A stretch of 64,000 bases of DNA from assembly GCA_020073445.1 (NCBI GenBank), contig JAIQFE010000002.1, forward strand, positions 124,001 through 188,000. Reading direction: 5' to 3'. Shown here piece by piece: positions 1 through 64,000 of the stretch (positions are counted from its first letter, which is position 1; every line of letters starts with the position of its first letter). This DNA comes from Terriglobia bacterium. GTDB lineage: Bacteria; Acidobacteriota; Terriglobia; Bryobacterales; Bryobacteraceae. The notes under the pieces were generated by a model, which was not told where the DNA came from, did no database searches, and saw only the letters and a program-made list of their open reading frames with translations. The translations under genes and the position numbers were made by a program.

Positions 1-41
1 GATTCCCGTTGGGCCGCGGGTTTGGCGATATAGTGTAATTC

Positions 42-947
42 ATGCTCTCTCGACGAACAATGCTTCTTGCGCCTCTGGCGGCTCCTTTGGTTGACGTGAT
101 TCCCGCTTCGGCGGCGGGCGGAAAGATGGTTCTGAGCATCCACCAGACCACTTCGCAGCGTGCGGGCTACCGCAAGAGCCTCGAAGGCTGGGCCAAGGCG
201 GGCATCAAGAACGTCGAGATCAGCGACCGGATCTTGGACGACTTTCTCAAGACCGACAGCATGGCGGCCGCGAAGAGCGTGATCACCGATAACGGTTTGA
301 CGATGGTTTCCGGTGCGACCGTGCTCCAGGATTTCTGGAACAAGAATGCGGGCTTCGCCGCACAGATGGAGAACTGGAAGAAGCGCTGCGAGCAGTTCGC
401 GTCGCTGGGATCGACCAAGATTTATTGCCCCAGTACCACCAGCCGTATGGTCAAAGAAGAAGACTATAAGACCGTTCCGGATGCCATTCGCGAAGCCGGG
501 GACGTGGCCAAGCAGCATAATCTTATCGGCATGATCGAGTTCGCGCGCAGCTCGACGCTGATCTCCACGCTGACCACTTCCCTTAAAGTGATCCGCGAAG
601 CGGGGCATCCGAACGTCCGCCCGATGCTGGACACCTACCATTTCTGGTCCGGCATGGGTAAGTTCGAGGATCTGGACCTGCTCAAGCCAGGCGAGCTCGC
701 GCACGTGCATTTCAATGACACGCCGGATATCCCTCGGGAACTGCTTGGGCAGCCGACGCGGGTCATTCCAGGCGATGGCGTGGCGCCTCTGGTCCGCATT
801 TTGAAAAAGCTCGCGGAAAAGGGTTACGACGGGGCCTTGTCGGTGGAACTGTTCATTCCGGAGCTGCAGGGGGGCGATCCCCTAGAGGTCGCGACGCAGA
901 TCCGCACCAAGTGCGAAAAAGTGATGCGTGAGGCGAATGTTCTCTAA
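42..947 (+). CDS. Secreted sugar phosphate isomerase/epimerase-like TIM-barrel protein
   Basis: A 301-residue protein of the xylose isomerase-like TIM barrel family (AP endonuclease 2 fold). The N-terminus has a twin-arginine-like segment (SRRTMLLAPLAAP, then a small-residue stretch to about residue 25), so export is likely. Family features visible are the metal-site-like segments MIEFARSS, MLDTYHFW, HVHFNDTP and, near the end, the acidic SVELF. Members isomerise or epimerise sugars or sugar derivatives; the substrate here cannot be told. The stop overlaps the start region of the next gene, suggesting co-transcription. Confidence is good for the fold, low for the substrate. Confidence 0.85.
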   Translation: MLSRRTMLLAPLAAPLVDVIPASAAGGKMVLSIHQTTSQRAGYRKSLEGWAKAGIKNVEISDRILDDFLKTDSMAAAKSVITDNGLTMVSGATVLQDFWNKNAGFAAQMENWKKRCEQFASLGSTKIYCPSTTSRMVKEEDYKTVPDAIREAGDVAKQHNLIGMIEFARSSTLISTLTTSLKVIREAGHPNVRPMLDTYHFWSGMGKFEDLDLLKPGELAHVHFNDTPDIPRELLGQPTRVIPGDGVAPLVRILKKLAEKGYDGALSVELFIPELQGGDPLEVATQIRTKCEKVMREANVL

Positions 948-1917
948 CCGAGCTTTACGGCTGGTTCTGTTCGGGGTGGCTAGCGCCCCTCTGTTCGCCG
1001 CGGCGAACGACTGCGACCGCGCATGTCTCAAGACCACCCTCGATCAGTACCTGACCGCCGTGATCAAGCACGATCCTGCCGCGGCTCCCTTGTTCGTCGC
1101 CTTCCGGCAGACGGAGAATGCCGTGGTCGTGAAGCCCGGTACGGGTGTATGGAAGTCGGTTACAGGGCTAGGAAAAGTGCAGCGCCGTTACCTCGACGCG
1201 GTCAGCGGGCAAGCCGGATACTTCGGCACGGTGGAAGAGGGCAGTAAACTCGCGATCGTCACTGTGCGGGTGAAAGTGGAAAACAAGAAAATCACGGAAG
1301 CGGAATGGCTCATGGCGCGCGATGGCGATCCGGGCCTCAACGGTCCTGCGACCGCGACTCAGCGTGCGGGCAATTTCTTCGAGCCGGATAACCTCGCCGC
1401 GAATCCGCCTCCGGAGCGGACGGTGCCGAAAGCCGAGCAGGTCTCTCGTGAGGCGCTGGTGGCGATCACCAATAGCTATTTCGACGGACTCACGGGACGC
1501 GACGGGTCCCTCATCATGGCGCATCCCGGATGCACGCGCCTGGAGAACGGCAACACGGTGACCGGTCGCGCAGGACGCGGCGGCGGCAAGGGACAAGAGG
1601 CAGTGAGCGACTGTACTTCCGGCTTGACGAACTTCAGCGCGATGGTCGCGGCCCGGCGGTATCCCGTGGTGGATGAGGAGGCGCAGGCGGTACTGGCGAT
1701 TGGCGTATTTGTCCGGCGCCCTGGTGCGACCACGCGCCGCAACGTCTTCAGCGAGTGGTTCTTCATAGACAATGCCAAGATCCGCACGATTTATTCGGCG
1801 ATGTTCTACCCTACCCCGGACGCGTTTGTGCCGAACTGGCCGCCGTATGACGGGAACTGGCCCCTGCCGGCGACACTAGCGCCTGCGGCACCGCCCCCGC
1901 CCGGTCCGGTTAAGTAG
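937..1917 (+). CDS. Secreted protein of unknown function, paralogue of the gene at 5361
   Basis: About 326 residues. The ATG at 937 is preferred because it directly begins a Sec signal peptide (MFSNRALRLVLFGVASAPLFAAAND); a GTG at 928 would add three residues. The start region overlaps the end of the upstream isomerase-like gene, so the two are probably translated together. The mature N-terminus CDRACLKTTLDQYLTAVIKHDP closely matches CNRACLENLVDQYLTALVAHDP of the protein at 5361, and both share a later RRYPVVD motif and a YFxGL segment. The repeated YF..L / cysteine pattern hints at a duplicated SnoaL/NTF2-like fold, but this is only an inference. Function unknown. Confidence 0.85.
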   Translation: MFSNRALRLVLFGVASAPLFAAANDCDRACLKTTLDQYLTAVIKHDPAAAPLFVAFRQTENAVVVKPGTGVWKSVTGLGKVQRRYLDAVSGQAGYFGTVEEGSKLAIVTVRVKVENKKITEAEWLMARDGDPGLNGPATATQRAGNFFEPDNLAANPPPERTVPKAEQVSREALVAITNSYFDGLTGRDGSLIMAHPGCTRLENGNTVTGRAGRGGGKGQEAVSDCTSGLTNFSAMVAARRYPVVDEEAQAVLAIGVFVRRPGATTRRNVFSEWFFIDNAKIRTIYSAMFYPTPDAFVPNWPPYDGNWPLPATLAPAAPPPPGPVK

Positions 1918-1990
1918 AGGGAGCGCACAGGGTGTGGCGGCCAGCAAGCGGATCAAGCCTATCGTTGCCACCGCGCTCCGTTGTGCGCGA

Positions 1991-4900
1991 TTAAAACAAT
2001 AGTTTCAACGCGAACTGGAGCTGCCGAGAATCCTGCGCGCTCGAGATGCTGCCGAAGTTCGGCGTGAACGCGGTCCGGTTGGGGATGTTGAAATTCGGAT
2101 GGTTGAGCGCGTTGTAGGCCTCCGCGCGAAACTCGACCCGAAGCGGCTCCTTCACCACGATGTCCTTCTGCAGCGAGAAATCGAATTCCTCCAGACCGGG
2201 TCCGATTACTGCATTGCGCGGTGCGTTGCCGAACGTGTAGAGCGCGGGCAGCGAAAATACCGACGTGTTGAACCACTGCTGCGGCGTCTGAGGGCCGTTG
2301 TTGGGGTCTGCTGAAACATTGGGGCGCTGGGCGGGACCGGCTCCGATATTCGCCTGATCGCTAGAGATATTCACCGTCAACGGCGCTCCCGATTGCGTCG
2401 TGAAATAACTTCCCGTCTGCCACTGGCCCAGCACGGCCTTTATCCACCGCGTTTTCGCGGGAGCGGGGATCTGGTACACCAGGCTGACTACCGCTCGATG
2501 GCGGTGATCGAAGCTGGACGACGCTTTCTCCGCCGACCGGTCGTACACGTTCTGCGGAAGATTCGCTTCATTGAGCGTGGCTCCGGGATCGGAGGCGTCG
2601 TCGATCGAGTGGGACCACGTCCAGTTCGCGTCGAACGTCAGCCTCTTGCTGAAGCGCCGCTTGATGTCGAGAGCCATCGCGTGATACGTCGCCCATCCAT
2701 CCCAGCGGATGGTGTTGAACTGGCTCAACTGCGGAATCGGACGTCGCGCGCTGATATTGCCGGGGCCGGGAAGGGGCACATTGAGCACCGTCGAACTGTC
2801 GGCGTGCACGGTGCGCGAGCCGATGTAGGCGATCGACAGGGCCGTGCCCTGGCCGATTTCGCGCTCCAGATTCAGATTCCAGACTTCGTTGTACTCGATC
2901 TTGAAATCGTGATCCAGGTTGTTGCCGCCGACTGTACCCAGGCTGCCGGTGGTCAGCGCGTTTTGGATCTGGAAGCTGGGCGGCGCCGCGGCATTGGAGC
3001 TCACCGTCTTGGTCACGAAGAACGGCAGATTTTGCGCGAAGCCCGTCACGATGCTGTACGCGGCTTGGTTCGGATAAATGCCAAAGCCCCCGCGCAGGAC
3101 GGTGCTCGAGTGTCCCGGCAGGGTCCAGGCAAATCCGCCACGCGGAGCAAGGCGCAGAGGCCGGGATGTCAGCAGGCTGTTGTTCCACCCTGCCGCAGCG
3201 GAGGTCACGTAGGGAATCGGCAGAAGCGGCAGCAGCGCATTCGCCGCCGGGGAAATCACGCCCGAGCTATTGCTCGCGATGACGAAGCGGCCGCCGGAAA
3301 CCGAGGGATCGATCGCCGACATCTGATTGTTGGCGTCCGTCATGTTCTGGTTGTATTCGTAACGAAGGCCGAGATCGATTTTCAGATTGCGCACGACCTG
3401 CCAACTATCTTGAATGTAGAAATGCCCCCAATTGGCGTTGGCGTCCATTGCGGCGCGTCCCAGGCCCACTTGCGCGGTGGTCGGATCACCCAGCAGGAAG
3501 TCGGCGAACGCATTTCCATTGCCGAGGCCCGGCGCCGACGAAGTGAATCTCGGAGTGAACGAGAAGATCCCGCGGGCTCCGTTCGGATTCACCGGCTGCA
3601 AATCGTAGTGCATGAGATACGCGCCGAACTTGATGTTGTGCGCGCGCCAGTGTAGGCTGACGTTATCGAAAAATTCGAAATCGCGGTTGTTGCGAAACGT
3701 GAACAGCGCCGGATCGCCCATGGTTGCGAACTGTCCGCCGAAGGAGACTTGCGGAAAGCCCATATCCAGCGGGTTCGTGCTCACGCCCTGCAGGCCTGCG
3801 ATACTCGCAAAAGGATTTCCGGCATTCGGGCTGGTCTGGCCGCCGGCTACGGTGAGAAATGCGAATCGCGCCTCATTCAGGAATTCGGGCGAGAGGACGT
3901 GCGTCCAGCCGGCCACGCCGTTCAGCGTATGCGTGCTGAGGTTGCGGCCGAAGCCGGGCAACAGGCTCTCTTGCAGCACGCCCGATCCAAACGGATCGAA
4001 CTGGCGCGCATCGAACAGAGAGAATCGCACGTAGGCCGTGTCGTTTGCGGAAAACTGATGATCGATCTTGGCGCTGGCATTGTTGCTGTTGATGCGCTGG
4101 CCGCCGGAGGCGAGGAGATTCTGCGCGATCCCCGGCAAGTTCGGGCGCGGAATATTCGCCAGCAGAGCAGTGGACACGGCGTTCAAGTCCTGGACGGGAA
4201 TGCGGTTGCCAGGAAACGGCTGACGCGAAATCCCTGAGGAACTGTTGGGATCATACACCTGCGGCAACTCCGTGAAGTCGCCGATCCGCATCGCATCCGT
4301 GGGGACCGAGAACGTACTCGTCAGCGATTTGCGGACTCGCTGGCCTTCGTAGTCGGCGAAAAAGAACGTTCGGTTCTTGATCACCGGCCCGCCCACGCTC
4401 CCCCCGAACTGATTTTGGCGGAACGGAGGAATCGGCGCTGTCTGCGAATCGAAGAAATTCTTCGCGTCAAAAACATCGTTGCGCACGAATTCGAACAGGC
4501 TGCCGTGGAACTCATTCGACCCGGACTTGGTGACTACGTTGATCACGGCTCCGGATTTGCCTCCGAACTCCGGTGCATACGAAGTCTTCTGAATGTTGAA
4601 TTCGCTGATCGATTCGACGGAAGGCGCGACCACCATGTTGTTGAAATGCTCGTCGGTCACCGTGGCGCCGTCAATCAGATAAAGATTGTGCCCGCTACGT
4701 TGCCCCAGCACATTCACCAATGTGCCAGCCTGCTGCATCGCGTCGCCGCGAGTGCCACCTGGAGGCCGCACCACGCCCTGACTCAACATCGCCAGATCCA
4801 GAAACTGCCTGGTCTTCAGAGGCAAGTTGACGATCTGGCGGCTCAGGACCACGTCCTTGATTTCGGCGGATTCCGGCTGGACGGCGCCGCTGTCGGCCTC

Positions 4901-5251
4901 TACCACCACTGTTTCGCTGGCATCGCCGATCTGGACCGTGACGTCGTGGCGAAGGCTATCGCCGACATGCACCTCCACGTTCGAGACGACGGACTGCTTG
5001 AAATTCGTGGCGTTCACTTTCAACGAGTACGTACCGATGGGGAGCTGGGCTAACAGATACTGGCCGGAGCTATTGGTGATGGTGGTGAATTTCTGGCCGG
5101 TCTTAGCTTGTTCGGCGACCACGGTTGCCCCGGGCAGCGCCCCTCCCAGGGCATCCTGTACGCTGCCGGCGATTTCCCCGGTATTCATCTGCCCGAACAG
5201 GCAGATTGCCCCCAGCAGCGCGAACAGGGCGAATTGTGAAGGTTCCGTCAA
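1991..5251 (-). CDS. TonB-dependent receptor with carboxypeptidase-regulatory-like N-domain (Oar-like)
   Basis: A 1086-residue outer-membrane receptor. After a signal peptide (to about residue 25) comes a carboxypeptidase regulatory-like beta-sandwich (about 26-105, starting GEIAGSVQDALGGALPGATV), then the plug domain (about 115-250, with the GVINVVTKSGSNEFHGS segment typical of this group) and a long beta-barrel ending in a terminal aromatic residue (ALKLLF). Acidobacteria carry many such Oar-type proteins, thought to import oligosaccharides or other large substrates using TonB energy. It is encoded convergently with the gene at 937 and divergently from the gene at 5361. The substrate is unknown. 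Confidence 0.95.
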   Translation of the reverse strand: MTEPSQFALFALLGAICLFGQMNTGEIAGSVQDALGGALPGATVVAEQAKTGQKFTTITNSSGQYLLAQLPIGTYSLKVNATNFKQSVVSNVEVHVGDSLRHDVTVQIGDASETVVVEADSGAVQPESAEIKDVVLSRQIVNLPLKTRQFLDLAMLSQGVVRPPGGTRGDAMQQAGTLVNVLGQRSGHNLYLIDGATVTDEHFNNMVVAPSVESISEFNIQKTSYAPEFGGKSGAVINVVTKSGSNEFHGSLFEFVRNDVFDAKNFFDSQTAPIPPFRQNQFGGSVGGPVIKNRTFFFADYEGQRVRKSLTSTFSVPTDAMRIGDFTELPQVYDPNSSSGISRQPFPGNRIPVQDLNAVSTALLANIPRPNLPGIAQNLLASGGQRINSNNASAKIDHQFSANDTAYVRFSLFDARQFDPFGSGVLQESLLPGFGRNLSTHTLNGVAGWTHVLSPEFLNEARFAFLTVAGGQTSPNAGNPFASIAGLQGVSTNPLDMGFPQVSFGGQFATMGDPALFTFRNNRDFEFFDNVSLHWRAHNIKFGAYLMHYDLQPVNPNGARGIFSFTPRFTSSAPGLGNGNAFADFLLGDPTTAQVGLGRAAMDANANWGHFYIQDSWQVVRNLKIDLGLRYEYNQNMTDANNQMSAIDPSVSGGRFVIASNSSGVISPAANALLPLLPIPYVTSAAAGWNNSLLTSRPLRLAPRGGFAWTLPGHSSTVLRGGFGIYPNQAAYSIVTGFAQNLPFFVTKTVSSNAAAPPSFQIQNALTTGSLGTVGGNNLDHDFKIEYNEVWNLNLEREIGQGTALSIAYIGSRTVHADSSTVLNVPLPGPGNISARRPIPQLSQFNTIRWDGWATYHAMALDIKRRFSKRLTFDANWTWSHSIDDASDPGATLNEANLPQNVYDRSAEKASSSFDHRHRAVVSLVYQIPAPAKTRWIKAVLGQWQTGSYFTTQSGAPLTVNISSDQANIGAGPAQRPNVSADPNNGPQTPQQWFNTSVFSLPALYTFGNAPRNAVIGPGLEEFDFSLQKDIVVKEPLRVEFRAEAYNALNHPNFNIPNRTAFTPNFGSISSAQDSRQLQFALKLLF

Positions 5252-5360
5252 ACTTCTATTGTTTCAGACCAGCGCCGACCGTGCCGGTAAAACGGCCGCT
5301 GGTCATTGTGCCTGTTCAGCGATAGAATCTCTAGGACAACCAAACATCAGGAGAACACCC

Positions 5361-6380
5361 ATGCGCTCTACGTTTGTAGCACTTGGCGCCTTTGCGATCG
5401 TCGCGGCCGCTGCGCTGACCGGCTACCTCGCTCCTCACGCTCAGGCCGCTACCGGACCCATTCCGCTCAATTGCAACCGGGCCTGCCTCGAAAACCTGGT
5501 CGACCAATACCTGACCGCCCTGGTTGCGCACGATCCAAAGCGCCTGCCGTTGTCGGCCGACGTAAAGTACAGCGAGAACGATCAGCTCATCGACCTCGGC
5601 GACGGATTCTGGAAGACGGTGGAGGGCCGCGGTAAATACACACACATCTGGGCCGATCCGGAGTTCGGGCAAGTGGCCTACATGGGGACCATGCGCGAAG
5701 CCGGCGCGCCAATGCTGATGAGCCTGCGCCTGCGCGTCGAACTGGGCCGCATCACCGAAATCGAAACCGTTCTGTTCAAACCCGGGGGCGGCGGTCCCAA
5801 CAGCATCGCCACCATGGATGCGCCCTTCAAGCCTGAGGACATGTGGTTCAAGTCGATTCCGCCCGCCCAGCAGATGTCCCGCCAGGAGTTGATCGCGGTC
5901 GCGGATGGCTACTTCACGGGCCTTCAGAAGAACGATGGCAAGGGAATCAACGGCACCGGCACTTATCCCTTCACCGACGACTGTTCCCGCATCGAAAACG
6001 GGTCCTATACGGCGAAGGCTCCGCCGCGCAATCCTCCGCCCGCCGACGGCATCGACGCATTCGCCATGGACTGCATGGGGCAGTTCAAGCTGGGCTACTA
6101 CTTCGTGGTGCAGAGCATCCACCATCGCCGATATCCCGTGGTCGACCGCGAGCGCGGCGTGGTCTGGTCGCACGCAGTCTTCGATCAGGGGACTGTCAAT
6201 AAAGGCGTCCTCTCGACTGGCAAAGCATACGAGTTCAAGGGCTTCAACCGGCCATCGAGCATCCTGGTCACCGAGGCGTTCCTGATCGAAAACGGCAAGA
6301 TCCGCCGGGTGGAAATGGTCGGGCCTTCGGCGCAGTATCATATGAACTCCGCGTGGCCCGGCGGCCTGAGCGGGAATTAA
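5361..6380 (+). CDS. Secreted protein of unknown function, paralogue of the gene at 937
   Basis: A 339-residue protein. The start at 5361 is chosen over a much longer upstream open frame because it has an AGGAG ribosome site at 5349-5353 and begins a clear signal peptide (MRSTFVALGAFAIVAAAALTG, cleavage near AHAQA). The mature part begins with the CNRACLENLVDQYLTA motif shared with the protein at 937, and has paired cysteines (DDCSRIENG, DCMGQ) and a RRYPVVDRE motif also found there. Ten bases after its stop the NHL protein gene begins, so they likely form an operon. Function unknown. Confidence 0.9.
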   Translation: MRSTFVALGAFAIVAAAALTGYLAPHAQAATGPIPLNCNRACLENLVDQYLTALVAHDPKRLPLSADVKYSENDQLIDLGDGFWKTVEGRGKYTHIWADPEFGQVAYMGTMREAGAPMLMSLRLRVELGRITEIETVLFKPGGGGPNSIATMDAPFKPEDMWFKSIPPAQQMSRQELIAVADGYFTGLQKNDGKGINGTGTYPFTDDCSRIENGSYTAKAPPRNPPPADGIDAFAMDCMGQFKLGYYFVVQSIHHRRYPVVDRERGVVWSHAVFDQGTVNKGVLSTGKAYEFKGFNRPSSILVTEAFLIENGKIRRVEMVGPSAQYHMNSAWPGGLSGN

Positions 6381-6390
6381 AGGACAACTC

Positions 6391-7356
6391 ATGAAGCGAT
6401 TTGTATTACTGCTGGCGTGCGCAGGTTCCATACTCGCGCAGCGCCCTTCGAATCCGGCTCTTCTGGTGCCGCAAGAGGCGCCTCTTTTGGACTACGTGGC
6501 GGTTGCCGACCCGCTTCCCGTACCGGACGCAGCCGCGATGGGAGCCTCTTCAGATGTGGCCTTCGATTCCAAGGGGCATCTTTACGTCCTGAGCCGCGGG
6601 CCCAAGCCGCTTACCGAGTTCGACGAAAACGGCAAATTCATTCGCGCCTTCGGCGATGGCTTATTCACCCGGAGCCACGGAATCCGTATCGATAAGGACG
6701 GAAACATCTGGACCACCGACGTCGGCGCGCACACCGTCATGAAGCTGGGTCACGATGGCCAGGTCCTTCTGACGCTCGGGACCAAGGGCAAGGCGGGCGA
6801 GTGGAGCGGTGAATCGCATCTTTTTAATGAACCGAATGACATCGCTATCGCCGCCAACGGAGACCTGTTCATCACGCAGGGCCACACGCCCGGAGCCGGA
6901 CGGGGCGGCGTACCGCAGAATCCCGGCGTCCTCAAATTCGACAAGAACGGCAACTTCATCAAGTTCTGGGGCGGCAAGGGCACCGAACCCGGCAAGTTCG
7001 AGGTGGCACATGGAATCGCCATCGACGCGAAAGGCTTGCTGTGGGTGACCGACCGCGAGAACCAGAGAATCCAGATCTTCGATCAGGACGGCAAATACAT
7101 CCGCGAAGTGAAGTACGCCGGCTTGCCGTGCGCGCTGGACATCGGAAAACAGAACATCTACATGGTCAATGGCTTCGCGGGCCAGCTTCTCAAGCTCGAC
7201 CTGGACGGCAAGGTTCTCGCGGCAGTCGGCAAGCCGGGAGCGGCTGGAACCTGGGGCGAATTCGGTGAGGCGCACTTCATCGCAGTGAGCCCCAAAGGCG
7301 AAATTTACGTCGCCGATTCGGTGAATCGCGCCGTGCAGAAGTTCGTCAAGAAATAG
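6391..7356 (+). CDS. Secreted NHL-repeat six-bladed beta-propeller protein
   Basis: A 321-residue protein with a Sec signal peptide (MKRFVLLLACAGSILAQ) followed by about five to six NHL blades, recognisable by the repeating pattern of G-H-L/Y-V-x-D-x-x-N-x-R-I-Q-x-F (for example GLLWVTDRENQRIQIF near residue 215 and GEIYVADSVNRAVQKF near the end). The nearest described relatives are peptidyl-alpha-hydroxyglycine alpha-amidating lyase-like and SMP-30-like propellers. Catalytic assignment is not possible from sequence alone. It follows the 5361 gene by ten bases. Confidence 0.85.
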   Translation: MKRFVLLLACAGSILAQRPSNPALLVPQEAPLLDYVAVADPLPVPDAAAMGASSDVAFDSKGHLYVLSRGPKPLTEFDENGKFIRAFGDGLFTRSHGIRIDKDGNIWTTDVGAHTVMKLGHDGQVLLTLGTKGKAGEWSGESHLFNEPNDIAIAANGDLFITQGHTPGAGRGGVPQNPGVLKFDKNGNFIKFWGGKGTEPGKFEVAHGIAIDAKGLLWVTDRENQRIQIFDQDGKYIREVKYAGLPCALDIGKQNIYMVNGFAGQLLKLDLDGKVLAAVGKPGAAGTWGEFGEAHFIAVSPKGEIYVADSVNRAVQKFVKK

Positions 7357-7866
7357 ACGTCAGACGTCCGCGCGCACGCTGGGCGTAGCGGAGTTGCCTT
7401 TCGTCGCGGGCGGCCGGGGCTTCGCGGACTTATCGCCGTGCGTATCCAGCCGCCGATGATTTGAGCTGCCTCTCACGAGGGTCCTGGGATCGCTGTCTGG
7501 CGTCCCCTGTTGGTTCGCGCTTCGATGCGCAGCTCTCTGAGAACCGGGCGTCGCCGTCCGATGTTATGAGATCGATCCCAAGGTCTCCCGCCGGCTCCAT
7601 GCTACGAGCTGGGACCGCAAAGCTTTTGAGGGCTTCCGGGAGTTCAGCACCACTGCAATGCAACGCTTCCTGGCCAGGAAGAAACTGTCGATTTGAGAAT
7701 AGCAGGCATCTGCAAGCGGTGGGGCGTAAGAGATTGATTGTGTGAGTGAAAAGTCTCGTGACCTCGAAGTCGGCTGCAACAAGAACGGAAGGCCGTCTTC
7801 TTGCATGCTGATTGCTTCGGTCTAGCAGTCTATCCCCGGACGTCTCCTGATACACTTTGAAGAATC
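7357..7866. other. Gene-free stretch with a possible decayed coding remnant
   Basis: About 510 bases without a convincing gene. A 51-codon stretch open between stops at 7538-7540 and 7694-7696 (plus strand) reads through segments such as SWDRKAFEGFREFSTTAMQR; it has no proper start and looks more like protein than random frame, so it may be the end of a decayed gene. Base composition becomes more AT-rich towards 7866, as in the gene that follows. Confidence 0.3.
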
Positions 7867-8946
7867 ATGGCGAGGCGCGAACGTGTCCTTCGTGTATTCG
7901 TTGCTGCCCCAAGTGACGTTGAGCGCGAAGTCAGGACCCTCCGGAAAATCGTCGATCAACTCAATCAGGATCACGGACCACATCTGAACGTGCGCGTTCG
8001 GGTTCTCAACTGGAAGAGTGACGTCGTACCAGCAATGGGTCAGGATGCACAAACGGTCATTTTTGATCAAATCCCAACTGACAGCTACGATGTTTTTGTT
8101 GGAATCTTGTGGACGAGGTTCGGAACCCCAACTCCTCGCGCAGAATCTGGAACAGAGGAGGAGTTCCGAAAAGCCTATGCTCGATGGAGCGCGGATCACG
8201 ATTCCCTACGGATCATGATGTACTTCAGCAACATCCCCGCGCCTCCTTTCCGTATTGATCCTGAGCAGCTAGCTAAGGTCCACAGGTTCCGTGCCGAGAT
8301 CCAAGTGCACGGCATTGCTTCAAATATCAACAGTAAGAAAGAGTTTGAAGATCTTGCAGCAAAGCACCTTGCCGCACTAATGCACATATGGAAGAAGCCG
8401 AGCAAACGGCCTCGGCCAAACAAAATCGAGCCGATTGCGCAGCAATGGGCAAAGTTTCTTTTACGCAAGAAAAGAGTGCCGTTTCGCGAACTACAGGATG
8501 CGGATTACGTGGAGAGGACGATCTCACGGACCGCGGCTGGTTTCCGCCTCAAGATCGAAATTCCCAAGCAACCCTACTGGAGAGCCGGATTCGTTCTGGC
8601 CCCCGAAAGCTACATTCGTGACGGTCGAACTGATACAACCATCACTCGATACTTCCTCTTCCATATTGGGAGGGGGGAACCTTCCGATCCTAAAAAGAAA
8701 ACTGGACTACATTATCAGGTCTACTACAAAGATCAGCGGATCACTCCTCGGATGCCTTTTGAGAGCTCTAATGCGGTTGAACTTAATGTAGCCTTCAACA
8801 GTGGGGGGCGTCACATCACCATTGACTTTGCTGGCGTCAGATACGAACAAGAGATCGACCCGGACTACTTCCGATACCTTTATGCCTTGGCATGGGCAGA
8901 TTGGTTCGACCAGTTTCGAGTACCTGTCGAGCTAAAATTACTCTGA
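7867..8946 (+). CDS. DUF4062-type N-terminal domain protein, possible defence or signalling protein
   Basis: A 359-residue cytoplasmic protein. Residues about 7-110 match the DUF4062 pattern: VFVAAPSDVEREV, then DVFVGILWTRFGTPTP, then SGTEEEFRKAY. That domain is TIR/nucleotide-hydrolase-like and is often the first module of STAND or NACHT proteins; here no NTPase follows. Instead there is a linker with a KKPSKRPRP basic patch and about 170 residues of unrecognised, mainly beta sequence. The gene is clearly more AT-rich and uses different codons than groEL or the NHL gene beside it, and it sits alone between a gene-free stretch and a terminator, so horizontal transfer is likely. Function unproven. 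Confidence 0.8.
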   Translation: MARRERVLRVFVAAPSDVEREVRTLRKIVDQLNQDHGPHLNVRVRVLNWKSDVVPAMGQDAQTVIFDQIPTDSYDVFVGILWTRFGTPTPRAESGTEEEFRKAYARWSADHDSLRIMMYFSNIPAPPFRIDPEQLAKVHRFRAEIQVHGIASNINSKKEFEDLAAKHLAALMHIWKKPSKRPRPNKIEPIAQQWAKFLLRKKRVPFRELQDADYVERTISRTAAGFRLKIEIPKQPYWRAGFVLAPESYIRDGRTDTTITRYFLFHIGRGEPSDPKKKTGLHYQVYYKDQRITPRMPFESSNAVELNVAFNSGGRHITIDFAGVRYEQEIDPDYFRYLYALAWADWFDQFRVPVELKLL

Positions 8947-8960
8947 CTTCAGCACGCGGA

Positions 8961-8990
8961 AATAAAAAGGCCGCCCGTTGCCGGGCGGCC
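8961..8990 (-). terminator. Rho-independent terminator of groES-groEL
   Basis: A perfect 9-bp stem (GGCCGCCCG at 8969-8977, CGGGCGGCC at 8982-8990) with a TTGC loop. Read on the minus strand it is followed by a T-rich tract (TTTTTATTT, 8961-8968). It lies 30 bases after the groEL stop and could also stop read-through from the DUF4062 gene. Confidence 0.85.
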
Positions 8991-9019
8991 GATTCTGCCT
9001 ACTGTCTTCTGACTACTTC

Positions 9020-10666
<1,647 letters not shown>

Positions 10667-10677
10667 TTACAGAATTC

Positions 10678-11001
10678 TTAAGCCGACTTCTTGGCCAGTT
10701 TGGGAGCGTCCATAAGAATGCCGAGAACCTCGTCCTCGCGCATGATCATATGGTCTTCACCGTAGGTTTTGGGAACATCGGATCCTGAATACTTACCGAA
10801 CAGAATGCGGTCACCCACCTTTACATCCAGTGGAATCAGCTTTCCATCTTCCGTGCGCTTGCCTTGTCCCACAGCCATCACTTCGCCAATCTGCGGCTTT
10901 TCCTTGGCGGAATCGGGGATAAACAACCCACTGGCCGTCTTGTCTGCTTCTTCATCGAGCCGTTTGACCACGATCCGGTCATAGAGCGGGCGAATGTTCA
11001 T
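10678..11001 (-). CDS. groES: 10 kDa co-chaperonin GroES
   Basis: A 107-residue GroES, slightly longer than the usual 95-98 because of a C-terminal tail ([12 protein letters not shown]). It begins [18 protein letters not shown] and has the mobile-loop region [19 protein letters not shown] that docks on GroEL. It is the first gene of the groES-groEL operon. The 5' untranslated region contains a CIRCE-like inverted repeat 86 bases upstream. Confidence 0.98.
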
Positions 11002-11086
11002 AGTTCAACCTCCATCTGAGTTTGCGTTTGAGAGAGAATCTCGATTAACTGGACTCGGCAGAACCGCCGCAGCCCACGTAGTATTA

Positions 11087-11113
11087 TTAGCACACTCTGC
11101 CGAGGAGTGACAA
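11087..11113 (-). promoter_or_regulatory. CIRCE-like HrcA operator overlapping the groESL promoter
   Basis: The sequence TTAGCACAC-N9-GAGTGACAA matches the CIRCE consensus TTAGCACTC-N9-GAGTGCTAA at 8 of 9 bases on the left and 7 of 9 on the right, with the exact 9-base spacer. On the minus strand the repeat overlaps a possible promoter (TTGTCA, 19 bases, AATAAT), the usual arrangement for HrcA repression of groESL. Confidence 0.75.
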
Positions 11114-11127
11114 GATAGATCTGTAAG

Positions 11128-11544
11128 TTATTGATTAATAGTAATTTGACGTTTCGATTCCGTGACGGGGCGCAATCGAATTTCAATTCGTCCGGCGGGA
11201 AAAAGGTCGGGAAACCGTTCACCCCATTCGACTAGCACCACGGCGTCGCGGTCGAGAATCTCGTCCAGGCCTAGCGTCGAGACCTGTGCTCGAGTATCCA
11301 GCCTGTACAGGTCCACGTGATAGGCCCGTCCGCCACCATACTCGTGGATGAGGGTGAACGTCGGACTGGTGACTTCGTCGGGCTCGGCCGCGCCCAGCCC
11401 GCTGAGGATGCCCTTCGCCAGAGTGGTCTTTCCAGCGCCGAGGTTGCCGATCAGCAGCACGACCGCTCGCTTGGGGAGCTCGCTCGCGATCGTCCGCCCT
11501 AGCTCGATGGTTTCCTCTTCGGAGTGAGTTTCAAATGATCTCAC
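11128..11544 (-). CDS. tsaE: tRNA threonylcarbamoyladenosine biosynthesis ATPase TsaE
   Basis: A 138-residue P-loop ATPase. It has the Walker A motif GNLGAGKTTLAKG (about residues 33-45), the family signature SPTFTLIHEYGGG, and VLVEWGERFPD near the end. TsaE works with TsaB and TsaD to make the t6A modification at position 37 of tRNAs that read ANN codons. The start is a GTG at 11542-11544, inside a short tandem duplication shared with the end of nnr. It is the last gene of a K+ channel-nnr-tsaE operon. Confidence 0.96.
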   Translation of the reverse strand: MRSFETHSEEETIELGRTIASELPKRAVVLLIGNLGAGKTTLAKGILSGLGAAEPDEVTSPTFTLIHEYGGGRAYHVDLYRLDTRAQVSTLGLDEILDRDAVVLVEWGERFPDLFPAGRIEIRLRPVTESKRQITINQ

Positions 11545-11582
11545 GAATCGCCTTCGGCTCAGGCGATCTCACGAATCGCCTT
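11537..11582. repeat. 28-bp period tandem duplication at the nnr/tsaE junction
   Basis: The 18-bp word GATCTCACGAATCGCCTT occurs at 11537-11554 and 11565-11582. One copy encodes the last codons of nnr; the other contains the GTG start of tsaE. It looks like a recent slip duplication of the nnr 3' end that now provides the tsaE start region. Confidence 0.85.
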
Positions 11583-12998
11583 GGGAAGATAGTGCAGCAG
11601 ATCCGTTGCGATCAGGCACTGCTCGGTCAGCTCTTCCGCGCCCAGATGTCCCGCGCGTCCATGCAGCCACACCGCGGCTCTGACGGCCGTATCGATCTGG
11701 CTCGGAAACTGCGCGATCATACCGGCAATCATGCCGGTGAGGATGTCTCCGGTGCCGCCCGTCGCCATCGCGGGCGAGCCGCTAGTGTTGATCCAGACGT
11801 TGCCGTCGGGCAGGGCGATCAGAGTGCGATAGCCCTTAAGGACCAGGCACACGTTGCGGTCTTTCGCGAATGCACGGGCGACGTTCAGGCGATCATCTTC
11901 GCTAACCCGCTCGACCCCCAGCAGCCGAGCCATCTCGCCCGGATGCGGAGTGAGAATGGTCTGCAACCCACGCCCCTGAAAATCCGTTCCGGCGATCGCA
12001 TTCAGCCCGTCCGCGTCGATAACCATCGGGACGGTCGCGTCTTGCATCAGCTTCGCCGTGAGTTCGCGCCGCTCTCCTAAACCCGGGCCTACTGCCAACA
12101 CCGTCATGCGCTCCAGCGAAAAGCTCTCGAGCGGCTCCGACATTAACTCCGGCGCAAGCCGCGAAGAATCGGAGCATGCCACCGTGACCAATCCGGTACC
12201 CGCCCGCAAGGCTGCGAGTCCAGCCATCGCAGCGGCTCCGGACTTGCCTGGTGCTCCGCCCACCACCAGCACGTGCCCGAAATCGCCCTTGTGCGCATCC
12301 CGCTTACGCGGCCGGAACAAATGCCGGAAGTCATCCGGACTGGAAACTTCGAGGCCCCCGGGAATTAACCAGGGTGGGCTGCCGATCTGCGTGACTACGA
12401 GCCTTCCAACGTGCTCTTCGGCGCCTGGGGCCAGGTAATGCTCCACTTTGGGAGCGGTAAACGTCACCGTGATATCCGCGCGTACGCAATCGCCGCCGCC
12501 CCCGAGACCCGACGGCAGATCCACCGCGACGATTTTCGCTTGCGGAAACTCGCGCGATGCCGCGATCAGTTCCGCCGTGCGGCCCGTGGGCGGGCCTTTT
12601 AAACCCGTGCCCAGCAGCGCGTCCACGACGACGTTCACCTCGCGGCGCTCGCGTAATTTCGCGGGAACGTCGAATACCGGGTGAATGCCCAGCTCGACGA
12701 TGCGCTTCAGGTTCTCCGCGGCGTCGCCAGTGTACTCCGAGGGATCCGCGGCCAGCACCACGCGTATCCGGCCCACATTATATTCGTGCAGCAGGCGCGC
12801 GATGGCCAAGCCGTCGCCGCCGTTGTTGCCCTTGCCGCACAGGATCACGATGCTCTGGCGGTCAATCGGATCGAACTCGCGCACCATCTCTTCCACTACG
12901 CGATGCGCCGCGTTCTCCATCAGGGCGATGCTCGGAACGCCGTCTTCTATGGTCCGGCGGTCGACCTTGCGCATTTGCTCGGCAGTTAATATTTTCAT
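11559..12998 (-). CDS. nnr: Bifunctional NAD(P)H-hydrate epimerase/dehydratase
   Basis: A 479-residue fusion. Residues 1-about 210 are the epimerase domain (MKILTAEQMRKVDRRTIEDG, CGKGNNGGDGLAIARLL), and the rest is the ADP-dependent dehydratase domain (VVGGAPGKSGAAAMAG, LTPHPGEMARLL, GTGDILTGMIAGM). Together they repair NADHX and NADPHX, the damaged hydrated cofactors. The start at 12998 is chosen because it matches the conserved family N-terminus; a longer in-frame extension to 13043 is not conserved-looking and overlaps the upstream channel gene. Confidence 0.96.
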   Translation of the reverse strand: MKILTAEQMRKVDRRTIEDGVPSIALMENAAHRVVEEMVREFDPIDRQSIVILCGKGNNGGDGLAIARLLHEYNVGRIRVVLAADPSEYTGDAAENLKRIVELGIHPVFDVPAKLRERREVNVVVDALLGTGLKGPPTGRTAELIAASREFPQAKIVAVDLPSGLGGGGDCVRADITVTFTAPKVEHYLAPGAEEHVGRLVVTQIGSPPWLIPGGLEVSSPDDFRHLFRPRKRDAHKGDFGHVLVVGGAPGKSGAAAMAGLAALRAGTGLVTVACSDSSRLAPELMSEPLESFSLERMTVLAVGPGLGERRELTAKLMQDATVPMVIDADGLNAIAGTDFQGRGLQTILTPHPGEMARLLGVERVSEDDRLNVARAFAKDRNVCLVLKGYRTLIALPDGNVWINTSGSPAMATGGTGDILTGMIAGMIAQFPSQIDTAVRAAVWLHGRAGHLGAEELTEQCLIATDLLHYLPKAIREIA

Positions 12999-13008
12999 TC
13001 GGAGACTT

Positions 13009-14019
13009 TCATGCGGAGACCGTTCCCATGAGAAGAGCCCCAAGCTTTTGCAGGTTGCTCGCGTCTCCCATCGCGATCAGATGATCCCCGGGTGACATCT
13101 TCTCTTCAGAGGAAGGATTGAAATGCATCTTACCGTTGGCTTTACGAATGGCCAGGATGACCACGCTGCTCTTGTAACGGACGTCGACGTCCGCCAGCGT
13201 TCGCCCCGCGAAGCTGCTTTGATCGGTCACAAGCACCTGTTCGATCTCCACATCTACGCCCTGCTGCTCGGTGAAATCCAGAAACTCTAATACGTGTGGT
13301 TTCAGCATCGCTCGTGCCATGCGGTGGCCTGTCGTGTTGTACGGTGCGAACACGAAATCCGCGCCGGCGCGGCGCATCTTCTGTTCGGAAGACTCTTCGG
13401 CGATCCGCACCGAAAGCTGCAGATTCGGATTCAGGGTCTTGGCGCTCAGAATCACGAACAGGTTGTCGGCGTCCGACGCGAGCGTGGCGATCAGCCCCTT
13501 GGCGCGCTCGATTCCCACATCACGCAAAGTCTCGTCACGGCTGGCGTCGGCAAGCACCGCCAGCATGCCAGCCCTGATCGCGCGCTCCACGCGCTCGTCG
13601 TTGTTGTCGATCACCACGAAGGGCGTTCCAGCCTTTCGCAATTCCTCCGCCGCTCCGCGCCCCACGCGGCCAAAACCGCACAAGATAATATGGCCTTCCA
13701 GTTTGTCGATCATGGTTCTAACACGCCGCTTTCCAAAGAATTGATTCAGCTCCAGTTCGATGAGGGTCTGGGTCATCGCGCCCACCGCCAGAAAAATCGT
13801 GGTCACGCCGACCATGATCAGAAACGAATTGAAGACCCGGCCCGCATGGCTCAACCCGCGGATCTCCGCATACCCGACCGTGGTCACGGTGGTCAGCGTC
13901 ATGTAGAAGGCGTCGAACACCGGATAGTGTTCGATCCACATGAAGCCGATGGTCCCGCCGGATAGCACCAGCGCCAGGGCGACGACAATCAGGATCAGCC
14001 TGCGCCGTAAATGATCCAT
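13009..14019 (-). CDS. Two-TM potassium channel with TrkA-N/TrkA-C (RCK) domains
   Basis: A 336-residue protein: TM1 (about 8-27), a pore loop and TM2 (about 62-85), then a Rossmann RCK domain starting HIILCGFGRVGRG (about 109) and a TrkA-C domain (about 235-325). It resembles MthK/Kch channels that open on ligand or nucleotide binding. The pore motif reads TTVTTVGYAEIRG, with alanine where the canonical TVGYG filter has its last glycine. It is the first gene of an operon with nnr and tsaE, spaced 10 bases from nnr. Confidence 0.92.
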   Translation of the reverse strand: MDHLRRRLILIVVALALVLSGGTIGFMWIEHYPVFDAFYMTLTTVTTVGYAEIRGLSHAGRVFNSFLIMVGVTTIFLAVGAMTQTLIELELNQFFGKRRVRTMIDKLEGHIILCGFGRVGRGAAEELRKAGTPFVVIDNNDERVERAIRAGMLAVLADASRDETLRDVGIERAKGLIATLASDADNLFVILSAKTLNPNLQLSVRIAEESSEQKMRRAGADFVFAPYNTTGHRMARAMLKPHVLEFLDFTEQQGVDVEIEQVLVTDQSSFAGRTLADVDVRYKSSVVILAIRKANGKMHFNPSSEEKMSPGDHLIAMGDASNLQKLGALLMGTVSA

Positions 14020-14120
14020 GGTTTCTATATTAGTGCCTATCTCGATGTCGCCCTTTTTTTACCAGTCACGCAAGGCGGGACCCGAAAAAAGTACTTTCAT
14101 CTTTCGGCCCGCGATTGCCG

Positions 14121-14138
14121 GCGCTTAAAGTAAAGCGC
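14121..14138. promoter_or_regulatory. Inverted repeat, possible activator site
   Basis: GCGCTT-N6-AAGCGC, a perfect 6-bp palindrome about 20 bases upstream of the sigma-54 promoter elements. It may bind the enhancer-binding protein that sigma-54 needs, although it is closer than classical enhancers. Confidence 0.4.
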
Positions 14139-14157
14139 TTATCTGGCGTACTACTGT

Positions 14158-14172
14158 TGGCACAGCGATTGC
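14158..14172 (+). promoter_or_regulatory. Sigma-54 (RpoN) promoter
   Basis: TGGCAC-N5-TTGC with the exact GG-N10-GC spacing (GG at 14159-14160, GC at 14171-14172), a full match to the -24/-12 consensus core. It lies about 60 bases upstream of the ATG of the gene at 14233 and points the right way. Confidence 0.8.
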
Positions 14173-14232
14173 CTAGTACTGCGCGAGCTGGATTGACCAG
14201 CTGATTTTGAAGGGAAGGAAAAAGTTACTGCC

Positions 14233-14580
14233 ATGAAAACCATTGCCAAACTTGGGCTTGCTCTGGGCATGTTCGCCGCGATGGGTTATGCCGAGAACTG
14301 GACCGGAAAGCTGATCGATGCTTCCTGCCACGATCGAAGCCAGCAGAATCCAGCGGACTCTAAGCAGAACAGCGATTTAGCGTCCTGCGCAGCGACCGCT
14401 TCGACCACGTCGTTCGCCATTCAGACGTCGGACGGAAAAGTTTACAAGTTAGATGCGTCCGGTAACGCCAAAGCGTCCACTGCCCTGAAGGGCAATCCGG
14501 ACAACAAAAATGCCACGGCCACGGTGTCGGGAACCATGGACGGCCAGACCGTGAAAGTGGACTCGATCAGCGTCCGGTAA
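14233..14580 (+). CDS. Small secreted protein, possibly DUF5818-like
   Basis: A 115-residue protein with a Sec signal peptide (MKTIAKLGLALGMFAAMGYA). The mature protein begins ENWTGKLIDASCHD and has two cysteines, SFAIQTSDGKVYKLDASGNAK and a predicted beta-rich end (TVSGTMDGQTVKVDSISV). This W-x-G-K-L-x-D-x-x-C pattern is common in small periplasmic proteins of Acidobacteria. The function is unknown. A GGAAGGAA ribosome site precedes the ATG. The sigma-54 promoter upstream suggests expression under a specific signal. Confidence 0.85.
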   Translation: MKTIAKLGLALGMFAAMGYAENWTGKLIDASCHDRSQQNPADSKQNSDLASCAATASTTSFAIQTSDGKVYKLDASGNAKASTALKGNPDNKNATATVSGTMDGQTVKVDSISVR

Positions 14581-14694
14581 TTATTTCGACGAACGCTGGC
14601 GCGAGAAAAACCCGCTGGAGCCCGGATATGCCCCACCGCCACCGGGCCTCGGCGGGTGCTTGCGCGTGGATTGATAGATTTTGAGGTGCTGTAA

Positions 14695-15069
14695 ATGAAG
14701 TTCTTCGTACTGAGTGTGTTGATTTGTTGTGTTGCAGGATTCGCCAGAGGCGATGTCCTAAGGCTGCGGAACGGGACCGAGTTCACAGGACATTACATCG
14801 GCGGCACAACCACCGAAATCTGGTTTCAGCGAGACGGGATGGTCAGTACCACCGAGGTAATTCCGACTAGTCTTGTGGAAGGGTTGAAATTCGAGCCCGG
14901 CGCGGCAAGCCCTGCGGCCGTTCAAGTTGCTCCTGCGAAAACCCCTCACCAGACTTGGATGAGCTATTTGAGAACGGTCTTGGCGACCGCCTGGTTCCCG
15001 TATTCGTCTTCCACGCGCACGGCCACAGTCACTTCACCGGGCGGGCGATTGGCGAGCGTCATTCGATAA
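14695..15069 (+). CDS. Small secreted protein of unknown function
   Basis: A 124-residue protein with a signal peptide (MKFFVLSVLICCVAGFARG) followed by a short beta-sheet-like segment VLRLRNGTEFTGHYIGG, a motif frequent in acidobacterial periplasmic proteins. A GAGGTG ribosome site precedes the ATG at 14695. Its last 106 bases overlap, in the opposite direction, the end of the beta-propeller gene at 14964; the C-terminal third may therefore be constrained by that gene or be a frame extension. Confidence 0.65.
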   Translation: MKFFVLSVLICCVAGFARGDVLRLRNGTEFTGHYIGGTTTEIWFQRDGMVSTTEVIPTSLVEGLKFEPGAASPAAVQVAPAKTPHQTWMSYLRTVLATAWFPYSSSTRTATVTSPGGRLASVIR

Positions 15070-17132
15070 TCGTGCTCCAGAGAGTCGGTAAGGCGCGTGG
15101 TCGGCTCGACCAGTGTCCAGTCGCCGCCATTGACGGAATATTCTGCCTTGCCCAGTGTGCTCAGCGCATCCTTGGCGTGAAACTGGAGCGATCCTGCTGG
15201 TCCCCACGTAATCTCGGGCGGTGTGTTGTCGACGAGGAACGGATCGCTTTCTCGTAATCCCGTCAGAGCCTGATCGGGCGGATTCGCAGGAGCGTCGGAT
15301 GCCGTGACCCGCAGGACGTACTTGCCGTCCGGATATGCCGTCGAATCCCAGCTGAAGTAGCGCTCGCGGACCTTATCGCGAACCAGTTTCCAGGTGGTCT
15401 CATTGGCGCCCCGGATTTCGACCTTGAACTGAAGCGTATCGCCGTTATCGTCTTCCGCGAGCCACCGTGCGCCGATCTGCCCCTTGTCGAAGGTCAACGC
15501 GGGGGTGCCTGGATCGGAGGAAACTGCCGTCGACTGTGTGGGACGACGCTGAATGGGCGGCAGTACCAGCGTAGGACTTGGCGCGGTCGTTGCCGTTGTC
15601 GCGGCCGGTGCGGGGAAGCGATAATTCGGCGGAGTAATCTCCACCTGCGCGATAACAGGCGCTACGTTCTTCATCTGGTACGCGACCGTGACGTCTGACA
15701 ATTCTGCGTTTCCGTTCAGCGTCGCGCGAAATTGCAAAAAGCGCGCCGGAGGCGAAGCCACTCTGCCTTGATTTAGCGGCTCCCACGCGCTCCAGTTTCT
15801 CTGCGCGCGTCCGACATTGCCGGATCGCGTCTCGAACACGGTTCCAGCAGGGGCGCTTGGTTCTTTGTTGATGCGGCCCCAATAAGAGAATCCGCCTGCG
15901 TCGAGAACATCGCTTTCGAAAGTTCCCGAAGGTTCGAGCTCAGGCCCGATCGCGATCACTTTGCCGATGTTGCCGGTAACCGCATACAAGCGGCCTTCCG
16001 GCGCGCGCAGCAATCCAGTGATTTGCGTCGGCTCCGCATTGAGCAGCCGGGTGTAAGAATAATCGCTGTCGATCCGGTACAGATTCCCGTGATTCCCGGT
16101 TCCCGCCAGCAGCCGGCCCTGCGCATCGAAGGCCAGGGCGTAGACCAGGTCCTGCGCATGGCTCCAGATGCGTCGCGGATATCCATCGCTCTGAATGCGA
16201 TAAATCTCCGAGCCTCCGGCGACCGCCTGTGAATTGAGAATCGGCAACGCTACCGGCGTCGGCGACGGACCCACAATTTGGACCGTTCCCGGCGGCGCGG
16301 GGGTTTGCGGAGCAGGTACAGGCGGTGCGCCGACGGCCGCAGGGGCCGCAACCGGCGTGGTCGTGCGATTCCCCGCGCCCGCCGCATAGATCGCGCCATC
16401 GGCTCCGACTGCCACTGCCGTGATCTCGCGCTTGGGAGCCTGATACAGAACGAATCCCTGCCCGGCGCCGCCTCCAGGCGTCACGCGCATGATCAGGCCG
16501 CTCGGCTCCGTGCCGACGATGAGGTTATCCGCAGGATCCACGGTCATGGACCGCGCGTGAGCCTCTTCCGTGCGGAAGAATACCGATCCGACGCCGGCCG
16601 GCGTCACGCGATGGATCTCGCCACGGTCCCCGGTCGCAACGTACAGATCGCCATTCTTCGCGAACTCGAGCGCCCAGATGTACTTGGTCTTGGGATCGTA
16701 GAACACGTCCGCTTTGCCGGAAGCGTCGACACGATAGACCTTGCCGTCGGGCGATGTGGCAGCGTAGACACGATCCTGCCGGTCGATAGCGATCGCCTGC
16801 ACCGCGATCCCGTCCAGCTCCGCCAGCAGCTTTCCTTGGCCGCGAGCGTCAATCGAAAACAGCCTGGCCCGCGATCCACCCAGGCTGCCGCCGCCCGTGT
16901 ATATGACTCCCTTGGAATCGCGCGCAACACTCCACAGAACTGCGACAGAAGAATCGAAGACTTCCCTCAGGCGCGGAGCCACCGACAGCCGGCCGTCGCT
17001 TGAGAGCGACAGGTGCTGGAGTGTGCCTTGATCGAACTCCTCCATCGAGTCCTGTTCCCAGGTTTTCGTCTCGACCGCGGGTAGCAGCGTACAGACACAG
17101 GTAAGGGCGCAAACAACGTGAACCAGTCGCAT
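14964..17132 (-). CDS. Secreted beta-propeller protein with C-terminal beta-sandwich region
   Basis: A 722-residue exported protein (signal peptide MRLVHVVCALTCVCTLLPAVE). Residues about 50-420 form propeller-like repeats (DSKGVIYTGGG, DRQDRVYAATSPDGKVYRVD, NGDLYVATGDRGEIHRV, GADGAIYAAGAGN), interrupted at about 250-300 by a Pro/Ala/Thr-rich insert. The second half looks like two fibronectin/Ig-type sandwiches (for example DDNGDTLQFKVEIRGANET and a Y-x-V-N-G-G-D-W segment). It follows the S55-like gene on the same strand after 39 bases. Function unknown. Confidence 0.85.
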   Translation of the reverse strand: MRLVHVVCALTCVCTLLPAVETKTWEQDSMEEFDQGTLQHLSLSSDGRLSVAPRLREVFDSSVAVLWSVARDSKGVIYTGGGSLGGSRARLFSIDARGQGKLLAELDGIAVQAIAIDRQDRVYAATSPDGKVYRVDASGKADVFYDPKTKYIWALEFAKNGDLYVATGDRGEIHRVTPAGVGSVFFRTEEAHARSMTVDPADNLIVGTEPSGLIMRVTPGGGAGQGFVLYQAPKREITAVAVGADGAIYAAGAGNRTTTPVAAPAAVGAPPVPAPQTPAPPGTVQIVGPSPTPVALPILNSQAVAGGSEIYRIQSDGYPRRIWSHAQDLVYALAFDAQGRLLAGTGNHGNLYRIDSDYSYTRLLNAEPTQITGLLRAPEGRLYAVTGNIGKVIAIGPELEPSGTFESDVLDAGGFSYWGRINKEPSAPAGTVFETRSGNVGRAQRNWSAWEPLNQGRVASPPARFLQFRATLNGNAELSDVTVAYQMKNVAPVIAQVEITPPNYRFPAPAATTATTAPSPTLVLPPIQRRPTQSTAVSSDPGTPALTFDKGQIGARWLAEDDNGDTLQFKVEIRGANETTWKLVRDKVRERYFSWDSTAYPDGKYVLRVTASDAPANPPDQALTGLRESDPFLVDNTPPEITWGPAGSLQFHAKDALSTLGKAEYSVNGGDWTLVEPTTRLTDSLEHDYRMTLANRPPGEVTVAVRVEDEYGNQAVAKTVLK

Positions 17133-17171
17133 CGTGGGTTTAGTCTAACGAACTCTGCTTTATCTAACGCG

Positions 17172-18989
17172 TTATCGCACAACGATCGGGAGCGAGAAGC
17201 TGCCGGTCACCATCTGATCGAACGGGATGGAAAGTTCTTCCTCCGCGCTCTCCGCGATGCCAGTCAGCGCACGCCCCGCGCTCTTTTGGCTTTGCAGCAC
17301 GTTCAGTACCGAAAGCGGCAGGGCCGGCAGAGTTTTGTCTTCCGAATAGTAGGTCGGGCGGCGCTGGACCACCGATACATACAGCCGGTTGTTGCCACGC
17401 TCCTGATTGAGCAGCGAAACTACTTCCGGAACATCCAGGTAGCGGTTGGAAGATACGGCAGAGGTTTGCAGACGATTCAGCGTCACCGCATCGCTCAGCA
17501 GAATGCGATGCTCGCCCTTCGGCAGATCGGCCGGGATTTTGACGGTGATGTTCTGCTCGATGCGCTCGCCCCGATAGGGCCGCAGGAAAACCTTCACCGG
17601 AATCTCCGTACCCGCGGTGACTTCAGCGGACGGCGTCCAGGCTGTGTCCACCGACATGATCCGGCGATCCGGCAACAAATCTACCGTGCACTCCACCTGC
17701 TTCAGATTCGGCGTCGTGATGTTGTTCTCGAAAAGCCGCGTGAACTTGTCGCCCCACCATGCGCCCAGCGTGAGCGGCACGGGAGCCATCGCGTCATTGC
17801 CAGTCTGCACCGTGGACACGTGCAGTTTTTCGTTCCCCACCAGTTGCACATCGCCGCTGATCCGGTAAGTGATCTCGTCCGCGAATTCGTTCATCTGCTG
17901 CAGGGAATTCGCGAGCGTCATGTTCATCAGCAGCGGCGTCCACTTCTGATGGACGAATACGTTGAAGTTCAGGTCCTTCTGTCCGATCACTGTGCCGCCA
18001 GCGCCCAAAGACCGGACGCGCACGTGGACAGGAACCGTCGGAGCTTCCGCGCCCAGCTCGCCCATGATGCCGGTATAGCGATCCTGCCTCAGCGCGCCGA
18101 CCACTTCCGTCGCGCTGCCGAATTTGGTCGGCTGATAACTGGAGCCGAACACCATCAGGATCTCGCTCTTCGCCATCGGCATATTGATCGGACCCAGGTT
18201 GTAGAACGGATGCCCGAACGCCAGCACGCGTTTGCCGTCGTTGTACGTCACGGTTCCCATGCCCGTGGCCGACATATCGCCAGAAACCAGGACGCCGCTG
18301 ACGGCTTCGCCGGGATTGAGCGATTTCTCCCATCCCGCTGCCGGTTTCGCCGAAAGATTGCCCGCCGATGCGCCGCCCTGTACCGTGCTGACGCCCATTT
18401 GCGAGAACACCGGCTCGAACTGCTTCAATACGGCCGCGTTGAAACCGGAAAACATCATCGGCGTGTCGATCGGCTGCACACCCGCGGAAAGCAGGCTGGC
18501 TCGTTGATCGGCCGGCACTCCGGGTGCGTCTAACGCCTGCGCCACCTTGTCCGGCGTACGCGCGTCAGCGGGACGAGAATTATCGAAATCCTGGATCTCG
18601 AGCATCGACTCGATCGGCGTGATGCCGCAGATCGCGTCGGGCGAGAACACTCCCATGCGCAGGGAGATCGCGCCCATCAGTTTTCCGTCTAAGTAAACCG
18701 GGCTGCCGCTCATCCCCGCCGCGACGCCGGTTATTTTGCCTTTGCCGCCGAGTTTGCAGATGATCACATCCTGCTTCGGTCCGAGGTAATTTTTCCAGAC
18801 GCCGACGATTTCCACCGGCATCGCTTCGGGCTCGGTTCCCTGGAAAACCGTCCAGGCCGTGGCCTGCATCCCGGGCTTCACTTCTTTCAGTGGAAGAATC
18901 TCCACTTTGCCCGCCTTGGGAGGCGCCATATCGGCGCCAAAAGACACACTAGCCAAAGCTAGCGTGGCAAGAACCAGCCACGTCTTCAT
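17172..18989 (-). CDS. SpoIVB/S55-type peptidase domain protein, secreted
   Basis: A 605-residue protein with a signal peptide (MKTWLVLATLALASVSFGA). Residues about 25-200 match the S55 peptidase domain of SpoIVB: PGMQATAWTVFQGTEPE, then the active-site-like segment AAGMSGSPVYLDGK (about 90-103) and GAISLRMG. The remaining 400 residues are beta-rich. In sporulating bacteria S55 enzymes cut periplasmic signalling partners; Acidobacteria carry larger relatives of unknown role. The serine-containing GMSGSP loop is intact; I cannot verify the rest of the catalytic set. It lies downstream of purA on the same strand. Confidence 0.85.
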   Translation of the reverse strand: MKTWLVLATLALASVSFGADMAPPKAGKVEILPLKEVKPGMQATAWTVFQGTEPEAMPVEIVGVWKNYLGPKQDVIICKLGGKGKITGVAAGMSGSPVYLDGKLMGAISLRMGVFSPDAICGITPIESMLEIQDFDNSRPADARTPDKVAQALDAPGVPADQRASLLSAGVQPIDTPMMFSGFNAAVLKQFEPVFSQMGVSTVQGGASAGNLSAKPAAGWEKSLNPGEAVSGVLVSGDMSATGMGTVTYNDGKRVLAFGHPFYNLGPINMPMAKSEILMVFGSSYQPTKFGSATEVVGALRQDRYTGIMGELGAEAPTVPVHVRVRSLGAGGTVIGQKDLNFNVFVHQKWTPLLMNMTLANSLQQMNEFADEITYRISGDVQLVGNEKLHVSTVQTGNDAMAPVPLTLGAWWGDKFTRLFENNITTPNLKQVECTVDLLPDRRIMSVDTAWTPSAEVTAGTEIPVKVFLRPYRGERIEQNITVKIPADLPKGEHRILLSDAVTLNRLQTSAVSSNRYLDVPEVVSLLNQERGNNRLYVSVVQRRPTYYSEDKTLPALPLSVLNVLQSQKSAGRALTGIAESAEEELSIPFDQMVTGSFSLPIVVR

Positions 18990-19100
18990 TACTGGGTACC
19001 TCTGTACTTCTATTATCTACCGATTCGAGGCCACTCGCTGCCGCTCATGGTTCTGTGCGAGCATCCAGCCAGCACCGAACCGCGACCGATAGGGAGCGGC

Positions 19101-20444
<1,344 letters not shown>

Positions 20445-20504
20445 CTATTGTAGCAATGAAGGATTCCAAAGCCATTACCGCGCCGAGCCGCTACAATAAC
20501 CTTG

Positions 20505-20966
20505 ATGCAGCTTTCCGATATCTTCCTCCAGCTCGGCGAGGAAAACTTCAACAATTTGCTCCGCGGCATCTCCATGGGCCGTTTGAAGACCTACCAGCTT
20601 TACGACCGCGTGAAGACGCGTTTACATCTCACTAAGCTGAATTCCGAGACGCTCCGCAAGGCTGCACCGCGCATCTGGACGCGCGTGGGCGAACGCGACG
20701 ACGACTTCGCTACCGAGGTCTCCCAGGCCATCCTGATTTCGCATCTGGATATGATCCGCGCCGTGCTGGATCATCAGGGTATCCCGCATGAAGACGGGTT
20801 TTTCGCCAAGGATGCCGACGTCTCCGGCCACCTGAAGGAAGGCTGGCAGCAGCAGGTCTGGGAGAAGTTCCACACGGTGTATCCCGCGGCGCCGCTGCTA
20901 TTCTATATCAATCACCTGGGCTGGGAAATCACCAAAGCCGAACAGGTGTTCCAGCCTGCCGCATGA
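20505..20966 (+). CDS. Conserved hypothetical protein, alpha-helical
   Basis: A 153-residue protein starting MQLSDIFLQLGEENFNNLLRGISMGRLKTYQLYDRVK. I recognise no domain. It is predicted helical and without signal or membrane segments. It overlaps the ankyrin gene by four bases (ATGA), and the group runs on into pheS and pheT, so it is the first gene of a plus-strand operon. An adjacent TTG three bases earlier could also start it. Confidence 0.8.
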   Translation: MQLSDIFLQLGEENFNNLLRGISMGRLKTYQLYDRVKTRLHLTKLNSETLRKAAPRIWTRVGERDDDFATEVSQAILISHLDMIRAVLDHQGIPHEDGFFAKDADVSGHLKEGWQQQVWEKFHTVYPAAPLLFYINHLGWEITKAEQVFQPAA

Positions 20967-21520
20967 AGGAACTTTTTGAGGCCGCGCGCGCCGGGGATCT
21001 CGCGCGTGTCCAAGCTCTGGTGGATGCCGACCCCACGCTGGCGATCTTCGCGTCAGCCATTCTTGGCGATACCCAGCGCCTGGAAGACCTGCTCACCGGC
21101 AACCGCTCGCTGGTGTCCGCGGTCAGCACCGATGGTTGGACGCCCTTGCATCTGGCGGCATTTTTCGGCAAGGCCGCCGCTGCGCGTCTGTTGCTGAATA
21201 AAGGCGCGACGGTGACCGCGCGATCCACGAATCCGATGGCGAATACACCCCTGCACGCCGCGGCTGCGGGCAAACATGCCGATATCGTGAAGCTCCTGCT
21301 CGACCACGGCGCCAGCGCCAACGCGCGCCAGAACGGTGGTTGGACGCCCTTGCACTCCGCGGCGCAGAATGGCGACATAGAGTCCGCCAGCGCTTTGATC
21401 GATGCCGGCGCGGACCCTTCAGTCCGGGCTGATAACAGTCAGCAGCCTATGGATCTCGCACTGACCGGAGGACGTCAGGCGATGGTCGAATTCCTGGAAG
21501 CGATCGGAGCGAAATTCTAG
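20963..21520 (+). CDS. Ankyrin-repeat protein
   Basis: A 185-residue protein with about four ankyrin repeats. The clearest are DGWTPLHLAAFFGKAAAARLLLNKGA, NTPLHAAAAGKHADIVKLLLDHGA and GGWTPLHSAAQNGDIESASALIDAGA in outline. It has no signal peptide. Ankyrin stacks bind proteins, and the partner is unknown. The start overlaps the preceding gene (ATGA), and pheS begins one base after its stop. Confidence 0.93.
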   Translation: MKELFEAARAGDLARVQALVDADPTLAIFASAILGDTQRLEDLLTGNRSLVSAVSTDGWTPLHLAAFFGKAAAARLLLNKGATVTARSTNPMANTPLHAAAAGKHADIVKLLLDHGASANARQNGGWTPLHSAAQNGDIESASALIDAGADPSVRADNSQQPMDLALTGGRQAMVEFLEAIGAKF

Positions 21521-21521
21521 C

Positions 21522-22547
21522 TTGCCGCCGGAACAAATCATCTCGGAGTTGCACGCCGCCGCGCTAGCGGCACTGGAGCAGGCCACTACGCTGGATGCGC
21601 TGGAAGCGGTGCGCGTGGAAGCCCTCGGCCGCAAGGGCAAGCTGGCCGAAGTGAGCAAGACCTTCGGAAAACTCGCTCCGGAGGAGCGCGCCCGCGTCGG
21701 CAAGCTTCTCAACAGCGTCAAGCAGGAGCTCGAAACTCGCCTCGACGAACGTAAGGACGCATTATCGTCCGTTGCACAGGACGCACGACTGGAATCCGAG
21801 TGGATCGATCTCACCGCGCCCGCCCCCGGCGTTCGTCCAGGCAGTCTGCACCCGATCACGCAGGTCCAACGCGAGCTCGAAGAGCTTTTCGTCTCTCTCG
21901 GCTTCGCGATTATGGACGGGCCCGAGGTCGAGACCGAGTTTTACAACTTCGACGCTCTCAATATTCCCGCCGACCATCCGGCGCGCGACGCGCAGGATAC
22001 GTTCTGGCTGAAGGATGGCCGTCTTTTGCGGACGCACACCTCGCCGGTTCAATTGCGGGCGCTCGAAAAATTCGGGCCGCCGCTGAAGATGATTGCTCCC
22101 GGGCGCGTTTTCCGTAACGAGGAAGTGGACGCCTCGCACGAGCACACGTTCTATCAGCTTGAAGGCATGATGGTGGATCGCGATGTTTCCGTCGCGCACC
22201 TGCTGTACTTCATGAAGACGCTGCTCTCGGCGATCTTCCATCGCGACGTCACGGTACGCCTGCGCCCCGGATTCTTCCCCTTCGTCGAGCCCGGTTTCGA
22301 GCTCGATATACAGTGCCTGATCTGCGGCGGCAAGGGCTGCCCTGTGTGTAAACATTCGGGCTGGGTGGAACTGCTGCCCTGCGGTCTGGTGAATCCTGCG
22401 GTGCTGCGCTACGGTGGGGTCGATCCGGATCAATGGAACGGCTTCGCCTTCGGCCTGGGCATGACGCGCTTGGCGATGATGCGCTACGGCATCGACGACA
22501 TCCGCCTGTTCGCGGGCGGCGACCTGCGGTTCCTGAGGCAATTTTGA
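21522..22547 (+). CDS. pheS: Phenylalanyl-tRNA synthetase alpha subunit
   Basis: A 341-residue catalytic subunit, normal length. It has the N-terminal coiled coil (about 1-90) followed by the class II core: motif 2 at MIAPGRVFRNEEVDASHEHTF in outline, the GFFPFVEPG segment and motif 3 GFAFGLGMTRLAMM (about 305-318). It uses a TTG start two bases after the ankyrin stop, indicating translational coupling. It pairs with PheT at 22663. Confidence 0.97.
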   Translation: MPPEQIISELHAAALAALEQATTLDALEAVRVEALGRKGKLAEVSKTFGKLAPEERARVGKLLNSVKQELETRLDERKDALSSVAQDARLESEWIDLTAPAPGVRPGSLHPITQVQRELEELFVSLGFAIMDGPEVETEFYNFDALNIPADHPARDAQDTFWLKDGRLLRTHTSPVQLRALEKFGPPLKMIAPGRVFRNEEVDASHEHTFYQLEGMMVDRDVSVAHLLYFMKTLLSAIFHRDVTVRLRPGFFPFVEPGFELDIQCLICGGKGCPVCKHSGWVELLPCGLVNPAVLRYGGVDPDQWNGFAFGLGMTRLAMMRYGIDDIRLFAGGDLRFLRQF

Positions 22548-22549
22548 CG

Positions 22550-22634
22550 AAAATGGGGACAGCCTCCGATTTCGATGAACGCATCTTGCGCTGTCCGGAT
22601 CCATTCGCCGAAATCGGCTGGCTGTCCCCATTTT
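22550..22634. repeat. Intergenic palindromic repeat between pheS and pheT (GGGGACAG family, variant)
   Basis: A long imperfect hairpin. AAAATGGGGACAGCC (22550-22564) pairs with 22620-22634, and inside it CCGATTTCG pairs with CGAAATCGG, leaving a loop of roughly 30 bases. It shares the GGGGACAG/CTGTCCCC ends with four other copies in this window but lacks their conserved central part. Confidence 0.85.
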
Positions 22635-22662
22635 CCGAGCGCGTCTTTTCACGGAGCGGCCA

Positions 22663-24648
22663 ATGAAATTCTCCTACAACTGGTTGCGGGATCTGGTGGA
22701 TCAACTCGACGCGCCGCCGCACGAGCTGTCTCAGCTCATCACCATCAAGACCGCCGAGTCCGAAGGCGTAGAGCAGCACGGAAACGATTCCGTCATCGAA
22801 ATCGACAATAAGTCGCTGACGCACCGGCCCGATCTGTGGGGTCACTACGGTATGGCTCGCGAGGTGGCTGCGATCCTGGGACGCAAGCTGGTCGATCCGG
22901 TGAAGCCCGCTCAATTCCCGGGCGCGGCCCCGGTGCGAGTGTCCATCGAAGATCACACGCTATGCCCGCGCTACTCCGCACTGGTATTCGAGAACGTCAC
23001 GGTCAAACCGTCGCCCGAGTGGCTCCAGCAGCGACTCGAAGCAGTCGGCTTAAATCCGATCAACAACATCGTCGACGTCACGAACTATGTCTTGGCGGAG
23101 ATCGCCCAGCCCATGCACGCGTTCGACGCGGCCAAGCTGCTAGGCGACGAAATTATCGTTCGCTCGGCGCGCGCCGGCGAAACCATCAAAACGCTGAACG
23201 AGGAAAGCTATACTTTGGATCCTTCGAATCTGGTGATTGCCGATCCCTCTTGCGCTGTCGCCATTGCCGGTATCATCGGGGGTGCGGACAGCGCGATCTC
23301 GGATTCCACCACCCGAATCGTTCTCGAAAGCGCGAATTTCAACGCGTCCAGTGTCCGCAAGACTTCCTCGAAGCTCAAGCTCCGCACCGACGCCTCCATG
23401 CGCTTTGAAAAGGCGCAGGACCCCGTGAACACAATTCGTGGCCTGGAACGGGCCTTCGCGCTGCTTCAGGAAGTCTCTCCCGGCATCCGGTTGGTAGGTG
23501 GTTTGGCCGATAACTATCGGCCAGCGCCAGTGTCGCCCCCGGTAGTGCTCCCGCTCGATTGGCTGGATCGCAAGCTAGGCAGAGCGGTCCCGGCCGAGGA
23601 AGTGCGCCGGATTCTCGAATCGCTCGAATTCCGAGTCGAAGAGATCGCCCCGCGCGTGTTTTCCGTGTTCGTGCCGAGCTGGCGCGTCACCAAGGACGTT
23701 TCCATCAAGGATGATCTGGTGGAAGAAGTCGGGCGCATGATCGGTTACGATTCGATCCCGCCGGTCGCCCCGCTGACTCCTGCGCGCGTTCCTCCTGCAA
23801 GTCCCGAGCGCGAGTTTCATCACCGCGTTCGTGAGATGGCTGCGGCGCAGGGATTCACCGAGGTCCACAACTACTCGTTCATCAGCGAGGAAATGGCCCG
23901 CGTATTCTCCGTTGATTTATCCGCGCACGTGCAGGTTTCGAACCCGATTGCTTCGGATCAGAATCTGTTGCGGACGAGCCTCCTGCCGGGCATTTGGAAG
24001 AACATCAACGATAATGCCCGCCACTTCGATCAGTTCCGGCTTTTCGAGATCGGCCGCGCGATTCATCCCGATCGCGAGGTGCCGCATTTCACTGCTGCGT
24101 TCTATGCCAAAGATGACGGCGCAGCGGCTCTCTTCGAACTCAAGCGTCTGGCCGAATGTCTTTTGCCCGGAGTCTCCATCCGCCCCGCCGGCACGACACA
24201 ATCCTATGAGCATCCCCGCCGCACCGGGGACGTTCTCCACGGAGAAAGTAACGTCGGCCGCCTGTTCGAATTCCATCCACGCATGATCGAAGGCGGCCGC
24301 AGCGCCGTGCTGGATCTGGACCTGACACGCTTAATGCAGCTCCAGCCGACTCCCGAACGTTATCAGCCCCTCCGGCGTTTCCCCGAGAGCGCGTTCGATC
24401 TCTCGGTTCTCGCTGGACCCCGCGCGCTGATCGCCGACGTGCAGTCGGCTTTGGAAAAATTGGCTGGAGATGGATTGCTCTCCATCGTTTTCCTGCGGGA
24501 ATTTGCGCTGGATGACGGTGCTCGAAGTTTGTCCTACCGGCTCACTGTGGGCGCTCCAGACCGGACGCTTTCGGCGGAAGAAGTCGGCGCGGTTCGCTCG
24601 CGGATCATCGACGGCATGCGTTCGGCGGGCTACGAACTCAGAATCTGA
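22663..24648 (+). CDS. pheT: Phenylalanyl-tRNA synthetase beta subunit, short form without the N-terminal OB domain
   Basis: A 661-residue subunit that completes the PheRS heterotetramer. It starts [25 protein letters not shown] as usual, but goes straight from [12 protein letters not shown] to [26 protein letters not shown]. The roughly 110-residue tRNA-binding OB domain that usually lies between these segments is absent, which explains the short length (family usually about 790-800). B3/B4 (editing), B5 and the C-terminal FDX-ACB domain ([16 protein letters not shown] onwards) are present. Confidence 0.96.
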
Positions 24649-24650
24649 CG

Positions 24651-25274
24651 TTACTTCGCCGACAGGCCAAATTCGCGAAGTAGTTCTGCGTGTTGGCCGT
24701 ACAGCCGGATCCAATACACGCCCTTTCCAAGCGGCTGGGATATCGTAGCGACCAGTTCCCCGTCGATATCCGACGCCGCTCCCTTCCAGACCGGGCTTCC
24801 GGCCGCATCCACCATCTCGACGCGGTACTCCCCTGTGGAAACCAGATCCGGCAAGCCGATACTGAGCCGCAGGGGTTTTCCGGCCGGCGCGGAAGCCAGT
24901 GGGCTCAGGCCGCGCATCGAGGTAAGATTCACGGCAAACGGCGCGGACGGCTCGTGGGCAGCGTGGTTCCAGACCGACAGAAACGCCCCCAGCGACAGGA
25001 CGAAGGCCGGCGCCAGGGTCATGCTGCCTGCCGAGAGACGCGGCAATTTGCGTAGAACGCTCCATCGCGACGCCGATCGGCGAGGCGCGCACTTCAGGGC
25101 GGCCGCGAACTCGTCCGTTGCCGCTACCGCATCCTGGCAGCAGTGGCAGATCAGAAGGTGTTCTTCAATGGGGGCGGCGAGAGCTTCCGGAAGACGGCAA
25201 AGTGCATAGTCTTCGAGGAGTTCATCGCTCGGGTGGGGCGCGTCGCGTTGATTCCGATTCAGCGGCATTCCCAT
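24651..25274 (-). CDS. Zinc-finger anti-sigma-like membrane protein
   Basis: A 207-residue protein. Its N-terminal region HPSDELLEDYALCRLPE...EEHLLICHCCQDAV carries the His-x3-Cys-x2-Cys arrangement of zinc-binding anti-sigma factors. A likely membrane helix follows (about residues 85-105, TLAPAFVLSLGAFLSVW). The outer part is a beta-rich domain (about 110-205). It follows the sigma gene at 25323 on the same strand after 48 bases, so it probably holds that sigma factor inactive until a signal arrives. Confidence 0.8.
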   Translation of the reverse strand: MGMPLNRNQRDAPHPSDELLEDYALCRLPEALAAPIEEHLLICHCCQDAVAATDEFAAALKCAPRRSASRWSVLRKLPRLSAGSMTLAPAFVLSLGAFLSVWNHAAHEPSAPFAVNLTSMRGLSPLASAPAGKPLRLSIGLPDLVSTGEYRVEMVDAAGSPVWKGAASDIDGELVATISQPLGKGVYWIRLYGQHAELLREFGLSAK

Positions 25275-25322
25275 AACGGAGCATCAGACGAGAGCTTCGT
25301 TCCAAACTAGTACGTCTGTTTC

Positions 25323-26138
25323 TTAGTGGGACACACTCCTTGAAGTTCTCAAGAAAACTGTACTTAGATTTTTATGTACGAGTTTCTTCTTACCCAGCTC
25401 TCCGAAACGAGCTTTCGCCCGGGATTTCAGCAGGCGAAACTGGGTCTCGGTCAGGCCCATCTCCGAACAGATCTGATCCTGACTCTGTTCATCGATGTAG
25501 AACCGTGTCAGGATCTCTCGATCTCGCTCCGAAAGCTCTCCCAGGACCTGCCGGATGAGGCCGATCCGCTGCTTGAAGATCGCAGTCTCCTCGGGATTTC
25601 CGCGGGGATCCACCACCCGTACCGTGGAATCGAACTCCGCCTGTTCGCGGCGGTTGTGCACCACCTTGTCGATATGGGCGGCCACCTGGCGGCGCACGAT
25701 GGTGCGGACAAACCCCATCAGGCGCTCGGGTTCCCGCAACTCTCCGCGCCGAATCGCTTGCACTACCACCACAAAGGTGTCGTGGACTTTGTCGTCCAGC
25801 TCCTGAGGACCCAGCTGCCGGCACAGGTAGAACCGGATTCCGCGCGAAAAGAGCTGATAAAGCTCCTCCATTCCATCGGTTTTCTCCAGGCGGATCCGTT
25901 CCACCAGCTCCACCCATCCTGCGTTCACATCGGCCGGTCCCTCGGCTGGTTCGTCCAGCGCCGCGTCGTTGTCTTCCAAGAGCGACTCTTCCGGCGGCGG
26001 GAGTGCGGAGGATGCCACAGCCGCTGCCGCGGCCGCAGCTTCCAGCACGGGCAAGTGAGTGAGGCCCTCCGCAGGCTCAGGCGATGGCTGGCTAGGCAAG
26101 TCTGCAACGGACAAGACTCTACGGCGCGAACGTATCAC
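25323..26138 (-). CDS. Sigma-70 family (ECF-like) RNA polymerase sigma factor
   Basis: A 271-residue protein. The start is the GTG at 26136-26138: it overlaps the TGA stop of the CHAT gene (GTGA) and has a GGGAGGGG ribosome site. An open frame extends further upstream, but that part lies wholly within the CHAT gene. A long Pro/Ala/Glu-rich lead (about 1-75) precedes region 2 (about 80-170, MEELYQLFSRGIRFYLCR, LMGFVRTIVRRQVAAHI) and region 4 (about 205-250, ELSERDREILTRFYIDEQS and a helix-turn-helix). It forms a unit with the CHAT protein and the anti-sigma-like gene. Confidence 0.87.
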   Translation of the reverse strand: MIRSRRRVLSVADLPSQPSPEPAEGLTHLPVLEAAAAAAAVASSALPPPEESLLEDNDAALDEPAEGPADVNAGWVELVERIRLEKTDGMEELYQLFSRGIRFYLCRQLGPQELDDKVHDTFVVVVQAIRRGELREPERLMGFVRTIVRRQVAAHIDKVVHNRREQAEFDSTVRVVDPRGNPEETAIFKQRIGLIRQVLGELSERDREILTRFYIDEQSQDQICSEMGLTETQFRLLKSRAKARFGELGKKKLVHKNLSTVFLRTSRSVSH

Positions 26139-28585
26139 CGGCCCCCTCCCGTCACCTGGAACGCCGCCCAGTAGGAGGGCGCGGCCTGCCAGATTCCCGA
26201 ATGGATTGCCTCCACCTGACTGTGGCGCAAGGCTTCTGCCGCGTGGTCGGTGCGCAGATGTTGGTAGAACGCCGGCATTAGATCGCCGTCCGCATCCGGC
26301 ACCGGCCAATTCGTCGCGACTATGACTCGTGCACCGGCCATCATCCATGCCCGAGTAAGTCCGAGCAATCCAGCGCCCACGCGAGCGTCGCCGGTTCCAG
26401 TGGCGCACCCCGTCATCACAATTAACGAGCCGGGGACGTGCAGCATACCGATTTCGGCCGTCGACAGCAGACCTGGACTGGCGTTTTGGTCCAGCGAAAA
26501 GGCCAGGAATGCCTGCTCCGGGTGCGTCGCCGAAGTCAGAACATGCGTCGCTAAATGGATCGTTGAGGGTGCCGCATTGAGCGCGTCGAGAAAAGCGCCG
26601 CGCCGCGCCGCCGTTCCTTCCAGGATTTGTAGTGGCGGGGCCATACCGGTGGCCGTCCGCCAGCTGGCGGAGCTGCGCTGCACTTCGCGGCTGCTGCTCA
26701 CCAGCCGGTTCAGTTGACCACGGCCTTCCCGTCGATCCTTCCAGAGGTTCCAACTCGCCGTTCTTCTTGGATCAGCCGAGTTGTATACCGGATCTGCTAC
26801 GCCCAGGTATCCACCCAGGGCGGCGGTTTGCCGGTTCAAGAACAACGCCCCCGGAATCTCTTGCGTGGAATGGCGTTCCGCGGCATAGACCGGCTGGCCG
26901 TCCTTGTAGCCGCTCACCAGGGCGGCAAATGGCAGTTCGAACAGCGCCCCATCCAATGACACCAGCCAGGACGTCTTGGCCGCGTCCGCCGGATCGAGTG
27001 AACCGAACAGTCGTTTATAAAGATCGACGCCCAATTTGTCTCCCGCCGGTTGGTTCTCGAGAATCGCTTCCCGAAAACGCCTTACATCCTCGCGAATCTC
27101 AGACTCCGCCGGCAGTCTGTGTAGCTTTATGCTCCTTTGGGTAACGGCCCAAAGGTATGATTCCTGCCTGCCTAGGTAAAAACTTAGTAACACGTCACGT
27201 TCACTTAGGCCCTGTTGAATATCAATAAGTGAACTCCGAGTGCGAAAATTCTCGCTTAACGTCACCGCAACTCCAATCCCGGCGCTTGATTCCATTTCGG
27301 TAAGTTCCAAATGGAGACGTTCTGACTCAGGACTTCTCGTTCGGTTGGCATTTAAATCATGCGCTTCCTGCTGGTTCAACCGCCCCAAGGTTTCCCAGTA
27401 GGCTACAGGTAGTCTCGTTTTCCATACGGGTGCCAGCTCCCGGCTCTCCCGCAAGCTGGCCGCGCGATTGGCCTCCAATGCCATAAACGCATCTCCCGCC
27501 CAAGTCCGATCGCCTGTCCGCAGCGCCTGACGCGCGGCAGTTTCCACGAAGGACTCGAAAATCTCGTGCTGCAGGGCAGTGTTAGCGCCCGCTACCAGGG
27601 AAATCGCCGCTGGCACCCTTCCGTTCAGTTGACTCACCTGTTCCATGGCGGTACGAAAGTCCCCAAGTGCCAATTCGGGCTGGCCCAGAGCGTCGCGGAT
27701 CTTAGCCCGCTGATGGAAAAGCATGTAGATGGCCGGACCGGGAGGGCCGAGTTGGATCGCGCGCTCTGTGAGGGCCAGCGCCTCTTTGGCTCGCTGATGG
27801 CGCTCTTCCCCCCGAGCGCGCTCGGACTGCGCCAGCCGCAACGCGCCTAAGGCTGCGTAGGAAAGTCCCAGGCTCTTGGGCGAATATGAGATTCGCAGGC
27901 GGAGCGCCCGGCCGAGCGAGGTTTCGGCCCCTTCCAGATCCTCCGCTGCAGTCTCTTCCGCGCCCAGCAAATCCCATGCGGCGGCCTCCGCGTCTGTATC
28001 TCCAGTCTCGCTGGCCGCCTCGATCGCCTCCTGGTAGCGCGGCTCAGTCGGGGTTTGATGCAGGGCGGCGCGGACGCTACGGAGACTCATCAGCAGCTGC
28101 GCCTTATAAAACGGCGGAGTTTGCAGGCGATCCAGGGCCGTCTTCCCGCGCTCCAGTGCGCTAAGAGCGCTGTTCGGATCACCCAACCACTGGTAGAGCA
28201 GCGCGAGGTTGGCCGCGATGCCTCCCGTCGCGGACCAATCTCCTGTACGCTCTGCGAGAGCGCTCGCTTCCAGATAGGCTTTGAGCGCCGGAGCGTAGTG
28301 CAGGAGGAGCATCCGCGTGGTTCCCAGGTTACTCAGGTAGCTAATTTGCGCTGAAACATTCCCTCGTTCCTTGGCTCGTTCGTAGCCCTGCGCATACACG
28401 GATTCCAGGCCCGCGAAATCCCCTACGGCGCGACCAGCACGCGCAGTACGGGTGAATTCTGCGAAATCTTTGGTCTCCCACCACCGGCTGGAGTCGGGCG
28501 ACCCAGCCCGTATGGCCGACGACGGACGCGTGGCAGCCATACATACGGTGAGGACAAGGCCTAGGCAAAATCGGTGATTATGCAC
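26135..28585 (-). CDS. Secreted TPR-CHAT domain protein (caspase-like peptidase), 5' end rebuilt by transposon
   Basis: An 816-residue protein. It has a signal peptide (h-region FCLGLVLTVCMAA), TPR-like helices at about 60-330 (for example YAPALKAYLEASALAERTGDW in outline), and a C-terminal CHAT domain (about 500-810). The likely catalytic pair is H681 in HLATH and C727 in MTGCATG, both intact. CHAT proteins are caspase/separase-like proteases. The current start is a GTG (28583-28585) inside the left terminal repeat of the transposon. The original first codons remain on the far side of the element at 32149-32185. The next gene, a sigma factor, overlaps by four bases. Confidence 0.9.
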   Translation of the reverse strand: MHNHRFCLGLVLTVCMAATRPSSAIRAGSPDSSRWWETKDFAEFTRTARAGRAVGDFAGLESVYAQGYERAKERGNVSAQISYLSNLGTTRMLLLHYAPALKAYLEASALAERTGDWSATGGIAANLALLYQWLGDPNSALSALERGKTALDRLQTPPFYKAQLLMSLRSVRAALHQTPTEPRYQEAIEAASETGDTDAEAAAWDLLGAEETAAEDLEGAETSLGRALRLRISYSPKSLGLSYAALGALRLAQSERARGEERHQRAKEALALTERAIQLGPPGPAIYMLFHQRAKIRDALGQPELALGDFRTAMEQVSQLNGRVPAAISLVAGANTALQHEIFESFVETAARQALRTGDRTWAGDAFMALEANRAASLRESRELAPVWKTRLPVAYWETLGRLNQQEAHDLNANRTRSPESERLHLELTEMESSAGIGVAVTLSENFRTRSSLIDIQQGLSERDVLLSFYLGRQESYLWAVTQRSIKLHRLPAESEIREDVRRFREAILENQPAGDKLGVDLYKRLFGSLDPADAAKTSWLVSLDGALFELPFAALVSGYKDGQPVYAAERHSTQEIPGALFLNRQTAALGGYLGVADPVYNSADPRRTASWNLWKDRREGRGQLNRLVSSSREVQRSSASWRTATGMAPPLQILEGTAARRGAFLDALNAAPSTIHLATHVLTSATHPEQAFLAFSLDQNASPGLLSTAEIGMLHVPGSLIVMTGCATGTGDARVGAGLLGLTRAWMMAGARVIVATNWPVPDADGDLMPAFYQHLRTDHAAEALRHSQVEAIHSGIWQAAPSYWAAFQVTGGGR

Positions 28586-28594
28586 TTGACAAAG
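28573..28594 (+). repeat. Left terminal inverted repeat of the transposon
   Basis: Twenty-two bases identical, in inverted orientation, to 32119-32140. On the minus strand this repeat contains the GTG now used as start of the CHAT gene. Confidence 0.93.
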
Positions 28595-28653
28595 TAGGCC
28601 ACCCGCGCAACGATAAAGCGTGACAGGTCGGCAATTCTGCGCTACCCTTCCGC

Positions 28654-28980
28654 ATGGGCTTTGCGGGTTTCACTGGCCGTGAACTGGATGTGCTCGCGCT
28701 ACTCGTGAACGGCGTGCCCCGGCCAGAGATCGGCAAGCGCCTAGGCTTCTCCCGCTGGCGAACCTACGAACTCCTGAGGGTGATCTATTCCAAGACGGGA
28801 TTTGATGACGTTGCCATGCTCACCGCGTGGGCAAAGGCGAACGGGCTGGATGAGACGCTACCAGCGGAGACTAGCGAGACGCGGGCCTATCCTGGGACAC
28901 CAAAGCCACGGCAGAAGCGGATCAAGCTGGGCAGGATGCGGGGAACGGAGACTCCAAGGCGGGAGACGCGGATGTCGTAA
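28654..28980 (+). CDS. LuxR/GerE-type helix-turn-helix protein
   Basis: A 108-residue protein. Residues 5-65 match the LuxR DNA-binding domain pattern: FTGRELDVLALLVNGVPRPEIGKRL, then the recognition-helix region and IYSKTGF. A basic tail follows (PRQKRIKLGRMRG). There is no receiver or sensor domain. It is a passenger of the transposon, reading opposite to the other passengers. It may regulate the element or neighbouring host genes, but this is a guess. Confidence 0.75.
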   Translation: MGFAGFTGRELDVLALLVNGVPRPEIGKRLGFSRWRTYELLRVIYSKTGFDDVAMLTAWAKANGLDETLPAETSETRAYPGTPKPRQKRIKLGRMRGTETPRRETRMS

Positions 28981-29148
28981 GGTGGCTGTTACTTCAATAA
29001 CTTAGGGTAAGCTGGTTATTCTACCACGAAAAGTATTGATCTCATAACCAACACTACGGTATCCTAGGCATGTAGGATTCGTGGGAACAACTCGAGGTCG
29101 CCCTTATGGGTGGCAGCCAAAGATTTGGTGGGATCCTGGAGCCCGGGC

Positions 29149-29940
29149 CTACATCGGATAGTGCAAATTCGCCCAAGCGGACAATGTCCCTTGGGCGATT
29201 TGTTTTTCTGCCGCAGGTGGAAAGATTTTTAGGCCGTATCCACGGTGCCTGGACTTATAACTATATAGCATTGGCTTCCACATCTCGCACCATCGCGGGC
29301 TTCGCTTATGTTCTTTTGGGTGATCTCCGCAATAGAATCCGCTCGCAACCGAATCGACGATTTGCAGCCCTGCATGCTCACTCGGTTTTCTTGTAATGAA
29401 AAGATCCGGCTTAATAATGCCCCATTCAATGGTGGTAGGTTCTGCCCGTAGTTCCGAAAAGTATTGCCTGAGCCGGTCATGAGAAATTTCGTCCATCGAA
29501 GAAAATACGACCCTGGCACTTCCATCGCCGTGTTCCTTGATACGTCGCTCGCGGCTATCTCTACACAGCCAAGAAGCTCGCTCCAGAAGATACTTCGTAA
29601 AGTAGAAGTAGAGCCTGTTACGCTCGTTAAAGATCTCTGGGTCCTCTAAGGACGGCTTGTGAACCATGATGACGATGGCGCGAAACAGCGATGGATCTTT
29701 CGTGAAACATTCAACAACGGGTTCTCTGTGTTCGGATAAAACATCCTTGAAATGCAGAGCCTTCTTCATCACCCATCCGGCTTGAACCTTCGCTCGTTGA
29801 ACGGCCACCGTCATTTCAGGAGTCCGACTAGCTAACCCGACAACACCGGCAACAACGAACCAGTGCGAGGATTGGTTGTCCCCAAATGAAAACCCCTGAT
29901 CTCCTGATTCATCAATGCAAATATCAAAGCTGTGAGCCAT
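29149..29940 (-). CDS. DUF3800 family protein, putative RNase H-like nuclease
   Basis: A 263-residue protein starting MAHSFDICIDESGDQGFSFG. The IDESGD motif and the later conserved acidic and aromatic positions (VVFSSMDEISHD, GLQIVDSVASGFYC) mark DUF3800, found widely in phages, mobile elements and defence islands and thought to have an RNase H-like fold. The start at 29940 is chosen because the conserved motif begins there; an upstream in-frame ATG (29988) lies inside the tRNA. It begins 17 bases after the tRNA 3' end and is probably on the same transcript as the tRNA and the gene at 30043. All 14 isoleucine codons I read are ATT or ATC. Confidence 0.85.
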   Translation of the reverse strand: MAHSFDICIDESGDQGFSFGDNQSSHWFVVAGVVGLASRTPEMTVAVQRAKVQAGWVMKKALHFKDVLSEHREPVVECFTKDPSLFRAIVIMVHKPSLEDPEIFNERNRLYFYFTKYLLERASWLCRDSRERRIKEHGDGSARVVFSSMDEISHDRLRQYFSELRAEPTTIEWGIIKPDLFITRKPSEHAGLQIVDSVASGFYCGDHPKEHKRSPRWCEMWKPMLYSYKSRHRGYGLKIFPPAAEKQIAQGTLSAWANLHYPM

Positions 29941-29957
29941 TTCGATTGAGTAACCGG

Positions 29958-30041
29958 CGGAGGATGGCAGAGTCGAACTGCGATCCAAAATAGATCAGCC
30001 GATCATAAATCGGCCCATAGCTAACCGGCTACTCATCCTCC
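29958..30041 (-). tRNA. Serine-type 8/4 allo-tRNA with anticodon UAU
   Basis: An 84-nt cloverleaf with every base placed: acceptor GGAGGATG/CATCCTCC (8 bp), A9, D arm GTAGC-CGGTTA-GCTAT, one G, anticodon stem GGCCGA/TCGGCT with 7-base loop TTTATGA (U33, anticodon UAU), variable arm GATC-TATTTTG-GATC, T arm GCAG-TTCGACT-CTGC (4 bp), then G73. The 8-bp acceptor plus 4-bp T stem is the 8/4 form known as allo-tRNA, described from bacteria including Acidobacteria; normal tRNAs are 7/5. The long variable arm and G73 are serine identity features. CCA is not encoded (CCG follows G73). The first base is two bases after the stop of the upstream gene. Confidence 0.85.
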
Positions 30042-30042
30042 C

Positions 30043-30480
30043 TTAAGCCACGCTGCGCTGGCTCTCTTGGTGCTCCCACTCGCCTAGGCCCCAACCATTG
30101 GGCATCCTGACGACGCGGCCAACCTCTTTTGAGTGACGGCTCAATACTGATCCGATAGTCGTTGTGAGATTTGCAGATCTAGACTGAAATCCACCTTTGA
30201 CCAAGCGATCGCATAATTCCCTTGTGCTCAATTGACGACCGGCTTCTCGAATAGCTGTTTCTGCTGCGGTCGGAATGCTCATATTCGTAAACGGGGCCAA
30301 GAACTGCTGCGAGAGTACACTTGGAGTCACCATGGTGATCTCGTTTGAATTATTGTCGAGCAAAATGCGCGCTCCGTCCAGAGCGGCGTCAATAGCAGCA
30401 ATCTTCGATTGAAATTCAGATTGCAGCGCGGCACGCTTTGCCGTGAGATCCGCAATGAACTGATGGTAGTCGTTTGCCAT
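30043..30480 (-). CDS. Helix-turn-helix (HARE-HTH-like) protein with N-terminal coiled coil
   Basis: A 145-residue protein. Residues about 8-40 look like a coiled coil (DLTAKRAALQSEFQSKIAAIDA in outline). Residues about 68-135 resemble a winged-helix HARE-HTH-type domain: TAAETAIREAGRQLSTREL, CDRLVKGGFQS, then VLSRHSKEVGRVVRMPNGWGL. A strong GGAAGGAAGGA ribosome site precedes the ATG. The tRNA begins right after its TAA stop, so one transcript probably carries this gene, the tRNA and the DUF3800 gene. None of its eight isoleucine codons is ATA. The domain assignment is by pattern only. Confidence 0.75.
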   Translation of the reverse strand: MANDYHQFIADLTAKRAALQSEFQSKIAAIDAALDGARILLDNNSNEITMVTPSVLSQQFLAPFTNMSIPTAAETAIREAGRQLSTRELCDRLVKGGFQSRSANLTTTIGSVLSRHSKEVGRVVRMPNGWGLGEWEHQESQRSVA

Positions 30481-30867
30481 AGCGATTTTATCCTTCCTTC
30501 CTTGGGTTGACTATGATATAAAAACAAATAGGGCTGGTGACGTTTTGAGGGCGGATTTCTCCGCCCCCGCCATTACTGGCGTGGTCAACTTATCATTTCA
30601 CTTGCCCTCTGGAGGAATGAGCTTAGGTCTCCGGCCCGCAAAGCAGAAGCGTCCTAGCTCATTCCTCTACCTTCGTTTTCAAGCATACGCCTAGAACATT
30701 TCTCTGGTCAAGCGTTTTATGCGTCGGCTTAAAGACACACTATGTGCCTTTTCCACATTGCCATTTTATTTCTGTGGAAAACGTGATGTTAAAATCAGCG
30801 TCGGTAATCTGACTCTGTGTTCGATGCCGGTTTCGCCATGTATGTGGATCGCGTAGACTGAATCCAG
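30481..30867. other. Internal transposon spacer with promoter region and two hairpins
   Basis: About 390 bases without a recognisable gene. It should contain the promoter for the minus-strand passenger operon (TATCAT-like box near 30510) and possibly for the small plus-strand ORF. A GGGCGGA-TTTC-TCCGCCC hairpin lies near 30550-30570, and a much longer palindrome is listed separately at 30612-30667. The region is AT-rich towards 30780. Confidence 0.5.
30612..30667. repeat. Long palindrome inside the transposon
   Basis: GAGGAATGAGCT (30612-30623) pairs perfectly with AGCTCATTCCTC (30656-30667). Allowing one bulged T, AGG/CCT extends the stem to 15 bp. The loop of about 25 bases is GC-rich. Possible roles are a terminator-like structure, a protein site or a small RNA. 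Confidence 0.7.
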
Positions 30868-31020
30868 ATGCCCAAGCGCAGCGCACCCGCACTAAAGAAC
30901 GTCACTGTGGACAAGTCCGCATTCGACGCGCTGCTTGGCGTTCTGATCGCATCGCCACCGATACGCAAGGACGATCTGAAGCCTAAGCGGAAATCGAAGC
31001 GGGCCAAGAAGGCAGTCTGA
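30868..31020 (+). CDS. Small basic transposon protein (50 residues)
   Basis: MPKRSAPALKNVTVDKSAFD followed by ALLGVLIASPPIRKDDL and a lysine/arginine-rich end (KPKRKSKRAKKAV). Short ORFs of this kind (a D-x-x-L-x-x-L-I-x-S-P-P-x-x-K pattern) are often found beside IS1595-type transposases; the role is unknown. It contains one ATA isoleucine codon (PPIR). Confidence 0.5.
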   Translation: MPKRSAPALKNVTVDKSAFDALLGVLIASPPIRKDDLKPKRKSKRAKKAV

Positions 31021-31022
31021 AC

Positions 31023-31121
31023 ATGCCCAAGAGGTTGCCGGAATGGTTATTGTGGATCACCATTCTCTTGATCGCGTTCGGCATCGTAACGTTCCTTGGC
31101 CTCCACTACAAGCTGTTCTGA
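31023..31121 (+). CDS. Tiny single-TM protein (32 residues)
   Basis: MPKRLPEWLLWITILLIAFG followed by IVTFLGLHYKLF: a short positively charged start and one hydrophobic helix. It begins two bases after the 50-residue ORF, which supports translation. Its 3' part overlaps the end of the transposase gene on the other strand by 75 bases, so it could be fortuitous. Confidence 0.4.
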   Translation: MPKRLPEWLLWITILLIAFGIVTFLGLHYKLF

Positions 31122-32093
31122 GGAAGTCTTGGCGATCAGCGCCTTGTAGCGTAGCGCGTTCCCTATCGCCAGATTCATGATGATGAGCGCGAATAGGTCT
31201 TCACACTCGCGCTGATTAAAGCGGAACGAGAACTCGTTCAGGTAGCGGTGGAGATGCTTCACGCTCACGCTGTGGAAGGAACCTATCAGGCCACGCTTGA
31301 AAAGACTCCAGAACGATTCGATGCCTTGGGTGTGGACCTGCCCGCGCACCCATTCTTCTTTCGAGTGCGAGACTATTTGGTGCTTCCAGCCTGACTTGCC
31401 GAGCGATATGTACGCCTTGTGATCGTCGGTCATGATGTCAGTCCCCGGAGCGATGTGATCCTGAACAATGCCCGTCATGACTTGCTTTATCTCACGCTCT
31501 ACGGGAAACGCCTTGACCTTGGAAGGACCATCTTCCGTGCCGCGCTGCATGACGCCAGCCACGGCTTGCTTGTCGTAGGCAGCGCGTTTCCGGCGGGGGT
31601 CGAAGCGTCCTCCGACGAATGTGGCGTCCACTTCGACAGTCCCACCGAAGAGCCCAAGTGTACCATCCTGCATCGCCTCACGGATGCGATGGTCAAGGAA
31701 CCACGCCGTGCGGTAGTTAACGCCCAGATCCCGCTGCATCTGCTTTGCGGAAACGCTTTTCTTGGCGTTTGCGATTAGCGCCACGGCCATGAACCACTTG
31801 GCTAGGGGTAGGTGGCTCTTGTCGAATATCGTGCCTGTGGTGGCGCTGTATTGGTAGCGGCAGCCATCGTTATTACACTGGTAGAGACGGCGGGCAGGAA
31901 CGCGAACCTCTTTGATCTCGCCCTTGCGGTTGGTTCGCTCCCGCGTGGTTTCGTTGGTGATGATCTTGGCAACCTTGTCAGACCCGCACTTGAGGCAGCG
32001 AATGCCATCCGGCCAGCGCATGGCTTCGAGATAGGCCAAACACTGCTCTTCAGTCCCGAAGTTCTTGGCGGTCTGTATCAGGCTTTGTGCCAT
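31047..32093 (-). CDS. IS1595-family (ISXO2-like) transposase
   Basis: A 348-residue transposase. The N-terminal zinc-ribbon reads RCLKCGSDKV...YQCNNDGCRYQYS (about 34-84). The DDE-type catalytic core includes VEVDATFVGG (first Asp), IMTDDHKAY (second Asp) and, where DDE enzymes have Glu, the GIESFWSLFKRGL segment typical of the ISXO2 group. It appears intact and full length. Of its 20 isoleucines, 7 use ATA (for example codon 6), a striking excess beside the passenger genes and the GC-rich host genes. Confidence 0.96.
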   Translation of the reverse strand: MAQSLIQTAKNFGTEEQCLAYLEAMRWPDGIRCLKCGSDKVAKIITNETTRERTNRKGEIKEVRVPARRLYQCNNDGCRYQYSATTGTIFDKSHLPLAKWFMAVALIANAKKSVSAKQMQRDLGVNYRTAWFLDHRIREAMQDGTLGLFGGTVEVDATFVGGRFDPRRKRAAYDKQAVAGVMQRGTEDGPSKVKAFPVEREIKQVMTGIVQDHIAPGTDIMTDDHKAYISLGKSGWKHQIVSHSKEEWVRGQVHTQGIESFWSLFKRGLIGSFHSVSVKHLHRYLNEFSFRFNQRECEDLFALIIMNLAIGNALRYKALIAKTSSEQLVVEAKERYDAERDQENGDPQ

Positions 32094-32118
32094 GACTAAG
32101 CATAGCTAAACCCTTATG

Positions 32119-32140
32119 CTTTGTCAAGTGCATAATCACC
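32119..32140 (-). repeat. Right terminal inverted repeat of the transposon
   Basis: Inverted copy of 28573-28594, identical over 22 bases. The following bases 32141-32148 (GCAAAATC) are the second copy of the target duplication. Confidence 0.93.
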
Positions 32141-32148
32141 GCAAAATC

Positions 32149-32185
32149 TGGCCAAGAAGAACAACCTCGTACCGTACCGCTTCAA
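32149..32185 (-). pseudogene. Displaced original 5' end of the CHAT gene
   Basis: If the transposon and one target copy are removed, the minus strand reads without interruption from a TTG at 32183-32185 into the CHAT frame: KRYGTRLFFLAR, then FCLGLVLTVCMAATRPSSA. That makes a complete signal peptide with a basic start. An in-frame TAA lies 12 bases upstream of the TTG. The original start was therefore here, about 60 bases downstream of the anti-sigma gene. Confidence 0.75.
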
Positions 32186-32245
32186 AAAGGGCAGTTAGAT
32201 ACTAGCAGGAATTTGGCGGTAGGTCCAAGAGATATCTGATGCGGA

Positions 32246-32968
32246 TCAGAAACCGGCGGCGAAAAGAACGTTCGATGTCGGCGCCGGGGAGCCCGATTCC
32301 GGCTCTACGGTGACGGCTAGCGTCACGTTGGAATCCACAGCGCCCGTCAGAATATGCATCGCGGTGCCTTGTGGTCCGGATTGGAAAAGACCCGCCGGCT
32401 GCGGCGCGCCCCCTTTCGGGATAACCCACATCTCATATGTCTTGCCCGCTGGGAGCGCCGGCAAGTTCGACGCGATCAGCAAGACTCCCATGCGGGGGTT
32501 GAGGAAAAAATTGCCCCGCGGCGGCGCCGGTTGGCCTTGTCCGAAATTCACCTGACGCGTTTCCGGTTGGTTCAGGAATGTGACCGCTTGCTCCAGCCGG
32601 TCGCGCTCCCCGACCGTCTGTTGCAAGGTTGCGCGCGCGTTCGCCAGTTCTCGATCCGTGATGCGCTTCTCCACTCCGAGCCACAGCGCGACGATCAATG
32701 AACACGCGGCCGCCAGTGCCGCGACCCATTCCCAACCCGCACGCTGCTGGCCCACCGAGGACAATACGCGCCGCCGAAGCCGCGACGGAGGCACTACTTC
32801 CTGAGCCTGGCTCAGCATCAGGGCGTTCACGCCGAGCGCGTCCTTCAGGTACTTCTCGCAGGCGGCGCAATTCCGCGCAAGGTGCGCCTCGACTTCGCGT
32901 TTTTCCTCGCCCTCGAGCACGCCCAGCGCGTAGAGTTCGTAGCTGTCGCGCAGATCTTCGCAGGTCAT
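32246..32968 (-). CDS. Anti-sigma-K factor (RskA-like)
   Basis: A 240-residue protein. The N-terminal zinc-finger-like domain (about 1-60) has HLARNCAACEKYL, a transmembrane helix lies at about 83-101 (WVAALAAACSLIVALWLG), and the outer RskA domain (about 140-240) has NPRMGVLLIASNLPALPAGKTYEMWVIPKGG, shown here in outline, the family hallmark. It follows the sigma gene at 32976 by seven bases. It should hold that sigma factor at the membrane and release it on proteolysis. Confidence 0.92.
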   Translation of the reverse strand: MTCEDLRDSYELYALGVLEGEEKREVEAHLARNCAACEKYLKDALGVNALMLSQAQEVVPPSRLRRRVLSSVGQQRAGWEWVAALAAACSLIVALWLGVEKRITDRELANARATLQQTVGERDRLEQAVTFLNQPETRQVNFGQGQPAPPRGNFFLNPRMGVLLIASNLPALPAGKTYEMWVIPKGGAPQPAGLFQSGPQGTAMHILTGAVDSNVTLAVTVEPESGSPAPTSNVLFAAGF

Positions 32969-32975
32969 AGGCAGG

Positions 32976-33593
32976 TCATACCGCCGCCGCTTCCGTCAGT
33001 TGCTCTCGCAAAGCCTTCAGTGCCGACCGGACCCAGGTCTTGACGGTCCCTAGCGGCTGCTGCATGCGTTCGGCCATCTCGGTCTGCGAAAGCCCCTCGT
33101 AGTAAGCAAGCTCGACCACCGTTTTTTGATGCGGAGTCAGCTTCTCAAAAGCGGCCTTGATCCGGCGCGCCCGGTCCAGAGACAACGCGCGATCCTCGAA
33201 ATCGCAGAACCTCCCAGGGTGTTCCAGTTGATCCAGTTCGAGCGCCGCCGCCGACATTTTTCCGTCCGCGGAACGCAAGTAATCGATGGCGCGATTGCGC
33301 GCCACCGTAACTACCCAAGGTCCCAGCGCCCCGCGCTCCTGGTCGAACGCTTGTATCCGGTTCCACACCCGCAGGAAGGTTTCTTGCACCAGGTCCTCGG
33401 CCGCCGCCGAGTTCCGCACCATGCGCAGAATCAGGGAATATACCAGCCGGCCGTAGCGATCGTAGAGTTCCCGCATCGCGCCGCCATCCCGGGCCTTGAG
33501 ACGGCGGGCCAGATCGCCGTCGTCCTTGAAGCGCAGCGACACCTGCAACAGGGCTAAAGCGAGGGAAACCGGGATAAGTCGGGCTAGCATCAC
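32976..33593 (-). CDS. ECF sigma factor (SigK-like)
   Basis: A 205-residue sigma factor. Region 2 covers about 30-100 (MRELYDRYGRLVYSLILRM, VQETFLRVWNR) and region 4 about 140-195 (AFEKLTPHQKTVVELAYYEG, LSQTEMAERMQQPLGTVKTW). The first about 20 residues are hydrophobic and perhaps not translated, since an internal start would fit the family better. Its partner is the RskA-like gene seven bases downstream; before the transposon arrived the CHAT gene was next in line. Confidence 0.93.
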   Translation of the reverse strand: MMLARLIPVSLALALLQVSLRFKDDGDLARRLKARDGGAMRELYDRYGRLVYSLILRMVRNSAAAEDLVQETFLRVWNRIQAFDQERGALGPWVVTVARNRAIDYLRSADGKMSAAALELDQLEHPGRFCDFEDRALSLDRARRIKAAFEKLTPHQKTVVELAYYEGLSQTEMAERMQQPLGTVKTWVRSALKALREQLTEAAAV

Positions 33594-33639
33594 TTAACCT
33601 AAATACGCTGTTGGACCTTCCAACGGATTCAACCGGGAA

Positions 33640-34050
33640 TTATACCCTAGCCCGCAGCGCCTGCCGTAACTTCTCGATGCCTTCGGCATCCCCTCGCCAG
33701 ATCACTCGCGGTAGCGGGATCTTCAACCACGCATGAACCGGTAGGGTGACCGCGTAAATCCTCGACATCATTGCGCTCGCCAGCCCCACGCCGCACCCGT
33801 AGAACGGGATCATAGACAGGCTCCGTACCATCATGGTCCAGCCGAATAACGAGATCATGGAAACCACGCTGCCCACAGCGAAAACCGCCGGCCACTTCAC
33901 CGTCCCTGCCATGGAGACGCGGCCAAGAGCCTGATATCCAAGGATTGTCAGGAAACCAATGATCATCGGCCAGACGTACAGGAAGAATCCCTGCTTGAGG
34001 TAGAACACAAAGGCGGCAGTCGGCGAGATGACAAGCGAGTGATCGATCAT
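33640..34050 (-). CDS. Integral membrane protein of unknown function
   Basis: A 136-residue protein with about three hydrophobic helices (about 10-35, 50-72, 76-100), ending in a basic soluble tail (VIWRGDAEGIEKLRQALRARV). No domain recognised. It overlaps the thioredoxin-like gene by four bases (ATGA), so the two are co-translated and may act together in membrane redox work. Confidence 0.75.
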   Translation of the reverse strand: MIDHSLVISPTAAFVFYLKQGFFLYVWPMIIGFLTILGYQALGRVSMAGTVKWPAVFAVGSVVSMISLFGWTMMVRSLSMIPFYGCGVGLASAMMSRIYAVTLPVHAWLKIPLPRVIWRGDAEGIEKLRQALRARV

Positions 34051-34529
34051 CGCGCGCCCATCGACTTAAGCAACGCACTCAGGTAGTCGTGGGTCTGCAG
34101 AATCGGACTGCCCAGCCGCTCGCTTTGCGCCCGGATCACCCCCGCCTTGTCGATCACCACAACTTGAGGCGTCCCCAGCCGTTCCCCGCGCGCGATTCCC
34201 AGGAAATTATGCGCCGCATCGGTGTTGCTGACGCCCACCGGGAAGCTCAGCCCGAACCGCTTCCTGAATGCGGCCGTGTCCGCGCCTTCGTTGAATGCCA
34301 CCTCAGCCACTTGCAGCCCCGCAAATTCGTGTGAGAGCTGCTCGAACACCCCCGAGGCTCTCTGACAATGCGGGCATTCGGTAGAGATGAACGCCAGCAG
34401 CACCACGTGTCCGCGCCAGCTTGACAGAGTTGCTGTGCCGATCCTAAGCTGGGGCGCCGGCCGCGGCACTGGATCCTGCGCCATCAGCGTCAGACAACCC
34501 GCTAGCGACGCGATCAGAATGCGCTTCAA
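34047..34529 (-). CDS. TlpA-like thioredoxin-fold exported protein
   Basis: About 160 residues using a TTG start at 34527-34529, chosen because a GGAGG ribosome site lies six bases upstream and the frame begins a signal peptide (LKRILIASLAGCLTLMAQ). An in-frame start at 34583 lies before the upstream hairpin and is less likely. The thioredoxin fold carries the redox motif CPHC (STECPHCQRA) and a GTPQVVVIDKAG segment with the cis-proline. It probably reduces or shuffles disulphides outside the membrane. It sits between a Cys-rich peptide gene and a membrane protein gene. Confidence 0.82.
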   Translation of the reverse strand: MKRILIASLAGCLTLMAQDPVPRPAPQLRIGTATLSSWRGHVVLLAFISTECPHCQRASGVFEQLSHEFAGLQVAEVAFNEGADTAAFRKRFGLSFPVGVSNTDAAHNFLGIARGERLGTPQVVVIDKAGVIRAQSERLGSPILQTHDYLSALLKSMGAR

Positions 34530-34559
34530 TGGAAGCCTCCATAAATCCCAGAACAATAA

Positions 34560-34578
34560 GGGGGCCTGGAAGGCCCCC
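34560..34578 (-). terminator. Hairpin between the peptide gene and the tlpA-like gene
   Basis: GGGGGCC (34560-34566) pairs with GGCCCCC (34572-34578) around a 5-base loop. Read on the minus strand the stem is followed by TTATTGTT. It lies 20 bases after the peptide stop and about 30 before the tlpA-like start, so it may act as a partial terminator that makes peptide mRNA more abundant than the downstream genes. Confidence 0.6.
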
Positions 34579-34598
34579 CGCACATCACGGCGCCACCC

Positions 34599-34742
34599 CT
34601 AGTAAGGGCAACATCCCACGAGAACACCACCATTCCAGGGGGCATCACCGCAGGCGTAGTAGTCGCCTCCGAATGCTTCCTGACAAGCCCCGTTCTCGTC
34701 CATGCCGCTGCCCGGCAACCAAACCACACGTCCTGGATCCAT
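34599..34742 (-). CDS. Cys- and Gly-rich small peptide (47 residues)
   Basis: Starts MDPGRVVWLPGSGMDENGAC and ends APWNGGVLVGCCPY. Four cysteines (20, 31, 44, 45), about nine glycines, and an ACQEAFGGDYYACGD centre. A near-perfect AAGGAGG ribosome site lies seven bases before the ATG, which is strong evidence of translation. There is no clear signal peptide. A hairpin follows, then a thioredoxin-like exported protein and a membrane protein on the same strand. It could be a modified-peptide precursor or a small disulphide protein; no family recognised. Confidence 0.65.
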   Translation of the reverse strand: MDPGRVVWLPGSGMDENGACQEAFGGDYYACGDAPWNGGVLVGCCPY

Positions 34743-34894
34743 TCAGAAATCCTCCTTACGCCCCGTTTGTCCCATCGAATCTTCCTCGCGCCAGCCGATT
34801 GCGACCGCCAAGTCGCAGAAGAATCGTGGCGGATTGTGTTCATCGCGCGCGTGACCCCGACGGTTTGTAGGGGATCTGGCATAATAAGGGCACT

Positions 34895-35482
34895 GTGTCA
34901 CGGGCAAAAGAGCTGGAATCGCGTCTGGAGCATACCGAGCAACAACTCCGCCTTCTGCAGAAGATCAGTCGCTTCATGGTCCGCGAAATGAGCCTCGGCT
35001 CTTCCTTGCAGGAAGTGGTTTCCCTGGTCGTCGAGTTCATGGAGTGCGACTCCTGTTTGCTGTATCTGCTGCAGGGACGGGAACTCATGCTGTGCGCTTC
35101 TAACAATCCGCGTCCGGAAACCATCGGTAAGGTGCGCCTGCACGTCGGGGAAGGTCTCACGGGCTGGGTGGCGCGCGAGCGGCGCTTGCTGGCGATCTCC
35201 CGTGAAGCCTATGGCGATTCCCGTTTCAAGCTCTTCACCAGTCTGCCGGAAGATACCTACGAGGCGTTTCTGTCAGCCCCGATTGTGGTGCGTGATCGCG
35301 TGGCCGGTGTTATCAATGTGCAGCATCGCGAGCCGCATTTTCATTCGGGCGGAGAAATGGAACTCCTCACCACCGTAGGCGAGCAGATCGGATGCCTGGT
35401 GGCCCTGGCGCAAAGCGATCTGAAGGCGCTCGACACCGCGCAGGTTCTGGATCTGGTCATGAGTCCCGCCCGTCGCGGCTGA
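34895..35482 (+). CDS. GAF-domain protein
   Basis: A 195-residue cytoplasmic protein with a GTG start. An N-terminal coiled coil (KELESRLEHTEQQLRLLQKIS in outline, about 5-30) leads into a single GAF domain (about 30-175) with VGEGLTGWVARERRLLAISREA and APIVVRDRVAGVINVQHREPH, typical of GAF ligand pockets. It resembles the GAF part of PtsP. No output domain is attached. It is transcribed away from the peptide/tlpA-like group. Confidence 0.88.
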   Translation: MSRAKELESRLEHTEQQLRLLQKISRFMVREMSLGSSLQEVVSLVVEFMECDSCLLYLLQGRELMLCASNNPRPETIGKVRLHVGEGLTGWVARERRLLAISREAYGDSRFKLFTSLPEDTYEAFLSAPIVVRDRVAGVINVQHREPHFHSGGEMELLTTVGEQIGCLVALAQSDLKALDTAQVLDLVMSPARRG

Positions 35483-35624
35483 ACTCTGCTCAACGAAAAA
35501 CGGGGCCGGAACGGCAAAAACAAAATCCGCCCAGCCTGCTTTATTCACACATCATCCACGCCGGAAGCCAGCTAAACCATACATTCCAAGTAAGTTATTT
35601 ATTGAGGAAACTGTTACTTTCCTG

Positions 35625-35654
35625 TTGACGGTGAGCCCGCTTCGGGAGCATGAT
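35625..35654 (+). promoter_or_regulatory. Possible sigma-70 promoter for the structured RNA
   Basis: TTGACG (35625-35630, 5 of 6 to consensus), 18-base spacer, CATGAT (35649-35654, 4 of 6). Transcription would begin near 35659-35661, exactly where the 11-bp closing stem of the RNA candidate starts. Confidence 0.55.
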
Positions 35655-35658
35655 GACT

Positions 35659-36267
35659 GTGGTTCCAAGAGGTTCGAAGGATAGCGAGCCTGGCAGGAAG
35701 TAGCGGATCCGGACCGATGATCCGCAGCGCTGAGCGATGACTAAAATTGTTGCCGCGCTGCGGGGAGCGAAGGAAGATCGGGCAACCTGCAAGGGTAAGC
35801 TTTATAGTTCGAGGCTGGGTCGAGGGCTTTGATCCCGAGGGATTGAGAAATCCCGGAGGGGAGCCGAAGTCCGGAGACGAACTATAAGTCCTGAGATCGG
35901 GTCAGGCAACGGGTTCCGCACGCAGATCGTGCCCCGCGAGGTCACAAAAAACCGAGCGGGGGCGGGAGTGCGGCGCCGAACGGGCAGGATCAGATTTGAG
36001 GATCGTTTCGAAGATGCAGGCCGGGAACGTTGACGCAGTTACGGGGATCGGTCGCGAGGCCAGTCCTCGGTGCTGTAGAGCGAAAGGTCGCATCGAGAAG
36101 CGGGCTTCTACCGGAATGGTGAGCAGACGCGCACCTGCGCACTGATCCGCCGTTGGCCAAAACCAACAGCGGGGAGCAAGGGGCTCACGTCTCGCCAATT
36201 CGGATGCCACGTTCTGACCGTGCATGCCGGTCGGAGAGCAAGCTGCCGGAGGGTCACTTGGAACCAC
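35659..36267 (+). ncRNA. Candidate large structured non-coding RNA (about 610 nt)
   Basis: No convincing gene lies in 35483-36309. GTGGTTCCAAG (35659-35669) is the exact complement of CTTGGAACCAC (36257-36267), closing the whole region. Inside are many local stems: 35703-35709/35719-35725 (7 bp), 35725-35730/35755-35760, 35802-35811/35878-35887 (10 bp), which encloses GGGATT-GAGA-AATCCC with a GNRA loop (35839-35854), 35918-35922/35928-35932, 36055-36059/36065-36069, 36119-36124/36183-36188, which encloses CCGC-C-GTTGG / CCAAC-A-GCGG (36147-36172), and 36216-36220/36228-36232. Unpaired parts are purine-rich on the plus strand. It does not match RNase P RNA, tmRNA, 6S or group II intron signatures I know. 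Confidence 0.6.
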
Positions 36268-36309
36268 TTCTATCCCGCCCGCCCTACTGCGTGCTTCGCG
36301 CGCGGCCAG

Positions 36310-36771
36310 CTATGGCATCTGATTCCCAGATCCCTCCCCGGGCGGGGTTTGTGCAGCCGCCACTATAGCGGCCCCCATCTCTGGAGTTCCTGGATTTTGC
36401 GTTAGCGGAATCGGTTCTGCTCGAACTTGGTGACGCCACTCGAAATTTGCTTTTGCTGGCTTAAAGGTGGCGAAATTACAGCGGCAGGCCGGACAGCGCC
36501 GCGGAGTGGCGCCGGCGCGCAGCAGGAATCGCGTCCAGCGAGGGGGGTTATAGTACTGCATCGTCCATTTCGTTAATTCCTGACGGTAGCAACGGGGACA
36601 ACGCGCGTACTTCCACGACCCGTCTGCCCAGACGCTGGTTTCCCAACGGCTGCTGCAGCGCCGGCAGCGGAGCGGCGAAATGCCGAAAAAGCTCTTCACA
36701 TATTGGACCAATCCCTGGGGCCTGGAGACGCGAATGTCTCGTGTTCCGCAGTTGGGACAGGCTAATTGCAT
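36310..36771 (-). CDS. Multi zinc-ribbon protein
   Basis: A 153-residue protein with four CxxC-type pairs: CPNCGTRD, RCRRCSSRW, RCPRCYRQE and RCPACRCN, forming probably two zinc ribbons separated by about 30 residues. A basic, Pro-rich C-terminal tail follows. No enzyme motif is seen, so a nucleic acid- or protein-binding role is likely. It lies immediately beyond the structured RNA candidate, on the opposite strand, and nine bases downstream of the aminotransferase gene, with which it probably forms an operon. Confidence 0.8.
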   Translation of the reverse strand: MQLACPNCGTRDIRVSRPQGLVQYVKSFFGISPLRCRRCSSRWETSVWADGSWKYARCPRCYRQELTKWTMQYYNPPRWTRFLLRAGATPRRCPACRCNFATFKPAKANFEWRHQVRAEPIPLTQNPGTPEMGAAIVAAAQTPPGEGSGNQMP

Positions 36772-36780
36772 GAATTGGTC

Positions 36781-37674
36781 TTAAACGATTATATCTGCAC
36801 GTTTCCGCGGCGCAATGTAATTCTCGACATACTTTGTGAAGGCCTTCTGTAGCTGTTCGCGCACTTTCCCGTTTTGGACGCCTTGCGATCTCAGGTTCAA
36901 TCCCTCCACCGACACCACCGGCAGAAGTTCGCGCGTAGTGGAGGTGATGAACACCTCATCCGCTGCTTCCAGATCCGCCGGCAGGAGCGTCTTTTCCCCG
37001 ACTTGCAAGCCTGGAACTCGGATTTCCTCCAGCAGGAGCGCCCGGGTCACCCCCGGAAGGCATCCGGAACTAAGCGGCGGAGTCCACACCTGTGCGCCTT
37101 GTGCATTGACAAAGACCGCGAAAATGTTGGCCGAGGTGCATTCACATACTTCGCCGCGCTCGTTGAGTAGTACTACCTCGTCTAGTCCGTGGTCATGTGC
37201 TCGTTCGTACCAGGTAAGATTCTCGGACCAGGACAGATTCTTAGTGCCGGCGAACTCGCTGGCGGCGTATCGCGCATTAGGAATCAGGCCCAGCTTAACG
37301 CTTGTTCCCCAGCGGTTCACATCGGCGGTGAAGGCCACGACGTCGAATTCGCGCATGGGGCCCGGACCTTCGAACATGCCCCCGCGGTTGCGGATCACCG
37401 CGACGCGCAGCGTGGCGTTGAATGCCTGGTTGGCATCGATCAGACGATGCAGGCGCTGCGCCAGCCAGTCCCGATCCGGAGGGAAGGGAACCCGCATGCG
37501 GCCGGCGTCGATTCGCATCCGTTCCCAATGCCGTTCCCAGGCGAACATTACCCCGTCATAGACGCGGATGGTTGAGAAGACTCCCCAGCCGTTTAGCAAT
37601 CCGACCTGCCCCGCCGAGAGGTCCTGGGCGCCGGTGTCGCGGATCTCGTCGTTGTGCAGCAGATAGCGATGCAT
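36781..37674 (-). CDS. Class IV PLP aminotransferase (branched-chain/D-amino acid/ADC lyase type)
   Basis: A 297-residue enzyme of fold type IV. K145 in AGTKNLSWSEN is the likely Schiff-base lysine, and GEVCECTSANIFAVF followed by SSGCLPGVTRALLLEE is the cofactor phosphate region. The family includes branched-chain aminotransferase, D-alanine aminotransferase and aminodeoxychorismate lyase; the sequence does not settle which. A GVFSTIRVYDG segment near the start fits the general fold. Confidence 0.9.
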   Translation of the reverse strand: MHRYLLHNDEIRDTGAQDLSAGQVGLLNGWGVFSTIRVYDGVMFAWERHWERMRIDAGRMRVPFPPDRDWLAQRLHRLIDANQAFNATLRVAVIRNRGGMFEGPGPMREFDVVAFTADVNRWGTSVKLGLIPNARYAASEFAGTKNLSWSENLTWYERAHDHGLDEVVLLNERGEVCECTSANIFAVFVNAQGAQVWTPPLSSGCLPGVTRALLLEEIRVPGLQVGEKTLLPADLEAADEVFITSTTRELLPVVSVEGLNLRSQGVQNGKVREQLQKAFTKYVENYIAPRKRADIIV

Positions 37675-37738
37675 GAGGTGTACTACCCATTTTATCTACC
37701 AGACGAGGGTTTAAAACGGCTGCAGGGTACTGGAGGTT

Positions 37739-38212
37739 CTAGGCCTTGGGGACAAAGTAGTCATGCAGGCGGATTCCAGCGTAAAAACCGTTGTCCGCGG
37801 GAATACAGTACCGCACGTCGCCGCATGCGACCGAGTACTGCATCTTCACCTTAACGAGCGATCCCGGCAGCAAGCGTTTGGTTGTGAGCGTCCGCAATCC
37901 GGATCTTGAAACGTCGACAATACGAACCTCCCAAGCGTCATCCGAAAACGGATTCAATACCTGTAAGGAAGCCGGGTCGTCGGTAGCGAGCCGCGGATGC
38001 CGGCGCCTTTCGCCGTTCCCATAGTTTTCATTCGAGCTTAGCTCCGCTAAATACCAGAGGCATTTGTCCTGTTCGGCTAGCTTGCCGGAGCAAGCCTGGC
38101 AGGATCGGAGGTGAGCATCAATCGTCGCCAGGGACTCTCTGCTCAATTGGTCCTTCAGGTACAGCTCCAACTCGCTTTCATGAACATGCTCGGTTTGCTC
38201 TGCGACGGTCAT
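37739..38212 (-). CDS. PilZ-domain protein with N-terminal zinc finger
   Basis: About 157 residues if it starts at the ATG at 38212; a start at 38290 would add 26. The N-terminal HLRSCQACSGKL is an anti-sigma-type zinc finger (His-x3-Cys-x2-Cys). The second half is PilZ-like: RRRHPRLATDD, then VDVSRSGLRTLTTKRLLPGS, the RxxxR and (D/N)xSxxG signature for cyclic-di-GMP binding. The combination suggests a c-di-GMP-responsive regulator. Confidence 0.8.
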   Translation of the reverse strand: MTVAEQTEHVHESELELYLKDQLSRESLATIDAHLRSCQACSGKLAEQDKCLWYLAELSSNENYGNGERRRHPRLATDDPASLQVLNPFSDDAWEVRIVDVSRSGLRTLTTKRLLPGSLVKVKMQYSVACGDVRYCIPADNGFYAGIRLHDYFVPKA

Positions 38213-38337
38213 GAATGATTGGTCCCGGCTATCTAAGTAACTATCGGAGATGGCGTAAGACCCTTTAGGATGGACACTTACTACCCGCACCGGTGCGGGG
38301 TGGAGTTCCCCCCGTTTGTGGCAGGATTGCAGAGAAT

Positions 38338-38432
38338 GCTGAAAAAGGGACAGGCAGATCTGTCCACTCCCAGGCTCGTGCGCGCAGTCAAAAGTTTACG
38401 CGAGGGGACAGAGTAGCCTGTCCCTCTTCAGC
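38338..38432. repeat. Dispersed double-hairpin repeat, copy B
   Basis: GCTGAAAAAGGGACAG...CTGTCCCTCTTCAGC ends, with internal CTGTCCACTC and GGGGACAGAG halves that make two hairpins. The centre contains GTGCGCGCAGTCA, shared with copies at 56691 and 58492. It lies between the hydroxylase gene and the PilZ gene. Confidence 0.9.
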
Positions 38433-38437
38433 AAAAC

Positions 38438-39988
38438 TCAGACTTTGCCGGCGGCTTTCTTCATCACGATGCTGACGTCGTCGGGATTGATCAGATCGGG
38501 CACGGTCCAGCCGTCCAGGTTGTATTCGGACATGCACTGCTCGGCGAAGCCTTTGTACTTGGCTGCCTGACCCAGCGCTTCGGCCACCATCAACACCTCG
38601 AAGCGGATGCTTTCATGACTGCCGAAGTAATTGCGCTCATACAACTCGTGGCGGCCGCCGAACTCGGTGCCCATGGCGTCCCACATGAGCTTCATCAGCT
38701 TCACGCGATCCTCGGCTCCGTAGCCGTTTGATCCGCGCACATACTGATCCAGGTATTTGCGGATCTCCGGATTCTTGAAATCGCTCGAATGCGATGGCAG
38801 ATAGATCAGGGCGCTCGCCAGGACGTTTTCGACGATCTCCTTGAGCTTCGGGTACAGCGTGCTGGCCGCTACGCGATACGCAAGTCCATAATCCAGGTTC
38901 GGCAGCACATGACCAGGCGTCCACGGTGTGGTGGCGCGCGCCATCGCGTCGGTCAACCCCCAGAACAGATTCCGCCACGCCAGGACTTCGCCCACTTGTG
39001 CCTGCACGCCGCGGAATTCCTTTGTCCCGGTGGCATCCACCGCTTTCAGCAGCAGGCCGGCGATGAAATCGAGCTTCACGGCCAAGCGAACGCAGCCATG
39101 GAACATGAACCTCGGCAGAAATCCCGAGCGCGGGAAGAAGTTGTTGACTTTGTCGATATCGCCGTACGCGAACACGTTTTCGTAGGGCACGAACACCTTG
39201 TCGAAGACGATGATCGAATCGTTTTCATCCAGACGGCTGGAGAGCGGATAGTCGAACGGGCTGCCCGTAGCGGTCGCGGCCAGCTCGTAGGACGGCCGGC
39301 AGAACAGCTTTACGCCGGGAGCATCCGTGGGGACGATGCAGACGAAAGCGAAATCCTTGGTCTTGATCGGCAGCGCACCGTTGTTGGCGATGAAGTTGTA
39401 ATGCGTAAGGGTGGATGTAGTGGCAACCACCTTGGCCCCGCTCACGATCAGGCCGCCGTCGGTTTCCTTTTCGACGTGCATGTAGACGTCGCGGACCTCA
39501 TCCAGTTGCTTGTTGCGGTCCACCGGCGGATTGACGATGGCATGATTGACGAAGGTGCATTCCTCCTGCACCTTCTTGTACCAGCGCTTGGCGTTGTCTT
39601 CGTAGGGCGCGTAAAAACCGGAGTTGGCGCCGAGCGTGGCCAGAAACGCCGCCTTGTAATCCGGGCTGCGGCCCATCCAGCCATAGGTGACGCGAGCCCA
39701 TTCGGCGATGGCGTCACGCGAACCGACCAGTTCTTCCGCATTGCGCGAGGCGCGAAAGAACTTGTGCGTGTAGCCGCCGCTGCCGGTATCGGTCTCGGTG
39801 CACAGCGTGCTCTTGCGCTCGTCATGCAAGGCGTCGTACAGGCGCGCGAGCATCCGGATGGTGTTGCGGAAAGCCGGATGCGTGGTGACATCCTTGACGC
39901 GTTCTCCGTAGATGTAGATCTCGCGGCCGTCGCGGAGACTCTCGATGTATTCCTGCCCGGTGAACGGTCGCGTTCGTGATTCGGCCAT
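38438..39988 (-). CDS. 4-hydroxyphenylacetate 3-hydroxylase family (HpaB-type) FADH2-dependent monooxygenase
   Basis: A 516-residue oxygenase of the HpaB/HpaH family. Typical features are the start [41 protein letters not shown] in outline, and [11 protein letters not shown] in the flavin/substrate region. Such enzymes hydroxylate phenols using FADH2 from a separate reductase; no reductase gene is next to it here. The family also includes 4-hydroxybutyryl-CoA dehydratase, so substrate assignment is open. Confidence 0.9.
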
Positions 39989-40020
39989 GGTTCGTCAAAT
40001 CCCCCAGTGGGGCCGCACGC

Positions 40021-42348
40021 CTAAGTTCGCATGCGGGCCAGAAAATATAGTCCCACAAGCGAAAAGACCGCGTCCGGCGACCAGGCTGCCAGTTGCGGAG
40101 GCAGTTCGCTCAAGTTCCCCAACTGCTCGAAGAACTGATCGATCGAAACGTAACTGACGAAGATGATGAAGCTCATTCCGATGCCCGCCATCCCGCCTCG
40201 GTTGCCCGCCAAAAACGCGAAGGGCGCGGAAACCAGGGCCAGGATGAACGCAAAGAGCGGCACGGAGAATTTCTTGTAAAGCTGGACCTGCAGCGGGATC
40301 GTGTCGAAGCCGCTTTGCTTCAGTTCGCCGATATAGGAGCGCAATTCCAGAAAGTTCATCTGGCTCGATTGGAGGGCCTCTTTGACGAAGTAGTCGGGGG
40401 TCTCTTTTAATTCCGGAAACACCTTGACCCCGCCCGCGAAGTCGTAAACGGCGGCCGATTCGTAGCCTTTCAAGTCGCGGCTCCAGCCGTTCTGAAACAC
40501 CCAGGCATTTACTGCGGGCACCCAGCTGGCGCGCTCCGCTACGATGTGCTTCTTCAGCCGGAACGTCGCCGGATCGATCTCGAAGACGTTCACGCCCAGC
40601 ATCACGTTCGCCTTCTGATCGAAATACTTGTAGTTATAAATTCGGTCATCCAGGCCGTAGAACCAGGTCCGGCTGGGATCGAGAAAAGTCTGTGCAGGTC
40701 GGCCCTTTATCTCGGCCCGGATCGCGTCCTGAATGCGATCGGCGTCCGGAACCCAGTAGTGGTCGAACGCGAACAGGCCGCCACTTAGCAGGAATCCGCC
40801 GACGAGGATGGGCACGGTCAGCCGGTACATGCTCACGCCGCATGCTTTGAAGGCCGTCACCTCGTTGTTCTTGGTGAGTACGCCGAAAACCACCAGCACC
40901 GCGGTCAAAACGCTCACCGGTGTGAAGCGATAGATCAGGCGCGGCGTGAGGAAAAACAGGTAGGTGAAAACCCGGCTCATGGCGATGTGATTCTTGATGA
41001 CATCGCTCAGGAGCTCAAAGAACGTGAAGACGTGGAACATCAGCACAAAGCTCACCAGCCACAGCACGAAATAAAACAGGAAGCTGGAGAGCAGATAGGT
41101 GTCCACCACCTGCGGCAGAAGCGGGAAGCGCCCTTTCCACACCTTGGGCTGGATCCGGTCGAGCAGGCGCGGGATATGTTCCTGGGGCTTGCGGCTGGCC
41201 GAGCGGAATAGGCGGGTGAGGCGGCCGATGTAGTCGCGATCTCCGGGCGCCTCTAAACGCGTGAGCATCGAAAAACCGAGAACCGCGAACACGATGTTGG
41301 GGATCCACACGGCCAAACCCGCCGGTATGGTCCCCTGCCGCCCAAAGTTGATCGCGTTGATCAATCCCGTGAAATACACCAGGGCCAGCGCCACCGTCAG
41401 CACGTAGGCCGAGGATTTTCCAGCGCGGCGCGACCCGACGCCCAGGGGAATGCCGGTGAGCGCCAGCAGCATGCATGCGAACGGTAATGCCAGGCGCTGG
41501 TGCAGTTCGATGCGGGCTTCCAGAGTGCGCTCGCGATCCGTCAGATTGAGGTAGGCGAGCTTGTAGAGCGGCCTTGTATCCATCTCGGCCACGGGCTTGG
41601 ACGGCACATCGTCCTTGCGCTTGGCTTGCAGGATCATGTCGTGCGCGGGCGAGGAGCTCACTTTGTACTCGGACGGATCCTTGCTGACATCGTAGGTGCT
41701 GGCGTTGCTCAGCGAGAGCTGGATGCGGTTCTGCGCGGCATCCGGAACAGCGATCGCATCTGTCGCCAGAGTCAGCCGCGGGCTTTCGCCGCGGTCGCTG
41801 GAAGGAGTGATGTCGAACAGGAAAATACGGTGCCAGCGTGTGTTGGTGCTCGAAGGTATGTCGCTGATATAAAGAATCGAGTTGGGGAACTGTTCCTGGA
41901 ACACGCGCGCCTGAACTTCGGCCGTCAACTGGCCGGAGATGAGCTGGTTCTGGATCTTGATGCGCTCGCGGATCGACCAGGGAGTGAGCCAGAGTGAAGC
42001 CGCCGCGGCTACCAGCATCATCAGGAAGCCGAACGCGAGAATCGGCGGAGCTACCCGGCGGCCCGAGACGCCGGCGGCCCGCATGGCAGTGATCTCTCCG
42101 TCGCTGGACATGCGGCTCAGCGTGATCAGTGTGCCGACCAGAACTCCCAGCGGAATCGCGTAGGGCAAAGCTTGCGGGAGCACTAGGGCGAACAGTTTGG
42201 CTACGAGGCGGGGCGATCCGGAATCGCGCACCAGGAATGCGAACAGCGTCCGCGTCAGGTCCAGAAACAGGACCAGGGTGAACAGGATGCAACCCAGCGC
42301 CGCGCTGGCCAGAATTTCGCGGAAAAGGGTGCGGCTTAGCAGGCGCAT
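40021..42348 (-). CDS. Fused LptF-LptG lipopolysaccharide export permease
   Basis: A 775-residue protein with two complete YjgP/YjgQ permease halves in one chain. The first spans about 1-375 (LSRTLFREILASAALGCILF, ALPYAIPLGVLVGTLITLSRM) and the second about 410-775 (DTYLLSSFLFYFVLWLVSF, FTPVSVLTAVLVVFGVLTK). In most bacteria these are separate proteins of about 360 residues that, with the LptB ATPase, lift lipopolysaccharide out of the inner membrane. A cytoplasmic linker of about 35 residues joins them. Confidence 0.92.
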   Translation of the reverse strand: MRLLSRTLFREILASAALGCILFTLVLFLDLTRTLFAFLVRDSGSPRLVAKLFALVLPQALPYAIPLGVLVGTLITLSRMSSDGEITAMRAAGVSGRRVAPPILAFGFLMMLVAAAASLWLTPWSIRERIKIQNQLISGQLTAEVQARVFQEQFPNSILYISDIPSSTNTRWHRIFLFDITPSSDRGESPRLTLATDAIAVPDAAQNRIQLSLSNASTYDVSKDPSEYKVSSSPAHDMILQAKRKDDVPSKPVAEMDTRPLYKLAYLNLTDRERTLEARIELHQRLALPFACMLLALTGIPLGVGSRRAGKSSAYVLTVALALVYFTGLINAINFGRQGTIPAGLAVWIPNIVFAVLGFSMLTRLEAPGDRDYIGRLTRLFRSASRKPQEHIPRLLDRIQPKVWKGRFPLLPQVVDTYLLSSFLFYFVLWLVSFVLMFHVFTFFELLSDVIKNHIAMSRVFTYLFFLTPRLIYRFTPVSVLTAVLVVFGVLTKNNEVTAFKACGVSMYRLTVPILVGGFLLSGGLFAFDHYWVPDADRIQDAIRAEIKGRPAQTFLDPSRTWFYGLDDRIYNYKYFDQKANVMLGVNVFEIDPATFRLKKHIVAERASWVPAVNAWVFQNGWSRDLKGYESAAVYDFAGGVKVFPELKETPDYFVKEALQSSQMNFLELRSYIGELKQSGFDTIPLQVQLYKKFSVPLFAFILALVSAPFAFLAGNRGGMAGIGMSFIIFVSYVSIDQFFEQLGNLSELPPQLAAWSPDAVFSLVGLYFLARMRT

Positions 42349-42387
42349 GGTCTAGAAGCTGTTACCGCTCCATTACTGTCGCGGCTC

Positions 42388-42481
42388 TGGAAAAAGGGGA
42401 CAGGCCACTCTGTCCCCTCCCGTAAGATACTGACTTCGCCTGCCAGCGTGGGAGTGGACAGAGCTGCCTGTCCCTTTTTTC
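42388..42481. repeat. Dispersed double-hairpin repeat, copy C (inverted orientation)
   Basis: AAAAAGGGGACAG...CTGTCCCTTTTTT ends; read on the minus strand it matches the other copies (GGCAGCTCTGTCCACTCCCA, then GCGAAGTCA). A GTTACCG/CGGTAAC inverted pair (42361-42367, 42481-42487) lies just outside. It lies between lptFG and the TldD-like gene. Confidence 0.9.
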
Positions 42482-42503
42482 GGTAACAGGCGGCCTGTGC
42501 ATA

Positions 42504-44297
42504 TCAGTTTCCGGCGTTCGGCGGCGGAACCGTGGGCTGCTTCGGCAGCTGGTCCTGCGGCGGCTCGAGTTCCAGCTCGTCGAACAGCAGGCCCGGCGAA
42601 ATCACGCTGGCCGGCGCCAGATACCCGCCCGCGCCCAAAATTGCCAGGGGAGCAGCCACGTTGACGAAGTCGAACAACTCTGTTTCCGAGGAAGCGGCCA
42701 GGATGTCGCGCAAGGTGCGGCTGGTTAATCCGCGGAAACGCAGTCCGCGAACCAGCTCCTCTCGGCCGTCCGGATACACCTTGTAAATCAAGAGCGGCGG
42801 GCTCACCGGCCGGGCCGAACCACCCGACTGGGCACTGGCCTGCGCCAGCGACTGCAGATCGGAGCCGCCTGCCGAATACGGGTAATCGAGTTTGCGCACC
42901 AGCATTGCGTATGGTTTCCCGCGCATCTTGGTCATGTCGATCAGGCGCTTCTTGAGATCCGCCATGGGCGTGGTTTCGGTGGATTTCACGAACATGTTTC
43001 CGATCGCCGCCGCGAAACTGCCGTAGGAGCCGGGCAAGCGCGCGTGGCCGTTGGACGTCGGGAATCCGCGAATAGGCTGGCGCGTAGTCAGGAAATTCTT
43101 CAACACGCCCTTTTCCACGATGCTCAAGGGCTTGGGCGGCACACCCTCCATGTCGAACGGGTAGAATCCCACGAGAGGCTTGCCGTTGTACGCCGCTTGA
43201 GTCGCGTCGTCGGTGACGTCGAAGGAATCCGGCAGGATGCGCCCGCCGATGCGCGTTTCGAACTCGCTGGGGGCGAACGGAACGTTGCGCCCGGGATCGG
43301 ACAGCGGGCGGCGCGGTACGCGCAAGTTATCGCCCAACAGCTGCGCCAGTAACTGTGCCGCCGCGCGCGGCTCCATTAACACCGGACCGCTATAGCTTTC
43401 TCCCGCCGGCGCCTTAACCAGCGCGCGGACATCCTCGCCCACCTCGGCCAACGACTTTCGCATGTCCGCTTCGGACGGAAACTTGTCCATGTCCAGGGAC
43501 TGGATGGACACCGCATCGTGCAGCAGCATTCCGTCGGGCGCTTGCCCTTCGGCCTTGGCATACATCCAATACATGTCGTCTTTGTAGCGGACGGCCGTAC
43601 CTTCGGAGTTCATCAGAGTCGTGGGGCCCTGGATCAACTGAAGCTCGAGGCCAGACGACAGGACCTCTCTGTAGTTGCTGAAAACCGCTGCCAGGCGCGC
43701 TGTGCGTGCTGTCCAGGCGTCGTCATCTATCTTCAGCCTCGAAACCTTGGCGATGCTCACCACCGGCGTGACCTTGGAGAAATCCGGCAGAGGTTCGGCC
43801 GAGGAAGCCGCCGAGTTGTTGAGCGAAGCCCGCTTGCGCGCCATCGATTCCACGGCGGTTTTGAAGGCCCGGTCGGTGCTCAGCCACAGCTCGGTGCGAA
43901 ACGCGGAGTAATCGTCGTCCAGCGGCCAATTGCCGTCGTACCGCGAGCCAGAGTAGATCCCGCTGTAAATGTGGCCGGTATTGTCGAAGTCGTAGCTACC
44001 CACGCGAACTTGGGCATCCGGCGAACGGAAACGGCTCCGCGAAACATTCACCACCGCGCCCTGGGAGGCGGAGATTCGCAGCGTCTCGGCATCCGTCAGT
44101 GTATAGCTGAAAAAATAAGGAGCGTCCTGGCCGGCCACCACGCCTAACTGCTTGGAACGTTGCAGCTCATCGCGCATGGCCCGCAGAAGCGTGTCATCGG
44201 CCGGGATCTCGGGACTTTGCGAGATCAGCCAAGCCGCGGAGCCAGCCAGGCCGGCGGCCAGCGCACCGCATCGCAATAGCAACGAGTACCGCTTCAC
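42504..44297 (-). CDS. TldD/PmbA-like protein lacking the metal-binding motif
   Basis: A 597-residue secreted protein (signal-like MKRYSLLLRCGALAAGLAGS) with the TldD/PmbA fold, shown by GFPTSNGHARLPGS and the C-terminal GVLKNFLTTRQPIRG. At the position where TldD proteins carry HExxxH, it reads AQLLAQLLGDNLR, so a zinc protease activity is unlikely. Its start overlaps the stop of the upstream TldD-like gene by four bases, and they probably form a heteromer as TldD and TldE do. Confidence 0.85.
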   Translation of the reverse strand: MKRYSLLLRCGALAAGLAGSAAWLISQSPEIPADDTLLRAMRDELQRSKQLGVVAGQDAPYFFSYTLTDAETLRISASQGAVVNVSRSRFRSPDAQVRVGSYDFDNTGHIYSGIYSGSRYDGNWPLDDDYSAFRTELWLSTDRAFKTAVESMARKRASLNNSAASSAEPLPDFSKVTPVVSIAKVSRLKIDDDAWTARTARLAAVFSNYREVLSSGLELQLIQGPTTLMNSEGTAVRYKDDMYWMYAKAEGQAPDGMLLHDAVSIQSLDMDKFPSEADMRKSLAEVGEDVRALVKAPAGESYSGPVLMEPRAAAQLLAQLLGDNLRVPRRPLSDPGRNVPFAPSEFETRIGGRILPDSFDVTDDATQAAYNGKPLVGFYPFDMEGVPPKPLSIVEKGVLKNFLTTRQPIRGFPTSNGHARLPGSYGSFAAAIGNMFVKSTETTPMADLKKRLIDMTKMRGKPYAMLVRKLDYPYSAGGSDLQSLAQASAQSGGSARPVSPPLLIYKVYPDGREELVRGLRFRGLTSRTLRDILAASSETELFDFVNVAAPLAILGAGGYLAPASVISPGLLFDELELEPPQDQLPKQPTVPPPNAGN

Positions 44298-45979
44298 GGG
44301 CGCGGCTCCCTCACGGAAGCACGAATGGACGAGGGCGGCGGCAGGTACGGCGGACGGTCGCGCGAGCTGTCCTTGCGCTGCACTTCGATTTCGGAAACCA
44401 GCAGCGCGGGGGCGATGGTGGCCACGGGAACATTGCCGGATTCCGCTCCGCAGATGCCGTTAAACACTTCCAAGCGGTTAGACGTCGCTGTGATTTTTGC
44501 GAAACTTGCCAGCGGCGTTCCCACGATGTCGACGCCGCGGACCAGCTCATCCGGACGGCCATCGGCATAGACGCGGTAAACCACCAGCGGAACGACGGTG
44601 AAAGCCTGCAAACCGCGGCGTCCGGTGGTGGTGTAACCACTGGTGACCTGATCGAAGAACAGGCCGTAAGGCTTATTCTGCCGCTTGACCTCGGCGATCA
44701 GCATGCGGCGAAGCTCGTCGTCGCTCACCTGCTTGGTGGAGTCGACGATCAGGTTCGATTGCCGCGACACAATCTCATTCCCGGGAGACTTCCGCCCGTG
44801 TCCGTTGGAGTTGGGGAAGCCCTGGATCGGCGAACGCGACAGTAGAAACGTTTTCAGAATCCCTTTATCGACCACCGTGACCGGACGGGCCTTCACGCCC
44901 TCGTCGTCATAAAGATAATAGCCGTTGAGAGCCACATCGCCGAACTGCTTCTGTGTGGGATCGAACCTCACGCTGAGAAAATCGGGCAGCACCGGCAGGT
45001 TGATGGACTTGGTGAAAGTCTGGCCTTCGGATTCGTCCTTCTGGCGATGCCCTTCGATGCGGTGTCCGAAGATTTCATGGAACAGCACGCCCGCGGCGCG
45101 TCCGGAGAGGATGGCCGGTCCCACATAGGGTTCCGCGAGAGGCGCGGCCAGCAAGCCGGTTAGATTGGCGCCGGCCTTCTGTACCGCGGCCAGAATCTCG
45201 GAGTCTTTCGGAAGCCTGGCGGGATCGTCGGTTTCGAATGTCTCCATGGTCATCAAATCCATTCCATCCTGGGCCTTGCCATTGGCGACGATGATCATGC
45301 GGGTGAACGGACGGCCGAATTCCAGGCGCGTTCCGTCGGTGTTCACCAGCGTTTGCGTGACCGTCTTCGTTTCAAATTGAACGCTGGTATCGAGCGCGCC
45401 CGGGTACTTGGAAAATTCCGCGGAAAGTTTGCGCAAGCGCGCGGCCAGCTCCGTGGGATTGAATTTCAGTGGAGCAGGAGAGGCGAAGTAAACCTGCGGG
45501 TCTTCCTTGTCGAAATCGTCGGAAGTGTCTACGGCCTGCGTGCGGAGTTTTTCGTCGCCCTTCAGCCGGATCAGGCGCTGCGCGCCGCCGCGATACACAC
45601 GGTCGGTGGCCAGCCACACGGCTTGCCGGATCGCGGCCGCGTTATCCTCCAGCGCGATCGGGGTGGCTTGCGTGAAGCGCGGGCGATTTTCGTTCGCCAC
45701 CAGATGATAGTTATCGAACTGCTGATTCCCGTCGCGGATGGTCACATCCAGATAGCGCGTCTGGTTGTGCTGCTGCGTTTCGAGCGATCCGCGGCTGGCG
45801 ACCAGCGCATAGGAATCCGTACTGGTGACTTCGTAGGACATGAAGTACGGCGCCGGATCGCCCTTCTGCTTCAAAATAGTGAAGTTGCGGTCCAGTTCGT
45901 CGGACAGGATCTTCACCAGGGGAGTCTGCGCGAAGGCGCAGCTTGATAGGAGAGCGAAAAGAGCTAGTGGTAAGCGCAC
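44294..45979 (-). CDS. TldD-like zinc metalloprotease, secreted
   Basis: A 561-residue protein using a GTG start at 45979, chosen because it begins a signal peptide (VRLPLALFALLSSCAFAQ); a longer frame to 46129 would run into the next gene. It keeps the metal-site motif HEIFGHRIEGH (about 325-335). The family degrades unfolded regions of peptides and, in TldD/E, modifies peptides such as microcin precursors. It is coupled by a 4-base overlap to the motif-less paralogue at 42504. Confidence 0.88.
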   Translation of the reverse strand: MRLPLALFALLSSCAFAQTPLVKILSDELDRNFTILKQKGDPAPYFMSYEVTSTDSYALVASRGSLETQQHNQTRYLDVTIRDGNQQFDNYHLVANENRPRFTQATPIALEDNAAAIRQAVWLATDRVYRGGAQRLIRLKGDEKLRTQAVDTSDDFDKEDPQVYFASPAPLKFNPTELAARLRKLSAEFSKYPGALDTSVQFETKTVTQTLVNTDGTRLEFGRPFTRMIIVANGKAQDGMDLMTMETFETDDPARLPKDSEILAAVQKAGANLTGLLAAPLAEPYVGPAILSGRAAGVLFHEIFGHRIEGHRQKDESEGQTFTKSINLPVLPDFLSVRFDPTQKQFGDVALNGYYLYDDEGVKARPVTVVDKGILKTFLLSRSPIQGFPNSNGHGRKSPGNEIVSRQSNLIVDSTKQVSDDELRRMLIAEVKRQNKPYGLFFDQVTSGYTTTGRRGLQAFTVVPLVVYRVYADGRPDELVRGVDIVGTPLASFAKITATSNRLEVFNGICGAESGNVPVATIAPALLVSEIEVQRKDSSRDRPPYLPPPSSIRASVREPRP

Positions 45980-46049
45980 GACGCTCTCAGCATACCAGGG
46001 ATGGAAGGAGATCGATGAGCCGGCGGAGATCTGCGCGATACGCCGGATT

Positions 46050-46829
46050 CTAGGGGTGTTCGGCTGGCCGGATCGGGGCAACCGTGGGAGGCGGCAGCCC
46101 CCGGCGCAGGAACGCCCGGAAGACAACACCGAAGTTCTTATTCTCCAGATAACCGGAGCCGGCTGCCTGCCAGTGGGTCTGCTTCTCGCGAGCGTCCGGA
46201 TCGGTCATGAACAACTCGAAAGACCGGTGGGCCGACCAGTTATGCAGCGGATCCCTTTCCTTGCGGTCGAATGGCGATGCTGCCAGATCGGCGTTGAGAG
46301 TCACCGCATTGCCGCGCTTCGCGTCCGCGATCTTGACCCCGGATCGAGCTAAAGCCTCCCCGCCATAAACGCGTAGCGTGTTTTGCGCTGTTCCATTTGG
46401 GGAAATCCCGAATCCGTACAGGCCCGCGCGGATGAGTTCAGTCGAAGTTTCGCCCACCCCAACTTGGATCCGGTTCCCTTCTGCTAATTGCACGACCTCG
46501 ACCAGGGCCTCGCCCTGCTGGAGCGTGACAAAGGTGCTGGTCAGTTGAGCGTCGTCTAGTCGCAGCTGAGAATTCTCGGCCAAGCGGAGGACAACACCTG
46601 GGGACAGGAGCAATTCAGCCCGGCCCCGTCCGGTGGAGAGAACTTCTCCGTCTTTCATCTGCGGAAAGCGGGCGGTCTTGAGGGCCACCCGTTTGCCGTT
46701 CAGGAAAGCAGGCCCCTGCAGGTAGGTAATCAACCCGGCCCGGGCGCTGACGACTTTCTGGGCGTTGAGTGGGAACAGCGCGCCGCCAATGCAGAAAAAC
46801 AACAGCCAGAGTTTCCGCGGACGGAGCAT
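46050..46829 (-). CDS. FecR-like secreted protein
   Basis: A 259-residue protein with a signal peptide (MLRPRKLWLLFFCIGGALFPLNA). Residues about 30-200 look like a FecR-type beta domain: ARAGLITYLQGPAFLNGK, LSTGRGRAELLLSPGVVLRLAENSQL in outline, then VYGGEALARSG. It lies on the minus strand just upstream of the TldD-like pair, with 70 bases between. The role is unknown; FecR domains often sense signals or bind surface structures. Confidence 0.75.
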   Translation of the reverse strand: MLRPRKLWLLFFCIGGALFPLNAQKVVSARAGLITYLQGPAFLNGKRVALKTARFPQMKDGEVLSTGRGRAELLLSPGVVLRLAENSQLRLDDAQLTSTFVTLQQGEALVEVVQLAEGNRIQVGVGETSTELIRAGLYGFGISPNGTAQNTLRVYGGEALARSGVKIADAKRGNAVTLNADLAASPFDRKERDPLHNWSAHRSFELFMTDPDAREKQTHWQAAGSGYLENKNFGVVFRAFLRRGLPPPTVAPIRPAEHP

Positions 46830-46880
46830 GCCATGGCCATTCTATCGCTATGCGGGCGAGCACCCGCGGTCGGGCCTTGC

Positions 46881-47600
46881 CTACGCGGGAACCGAAACCA
46901 AGCCGCGGTCGCGCAAACCATTGAGGGCCAGCCCGTAGCGGCCACGCACGCCGGTTTTTTCGAAGATGTGCTTCAGGTGGATTTTGACGGTTCCCGGCCG
47001 GATGCCCAGTTCCGTGGCGATCTCCTTGTTCTTGAAGCCCTGTTCCACCAGCTCGAGAACCTGCTGCTCTCGCGCTGTCAGCTCGCTGCGCGGATAACGG
47101 TCCGAGCGGGTGGAATCGCGGAAAACGCAGTCCTCCATCCAGCTTCGCCCGGCTGCCACCGTGCGCAGGCAGGCGACGATCGCCTGGACCCCCGCCGATT
47201 TTCGAAGGATTCCCCGGGCGCCGGCTTGCAGGAAGCGCAGCGCCTCGGCTTCGGTGACCGAAACACCCCAGACAACCATTCCCGTTTGCAACGGCGCCCC
47301 GTCCTTTGACTGGATTTCAATCAGCCAGTCCAGAATCGCCTGGATTCCAAAGCCTTTGTCCAGAATCAAGACGTTGGGACGCTGCTTCCGGACAACTTCG
47401 GTCGCTTGAGCCAGCGATTCCGGGGCGCCGAGGAACTTCAGATCGGGGACGCCCCGTAACAGGTTTCGGATGCCCTCCGCCGTGACTGGCTGGGTGTCGC
47501 AGATCGCGATGGACTTTGCCGACTGGGCGATGCCCGCGGACTCAACAGTGCTGACCGGCCCGACGGCCGTCGCGGTGCTTCCACTACTTGTAAGGCTCAT
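46881..47600 (-). CDS. NarL/LuxR-family response regulator
   Basis: A 239-residue protein. The receiver-like domain (about 30-145) has AICDTQPVTAEGIRNLL and PNVLILDKGF; the usual phospho-acceptor aspartate may be D81 of LILD, but the site is atypical. The C-terminal LuxR helix-turn-helix (about 165-230) reads LTAREQQVLELVEQGFKNKE followed by IATELGIRPGTVKIHL. It is divergent from the CpaE-like gene across a 176-base gap that must hold both promoters. Confidence 0.88.
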   Translation of the reverse strand: MSLTSSGSTATAVGPVSTVESAGIAQSAKSIAICDTQPVTAEGIRNLLRGVPDLKFLGAPESLAQATEVVRKQRPNVLILDKGFGIQAILDWLIEIQSKDGAPLQTGMVVWGVSVTEAEALRFLQAGARGILRKSAGVQAIVACLRTVAAGRSWMEDCVFRDSTRSDRYPRSELTAREQQVLELVEQGFKNKEIATELGIRPGTVKIHLKHIFEKTGVRGRYGLALNGLRDRGLVSVPA

Positions 47601-47776
47601 ATTTCTCTCATTTCCTGAGGCTGGACTAAACCGTATGCGCAGTACTCATCAACCGGGAGTACCTCTCTCAAACTTCAGTAAGTAGTTCAGGTAAGGTGCG
47701 GAGTCTCTCATGATATGATCACTTCTAGTCGATTTACTTCTTTGGAACGCTTTCCCAAACTGGTCTAGGCGACCAA

Positions 47777-48988
47777 ATGCAAAACCGTGATTCCCGTGCG
47801 GACGTGCTGAGGCGTGGTGTTGTCATCAGCCCTAATTCACGGATGGTGCGGGAGCTGGCCCCCCTCCTCGAATCGCACTTGGTCGGCAGTTCCATCAACT
47901 TCATAAACAGCTACCCTTCGCCCCGCGATATCAGTAGTGCGTTGGGCGGCGGATCGCCGCAACTGGTCTTTCTGGATCTGGCTTCCGACCCGGAACGTGC
48001 GCTTCAACTGCTAGGCGAGATCGTTCGCCTGGGCACCCCTGTGCAAGTTCTGGCCCTGCTTCCCGGCAATGATCCTGACCTTATGCTGCGCTGTCTCCGC
48101 GCGGGTGCGGCGGACTTCTTGCTGGAACCTTTTACCCCCGACCAGCTGGATACGGTTCTGGCCAAGATCGCCAGGATGCAGCCGGCGTCCGACAAGGGAG
48201 CCGATAACGCCAGGATCATTGCGGTCATGCCCGCGAAAGGCGCGTGCGGCGCCACCACCATCGCCTGCAACCTGGCCTTCTACTGGAAGCGCATGGGCGC
48301 TAACCGGGTCCTGCTGGCGGACCTGGATCCGCTCACCGGCACCCTCTCTTTTCTGTTGAAGATCAAATCCGTCTTCAGTTTTCTGGACGCGCTCCAACGC
48401 TCCCATGAGCTGGACGCCGATCTCTGGCGGGCCATGGTTACGACGGTGAATGGCGTGGACGTCCTGCTGGCGCCCGAACTGATTACTGAGAATCCTCCGG
48501 AACTGAATGATCCTTCGCCGATTCTTGAGTATGCCCGCAGCACCTACGATGTGATCATTCTGGACGCCGGGAACGTGTACGGCGACTGGAACCTCAACCA
48601 GGCGCGCGCTGCCCAGGAAGTGCTACTGGTAACCACCAACGAGCTACCCGCACTGCAAGCGGCCCAGCGGGCGCTGTCCTACATGGACGCGAATCGCGTT
48701 GGCCGATGGAAGATCCGGCTCCTGGTGAACCGCTACCAGCGCGAGATCGGCCTCAGCCGGGACGTGATCGGCACGGCTCTCCACACCGACGTCTTTGAGG
48801 CTATTCCAAGCGATTACGAAGCGGTGCAGAAGGCGCTGATGGAAGGCAAGCCGGTCCCCGCCAACACCGCTTTCGGCAAAGCGCTGACTCAGGTGGTGGA
48901 ACGCCTGGGCGTCCGGGGCGGCGGCGAAACCGAAAAGAAGAGCAGTTCGCTCAGCGGGCTGCTCGGGCTGTTCTCGAAAACCAAGTAA
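47777..48988 (+). CDS. CpaE/TadZ-like ATPase
   Basis: A 403-residue protein. An N-terminal receiver-like domain (about 12-130, VVISPNSRMVRELAPLL, QLVFLDLASDPERALQLL) precedes a MinD/ParA-type ATPase domain (about 145-370) with the deviant Walker A region KGACGATTIACNLAFY and VLLADLDPLTGTLSF. CpaE/TadZ proteins place Tad pilus machinery at a cell pole; no Tad genes are adjacent here. A DUF3237 gene follows after 11 bases. Confidence 0.88.
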   Translation: MQNRDSRADVLRRGVVISPNSRMVRELAPLLESHLVGSSINFINSYPSPRDISSALGGGSPQLVFLDLASDPERALQLLGEIVRLGTPVQVLALLPGNDPDLMLRCLRAGAADFLLEPFTPDQLDTVLAKIARMQPASDKGADNARIIAVMPAKGACGATTIACNLAFYWKRMGANRVLLADLDPLTGTLSFLLKIKSVFSFLDALQRSHELDADLWRAMVTTVNGVDVLLAPELITENPPELNDPSPILEYARSTYDVIILDAGNVYGDWNLNQARAAQEVLLVTTNELPALQAAQRALSYMDANRVGRWKIRLLVNRYQREIGLSRDVIGTALHTDVFEAIPSDYEAVQKALMEGKPVPANTAFGKALTQVVERLGVRGGGETEKKSSSLSGLLGLFSKTK

Positions 48989-48999
48989 ACCAGACCAAA

Positions 49000-49470
49000 A
49001 TGAGCGACCCTGTCAAAGTTCCCGAGCTGACTCTTGCGATCGAAGCCCGTGCGCAGGTCGGCCCGCCGCTTGATCTCGGCTCGATCCCCGCGGGACGCCG
49101 CCGCATTATCCCGATCCTCGGTGGCACCTTCGAAGGCTCTGGAATCCGCGGGCGCATCTTGCCGGGCGGCGCCGATTGGCAGATCGTGCGTTCAGACGGC
49201 GTGGCTGAGCTCGACACGCGCTACACACTCGAAACCGACGACGGCAAGCTCATCTATGTGCAGAATGCCGGCATCCGTCATGCGTCGCCCGAAGTCACCG
49301 CGCGGCTCATGAAGGGTGAGCCCGTGGATCCATCGCTGGTGTACTTCCGCACGGTTCCGAAGTTCGAAACCTCGGCGCCGGAGTTGGCTTGGCTGATGCG
49401 GTCGATCTTCGTGGGCACGGGCGAGCGGTATCCCGCCGACGTGCTGCTCCGCTTCTGGAAGCTGGGATAA
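49000..49470 (+). CDS. DUF3237 (UPF0311) family protein
   Basis: A 156-residue protein. It has the family hallmarks PAGRRRIIPILGGTFEGSGI and GRILPGGADWQIVRSDG near residues 28-72, and YFRTVPKFETSAPELAWL in the last third. The structure is a small beta-barrel, and the biochemical role of the family is unknown. It lies just downstream of the CpaE-like gene. Confidence 0.88.
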   Translation: MSDPVKVPELTLAIEARAQVGPPLDLGSIPAGRRRIIPILGGTFEGSGIRGRILPGGADWQIVRSDGVAELDTRYTLETDDGKLIYVQNAGIRHASPEVTARLMKGEPVDPSLVYFRTVPKFETSAPELAWLMRSIFVGTGERYPADVLLRFWKLG

Positions 49471-49525
49471 CGCGCATGGAGGGCAGGGCTTATCCTGCGC
49501 GGAGCTTCAGATCCGCTGGATTGGG

Positions 49526-49558
49526 CGAGGCTGAAGCCTCGTGCGGACCGAAGTCCGC
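49526..49558. repeat. Tandem small hairpins
   Basis: CGAGGC-TGAA-GCCTCG (49526-49541) followed directly by GCGGAC-CGAA-GTCCGC (49543-49558). These paired stems with tetraloops lie in the convergent gap between the DUF3237 gene and plsC, and may serve as a terminator or be a REP-type repeat. Confidence 0.7.
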
Positions 49559-49582
49559 CCCACCCTTGGTCACTCTCCACGA

Positions 49583-50302
49583 TTACTCCAGCATTTCGAC
49601 GATCTTCCGCCGCACGGCTGCGGTGACTTCCGCGCGCTGGTGCGTGGTCATTCCGTCGGTCGAAATAGGCTCGCCGATCCGGAGAGTCACCGGCCCCCGG
49701 TGAAAGGTGAGCGTGTGCATCGGCAGAATCTTATGCATGCCGATCATCGCCATGGGCACGATCGGAATCTGCGCGCGGATGGCCAGGAACGCCGCGCCGT
49801 CCTTGAACTCCTGTAGCACGCCGCTCTCCGAGCGCCCGCCTTCCGGGAAGACCAACGTGCTGCGGCCAGCGTGGAGCAGGGCGGCGGTATGTTGCAGTGT
49901 CTTGAGGGCCGAGCGGGGATCCTCCAGCGGCACCCTGACATGGCCAGCGGTCTTCAGGTGCGTCCCTAGCAAGGGAATATCGAACAGGCTCGTTTTTGCC
50001 AGGAACAGAAACTCCTCCTGGATATTTCCCAGCACCACCGGAATGTCCATGTAGCTGACGTGGTTGGATACGAACACGTAGTTCTCGCCCGGCTGGATGC
50101 GGTCGAGTCCTTCCACGGTCACCTTCACGCCCGCGATCCGCAACAAAGAGCGGGCCCAGACGCGCGCCACTTTCAGCTGCCGGGCCGGCGTGTGATCGAA
50201 CAGCGAGATCACGAAGCTGACCACTCCGAAACCAGCGGTGGAAAGGATGATCAGAGGGATGACGTAGATCCAGCTCCAGAGGATTGCCATGAATCTATCC
50301 AT
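49583..50302 (-). CDS. plsC: 1-acyl-sn-glycerol-3-phosphate acyltransferase
   Basis: A 239-residue membrane enzyme making phosphatidic acid. It has an N-terminal membrane helix (about 8-32), the catalytic HX4D motif (NHVSYMD, about 79-85) and the substrate motif FPEGGRSESG (about 150), where the usual EGTR is EGGR. It is the last gene of the permease-folC-plsC minus-strand group. Confidence 0.94.
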   Translation of the reverse strand: MDRFMAILWSWIYVIPLIILSTAGFGVVSFVISLFDHTPARQLKVARVWARSLLRIAGVKVTVEGLDRIQPGENYVFVSNHVSYMDIPVVLGNIQEEFLFLAKTSLFDIPLLGTHLKTAGHVRVPLEDPRSALKTLQHTAALLHAGRSTLVFPEGGRSESGVLQEFKDGAAFLAIRAQIPIVPMAMIGMHKILPMHTLTFHRGPVTLRIGEPISTDGMTTHQRAEVTAAVRRKIVEMLE

Positions 50303-50323
50303 TCTGCCAATGTCCTCCGGCCA

Positions 50324-51565
50324 CTATTGCCAACGCCCGCCGGTGGTCGTCAGAAATAATTTGCGTGCTTCGCCCACCACGAACAAAGAACCGGTGATGA
50401 CGATGACGTCCTCATCTGCCACGTGTGTTCGCGCGTAGTCGATTGCGGCTTCCACCGTCGGCTCGATGTGCCCGCGCCCAGCGAATTCGGCGAGAGCTTC
50501 CGGTCGTAGCGCGCGTGACGTATTTGGAGCTGTTAAAACGAGTTCCGCCGCGACGGGAAACAGGACGCCGGCCACTTCGTCAATAGCCTTGTCGCGCATC
50601 GCACCGTACACCAGCCAGATCCTGCGATTCCCATAGAATCGTTCGAGATACCGCGCCAGGGCGCGAGCGCCGGCTGGATTGTGCGCGCCATCGAGGATGA
50701 TGTCGGGATTCGGGGAAACATGTTCGATGCGCCCGGGCCAGCGCGCGTCGGCGATCCCGTCCGTGGAAACGCCTAAGACTCGCAGTGCCAGGGCGGCGGT
50801 GACGGCGTTGTCCTCCTGGTGCTCTCCCGCGAGCGGGCAGACGATTCCCGAGAATCGCGAACCGCGGGCGTCAATGTGCAAGTCGCGAATCTCAAATTCT
50901 TCGGTGCGTGTGACGGGCACGTGCAACTCTGCTGCGCGCGCGTCTAATATCTTAACGGCCTCTGGCCGCTGCGGAGCAAAGACCGCTGGTATTCCCGGCT
51001 TCAGGATCCCGGCCTTTTCACTTGCGATGGCCTCGATGGTGTGTCCCAAATACGCCTCGTGATCGAAATCGATCGGCGTGATCACGGTGAGGACCGGCTC
51101 GACCACGTTGGTCGAATCCAGGCGACCACCCAAACCCACTTCAATAACAGCGGTGTCGACGACCTTTTCTCTAAAAAGCCAAAACGCCATGGCGGTGACG
51201 GTCTCAAAATACGTCGGATGGCAATCTAACTCGAGCTTCTCCGCAGTCTCGTGCACGACATTAAACGCGCGCTCGAAATCGGCAGGGCTTACGGGGATGC
51301 CGTCGATCTGGATGCGTTCGGTCGGCTCGATCAGATGCGGCGAGGTGAACAGGCCCGTTCTAACCCCGGCCGCGCGAAGCCCTGCTTCGATCATGGCGCA
51401 GGTTGAGCCTTTGCCATTGGTGCCGGCGACGTGCACGACGCGGAACGCGCGCTCGGGATTTCCGAGAGCTTCGAGTACGGCGCGAATCCGCTCCAGGCCC
51501 AACTTGGCGGACTTGATTTCGTTGCCCAGTGCGTAGAGGAACTGGACGGAATCCGGATAGTTCAC
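50324..51565 (-). CDS. folC: Folylpolyglutamate/dihydrofolate synthase
   Basis: A 413-residue ligase that adds glutamate to folates. The P-loop VAGTNGKGSTCAMIEAGLRA (about 45-64), the TSPHL segment, the EVGLGGRLDSTNVV segment and the C-terminal ILDGAHNPAGA are all present. It overlaps the upstream permease gene by four bases and lies 21 bases before plsC, indicating an operon. Confidence 0.95.
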   Translation of the reverse strand: MNYPDSVQFLYALGNEIKSAKLGLERIRAVLEALGNPERAFRVVHVAGTNGKGSTCAMIEAGLRAAGVRTGLFTSPHLIEPTERIQIDGIPVSPADFERAFNVVHETAEKLELDCHPTYFETVTAMAFWLFREKVVDTAVIEVGLGGRLDSTNVVEPVLTVITPIDFDHEAYLGHTIEAIASEKAGILKPGIPAVFAPQRPEAVKILDARAAELHVPVTRTEEFEIRDLHIDARGSRFSGIVCPLAGEHQEDNAVTAALALRVLGVSTDGIADARWPGRIEHVSPNPDIILDGAHNPAGARALARYLERFYGNRRIWLVYGAMRDKAIDEVAGVLFPVAAELVLTAPNTSRALRPEALAEFAGRGHIEPTVEAAIDYARTHVADEDVIVITGSLFVVGEARKLFLTTTGGRWQ

Positions 51566-52908
51566 GCGGTCACATGCCTCCGCCGTCGCAAGCCAATGCT
51601 ATACACCAGCCACGCCGACCCAATCATCAACGCCGTTCCTGCCAGAAGCTTTCCTTCGAACAGCCACAGATTTCGCACCTCGCCCGTCGGCACGGCGCTC
51701 GAAACGATGGTGAACAGAGTCATCGCGATGCCCGAAACCGATGCAACGTGCCGTCCTGCCTTCCACGCGCTCGCGAACAAGTAGAGATAAGGAATAAATC
51801 CGGACAATACCATGAGCGAGAGCAACTCCTGATACGCCGCGCGCAGAGTATCGCCGAATTGGACTGCGAACAGCAGTACCGACGCTACGCCGCCGAACAC
51901 CAGAATCGAAAGATAGGGAGTCGCCCACCGGGGATGGAGGCGCGCAAACGCCGCTGGCAGCAAATGATCGACGCCCGCCGCATAGGGCATCCGCGAAACG
52001 GCCGAGCCCAGGCCGCCCCACCCGCCGATCGAATTGATCAGCACGACCACGGCGATCAGCGGCGTCAGCCAGCGCCATCCGAGGAGACCAGCGGCGACGT
52101 CGCTGCCATCGGCCAGGCCGTGCAGTTCGCTGACGGAGCCCGGTCGGATCAAAACCAGCAGCGCCAAGGTGCTGGCCGCATAAAAGACGGTGTTAAAGAT
52201 GGTCGCGACCCACGTGGCGGGGACCACGGTACGGCGAGGCTGACGGATTTCGGCGGCCATCAGGCCGATCGCTTCCATGCCGCTGAGGGCGAATGCGATC
52301 GTACCGAAGAATCCGAGCGTCTCCCAGTTCCAGGGCAGCGCGAAGTTCATGGCTGTGCTCATGGGGGTCGTGCTGCCTTGCCGCATCCACACGGCCGCGC
52401 TAGCGCCCACCAGCAGGAAGCCGAGCATCCACGCGGTGATGCCGCCCAGGTTTTCGGTCCACTTGCCGATCTTCATCCCGATAATATTGGTCCCCAGCGC
52501 GATCCAGATGGAGACGAAGGTCGAGACCACGACATACGTCTGGTTGTCGGCCAGATAGGCATACTTCGGGCCGAACGCGTAGGCGCTCATGCTCATGGCG
52601 AACATCGCAGAGTTAGGCAGCACCAGCGCGATGCTGAACCAGTACAGCCAGAAGCACAGGAAACCGTGCCAGGGTCCGAAATCGTGACGCGTCCAGGCAT
52701 AGAGACCGCCCGCGTCGGGATGTTTGTGGATCAGGGCTGCGACGGCCACGCCCAGTGGAGCCGCGAACAGTACAGCCGCGCCGATCCACAGGATCACCGA
52801 GCCGGGTCCGGCGCTGGCGGCGACCGCGATCCAGCGCGGCCCGACGATGCAGGCAATCGCGAACAGGGTCAGGTCGCGCAGGCCGAGTTCACGCTTGAGG
52901 TGGGTCAT
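51562..52908 (-). CDS. APC-family amino acid permease
   Basis: A 448-residue transporter with about 12 transmembrane helices. The start at 52908 matches the family N-terminus (MTHLKRELGLRDLTLFAIACIVGPRW); an open frame reaching 53016 reads through a hairpin repeat and is unlikely. The first helix has an IVGPRW segment where many APC members have a GIGSGI-type motif. Substrate unknown. Confidence 0.9.
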   Translation of the reverse strand: MTHLKRELGLRDLTLFAIACIVGPRWIAVAASAGPGSVILWIGAAVLFAAPLGVAVAALIHKHPDAGGLYAWTRHDFGPWHGFLCFWLYWFSIALVLPNSAMFAMSMSAYAFGPKYAYLADNQTYVVVSTFVSIWIALGTNIIGMKIGKWTENLGGITAWMLGFLLVGASAAVWMRQGSTTPMSTAMNFALPWNWETLGFFGTIAFALSGMEAIGLMAAEIRQPRRTVVPATWVATIFNTVFYAASTLALLVLIRPGSVSELHGLADGSDVAAGLLGWRWLTPLIAVVVLINSIGGWGGLGSAVSRMPYAAGVDHLLPAAFARLHPRWATPYLSILVFGGVASVLLFAVQFGDTLRAAYQELLSLMVLSGFIPYLYLFASAWKAGRHVASVSGIAMTLFTIVSSAVPTGEVRNLWLFEGKLLAGTALMIGSAWLVYSIGLRRRRHVTA

Positions 52909-52917
52909 CGGTCGTAT

Positions 52918-53035
52918 GTGGCGCCCGCACTCATGCGGGCCGTATCGACACTCGTGTCGATACCTCTTCGATTCGGGATCCTTTGCCATGCGTCGAGAGG
53001 AGTCTCGACGCGGCACGCACGAGTGCGTGCGCCAC
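52918..53035. repeat. Four-hairpin palindromic element
   Basis: Bounded by GTGGCGC (52918-52924) and its complement GCGCCAC (53029-53035). Inside are four stems: 52924-52939 (CCCGCA/TGCGGG), 52942-52963 (GTATCGACAC/GTGTCGATAC, 10 bp), 52990-53011 (9 bp) and 53013-53030 (8 bp). It lies directly upstream of the permease start, so it is in its leader or promoter. Confidence 0.85.
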
Positions 53036-53065
53036 GTTGGTTACCAACAAGCATTATGGCATTGG

Positions 53066-53311
53066 TCACGCCGGCTGCAGGCAGCATTCATGCCAGACGC
53101 CGGGAACGCCTTCTAACTCATAAAGCACATCGCCACCGTGATAGAAACCTACCTGCGACGCTACGGCAATCTGGTCATGGCAGGCAAGCTGCTGCTCCTG
53201 TAACTTGTTGTGATAGTTCCAGGTACGGTGGAACTCTCGCAGAGTCAGCAGGTCTGCAATTCGGACCGAAGTGCCCACAGGGAATTTCTCATGATATGGA
53301 GTGTCGGTCAT
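53066..53311 (-). CDS. Small conserved hypothetical protein (81 residues)
   Basis: MTDTPYHEKFPVGTSVRIAD onwards, with a short beta-rich second half (VGFYHGGDVLYELEGVPGVW). A GAGG ribosome site precedes the ATG. No signal peptide or membrane segment. The VRIAD...YELEGVPG pattern resembles small SH3-like barrels, but I do not recognise a family. Confidence 0.6.
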   Translation of the reverse strand: MTDTPYHEKFPVGTSVRIADLLTLREFHRTWNYHNKLQEQQLACHDQIAVASQVGFYHGGDVLYELEGVPGVWHECCLQPA

Positions 53312-53338
53312 GTGCCTCGCACTGATCTAAGCTAATTA

Positions 53339-53986
53339 TTGAATAAGCGGGCGACCCCCGGTCCGACTTTTTCCGCCCCCGCGGCGTCTTTACCAACGGA
53401 GCCAAGAAATTGGAGCAATGACTTGATCTTCCGCGAAGTCGAAGATCCAGACCTGATCGCCAAAGCGCGGCGCGGGGATGTGGAGGCCTATAACCTTCTG
53501 GTATCCCGATGGGAGAAGCGTGTCTATAACTATCTCCTCCGGCTGGTCTCGAATCGTGAAGATGCCTTGGATGTGAGCCAGGAAGTGTTCTTGAAAGCCT
53601 ACCAAAGCCTGCCGAAACTGGACGATCCGGCCCGATTCTCGGGCTGGCTGTTCCGGATCGCGCACAACGAAGCGTTTTCGATGCTGCGCCGCAAGCGGCC
53701 CGAAACCGAACTGGCTGGCGAGCCCCGTCCCGCCGACCTGAATCCGCGGCTGCTGCCCATGGAGCTGTCGCTGGCGGTCGAAACCGCGCTCGGCCGCTTG
53801 AGTCCCGACCAGCGCGAGGCGGTGCTGTTGAAGGTTTACCAGGGTTTTAAGTTCGAAGAAATGGCCGAAATTCTGGAGTGCCCGGTTTCCACCGTGAAAT
53901 CGCGCTTGTACACCGCATTGGACCTGCTCAAGGCAACCCTGGCTCCCGTCGTACTGCAAAAAGAAACCCTGCGAGGTGAATTATGA
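53339..53986 (+). CDS. ECF sigma factor
   Basis: A 215-residue sigma factor. Region 2 is at about 45-110 (VEAYNLLVSRWEKRVYNYL, ALDVSQEVFLKAYQSLPKL) and region 4 about 145-200 (LGRLSPDQREAVLLKVYQGF, VSTVKSRLYTALDLL). The first about 30 residues are low complexity and the true start may be internal (for example the TTG near 53422). It overlaps the anti-sigma gene by four bases, showing translational coupling. Confidence 0.92.
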   Translation: MNKRATPGPTFSAPAASLPTEPRNWSNDLIFREVEDPDLIAKARRGDVEAYNLLVSRWEKRVYNYLLRLVSNREDALDVSQEVFLKAYQSLPKLDDPARFSGWLFRIAHNEAFSMLRRKRPETELAGEPRPADLNPRLLPMELSLAVETALGRLSPDQREAVLLKVYQGFKFEEMAEILECPVSTVKSRLYTALDLLKATLAPVVLQKETLRGEL

Positions 53987-54441
53987 GCTGTAACTCCCCC
54001 GAATCGAGACCCGATTGGAAGGCCTACGTGCTGCGCGAACTCGGTCAAGACGCGCACCGGCAGGCTGAAGCGCACCTGGCCACCTGTTCGACCTGCCACG
54101 AAGAGGTGGCCACGTTGCGCCTGACGCTCGATACCCTCTCGACGCTCCGCGAGGAAGAGATGCCTCGCCGGATCGCGTTCGTCTCGGACAAAGTATTCGA
54201 GCCGCGCTGGTGGCAGCGCGTCTTCAGTCCCACCTTTGCCGCGGGTGCTCTGGTTGCGGCCGCGATCCTGGTCCACGGTGTTCTGCAGCCGGGTCAAGCT
54301 CAAGTGGACGCCGCAGTTACCAAAGCGATCTCGCAGGTGGAGGCGCGGCATGTACAGGAAATCCAGGCTATGTACGAACAGCTCGAAGTTCGGGATAAAC
54401 AGGTGGCCAATATGTATCGCAACGCGGTGCTCAGTCAATAA
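53983..54441 (+). CDS. Zinc-finger anti-sigma factor
   Basis: A 152-residue protein. The N-terminal domain has HLATCSTCHEEV, the zinc-binding His-x3-Cys-x2-Cys of ZAS anti-sigma factors; one membrane helix follows (about 84-104, FAAGALVAAAILVHGVL), then an outer coiled-coil tail. The start overlaps the sigma gene (ATGA). It probably sequesters that sigma factor. Confidence 0.9.
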   Translation: MSCNSPESRPDWKAYVLRELGQDAHRQAEAHLATCSTCHEEVATLRLTLDTLSTLREEEMPRRIAFVSDKVFEPRWWQRVFSPTFAAGALVAAAILVHGVLQPGQAQVDAAVTKAISQVEARHVQEIQAMYEQLEVRDKQVANMYRNAVLSQ

Positions 54442-54451
54442 AGGATTCGTC

Positions 54452-55003
54452 ATGAAAACTATGAAATCGATTGTTCTGCCCCTGGGCTTAATTTATGTGA
54501 CCTTTGTGTCCGCTGCGTACGCCGCGGCGGGTGAAACCCCGCGCGTGAACCGGGTCCAGATGGAACTTGCGGAAAAAGGTCTGGACGCCACGCTCCAGCG
54601 CTTCTGTTCCGACAATACCCGCACCTTGATCGGGCTCTCTCGCGGCGTCTATTTAGAAGGGACGGGGGCGGTTCTGACCGCCGAAGTCATTTTAGTCAGC
54701 GCCCAGGTCAATATTATGCGTCCTCTTCCCACCAAGGAAGAGATAGTGCAGATGCACAAGACGAAGCTCGCGCGCGTGCCGGAGTTGAAGAAGGTCTTGA
54801 AGGATGCGTTGGTCTCCGCGGCTGGTTCCTTGGCCACGATACCGCCCGATGAGCAGATTGTGATCGCGGTGATTATTCCTAGATTCACGTTTGAAGACGC
54901 CACTGGGGTGCCGGTTCAGATTACCGTGCAGGCCTCCAAGCGCAAGCTGCTCGAATCCAAGGGCGCTGCCCTGGATGCCGTGATTAAGGTCACGGAAGAT
55001 TAA
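54452..55003 (+). CDS. Exported protein of unknown function
   Basis: A 183-residue protein. The ATG at 54452 begins a signal peptide (MKTMKSIVLPLGLIYVTFVSAAYAA). The mature part is alpha/beta with no motif I recognise. It follows the anti-sigma gene by 10 bases and precedes gspE by 22, so it is probably in the same operon and may be a regulon member. Confidence 0.82.
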   Translation: MKTMKSIVLPLGLIYVTFVSAAYAAAGETPRVNRVQMELAEKGLDATLQRFCSDNTRTLIGLSRGVYLEGTGAVLTAEVILVSAQVNIMRPLPTKEEIVQMHKTKLARVPELKKVLKDALVSAAGSLATIPPDEQIVIAVIIPRFTFEDATGVPVQITVQASKRKLLESKGAALDAVIKVTED

Positions 55004-55025
55004 CGCCGTTACGGAAAAACTAAAG

Positions 55026-56663
55026 ATGCGCCTGGGCGAGATCCTCATCGAGCGGAAGCTCATCACTCCGGACGATCTCGCTCGCGCGCTCGACATTCAG
55101 AAAGAGCGCGGCGGTGAGAAGCTCGGCAAGATCATGGTGGATCTGGGCTTCATCGCCATGCGCGATCTGCTCGCGGCCCTGGCCGAGCAGTTACAAGTGC
55201 CGGTCCTGACGCTCGAAGGTCCGCCCGCGGTTTCGCCTGAGCTGGAAACGCTCGCGCCCCGCTTCCTGCGCCAGTTCCGCTGCGTTCCGGTCGCGCTGCA
55301 TGACCACACGGTCACACTCGCCATGGCCGATCCGCTGGATTTCGAGACTCGCAACGCGGTCGAATCATCCACCGGCCTGACGGTGTTGGCTGGGATCGCC
55401 CTGGAGCAGGAAATCCTCGACTCCATCGATCGCTATTACGGCCAGACGGCCAAGAACGAAGCCGAGCTGGCGTCGCCCGTCGGCGAATCGGAGGATCTGG
55501 AACACCTCCGCGATATGGCCAGCGAAGCGCCCGTGATCCGCCTGGTGAACGCCATGATCGGGCAAGCCGTTGAGCAGCGCGCCAGTGACATTCATATCGA
55601 GCCGTTCGAGAAAGAGTTTCGTATCCGCTATCGCATCGATGGCGTCCTGGCGAGTCAAAGCCCGCCGCCGCGCGAGCTGAAGGCCGCCATCATTTCGCGC
55701 GTGAAGCTGATGGCCAAGCTCAATATCGCCGAACGAAGGCTCCCGCAGGACGGCCGCATCAAGATCAAGACGCTGGGGCGCGAAGTCGACCTGCGCGTTT
55801 CCACCTTGCCCACGCTTTATGGCGAAAGCGTCGTCATGCGTCTGCTCGATCGCTCCGCCGGTGACTTTTACGATCTGGAAAAGCTTGGCTTCGACGATCA
55901 TATGCTCCGGCGCATGGAGTATTACACGTCGCTTCCGCACGGTATTTTCCTGGTTACGGGGCCTACCGGAAGCGGCAAATCGACTACTCTATATTCCGCG
56001 CTCAAGCGCATCAATCAGACCGACAAGAAAATCATCACCATCGAAGACCCGGTGGAATACCAGATGGACGGGATCAACCAGATCCACGTAAATCCGCAGA
56101 TCGGACTGACCTTCGCCGGCGGCTTGCGCCACATCGTGCGCCAGGACCCGGATGTCATCATGATCGGCGAAATCCGCGATCAGGAGACCGCCGATATCGC
56201 TATTCGCGCCGCCCTCACCGGCCACTTCGTGTATTCGACCCTGCACACGAACGACGCACCCAGCGCCATCACGCGCCTGACCGACATGGGCGTCGAGAAC
56301 TATCTGCTGACTTCGTCGCTGGTGGCGGTTCTCGCCCAGCGGCTGGTTCGTGTGATCTGCTCGCAATGCCGCCAGTCCGCCGGTGAAGTCACCGCACCCA
56401 ACGGAGATCGCATCAAAGGGTTCCATGGAGCGGGATGCGAACATTGTTTCGGAACCGGCTATCGCGGCCGCGTCGGCATCTTCGAGCTGATGGAGCTGAA
56501 TGAAGAGATTCGGGCGATTATCATGCGGAACGAAGATGCCAGCATCATCACCGCGGCCGCGCGGCGCAACGGCATGCGGAACTTGCGCGACGACGGCTGG
56601 GAGAAAGTTGCCCGCGGCGTGACCACCGCGGATGAAGTCATTCGGGTAACGCAGGAATTTTGA
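55026..56663 (+). CDS. gspE: Type II secretion/pseudopilus ATPase GspE (PilB-like)
   Basis: A 545-residue hexameric motor that powers pseudopilus assembly from the cytoplasm. The N-terminal MshEN-type domain (about 1-150) is followed by the ATPase with Walker A GPTGSGKST (about 312-320), the Asp box and IMIGEIRDQETADIA, the His box and a four-cysteine zinc module (CSQC...CEHC). It heads the E-F-G-H-I-J-K-L-M-C operon. Confidence 0.95.
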   Translation: MRLGEILIERKLITPDDLARALDIQKERGGEKLGKIMVDLGFIAMRDLLAALAEQLQVPVLTLEGPPAVSPELETLAPRFLRQFRCVPVALHDHTVTLAMADPLDFETRNAVESSTGLTVLAGIALEQEILDSIDRYYGQTAKNEAELASPVGESEDLEHLRDMASEAPVIRLVNAMIGQAVEQRASDIHIEPFEKEFRIRYRIDGVLASQSPPPRELKAAIISRVKLMAKLNIAERRLPQDGRIKIKTLGREVDLRVSTLPTLYGESVVMRLLDRSAGDFYDLEKLGFDDHMLRRMEYYTSLPHGIFLVTGPTGSGKSTTLYSALKRINQTDKKIITIEDPVEYQMDGINQIHVNPQIGLTFAGGLRHIVRQDPDVIMIGEIRDQETADIAIRAALTGHFVYSTLHTNDAPSAITRLTDMGVENYLLTSSLVAVLAQRLVRVICSQCRQSAGEVTAPNGDRIKGFHGAGCEHCFGTGYRGRVGIFELMELNEEIRAIIMRNEDASIITAAARRNGMRNLRDDGWEKVARGVTTADEVIRVTQEF

Positions 56664-56690
56664 TGAGGAACCGTGGAGCGAGAGAGATAG

Positions 56691-56786
56691 CTGAAAAAGG
56701 GGACAGACAGCTCTGTCCACTCCCAGGCTCGTGCGCGAAGTCACAGGATTGCGGGAGGGGACAGAGTAGTCTGTCCCCTTTTTCAG
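56691..56786. repeat. Dispersed double-hairpin repeat, copy D
   Basis: CTGAAAAAGGGGACAG at the left pairs perfectly with its complement ending at 56786 (16 bp). Two inner hairpins form (GGGGACAG/CTGTCC at the left, GGGGACAG/CTGTCCCC at the right), with the conserved GTGCGCGAAGTCA centre. It fills the gap between gspE and gspF. Confidence 0.92.
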
Positions 56787-56809
56787 AAGCCCGCTCCACC
56801 CGATAACCC

Positions 56810-58024
56810 ATGGCGACCACGTTCTTCTTCCGCGCAGTCGCTTCCGACGGCAAACCTCGCACCGGCACCCTTACCGCTGAGAACGACAAGGCAGTGGCCG
56901 GCGAACTTCGCCGCCAAGGTCTGATTCCGGTCTATATCGGACTGGATAAAAAGAGCAGTGGTCTCGAGCTCAAGCTCCCGTCATTCGGTCGCAGCCACCG
57001 CAAAGACGTGCTGTTCTTCACCCAGGAGATCGCCACGCTGCTCAACGCCGGCGTGCCGCTCGATCGCGCGCTTTCGATCGTCGCCCAGCTCACCAGCCGT
57101 TCCGACTTTCGCGCGGTGGTCATGGATGTGATGCGCATCCTTAAGGGTGGCAAATCGCTCGCGGAAAGCCTGGCCACGCGCCCGACACATTTTTCCGAAC
57201 TCTACATCAACATGGTCCGCGCGGGCGAGGCTTCCGGATCGCTGGCCCAGATTTTCGACCGTCTGGCTGAGTTCGAACGCACGCGCGATGACTTGCGCGG
57301 TTATATCGTCAGCTCGCTGATTTATCCGATCCTGCTGACGCTGGTCGGCCTGGGATCGATTTTCGTGCTGCTGAATTTCGTGGTCCCGCGCTTCGCCCTG
57401 ATCTTTTCCGATCCGCGCATGAAGATCCCTACGCCCACGCTGCTTCTCCTCGAAGTCAGCAAGCTCGTGCAGGACTATTGGTTGCCGGCGGCTTTGACGC
57501 TCTTGGTGAGCATCGTTCTCTTTCAGGTTTACATTCGCACGGTGGCCGGCCGCCTGTGGTGGGATACCATCCGTTTGAAGATGCCTCTGCTGGGCGATGC
57601 CCTGCGCAAGGCCGAGACGGCCCGTTTCGCGCGCGCCATGTCGACCCTGGTCGCCGCCAGCGTGCCGCTAGTGCAATCGATCGGCATTGCGCGCGGGATC
57701 TTGAACAACCGCCGCATGTCGGGGACGCTCGAGCAAGTCGCGCAAGGCGTGAAGCGCGGAGAAGGAATCGCGGGGCCGCTCACCCGCGCCGGGGAATTCC
57801 CGCCGCTCGCTGGGCATCTCCTTACCGTAGGTGAGGAGACCGGGCATCTGGATACCATGTTCACCCGCATGGCCGATATTTATGACGGCGAAACGCGAAC
57901 CGCCATCCGGCGTTTCACGGCGCTGTTCGAGCCGATCATCATCCTGGTGATGGGCCTGGTGGTGGGGAGCCTGATCATGAGCCTGATGCTGGCCATCACA
58001 AGCATCAACGACATTGCTATCTGA
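56810..58024 (+). CDS. gspF: Type II secretion inner-membrane platform protein GspF
   Basis: A 404-residue protein with two repeated T2SSF helical domains (about 70-190 and 270-395), each ending in membrane helices (ILLTLVGLGSIFVLLNFVV; IIILVMGLVVGSLIMSLML). The conserved LLNAGVPLDRALSI and LVAASVPLVQSIGI segments mark the two halves. It links GspE to pseudopilus assembly. Confidence 0.94.
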   Translation: MATTFFFRAVASDGKPRTGTLTAENDKAVAGELRRQGLIPVYIGLDKKSSGLELKLPSFGRSHRKDVLFFTQEIATLLNAGVPLDRALSIVAQLTSRSDFRAVVMDVMRILKGGKSLAESLATRPTHFSELYINMVRAGEASGSLAQIFDRLAEFERTRDDLRGYIVSSLIYPILLTLVGLGSIFVLLNFVVPRFALIFSDPRMKIPTPTLLLLEVSKLVQDYWLPAALTLLVSIVLFQVYIRTVAGRLWWDTIRLKMPLLGDALRKAETARFARAMSTLVAASVPLVQSIGIARGILNNRRMSGTLEQVAQGVKRGEGIAGPLTRAGEFPPLAGHLLTVGEETGHLDTMFTRMADIYDGETRTAIRRFTALFEPIIILVMGLVVGSLIMSLMLAITSINDIAI

Positions 58025-58033
58025 AAGCGCCAT

Positions 58034-58483
58034 ATGAAAACCAGCCAAATAAAAACCAGACGCAGGAAATCCGAGCGAGGCGTCACGCTGATCGAAATGC
58101 TGGTGGTGATCACCATCATCGGCCTGATTGCCAGCCTGGTGGCGGTGAACGTCATCCGCCAGGGTGAAAGCGCCAAGCGCACCGCCGCACGGGCGCAGAT
58201 CGGCATGTTCATGAACGCGCTCGGCATCTATAAGCTGGACACCGGCCTCTATCCGCCCAACACGACGGGGCTCCAGGCTTTGCGGGAAAAGCCGGCCGAT
58301 ATGGCCAACTGGGCGGGTCCGTATCTTCCGAAGGACGTCCCGCTCGATCCCTGGGGGCGCCCTTACGAGTACAAGTACCCGGGCGAGCACGGCGAAGATC
58401 CCGACATTATTTCGCTCGGCGCCGACGGCCAGCCGGGTGGAGACGGGAACAACGCGGACATCGTCAGCTGGAGCAATAAGTAG
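58034..58483 (+). CDS. gspG: Major pseudopilin GspG
   Basis: A 149-residue class III-signal pilin. The prepilin site is RG/VTLIEMLVVITIIGLIAS, with Glu at position 5 of the mature chain, and the C-terminus has the GspG signature LPKDVPLDPWGRPYEYKYPG with acidic calcium-site residues (GEDPDIISLGADGQPGGDGN in outline). It should be the main subunit of the pseudopilus. Confidence 0.95.
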   Translation: MKTSQIKTRRRKSERGVTLIEMLVVITIIGLIASLVAVNVIRQGESAKRTAARAQIGMFMNALGIYKLDTGLYPPNTTGLQALREKPADMANWAGPYLPKDVPLDPWGRPYEYKYPGEHGEDPDIISLGADGQPGGDGNNADIVSWSNK

Positions 58484-58491
58484 GTGATGCT

Positions 58492-58589
58492 GCTGAAAAG
58501 GGGGACAGGCTGCTCTGTCCACTCGCACTCTTGTGCGCGAAGTCAGGAGTTTGCGGGCGGGGACAGAGTTGCCTGTCCCCTTTTTCAGC
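58492..58589. repeat. Dispersed double-hairpin repeat, copy E
   Basis: GCTGAAAAGGGGGACAG at the left and CTGTCCCCTTTTTCAGC at the right, with the same two-hairpin plan and a GTGCGCGAAGTCA centre. It lies between gspG and gspH and ends nine bases before the likely gspH start, so the ribosome site of gspH is partly within the repeat. Confidence 0.92.
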
Positions 58590-58597
58590 ACGATTGC

Positions 58598-59068
58598 GTG
58601 CGTCACAACGAAGCGGGCGTCACCTTGATCGAGGCGCTGATCGTGGTGGCGCTGATCGCGATGATCGCCGGTCTGAGCTACCCCGCGGTTAGTTCCGGGC
58701 TCGATACGCTGCGATTACGCTCTACTTCCGACGCCATCGTCTCCTTCCTGAACATCGCGCTCGACCACGCCGACCGGCGCCAGCAGGCCGTGGAAGTCAT
58801 CGTTTCGCCGCGCGAGAACACCATGTTGAGCCGCACGGCCGATTTAGGCTTTCAGCGCAGCCTGGAGATTCCTGCGCTGGTTCACATCGTTTCTGTACAG
58901 CCGGCCTTGCCCATTTCGATCGATCCGGGAGAGCCGCGCCACTTTCTGCTCTATCCCGGCGGCTCCGTGCCGGGAATTGGCATCGAGATCTCGACTCTTC
59001 AAGGGCGCAGGCGGCTGGTGAGCGTCGATCCCGTCACCGGATCCCCGCGGTCTGAGGTGGTTCAGTGA
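58598..59068 (+). CDS. gspH: Pseudopilin GspH
   Basis: A 156-residue minor pseudopilin. Prepilin site EAG/VTLIEALIVVALIAMIAG. The GTG at 58598 is the likely start; the open frame continues upstream, but that part is the translated repeat element and is not pilin-like. There is no good ribosome site, because the repeat separates it from gspG. It overlaps gspI by four bases. Confidence 0.85.
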   Translation: MRHNEAGVTLIEALIVVALIAMIAGLSYPAVSSGLDTLRLRSTSDAIVSFLNIALDHADRRQQAVEVIVSPRENTMLSRTADLGFQRSLEIPALVHIVSVQPALPISIDPGEPRHFLLYPGGSVPGIGIEISTLQGRRRLVSVDPVTGSPRSEVVQ

Positions 59069-59484
59069 AAAACCAGCGTGGCTTTACGCTCCTCGAAGCC
59101 CTGGTCGCGACCATGATCATGGGCGTGGCCGTGGCTGGAATCCTGGACGCGTTAGCAGCGTCGTCCCGGAACGTCGCGCGGCTCACACAGGCCGACCGCG
59201 CCGTGATGCTGGCCCGCACCAAAATGGACGAGCTTCTGGTCAACGACGCGCTGCCTCGCAAAGCATATTTCGGCGCACCCTTTTCCGCGGCTGAGGCTGG
59301 AGCCATGCCGTCCGGCTGGCAAGCACGCGTCACGCCCGTCGAAGCCGCCCCCGGGGCAACGGATCTCAACTGGATAATCGACCGCATCGAACTCGAAATC
59401 TGGTGGATGGACGGCACCACTCGCCGCAGCTTTTCCCTCGAAGGCTACCGCCGGGCACTTCTGCCCCAGGGACAGGGCATCTAG
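59065..59484 (+). CDS. gspI: Pseudopilin GspI
   Basis: A 139-residue minor pseudopilin that starts MKNQRG/FTLLEALVATMIMGVAV with Glu5. The rest contains the YRRAL end expected of the family. Overlaps gspH by four bases and gspJ by one. Confidence 0.9.
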   Translation: MKNQRGFTLLEALVATMIMGVAVAGILDALAASSRNVARLTQADRAVMLARTKMDELLVNDALPRKAYFGAPFSAAEAGAMPSGWQARVTPVEAAPGATDLNWIIDRIELEIWWMDGTTRRSFSLEGYRRALLPQGQGI

Positions 59485-60176
59485 TGATCCGCGGACGGCA
59501 GGCCGGCTTCACTTTGATGGAGCTGATGATCTCCATCACCCTGGTAGCGGCGATCGCCACCGGCATGCTGATGGCGATGCGCGGCGGGCTGCTCTCGCTG
59601 AACCGGACTCAGGCACGCCTGGATGAGAACCGTCGCGCGCTGGGCATTCAGCGAATCCTCTCCCTGCAGCTCTCCGGGGCGATGCCCGCGCGGACCGGAT
59701 GCGCCGGCCAGTTGAGTCCTTTTGCCTTTCGCGGCACCAATTCGGCGCTCCGACTGGTGAGCACCTATTCGCTGACCGAAGGCACGCGCGGAGCTGCGCA
59801 CATCGTGGAATACCAGGTCGCTCCCGATGAAGCTGGAACGCTGAAGTTGCTCGTGTATGAACGTCTCTACTCCGGGCCTGGGAGCACGGCCGAGTTCTGC
59901 GGTGAAAGCGTTGCCTTGCAGGGATCTGGGCAGCCATTTGTCGCAGCTACCCGGCTGGCGTACTGCCGGTTTTCCTACTTCCAGATGAATCCAGACACGC
60001 AGTTTCGAGGAGGCGGCTGGGTGACCGCGTGGGACAGCCCCAACATGCCCTCGGCCGTCCGCATCGAGATGGCTCCGGCCGTACCCGACCCCGTTCGGTT
60101 ACCCGCGGTCGCGATCACCGCGCCCCTGCACGCCAATCGGTTATTCGATGAGCTGCACTACTATGACGACCAGTAG
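59484..60176 (+). CDS. gspJ: Pseudopilin GspJ
   Basis: A 230-residue minor pseudopilin. The GTG at 59484 overlaps the gspI stop and places the site QAG/FTLMELMISITLVAAIATG at the correct distance from the start. A longer open frame from 59403 is a shadow of gspI. With GspH, I and K it forms the pseudopilus tip. Confidence 0.9.
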   Translation: MIRGRQAGFTLMELMISITLVAAIATGMLMAMRGGLLSLNRTQARLDENRRALGIQRILSLQLSGAMPARTGCAGQLSPFAFRGTNSALRLVSTYSLTEGTRGAAHIVEYQVAPDEAGTLKLLVYERLYSGPGSTAEFCGESVALQGSGQPFVAATRLAYCRFSYFQMNPDTQFRGGGWVTAWDSPNMPSAVRIEMAPAVPDPVRLPAVAITAPLHANRLFDELHYYDDQ

Positions 60177-61236
60177 GCGCAGGCTACAAACGCGCAAAGG
60201 GTGCGTCGCGCTCCGTTTTGCGCGCTGCGAACGCGGTGGCGCGCTGTTGACCGTACTGTGGGTGTCCGCCGCGCTGGCTGCCATCGCCTTTTCAGTATCC
60301 ACATCGATTCGCGCCGAGGCAGATCGGACGGGCTCGGCTGGCGACGGCCTGCGCGCCACGTATCTGGCCACAGGCTCAGTCGATCGGGCCACGCAGTGGC
60401 TGCTGTGGGGCACCGGATCCGGCGCGTTCTTTGACCATCGTCACTCCAGCATCAAACCGCGCCTGTATTTTTCTTATCCGAGCGGAGATGTGGTTGTGGA
60501 AATGATGCCGGAGGGCGCCAAGCTCGACATCAATCAAGCCACCGAAGAGGATCTGATGCGGCTGGTCACAGCTGTCAGCGGCGATCCGCAGCGCGCCGCG
60601 CAGATTGCCGCCGGGATTATGGCCTGGCGGGGCGTCGGTAGTGGGGGTTCCATTCCCGCAGGTTTGCTTTCTGGGGCGACCGGTCCGACTTTCCAGCCGC
60701 GAGGTGCGTCTTTTGAAGAGATCGAGGAATTATTGCTGGTGCCGGGGATGACTCCAGAACTGTTTTACGGAAACTACGTCGCGGAAGGGGATCGTTTGTC
60801 CCCGCGCGGAGGGCTGCGCGAAAGCTTGTCGGTATGGGGATCGCCGGGCCCGTTTGACGCGAATGCCGTCAGCCCGGCGTTGCTCGAATCCCTGGGAGCT
60901 TCGCCTGGAGCCATCGCCCAACTCCTGCAGCGCCGCGCGCAGGAGCCTTTCCACAATCTCGGGGAGGTGGCCGCGCTCGGTATCCCCATCCAACGCCTGC
61001 AAGTCGACGGCGAGCACCTCATCTGGAATATCCGTGCGACCGCGCGGCTGCGTCGGCCGGACGGATCGCCGTCCGAAGTGGTCCGGTCCGCGTCCGCGGT
61101 TGCCAAACTGGTGATGCCGCCCCGGAATCGTCCGCGCGACGCAATTCAACTGCGGGTCTTGCGATTTTACGAAGATGCCTGGTCGGAGTTCGCGGCCGCC
61201 ACGCCCGCGCCCGGCAGCGGGGTAAGACTGCCGTGA
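60163..61236 (+). CDS. gspK: Pseudopilin GspK
   Basis: About 357 residues from the ATG at 60163 (an ATG at 60148 would add five). Site ERG/GALLTVLWVSAALAAIAFS; like other GspK proteins it lacks Glu5. The large body contains helix-hairpin-helix-like segments (DINQATEEDLMRLVTAVSG in outline, PFHNLGEVAALGIPIQRL), normal for the family. Overlaps gspJ and gspL. Confidence 0.88.
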   Translation: MTTSRRRLQTRKGCVALRFARCERGGALLTVLWVSAALAAIAFSVSTSIRAEADRTGSAGDGLRATYLATGSVDRATQWLLWGTGSGAFFDHRHSSIKPRLYFSYPSGDVVVEMMPEGAKLDINQATEEDLMRLVTAVSGDPQRAAQIAAGIMAWRGVGSGGSIPAGLLSGATGPTFQPRGASFEEIEELLLVPGMTPELFYGNYVAEGDRLSPRGGLRESLSVWGSPGPFDANAVSPALLESLGASPGAIAQLLQRRAQEPFHNLGEVAALGIPIQRLQVDGEHLIWNIRATARLRRPDGSPSEVVRSASAVAKLVMPPRNRPRDAIQLRVLRFYEDAWSEFAAATPAPGSGVRLP

Positions 61237-62549
61237 TGCCCGCCGGACTGAGGAAGTGGGCGGCGATCGGAAGCGGCGCCGGCCTGGAGATCGTGGGACC
61301 GCGCGGCAGCGAACGCTTAAGAGTTTCCGCCGTGCGCGTGAGGCCCCAAGGCGCGCGCGTTCTGGGCGCCTACACGGTGGAAGATTTTCAACATCAGCCC
61401 GCGGGAACCTGGGGGGGCGATTACGCGGCGTTCCTGGGCAAATTGGGAATTCGTCACGTTGCGGCCACCGTTGTGTTGCCGCGGCACGAGGTGATCGTCC
61501 GCCAGCTTTCTTTGCCGGGCGTTTTCGGCAAGGACCTGGCGGGCGCCGTTCAATTCCAGTTGGACGGACTGCATCCCTACAACGAAGAGGACGTGGTCTC
61601 CAGCTGGACGCGGCTGGAGCAATCATCCACCGTCCTGGTGGCGATTGTGCGCGGCGATGTGGTTCAGCGCTATGCCACGCTGTTTGCGGAAGCCGGGATC
61701 AAGATCGCCGGATTCACCTGCTCGGCCGCGGTGATCTATTCCGCGCTGCGGCTGTTCGGCCACGTTCCGCCCGGTGAGGTCCTGGCGTACGAAGCCGGCG
61801 AAAGCGGCGTGGAGATCTACGGCGAGAGTCCGTCTAAACCGGTTTTTTCCGCGGCCTTCAACATCAACCAGGAAGGCGCCGAGCTGGAACGCGCAGCGGC
61901 GCAAGCCTCCGCGGAATTGCGGTTCGAAGCGGCGTCCGCTCTGCGCCCGCTGCACGAGATGCTGGGGGCCGATCCCGCATTGCCCTACGCGGCGGCGCTG
62001 TCTTCCGCATGTCCCCGGCTGTGCCTGCCTCTGAACTTGCTGCCAGCCGAGCAACGCCAAACCAGCTCGCCCATGGTATGGGTTCCTTCCACTGTGCTGG
62101 CCGCGCTGGTGCTGCTGGCAGCCGGCGCAACCGCCGCGCTACCGGGATTCGAAAACCGGCGTTATCTCTCCGAGATCAACGCGGAGATCGCCAAAGTACA
62201 ACCGGCGGCTGCCCGCGCGGCGGCGATCGATCGCGATATCGACTTGACCCGCAAGCGCACGCTGCTGCTGGATGCATTCCGAGCCCGCAGCAAGGCCGAC
62301 ATGGACGTGCTGGCGGAGATGACGCGGCTGTTGGGCCCGCCCGCCTGGCTAACTTCGCTCGATCTTAACGGCCAGCAGGTGGCGGTGGCCGGCGAGACCG
62401 ATCAAGCCGCGATTTTATTGAAGGCGATCGATGCTTCGTCTCAGTTCGAGTCTTCCGAATTCGTGTCGCCGCCCGTGCGCACCGCGACCGGCGAGACATT
62501 CCGTATCCGGACCACGCGCGAAGCCAGCCGCCAGGGGAAACTTCCATGA
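61236..62549 (+). CDS. gspL: GspL/PilM-like assembly protein
   Basis: A 437-residue protein. The N-terminal half is actin/PilM-like (about 10-260, RQLSLPGVFGKDLAGAVQFQ), followed by one membrane helix (about 285-305, VLAALVLLAAGATAALPG) and a periplasmic ferredoxin-like end. It thus joins the PilM and PilN roles, as GspL does. The start overlaps gspK (TGATG). Confidence 0.85.
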   Translation: MPAGLRKWAAIGSGAGLEIVGPRGSERLRVSAVRVRPQGARVLGAYTVEDFQHQPAGTWGGDYAAFLGKLGIRHVAATVVLPRHEVIVRQLSLPGVFGKDLAGAVQFQLDGLHPYNEEDVVSSWTRLEQSSTVLVAIVRGDVVQRYATLFAEAGIKIAGFTCSAAVIYSALRLFGHVPPGEVLAYEAGESGVEIYGESPSKPVFSAAFNINQEGAELERAAAQASAELRFEAASALRPLHEMLGADPALPYAAALSSACPRLCLPLNLLPAEQRQTSSPMVWVPSTVLAALVLLAAGATAALPGFENRRYLSEINAEIAKVQPAAARAAAIDRDIDLTRKRTLLLDAFRARSKADMDVLAEMTRLLGPPAWLTSLDLNGQQVAVAGETDQAAILLKAIDASSQFESSEFVSPPVRTATGETFRIRTTREASRQGKLP

Positions 62550-62573
62550 GGGCCGCTGCATGAGAACACCTGC

Positions 62574-63164
62574 ATGAGAACATTAGAACCGCGCGAAAAG
62601 AAGGCCCTGATCGCGTTGAGCGCGGCGCTCGCGCTTGCGGCTGTGGTCTTCGCCTACGAATTCTGGCCGGCGGGATCCGCGGTTGCGGCGGATGCTATTC
62701 CCCAGTCCGTGCCGCAGATGGAACAGCGCCTGGCAAAGGTGCGCGAGATCGCCGCTACGGTTCCGGGAAAACAGGAGATTCTCAAAAGAGTCGCGGCCGA
62801 CCTGGAGACTCGCGAGAAAGGGCTGATCCGCGCGGAAACCGCGCAGCAGGCGCAGGCGCAGGTGATCACCATCCTGCGCGGCCTGGGTGCGGCCGAGGCG
62901 CCACCCATCGAAATCCGCGCGACCGAGCTGGGCGCCATCACCACCTTCGGCGACGATTACGGCGCCGTGAACGTCTCGATTCAAGTCGAATGCCGCATCG
63001 AGCAGCTGCTGAATTTCCTGGCCGCTCTGGCCGCGCGGCCGGAGCTGATCGCCACGCGCGACCTGCGCGTGATCGCCGGCGACCCGAAGCAAAAGACGTT
63101 GAACGTCCGCATCACCGTCGCGGGCATCGTGCCGAAGAGTCTCGCGCCGAAGAAGGGAGCGTAA
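62574..63164 (+). CDS. gspM: GspM/PilO-like protein
   Basis: A 196-residue bitopic protein: short cytoplasmic start, one membrane helix (about 10-30, ALIALSAALALAAVVFAYEF), a coiled coil (about 45-95), and a PilO-type ferredoxin fold (VNVSIQVECRIEQLLNFLAALAARPELIATRDLRV in outline). Follows gspL by 24 bases. Confidence 0.83.
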   Translation: MRTLEPREKKALIALSAALALAAVVFAYEFWPAGSAVAADAIPQSVPQMEQRLAKVREIAATVPGKQEILKRVAADLETREKGLIRAETAQQAQAQVITILRGLGAAEAPPIEIRATELGAITTFGDDYGAVNVSIQVECRIEQLLNFLAALAARPELIATRDLRVIAGDPKQKTLNVRITVAGIVPKSLAPKKGA

Positions 63165-63171
63165 GAACCCC

Positions 63172-63900
63172 GTGAACCGCAAGATCATAGCCTTGAATCT
63201 CGCTCTGCTGGCGCTGCTGGGGACGCTCGGATGGATGCTGCGGGCCCACTGGCGCGAGACTCGCGCCCAGGAACTGGCCACCCTCGCCAAGGCAGCCGCG
63301 GCCAAAGCCCAGCTTCCCCCGCCCTCGCTCCCGCCACCTGAGGCCGTTGTGCCCGCCACCTATCTGGAAGTTGCACAGAAAACCCTGTTCTCGAAGGACC
63401 GGAATCCGAATGTGATTATCGAGACCGTTCCCCCGCCGGCGCCCAAGCCCGAGGAGCCGCCTCCACCGCGGCCCGAGTATCACGGGCAGATGGGGCTGGG
63501 CGATCCCGTCGCGTTTCTGAGCGTCGAGAAGGGCGGCCAGAAGGGATTCCATGCCGGCGAAAAAGTGGGGCCTTTCAAGCTGGTTGCGTTCGATCGCGAA
63601 ACCATGACGTTTCAATGGAAAGAAAAAACTCTGCGGTATCCGCTGGAGGAGTTGAAGCCCAAGGAAGCGTCGCCGGTGCAAGCAGGCGTTCCGGCTTCGG
63701 CTCCCGCGCAGGCTGTCTCCGCCGGTCCCGTCATCGGCATTAGTACGAGCAAGGATCCGGTCCTTGGTCCGGCGAACGGTGGAGTTCGCGGATGCATCAC
63801 CGGCGATAACAGCCCGGCTGGCACAGTGAAGGATGGATTCAAGAAAACCATCACTCCTGGCATGTTCGGTCCAATGTGTCAGTGGGAGCCCATTCAATGA
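63172..63900 (+). CDS. gspC: GspC-like protein
   Basis: A 242-residue protein with a GTG start, one membrane helix (about 5-22), a proline-rich linker (KPEEPPPPRPEY) and a beta-rich domain (GFHAGEKVGPFKLVAFDRETMTFQW). In the GspC role it would connect the inner platform to the outer-membrane secretin. The assignment rests on layout and gene order more than on sequence. Confidence 0.7.
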   Translation: MNRKIIALNLALLALLGTLGWMLRAHWRETRAQELATLAKAAAAKAQLPPPSLPPPEAVVPATYLEVAQKTLFSKDRNPNVIIETVPPPAPKPEEPPPPRPEYHGQMGLGDPVAFLSVEKGGQKGFHAGEKVGPFKLVAFDRETMTFQWKEKTLRYPLEELKPKEASPVQAGVPASAPAQAVSAGPVIGISTSKDPVLGPANGGVRGCITGDNSPAGTVKDGFKKTITPGMFGPMCQWEPIQ

Positions 63901-64000
63901 TCATGTTGCGAAACACAAGGTTCTTGATTTCGATGTCGGTTCTGGCCGCCCTGGCGGTCTGGCAGGCGCCGGCGCAGCAACCTCCCGCGCAGCAGGCTCC
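63897..64000 (+). CDS. Start of next gene, probably the secretin GspD (cut by window end)
   Basis: Only 34 codons are present: MIMLRNTRFLISMSVLAALA, a signal peptide, then a Gln/Pro/Ala-rich stretch. It overlaps gspC by four bases (ATGA). Gene order after gspC predicts the outer-membrane secretin. Confidence 0.55.
   Translation, partial: MIMLRNTRFLISMSVLAALAVWQAPAQQPPAQQA

Follow-up and report, generated by a model that had tools for sequence, protein, structure and literature searches.

Phages with suppressor tRNAs recode a stop codon in their own genes, and passenger genes are known in transposons of the IS1595 family. The tRNA locus described here bears likeness to both, as well as to the 8/4 allo-tRNAs (Mukai et al. 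2017, via the review PMC7609411), which have an 8/4 branch, a long variable arm and serine identity elements, and are found in Acidobacteria. According to those parts of the review that were accessible, (i) UAU is among the predominant anticodons of the 8/4 allo-tRNAs, (ii) an allo-tRNA(UAU) pseudogene of Edaphobacter C40 overlaps a transposon-related ORF, (iii) UAU allo-tRNAs are not usable for translation in E. coli, which counts against recoding, and (iv) toxin-antitoxin systems or transposable elements are put forward as a hypothesis. A literature search retrieved no link of a UAU tRNA to AUA codons of a transposase or to IS1595, with the reservation that Mukai et al. (2017) may hold more. 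Thus, the tRNA is of a known kind, while its coupling to the transposase is new as far as searched.

The window analyzed, i.e., the whole stretch of 64,000 nucleotides from a Terriglobia bacterium, harbours a complete IS1595-family transposon (28573-32140) with identical 22-bp end repeats and an 8-bp target duplication. It comprises the following features:

28565..28572, no strand: left copy of the target-site duplication GCAAAATC, identical to 32141-32148
28573..28594, plus strand: left terminal inverted repeat (TIR) GGTGATTATGCACTTGACAAAG, exact inverted repeat of 32119-32140
28654..28980, plus strand: cargo ORF of 108 aa with a weak LuxR-type HTH (PF00196, E 0.012, below the curated cut-off)
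29070..29159, plus strand: DUF3800-VII RNA (RF02967, 67.5 bits, gathering score 36.2), convergent to the DUF3800 gene
29149..29940, minus strand: DUF3800 protein of 263 aa (PF12686, E 1.2e-9), ATG at 29940
29958..30041, minus strand: 84-nt class II 8/4 tRNA with anticodon UAU and G73 (ARAGORN, fold, covariation)
30005..30007, minus strand: anticodon TAT, read directly
30043..30480, minus strand: HARE-HTH-like cargo protein of 145 aa (PF05066, 25.7 bits, just under the cut-off of 25.9)
31047..32093, minus strand: IS1595-family transposase of 348 codons (PF12762, E 5e-36; PF12760, E 6e-12), seven of them ATA by codon count
31260..31262, minus strand: transposase codon 278, conserved site 2, GTG (Val) in the window gene
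31284..31286, minus strand: transposase codon 270, ATA, conserved site 1 (KRGL-ATA-GSFH)
32119..32140, minus strand: right terminal inverted repeat
32141..32148, no strand: right copy of the target-site duplication GCAAAATC

The criteria of the IS1595 family are met by a DDE transposase with Zn ribbon (PF12762, PF12760), TIRs and the 8-bp target duplication, and the TIR consensus GATTATNCACTTGACACA is common to the window element and related elements. An earlier note, based on the bare sequence, had placed the tRNA gene inside a complete mobile element and between two protein genes. Both statements hold: GGTGATTATGCACTTGACAAAG is found at both ends with GCAAAATC repeated outside, and the tRNA begins 1 nt past the stop of the HARE-HTH-like gene, with the ATG of the DUF3800 gene following 17 nt further on. 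With its transposase, TIRs, target duplication and cargo, the element resembles IS1595-family transposons with passenger genes, but differs from these in that the cargo tRNA is coupled to codons of the transposase (see below). The likeness to suppressor-tRNA phages is that a mobile element alters the reading of a codon in its genes with a tRNA that it brings along. The codon concerned is a stop codon of phage genes there; here it would be a sense codon, with the clearest case in a single transposase gene, and a host reader for AUA is present. The UAU allo-tRNAs share the 8/4 branch, the long variable arm, the serine identity elements and the occurrence in Acidobacteria, and one known case overlaps a transposon-related ORF. 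However, the accessible text of PMC7609411 describes them without a partner gene, AUA codons of a transposase or TIR-bounded elements.

The DUF3800 gene and the DUF3800-VII RNA (29070-29940) look like a two-part module of their own. In all 18 scanned relatives (of 80), as well as in L006 and L007, the RNA was found on the opposite strand, by the 3' end of the DUF3800 gene; in L003, it is located 5' of that gene instead. The tRNA occurs together with this module in the window and in L143. Membership of the tRNA in the module was considered and rejected, since neither a UAU tRNA called by ARAGORN nor a strong match to the tRNA covariance model exists in any of the 80 DUF3800 relatives; the model's three matches among them sit on tRNAs called Phe, Ser and Met by ARAGORN.

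ARAGORN predicts a single tRNA in the window (29956-30041, anticodon tat). By eye, the acceptor stem has 8 bp (GGAGGATG/CATCCTCC), the D stem 4 bp, the anticodon stem 5 bp (GCCGA/TCGGC, loop TTTATGA) and the T stem 4 bp (GCAG/CTGC, loop TTCGACT); a variable arm is present and the discriminator is G73. None of 200 shuffled sequences was equally stable (minimum free energy of the tRNA -38.2 kcal/mol, z -4.24). CCA is not encoded, CCG coming after G73. The earlier note's 84-nt gene at these coordinates, on the minus strand, is therefore real by ARAGORN call and fold, and the 8/4 cloverleaf, long variable arm, TTCGACT loop, G73 and UAU anticodon claimed there could be retraced by eye. The generic tRNA model RF00005, which lists 46 tRNAs for the genome, misses this gene. 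The tRNA-Sec model (RF01852) yields 29.8 bits, below its cut-off of 47; seven of 20 related loci, by comparison, pass the Rfam cut-off. The likeness to tRNA-Sec lies in the 8/4-like branch; the window copy differs in its score, its UAU anticodon and its short D arm. The form of an ordinary tRNA-Ile(UAU), i.e., canonical 7/5 and class I, is not met by this class II 8/4 tRNA. The bases at positions 37 and 8, on which the earlier note is silent, are G and A, respectively; A37 is the usual base in tRNAs for ANN codons.

The 5' half of the acceptor stem contains GGAGG, which resembles a Shine-Dalgarno sequence, and the DUF3800 ORF has a TTG-started frame beginning within the tRNA. A function of the anticodon loop as -10 promoter element, or of an antisense promoter behind the tRNA, was dismissed, as no consistent -35 was seen by eye.

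A BLASTN search of 396 genomes with the tRNA retrieved only the tRNA itself and one short match, so that a covariance model was needed. Scanning viral contigs with a single protein yielded no hit. The first model, built from the window sequence alone, identified relatives in other genomes of the phylum. Across four sequences, changes on both sides were observed in 17 of 25 pairs, with 98 % of cells paired; none of 500 shuffles scored as high. The alignment had been fitted to the structure, which biases the value in favour of the structure. With the fold covarying, the earlier note's prediction of a covarying 8/4 fold is met, and its test for refutation (homologues lacking compensatory changes) was passed. 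On this sequence evidence, the window tRNA is a genuine 8/4 tRNA that has been maintained by selection.

Both serine identity features that can be read from the sequence, G73 and a long variable arm, are present, and the closest tRNAs of the own genome by simple alignment score are Ser tRNAs. The type of the tRNA thus points to Ser, while charging by SerRS and insertion of Ser are inferred. The own genome contains one match to the tRNA covariance model and one to the surrounding 1.6-kb region. Among its 46 tRNAs are three with CAU and none with UAU. TilS, the enzyme through which a CAU tRNA becomes able to decode AUA as Ile, was detected with 171 bits. Since TilS is present, AUA has a host reader, although it remains undetermined which of the three CAU tRNAs is tRNA-Ile2.

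A second covariance model was run on 200 genomes of one related family and matched in 143; many of the matches listed (~36-44 bits, 87 nt) are taken to be ordinary tRNA-Ser and were not checked individually. Among 33 aligned model matches, 23 have anticodon UAU, 21 of these with G73, and several relatives show odd anticodon loops by eye. Nine of the ten matches with other anticodons share a GCCAGTGGGTACTGG-like D arm, the tenth being degenerate. L137, L154, L155, L158-L161, L163 and L165 represent such a separate 8/4 tRNA group, with a D arm of this kind and anticodons other than UAU; within the flanks of about 1.5 kb examined, this group has no IS1595 transposase nearby.

In wider context, 11 of 25 UAU loci lie between two properly oriented IS1595 TIRs, five have one TIR and nine have none; the background amounts to six such motifs in 80 other loci (661,454 bases). 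Repeats of 8 bp outside the TIRs are also present in elements L175 and L178, and three of the nine TIR-less loci (L168, L170 and L179) are near IS1-type transposases. The cargo varies and includes XRE-ImmA/IrrE, DUF5343 (above the cut-off in L186, below it in L180 and L183), Abi_2, Beta_protein, Gp49-like with HTH, and DUF3800. It was set aside as partner of the tRNA because it is too varied between elements.

Since the transposases of these elements contain unusual numbers of ATA codons, related IS1595 transposases were searched in 26 genomes. This yielded 102 matches; 101 gene hits of at least 200 residues in the stretches examined were reduced to 86 genes by removal of 15 duplicates, around which UAU tRNAs were sought with the covariance model and ARAGORN. 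For 13 genes, the stretch examined also contains a UAU tRNA; two TIRs enclose 12 of these, and L177 has a single TIR. Another 70 were counted as tRNA-less, and three near or cut by contig ends (L281, L282 and L265) were excluded from these counts; L281 and L282 were treated as tRNA-carrying in the tree and are included in the list of site codons and in all scorings of AUA meaning. Fourteen of the 70 tRNA-less genes were first viewed with about 1.5 kb of context, of which five were later widened and nine remain narrow, and for five of the 70 less than 1 kb downstream was contained in the locus used. L190, with a UAU tRNA at 4 kb from an IS1595 transposase that has no ATA, and without TIR, was counted as tRNA-less.

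The tRNA-carrying genes contain two to seven ATA codons (mean 4.2) vs zero to three (mean 0.7) in the tRNA-less genes (p 2.5e-9), and ATA accounts for 55 of 262 vs 50 of 997 Ile codons (p 5e-14). ATA is the only codon strongly raised in tRNA-carrying genes, ATT is lowered (p 3e-9), and GC3 is equal (0.66 vs 0.65). Two sites are conserved in the transposase, KRGx-ATA-G(S/T/N)(F/Y)Hxx followed by S-ATA-KHL, located 11 and 19 residues past the Glu of HTNTVES, which is presumably the third catalytic residue. ATA occupies site 1 in 10 and site 2 in 10 of the 13 tRNA-carrying genes, with at least one site in all 13, while it is found at neither site in any of the 70 tRNA-less genes. Including L281 and L282, ATA is present in 12 of 15 at either site, the remaining codons being GTG, GTG and AAT at site 1 and GTG, GTA and GGC at site 2. 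ATC or ATT was observed at neither site in the 13 tRNA-carrying genes or in these 15. Ile is not encoded at site 2 by any of the 70 tRNA-less genes, which come from the same genomes, and the TIR-bounded stretches of the three tRNA-less relatives that are nearest contain no UAU tRNA. A further genome locus, L289, combines a UAU tRNA with ATA at site 1.

A nucleotide-level motif at both sites was set aside, as the wobble bases of the surrounding codons vary; L192 and L178 have ATC just before site 1. An ATA at about codon 4 was not used as evidence, since it also occurs in the tRNA-less L216 and L201. The three cargo genes of the window contain no ATA codon. In cargo genes as a whole, ATA is fairly frequent as well, making up 43 of 291 Ile codons. 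In a tree of 38 transposase genes (including the cut L281 and L282), the tRNA label requires five changes, at least four of them by well-supported branches; with a shuffled mean of 13, the tRNA-carrying transposases do cluster. As judged from these genes, the UAU tRNA and the conserved AUA codons of the transposase strictly co-occur. The earlier note had suggested a function of the tRNA for the element; this is supported and can be sharpened. The apparent partner is not the flanking cargo but the transposase gene, in which AUA codons go along with the presence of the tRNA.

The co-occurrence was also observed in an independent collection, IMG/VR. There, ATA at both sites was found on five contigs and ATC or ATT at both sites on none. 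With a motif allowing any codon, 102 IMG/VR stretches matched, 80 of which were examined together with L299 from an earlier scan (81 loci). Seven of the 81 have ATA at site 2, and six of these seven carry a UAU tRNA in the same locus (p 2e-8 vs the other 74), detected by ARAGORN and the model in L295, L297, L298, L312 and L360 and by the model only in L299; the seventh, L296, ends just behind the transposase, its downstream side missing. The other 74 loci examined contain no UAU tRNA, three weak model matches among them having other anticodons, and none of them encodes Ile at site 2; Ser at this site does occur in the tRNA-less L340. L328 and L329 have ATA at site 1 only and no UAU tRNA. The tRNAs of L295, L299 and L360 lie between TIRs. 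In L295 and L312, the tRNA is a class II body of 7/5 form that has G73, an encoded CCA and the anticodon UAU, and its nearest own-genome tRNAs are Ser tRNAs. If Ser at AUA were not what matters, the same anticodon on different Ser-type bodies in the same kind of element would be difficult to account for. Together with G73, the long variable arm and the nearest own-genome tRNAs of the window copy, these two bodies above all lend support to the serine type proposed in the earlier note.

Which amino acid AUA stands for was approached by profile scoring. In a leave-one-out profile (without L265), 59 of 60 codons recover their standard meaning and only ATA fails: every amino acid scores below zero, Val being least bad and Ile (-38.6) about equal to Ser (-38.8). 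With the profile of tRNA-less genes (scored with L265), the 69 ATA codons yield -36.7 for Ile and -15.9 for Ser, with Arg, Gln and Lys above zero, while 240 ATC/ATT codons yield +216 for Ile. This profile alone names no amino acid, the bootstrap winners being Lys, Val and Thr. When 22 genes (including L281, L282 and L296) were scored, the 42 codons in 25 sporadic ATA columns fitted best to Ser (+0.9), followed by Lys, Arg and Thr, with Ile at -34.8; counting each of these columns once places Lys and Arg first and Ser third. Summed over all ATA codons of the 22 genes, Val is best and Ile (-35.6) ranks above Ser (-63.4), an effect of the Val that is frequent among near relatives at the two main sites. 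Ser scored above Ile in 64 % of bootstraps with the tRNA-less profile, 93 % with leave-one-out, 95 % with the 22 genes and all columns, and 99 % with the sporadic columns. ATA codon 89 of the window transposase falls in a column that is Ile in relatives. By these scorings and the codons found at the two sites, AUA in the transposase differs in use from its synonyms AUC and AUU and does not behave as plain Ile; Ser is plausible, though not singled out, the sequence alone not naming the residue.

We consider it likely that the element-owned serine-type UAU tRNA makes AUA a private codon of the element's own transposase; AUA would be read as non-Ile, most likely Ser, by the transposon's own tRNA. 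SerRS would charge this tRNA with Ser, which would be put at the AUA codons of the transposase in competition with the host's AUA reader. Since Ile is absent at site 2 in 144 tRNA-less transposases (70 and 74), the Ile form probably functions poorly, and the Ser form is inferred to be active, from which it would follow that active transposase depends on the element's own tRNA. A wider formulation is favoured only slightly: that a family of IS1595 transposons has a private code in which AUA means Ser in the transposase via the carried Ser-type UAU tRNA, and that lineages recruited different Ser tRNA bodies (8/4, 7/5). As the transposase would be misread, and probably inactive, under the host meaning AUA = Ile, the tRNA would act as a built-in key that ties transposition to an intact element. 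Points against recoding are G37, the odd loops in relatives, the 9 of 25 UAU loci without TIR, the ATA use in cargo, and L190; neither expression nor charging nor protein data stand behind it, and Ser is not singled out.

Recoding would not be required if the tRNA were charged with Ile and merely supplied the decoding of rare AUA in the transposase, as a control of supply or tempo. The anticodon bases A35 and U36 are IleRS determinants, and where tRNA-carrying genes lack ATA at the two sites, Val is most frequent, which would speak for this reading as well. This explanation is nevertheless rated improbable in view of the lack of ATC/ATT at either site in the 13 tRNA-carrying genes, the lack of Ile at site 2 in tRNA-less genes (0 of 70, and 0 of 74 in IMG/VR), the poor fit of Ile at the sporadic ATA columns, and the G73, long variable arm and tRNA-Ser-like bodies in L295 and L312. 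With serine charging retained, the tRNA may alternatively act as a missense brake, i.e., the Ile form of the transposase would be active and Ser insertion would spoil it, so that transposition falls as copy number rises. The position of both sites shortly behind the Glu taken as catalytic, as well as TilS providing a host reader of AUA, are compatible with such a brake. We give it little credence, since relatives do without an active Ile form (site 2 is Ile in 0 of 144 tRNA-less genes) and Ser does occur at site 2 (L340).

A role outside translation, as tRNA-like RNA partner of toxin-antitoxin-like cargo or of the DUF3800 module, might be inferred from the frequent position of the UAU tRNA 3' of ImmA/IrrE-XRE, DUF5343, HARE-HTH or Abi genes, and the irregular loops and the failure of UAU allo-tRNAs in E. 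coli (PMC7609411, as far as its text was available) would fit as well. However, UAU and the AUA codons of the transposase remain constant while the cargo changes between elements, UAU also occurs on 7/5 tRNA-Ser-like bodies in the same kind of element, and no UAU tRNA or strong model match accompanies the 80 DUF3800 relatives, rendering such a role very unlikely. Chance or shared ancestry, i.e., a transposase clade that happens to use ATA and to carry a tRNA, would be in line with the clustering on the tree, but can practically be dismissed given at least four gains or losses, varying wobble bases around the sites, and a rule that held at six of six testable loci of the independent IMG/VR collection.

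Allo-tRNAs with odd anticodons had no known job; the coupling of AUA and transposase to the element-owned UAU tRNA offers a concrete and testable one. If AUA is indeed read privately, two meanings of a sense codon coexist, the original one in the host and another within a single mobile gene. Sense-codon reassignment would then be confined to a mobile element, and UAU allo-tRNAs would have a function. Code changes could then start locally and be spread by transposons, and a new form of self-control of element movement is suggested.

Several further observations concern the relatives of the tRNA. At 2100-2191 of L280, an IS1595 transposase with six ATA codons is followed by a UAU tRNA whose D arm differs and whose CCA is encoded, both lying between perfect TIRs. 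In L136, L138, L140, L141, L169, L192 and L134, UAU tRNAs are located behind XRE-ImmA/IrrE genes or near Gp49/HTH pairs, and a small conserved convergent gene (MxRKxxDLKALRxMIGEAHDILRT) is next in L138, L140 and L141. A second conserved RNA is present about 30-130 nt upstream of the tRNA in L145, L146, L148, L149, L150, L152, L153 and L157; by eye, it comprises TTCACCRTGGARTTGGGCGAYAACACRAAGGCCC, a hairpin, RGCCRTGGTGAG and a T-rich end, and is possibly pseudoknotted. Rfam yielded no match to this upstream RNA at E 0.01 or better. In a genome of the same genus as the window (L135, 1464-1542), an 8/4 tRNA that is degenerate and has a long anticodon loop is located upstream of a gene that, by eye, looks like release factor 2.
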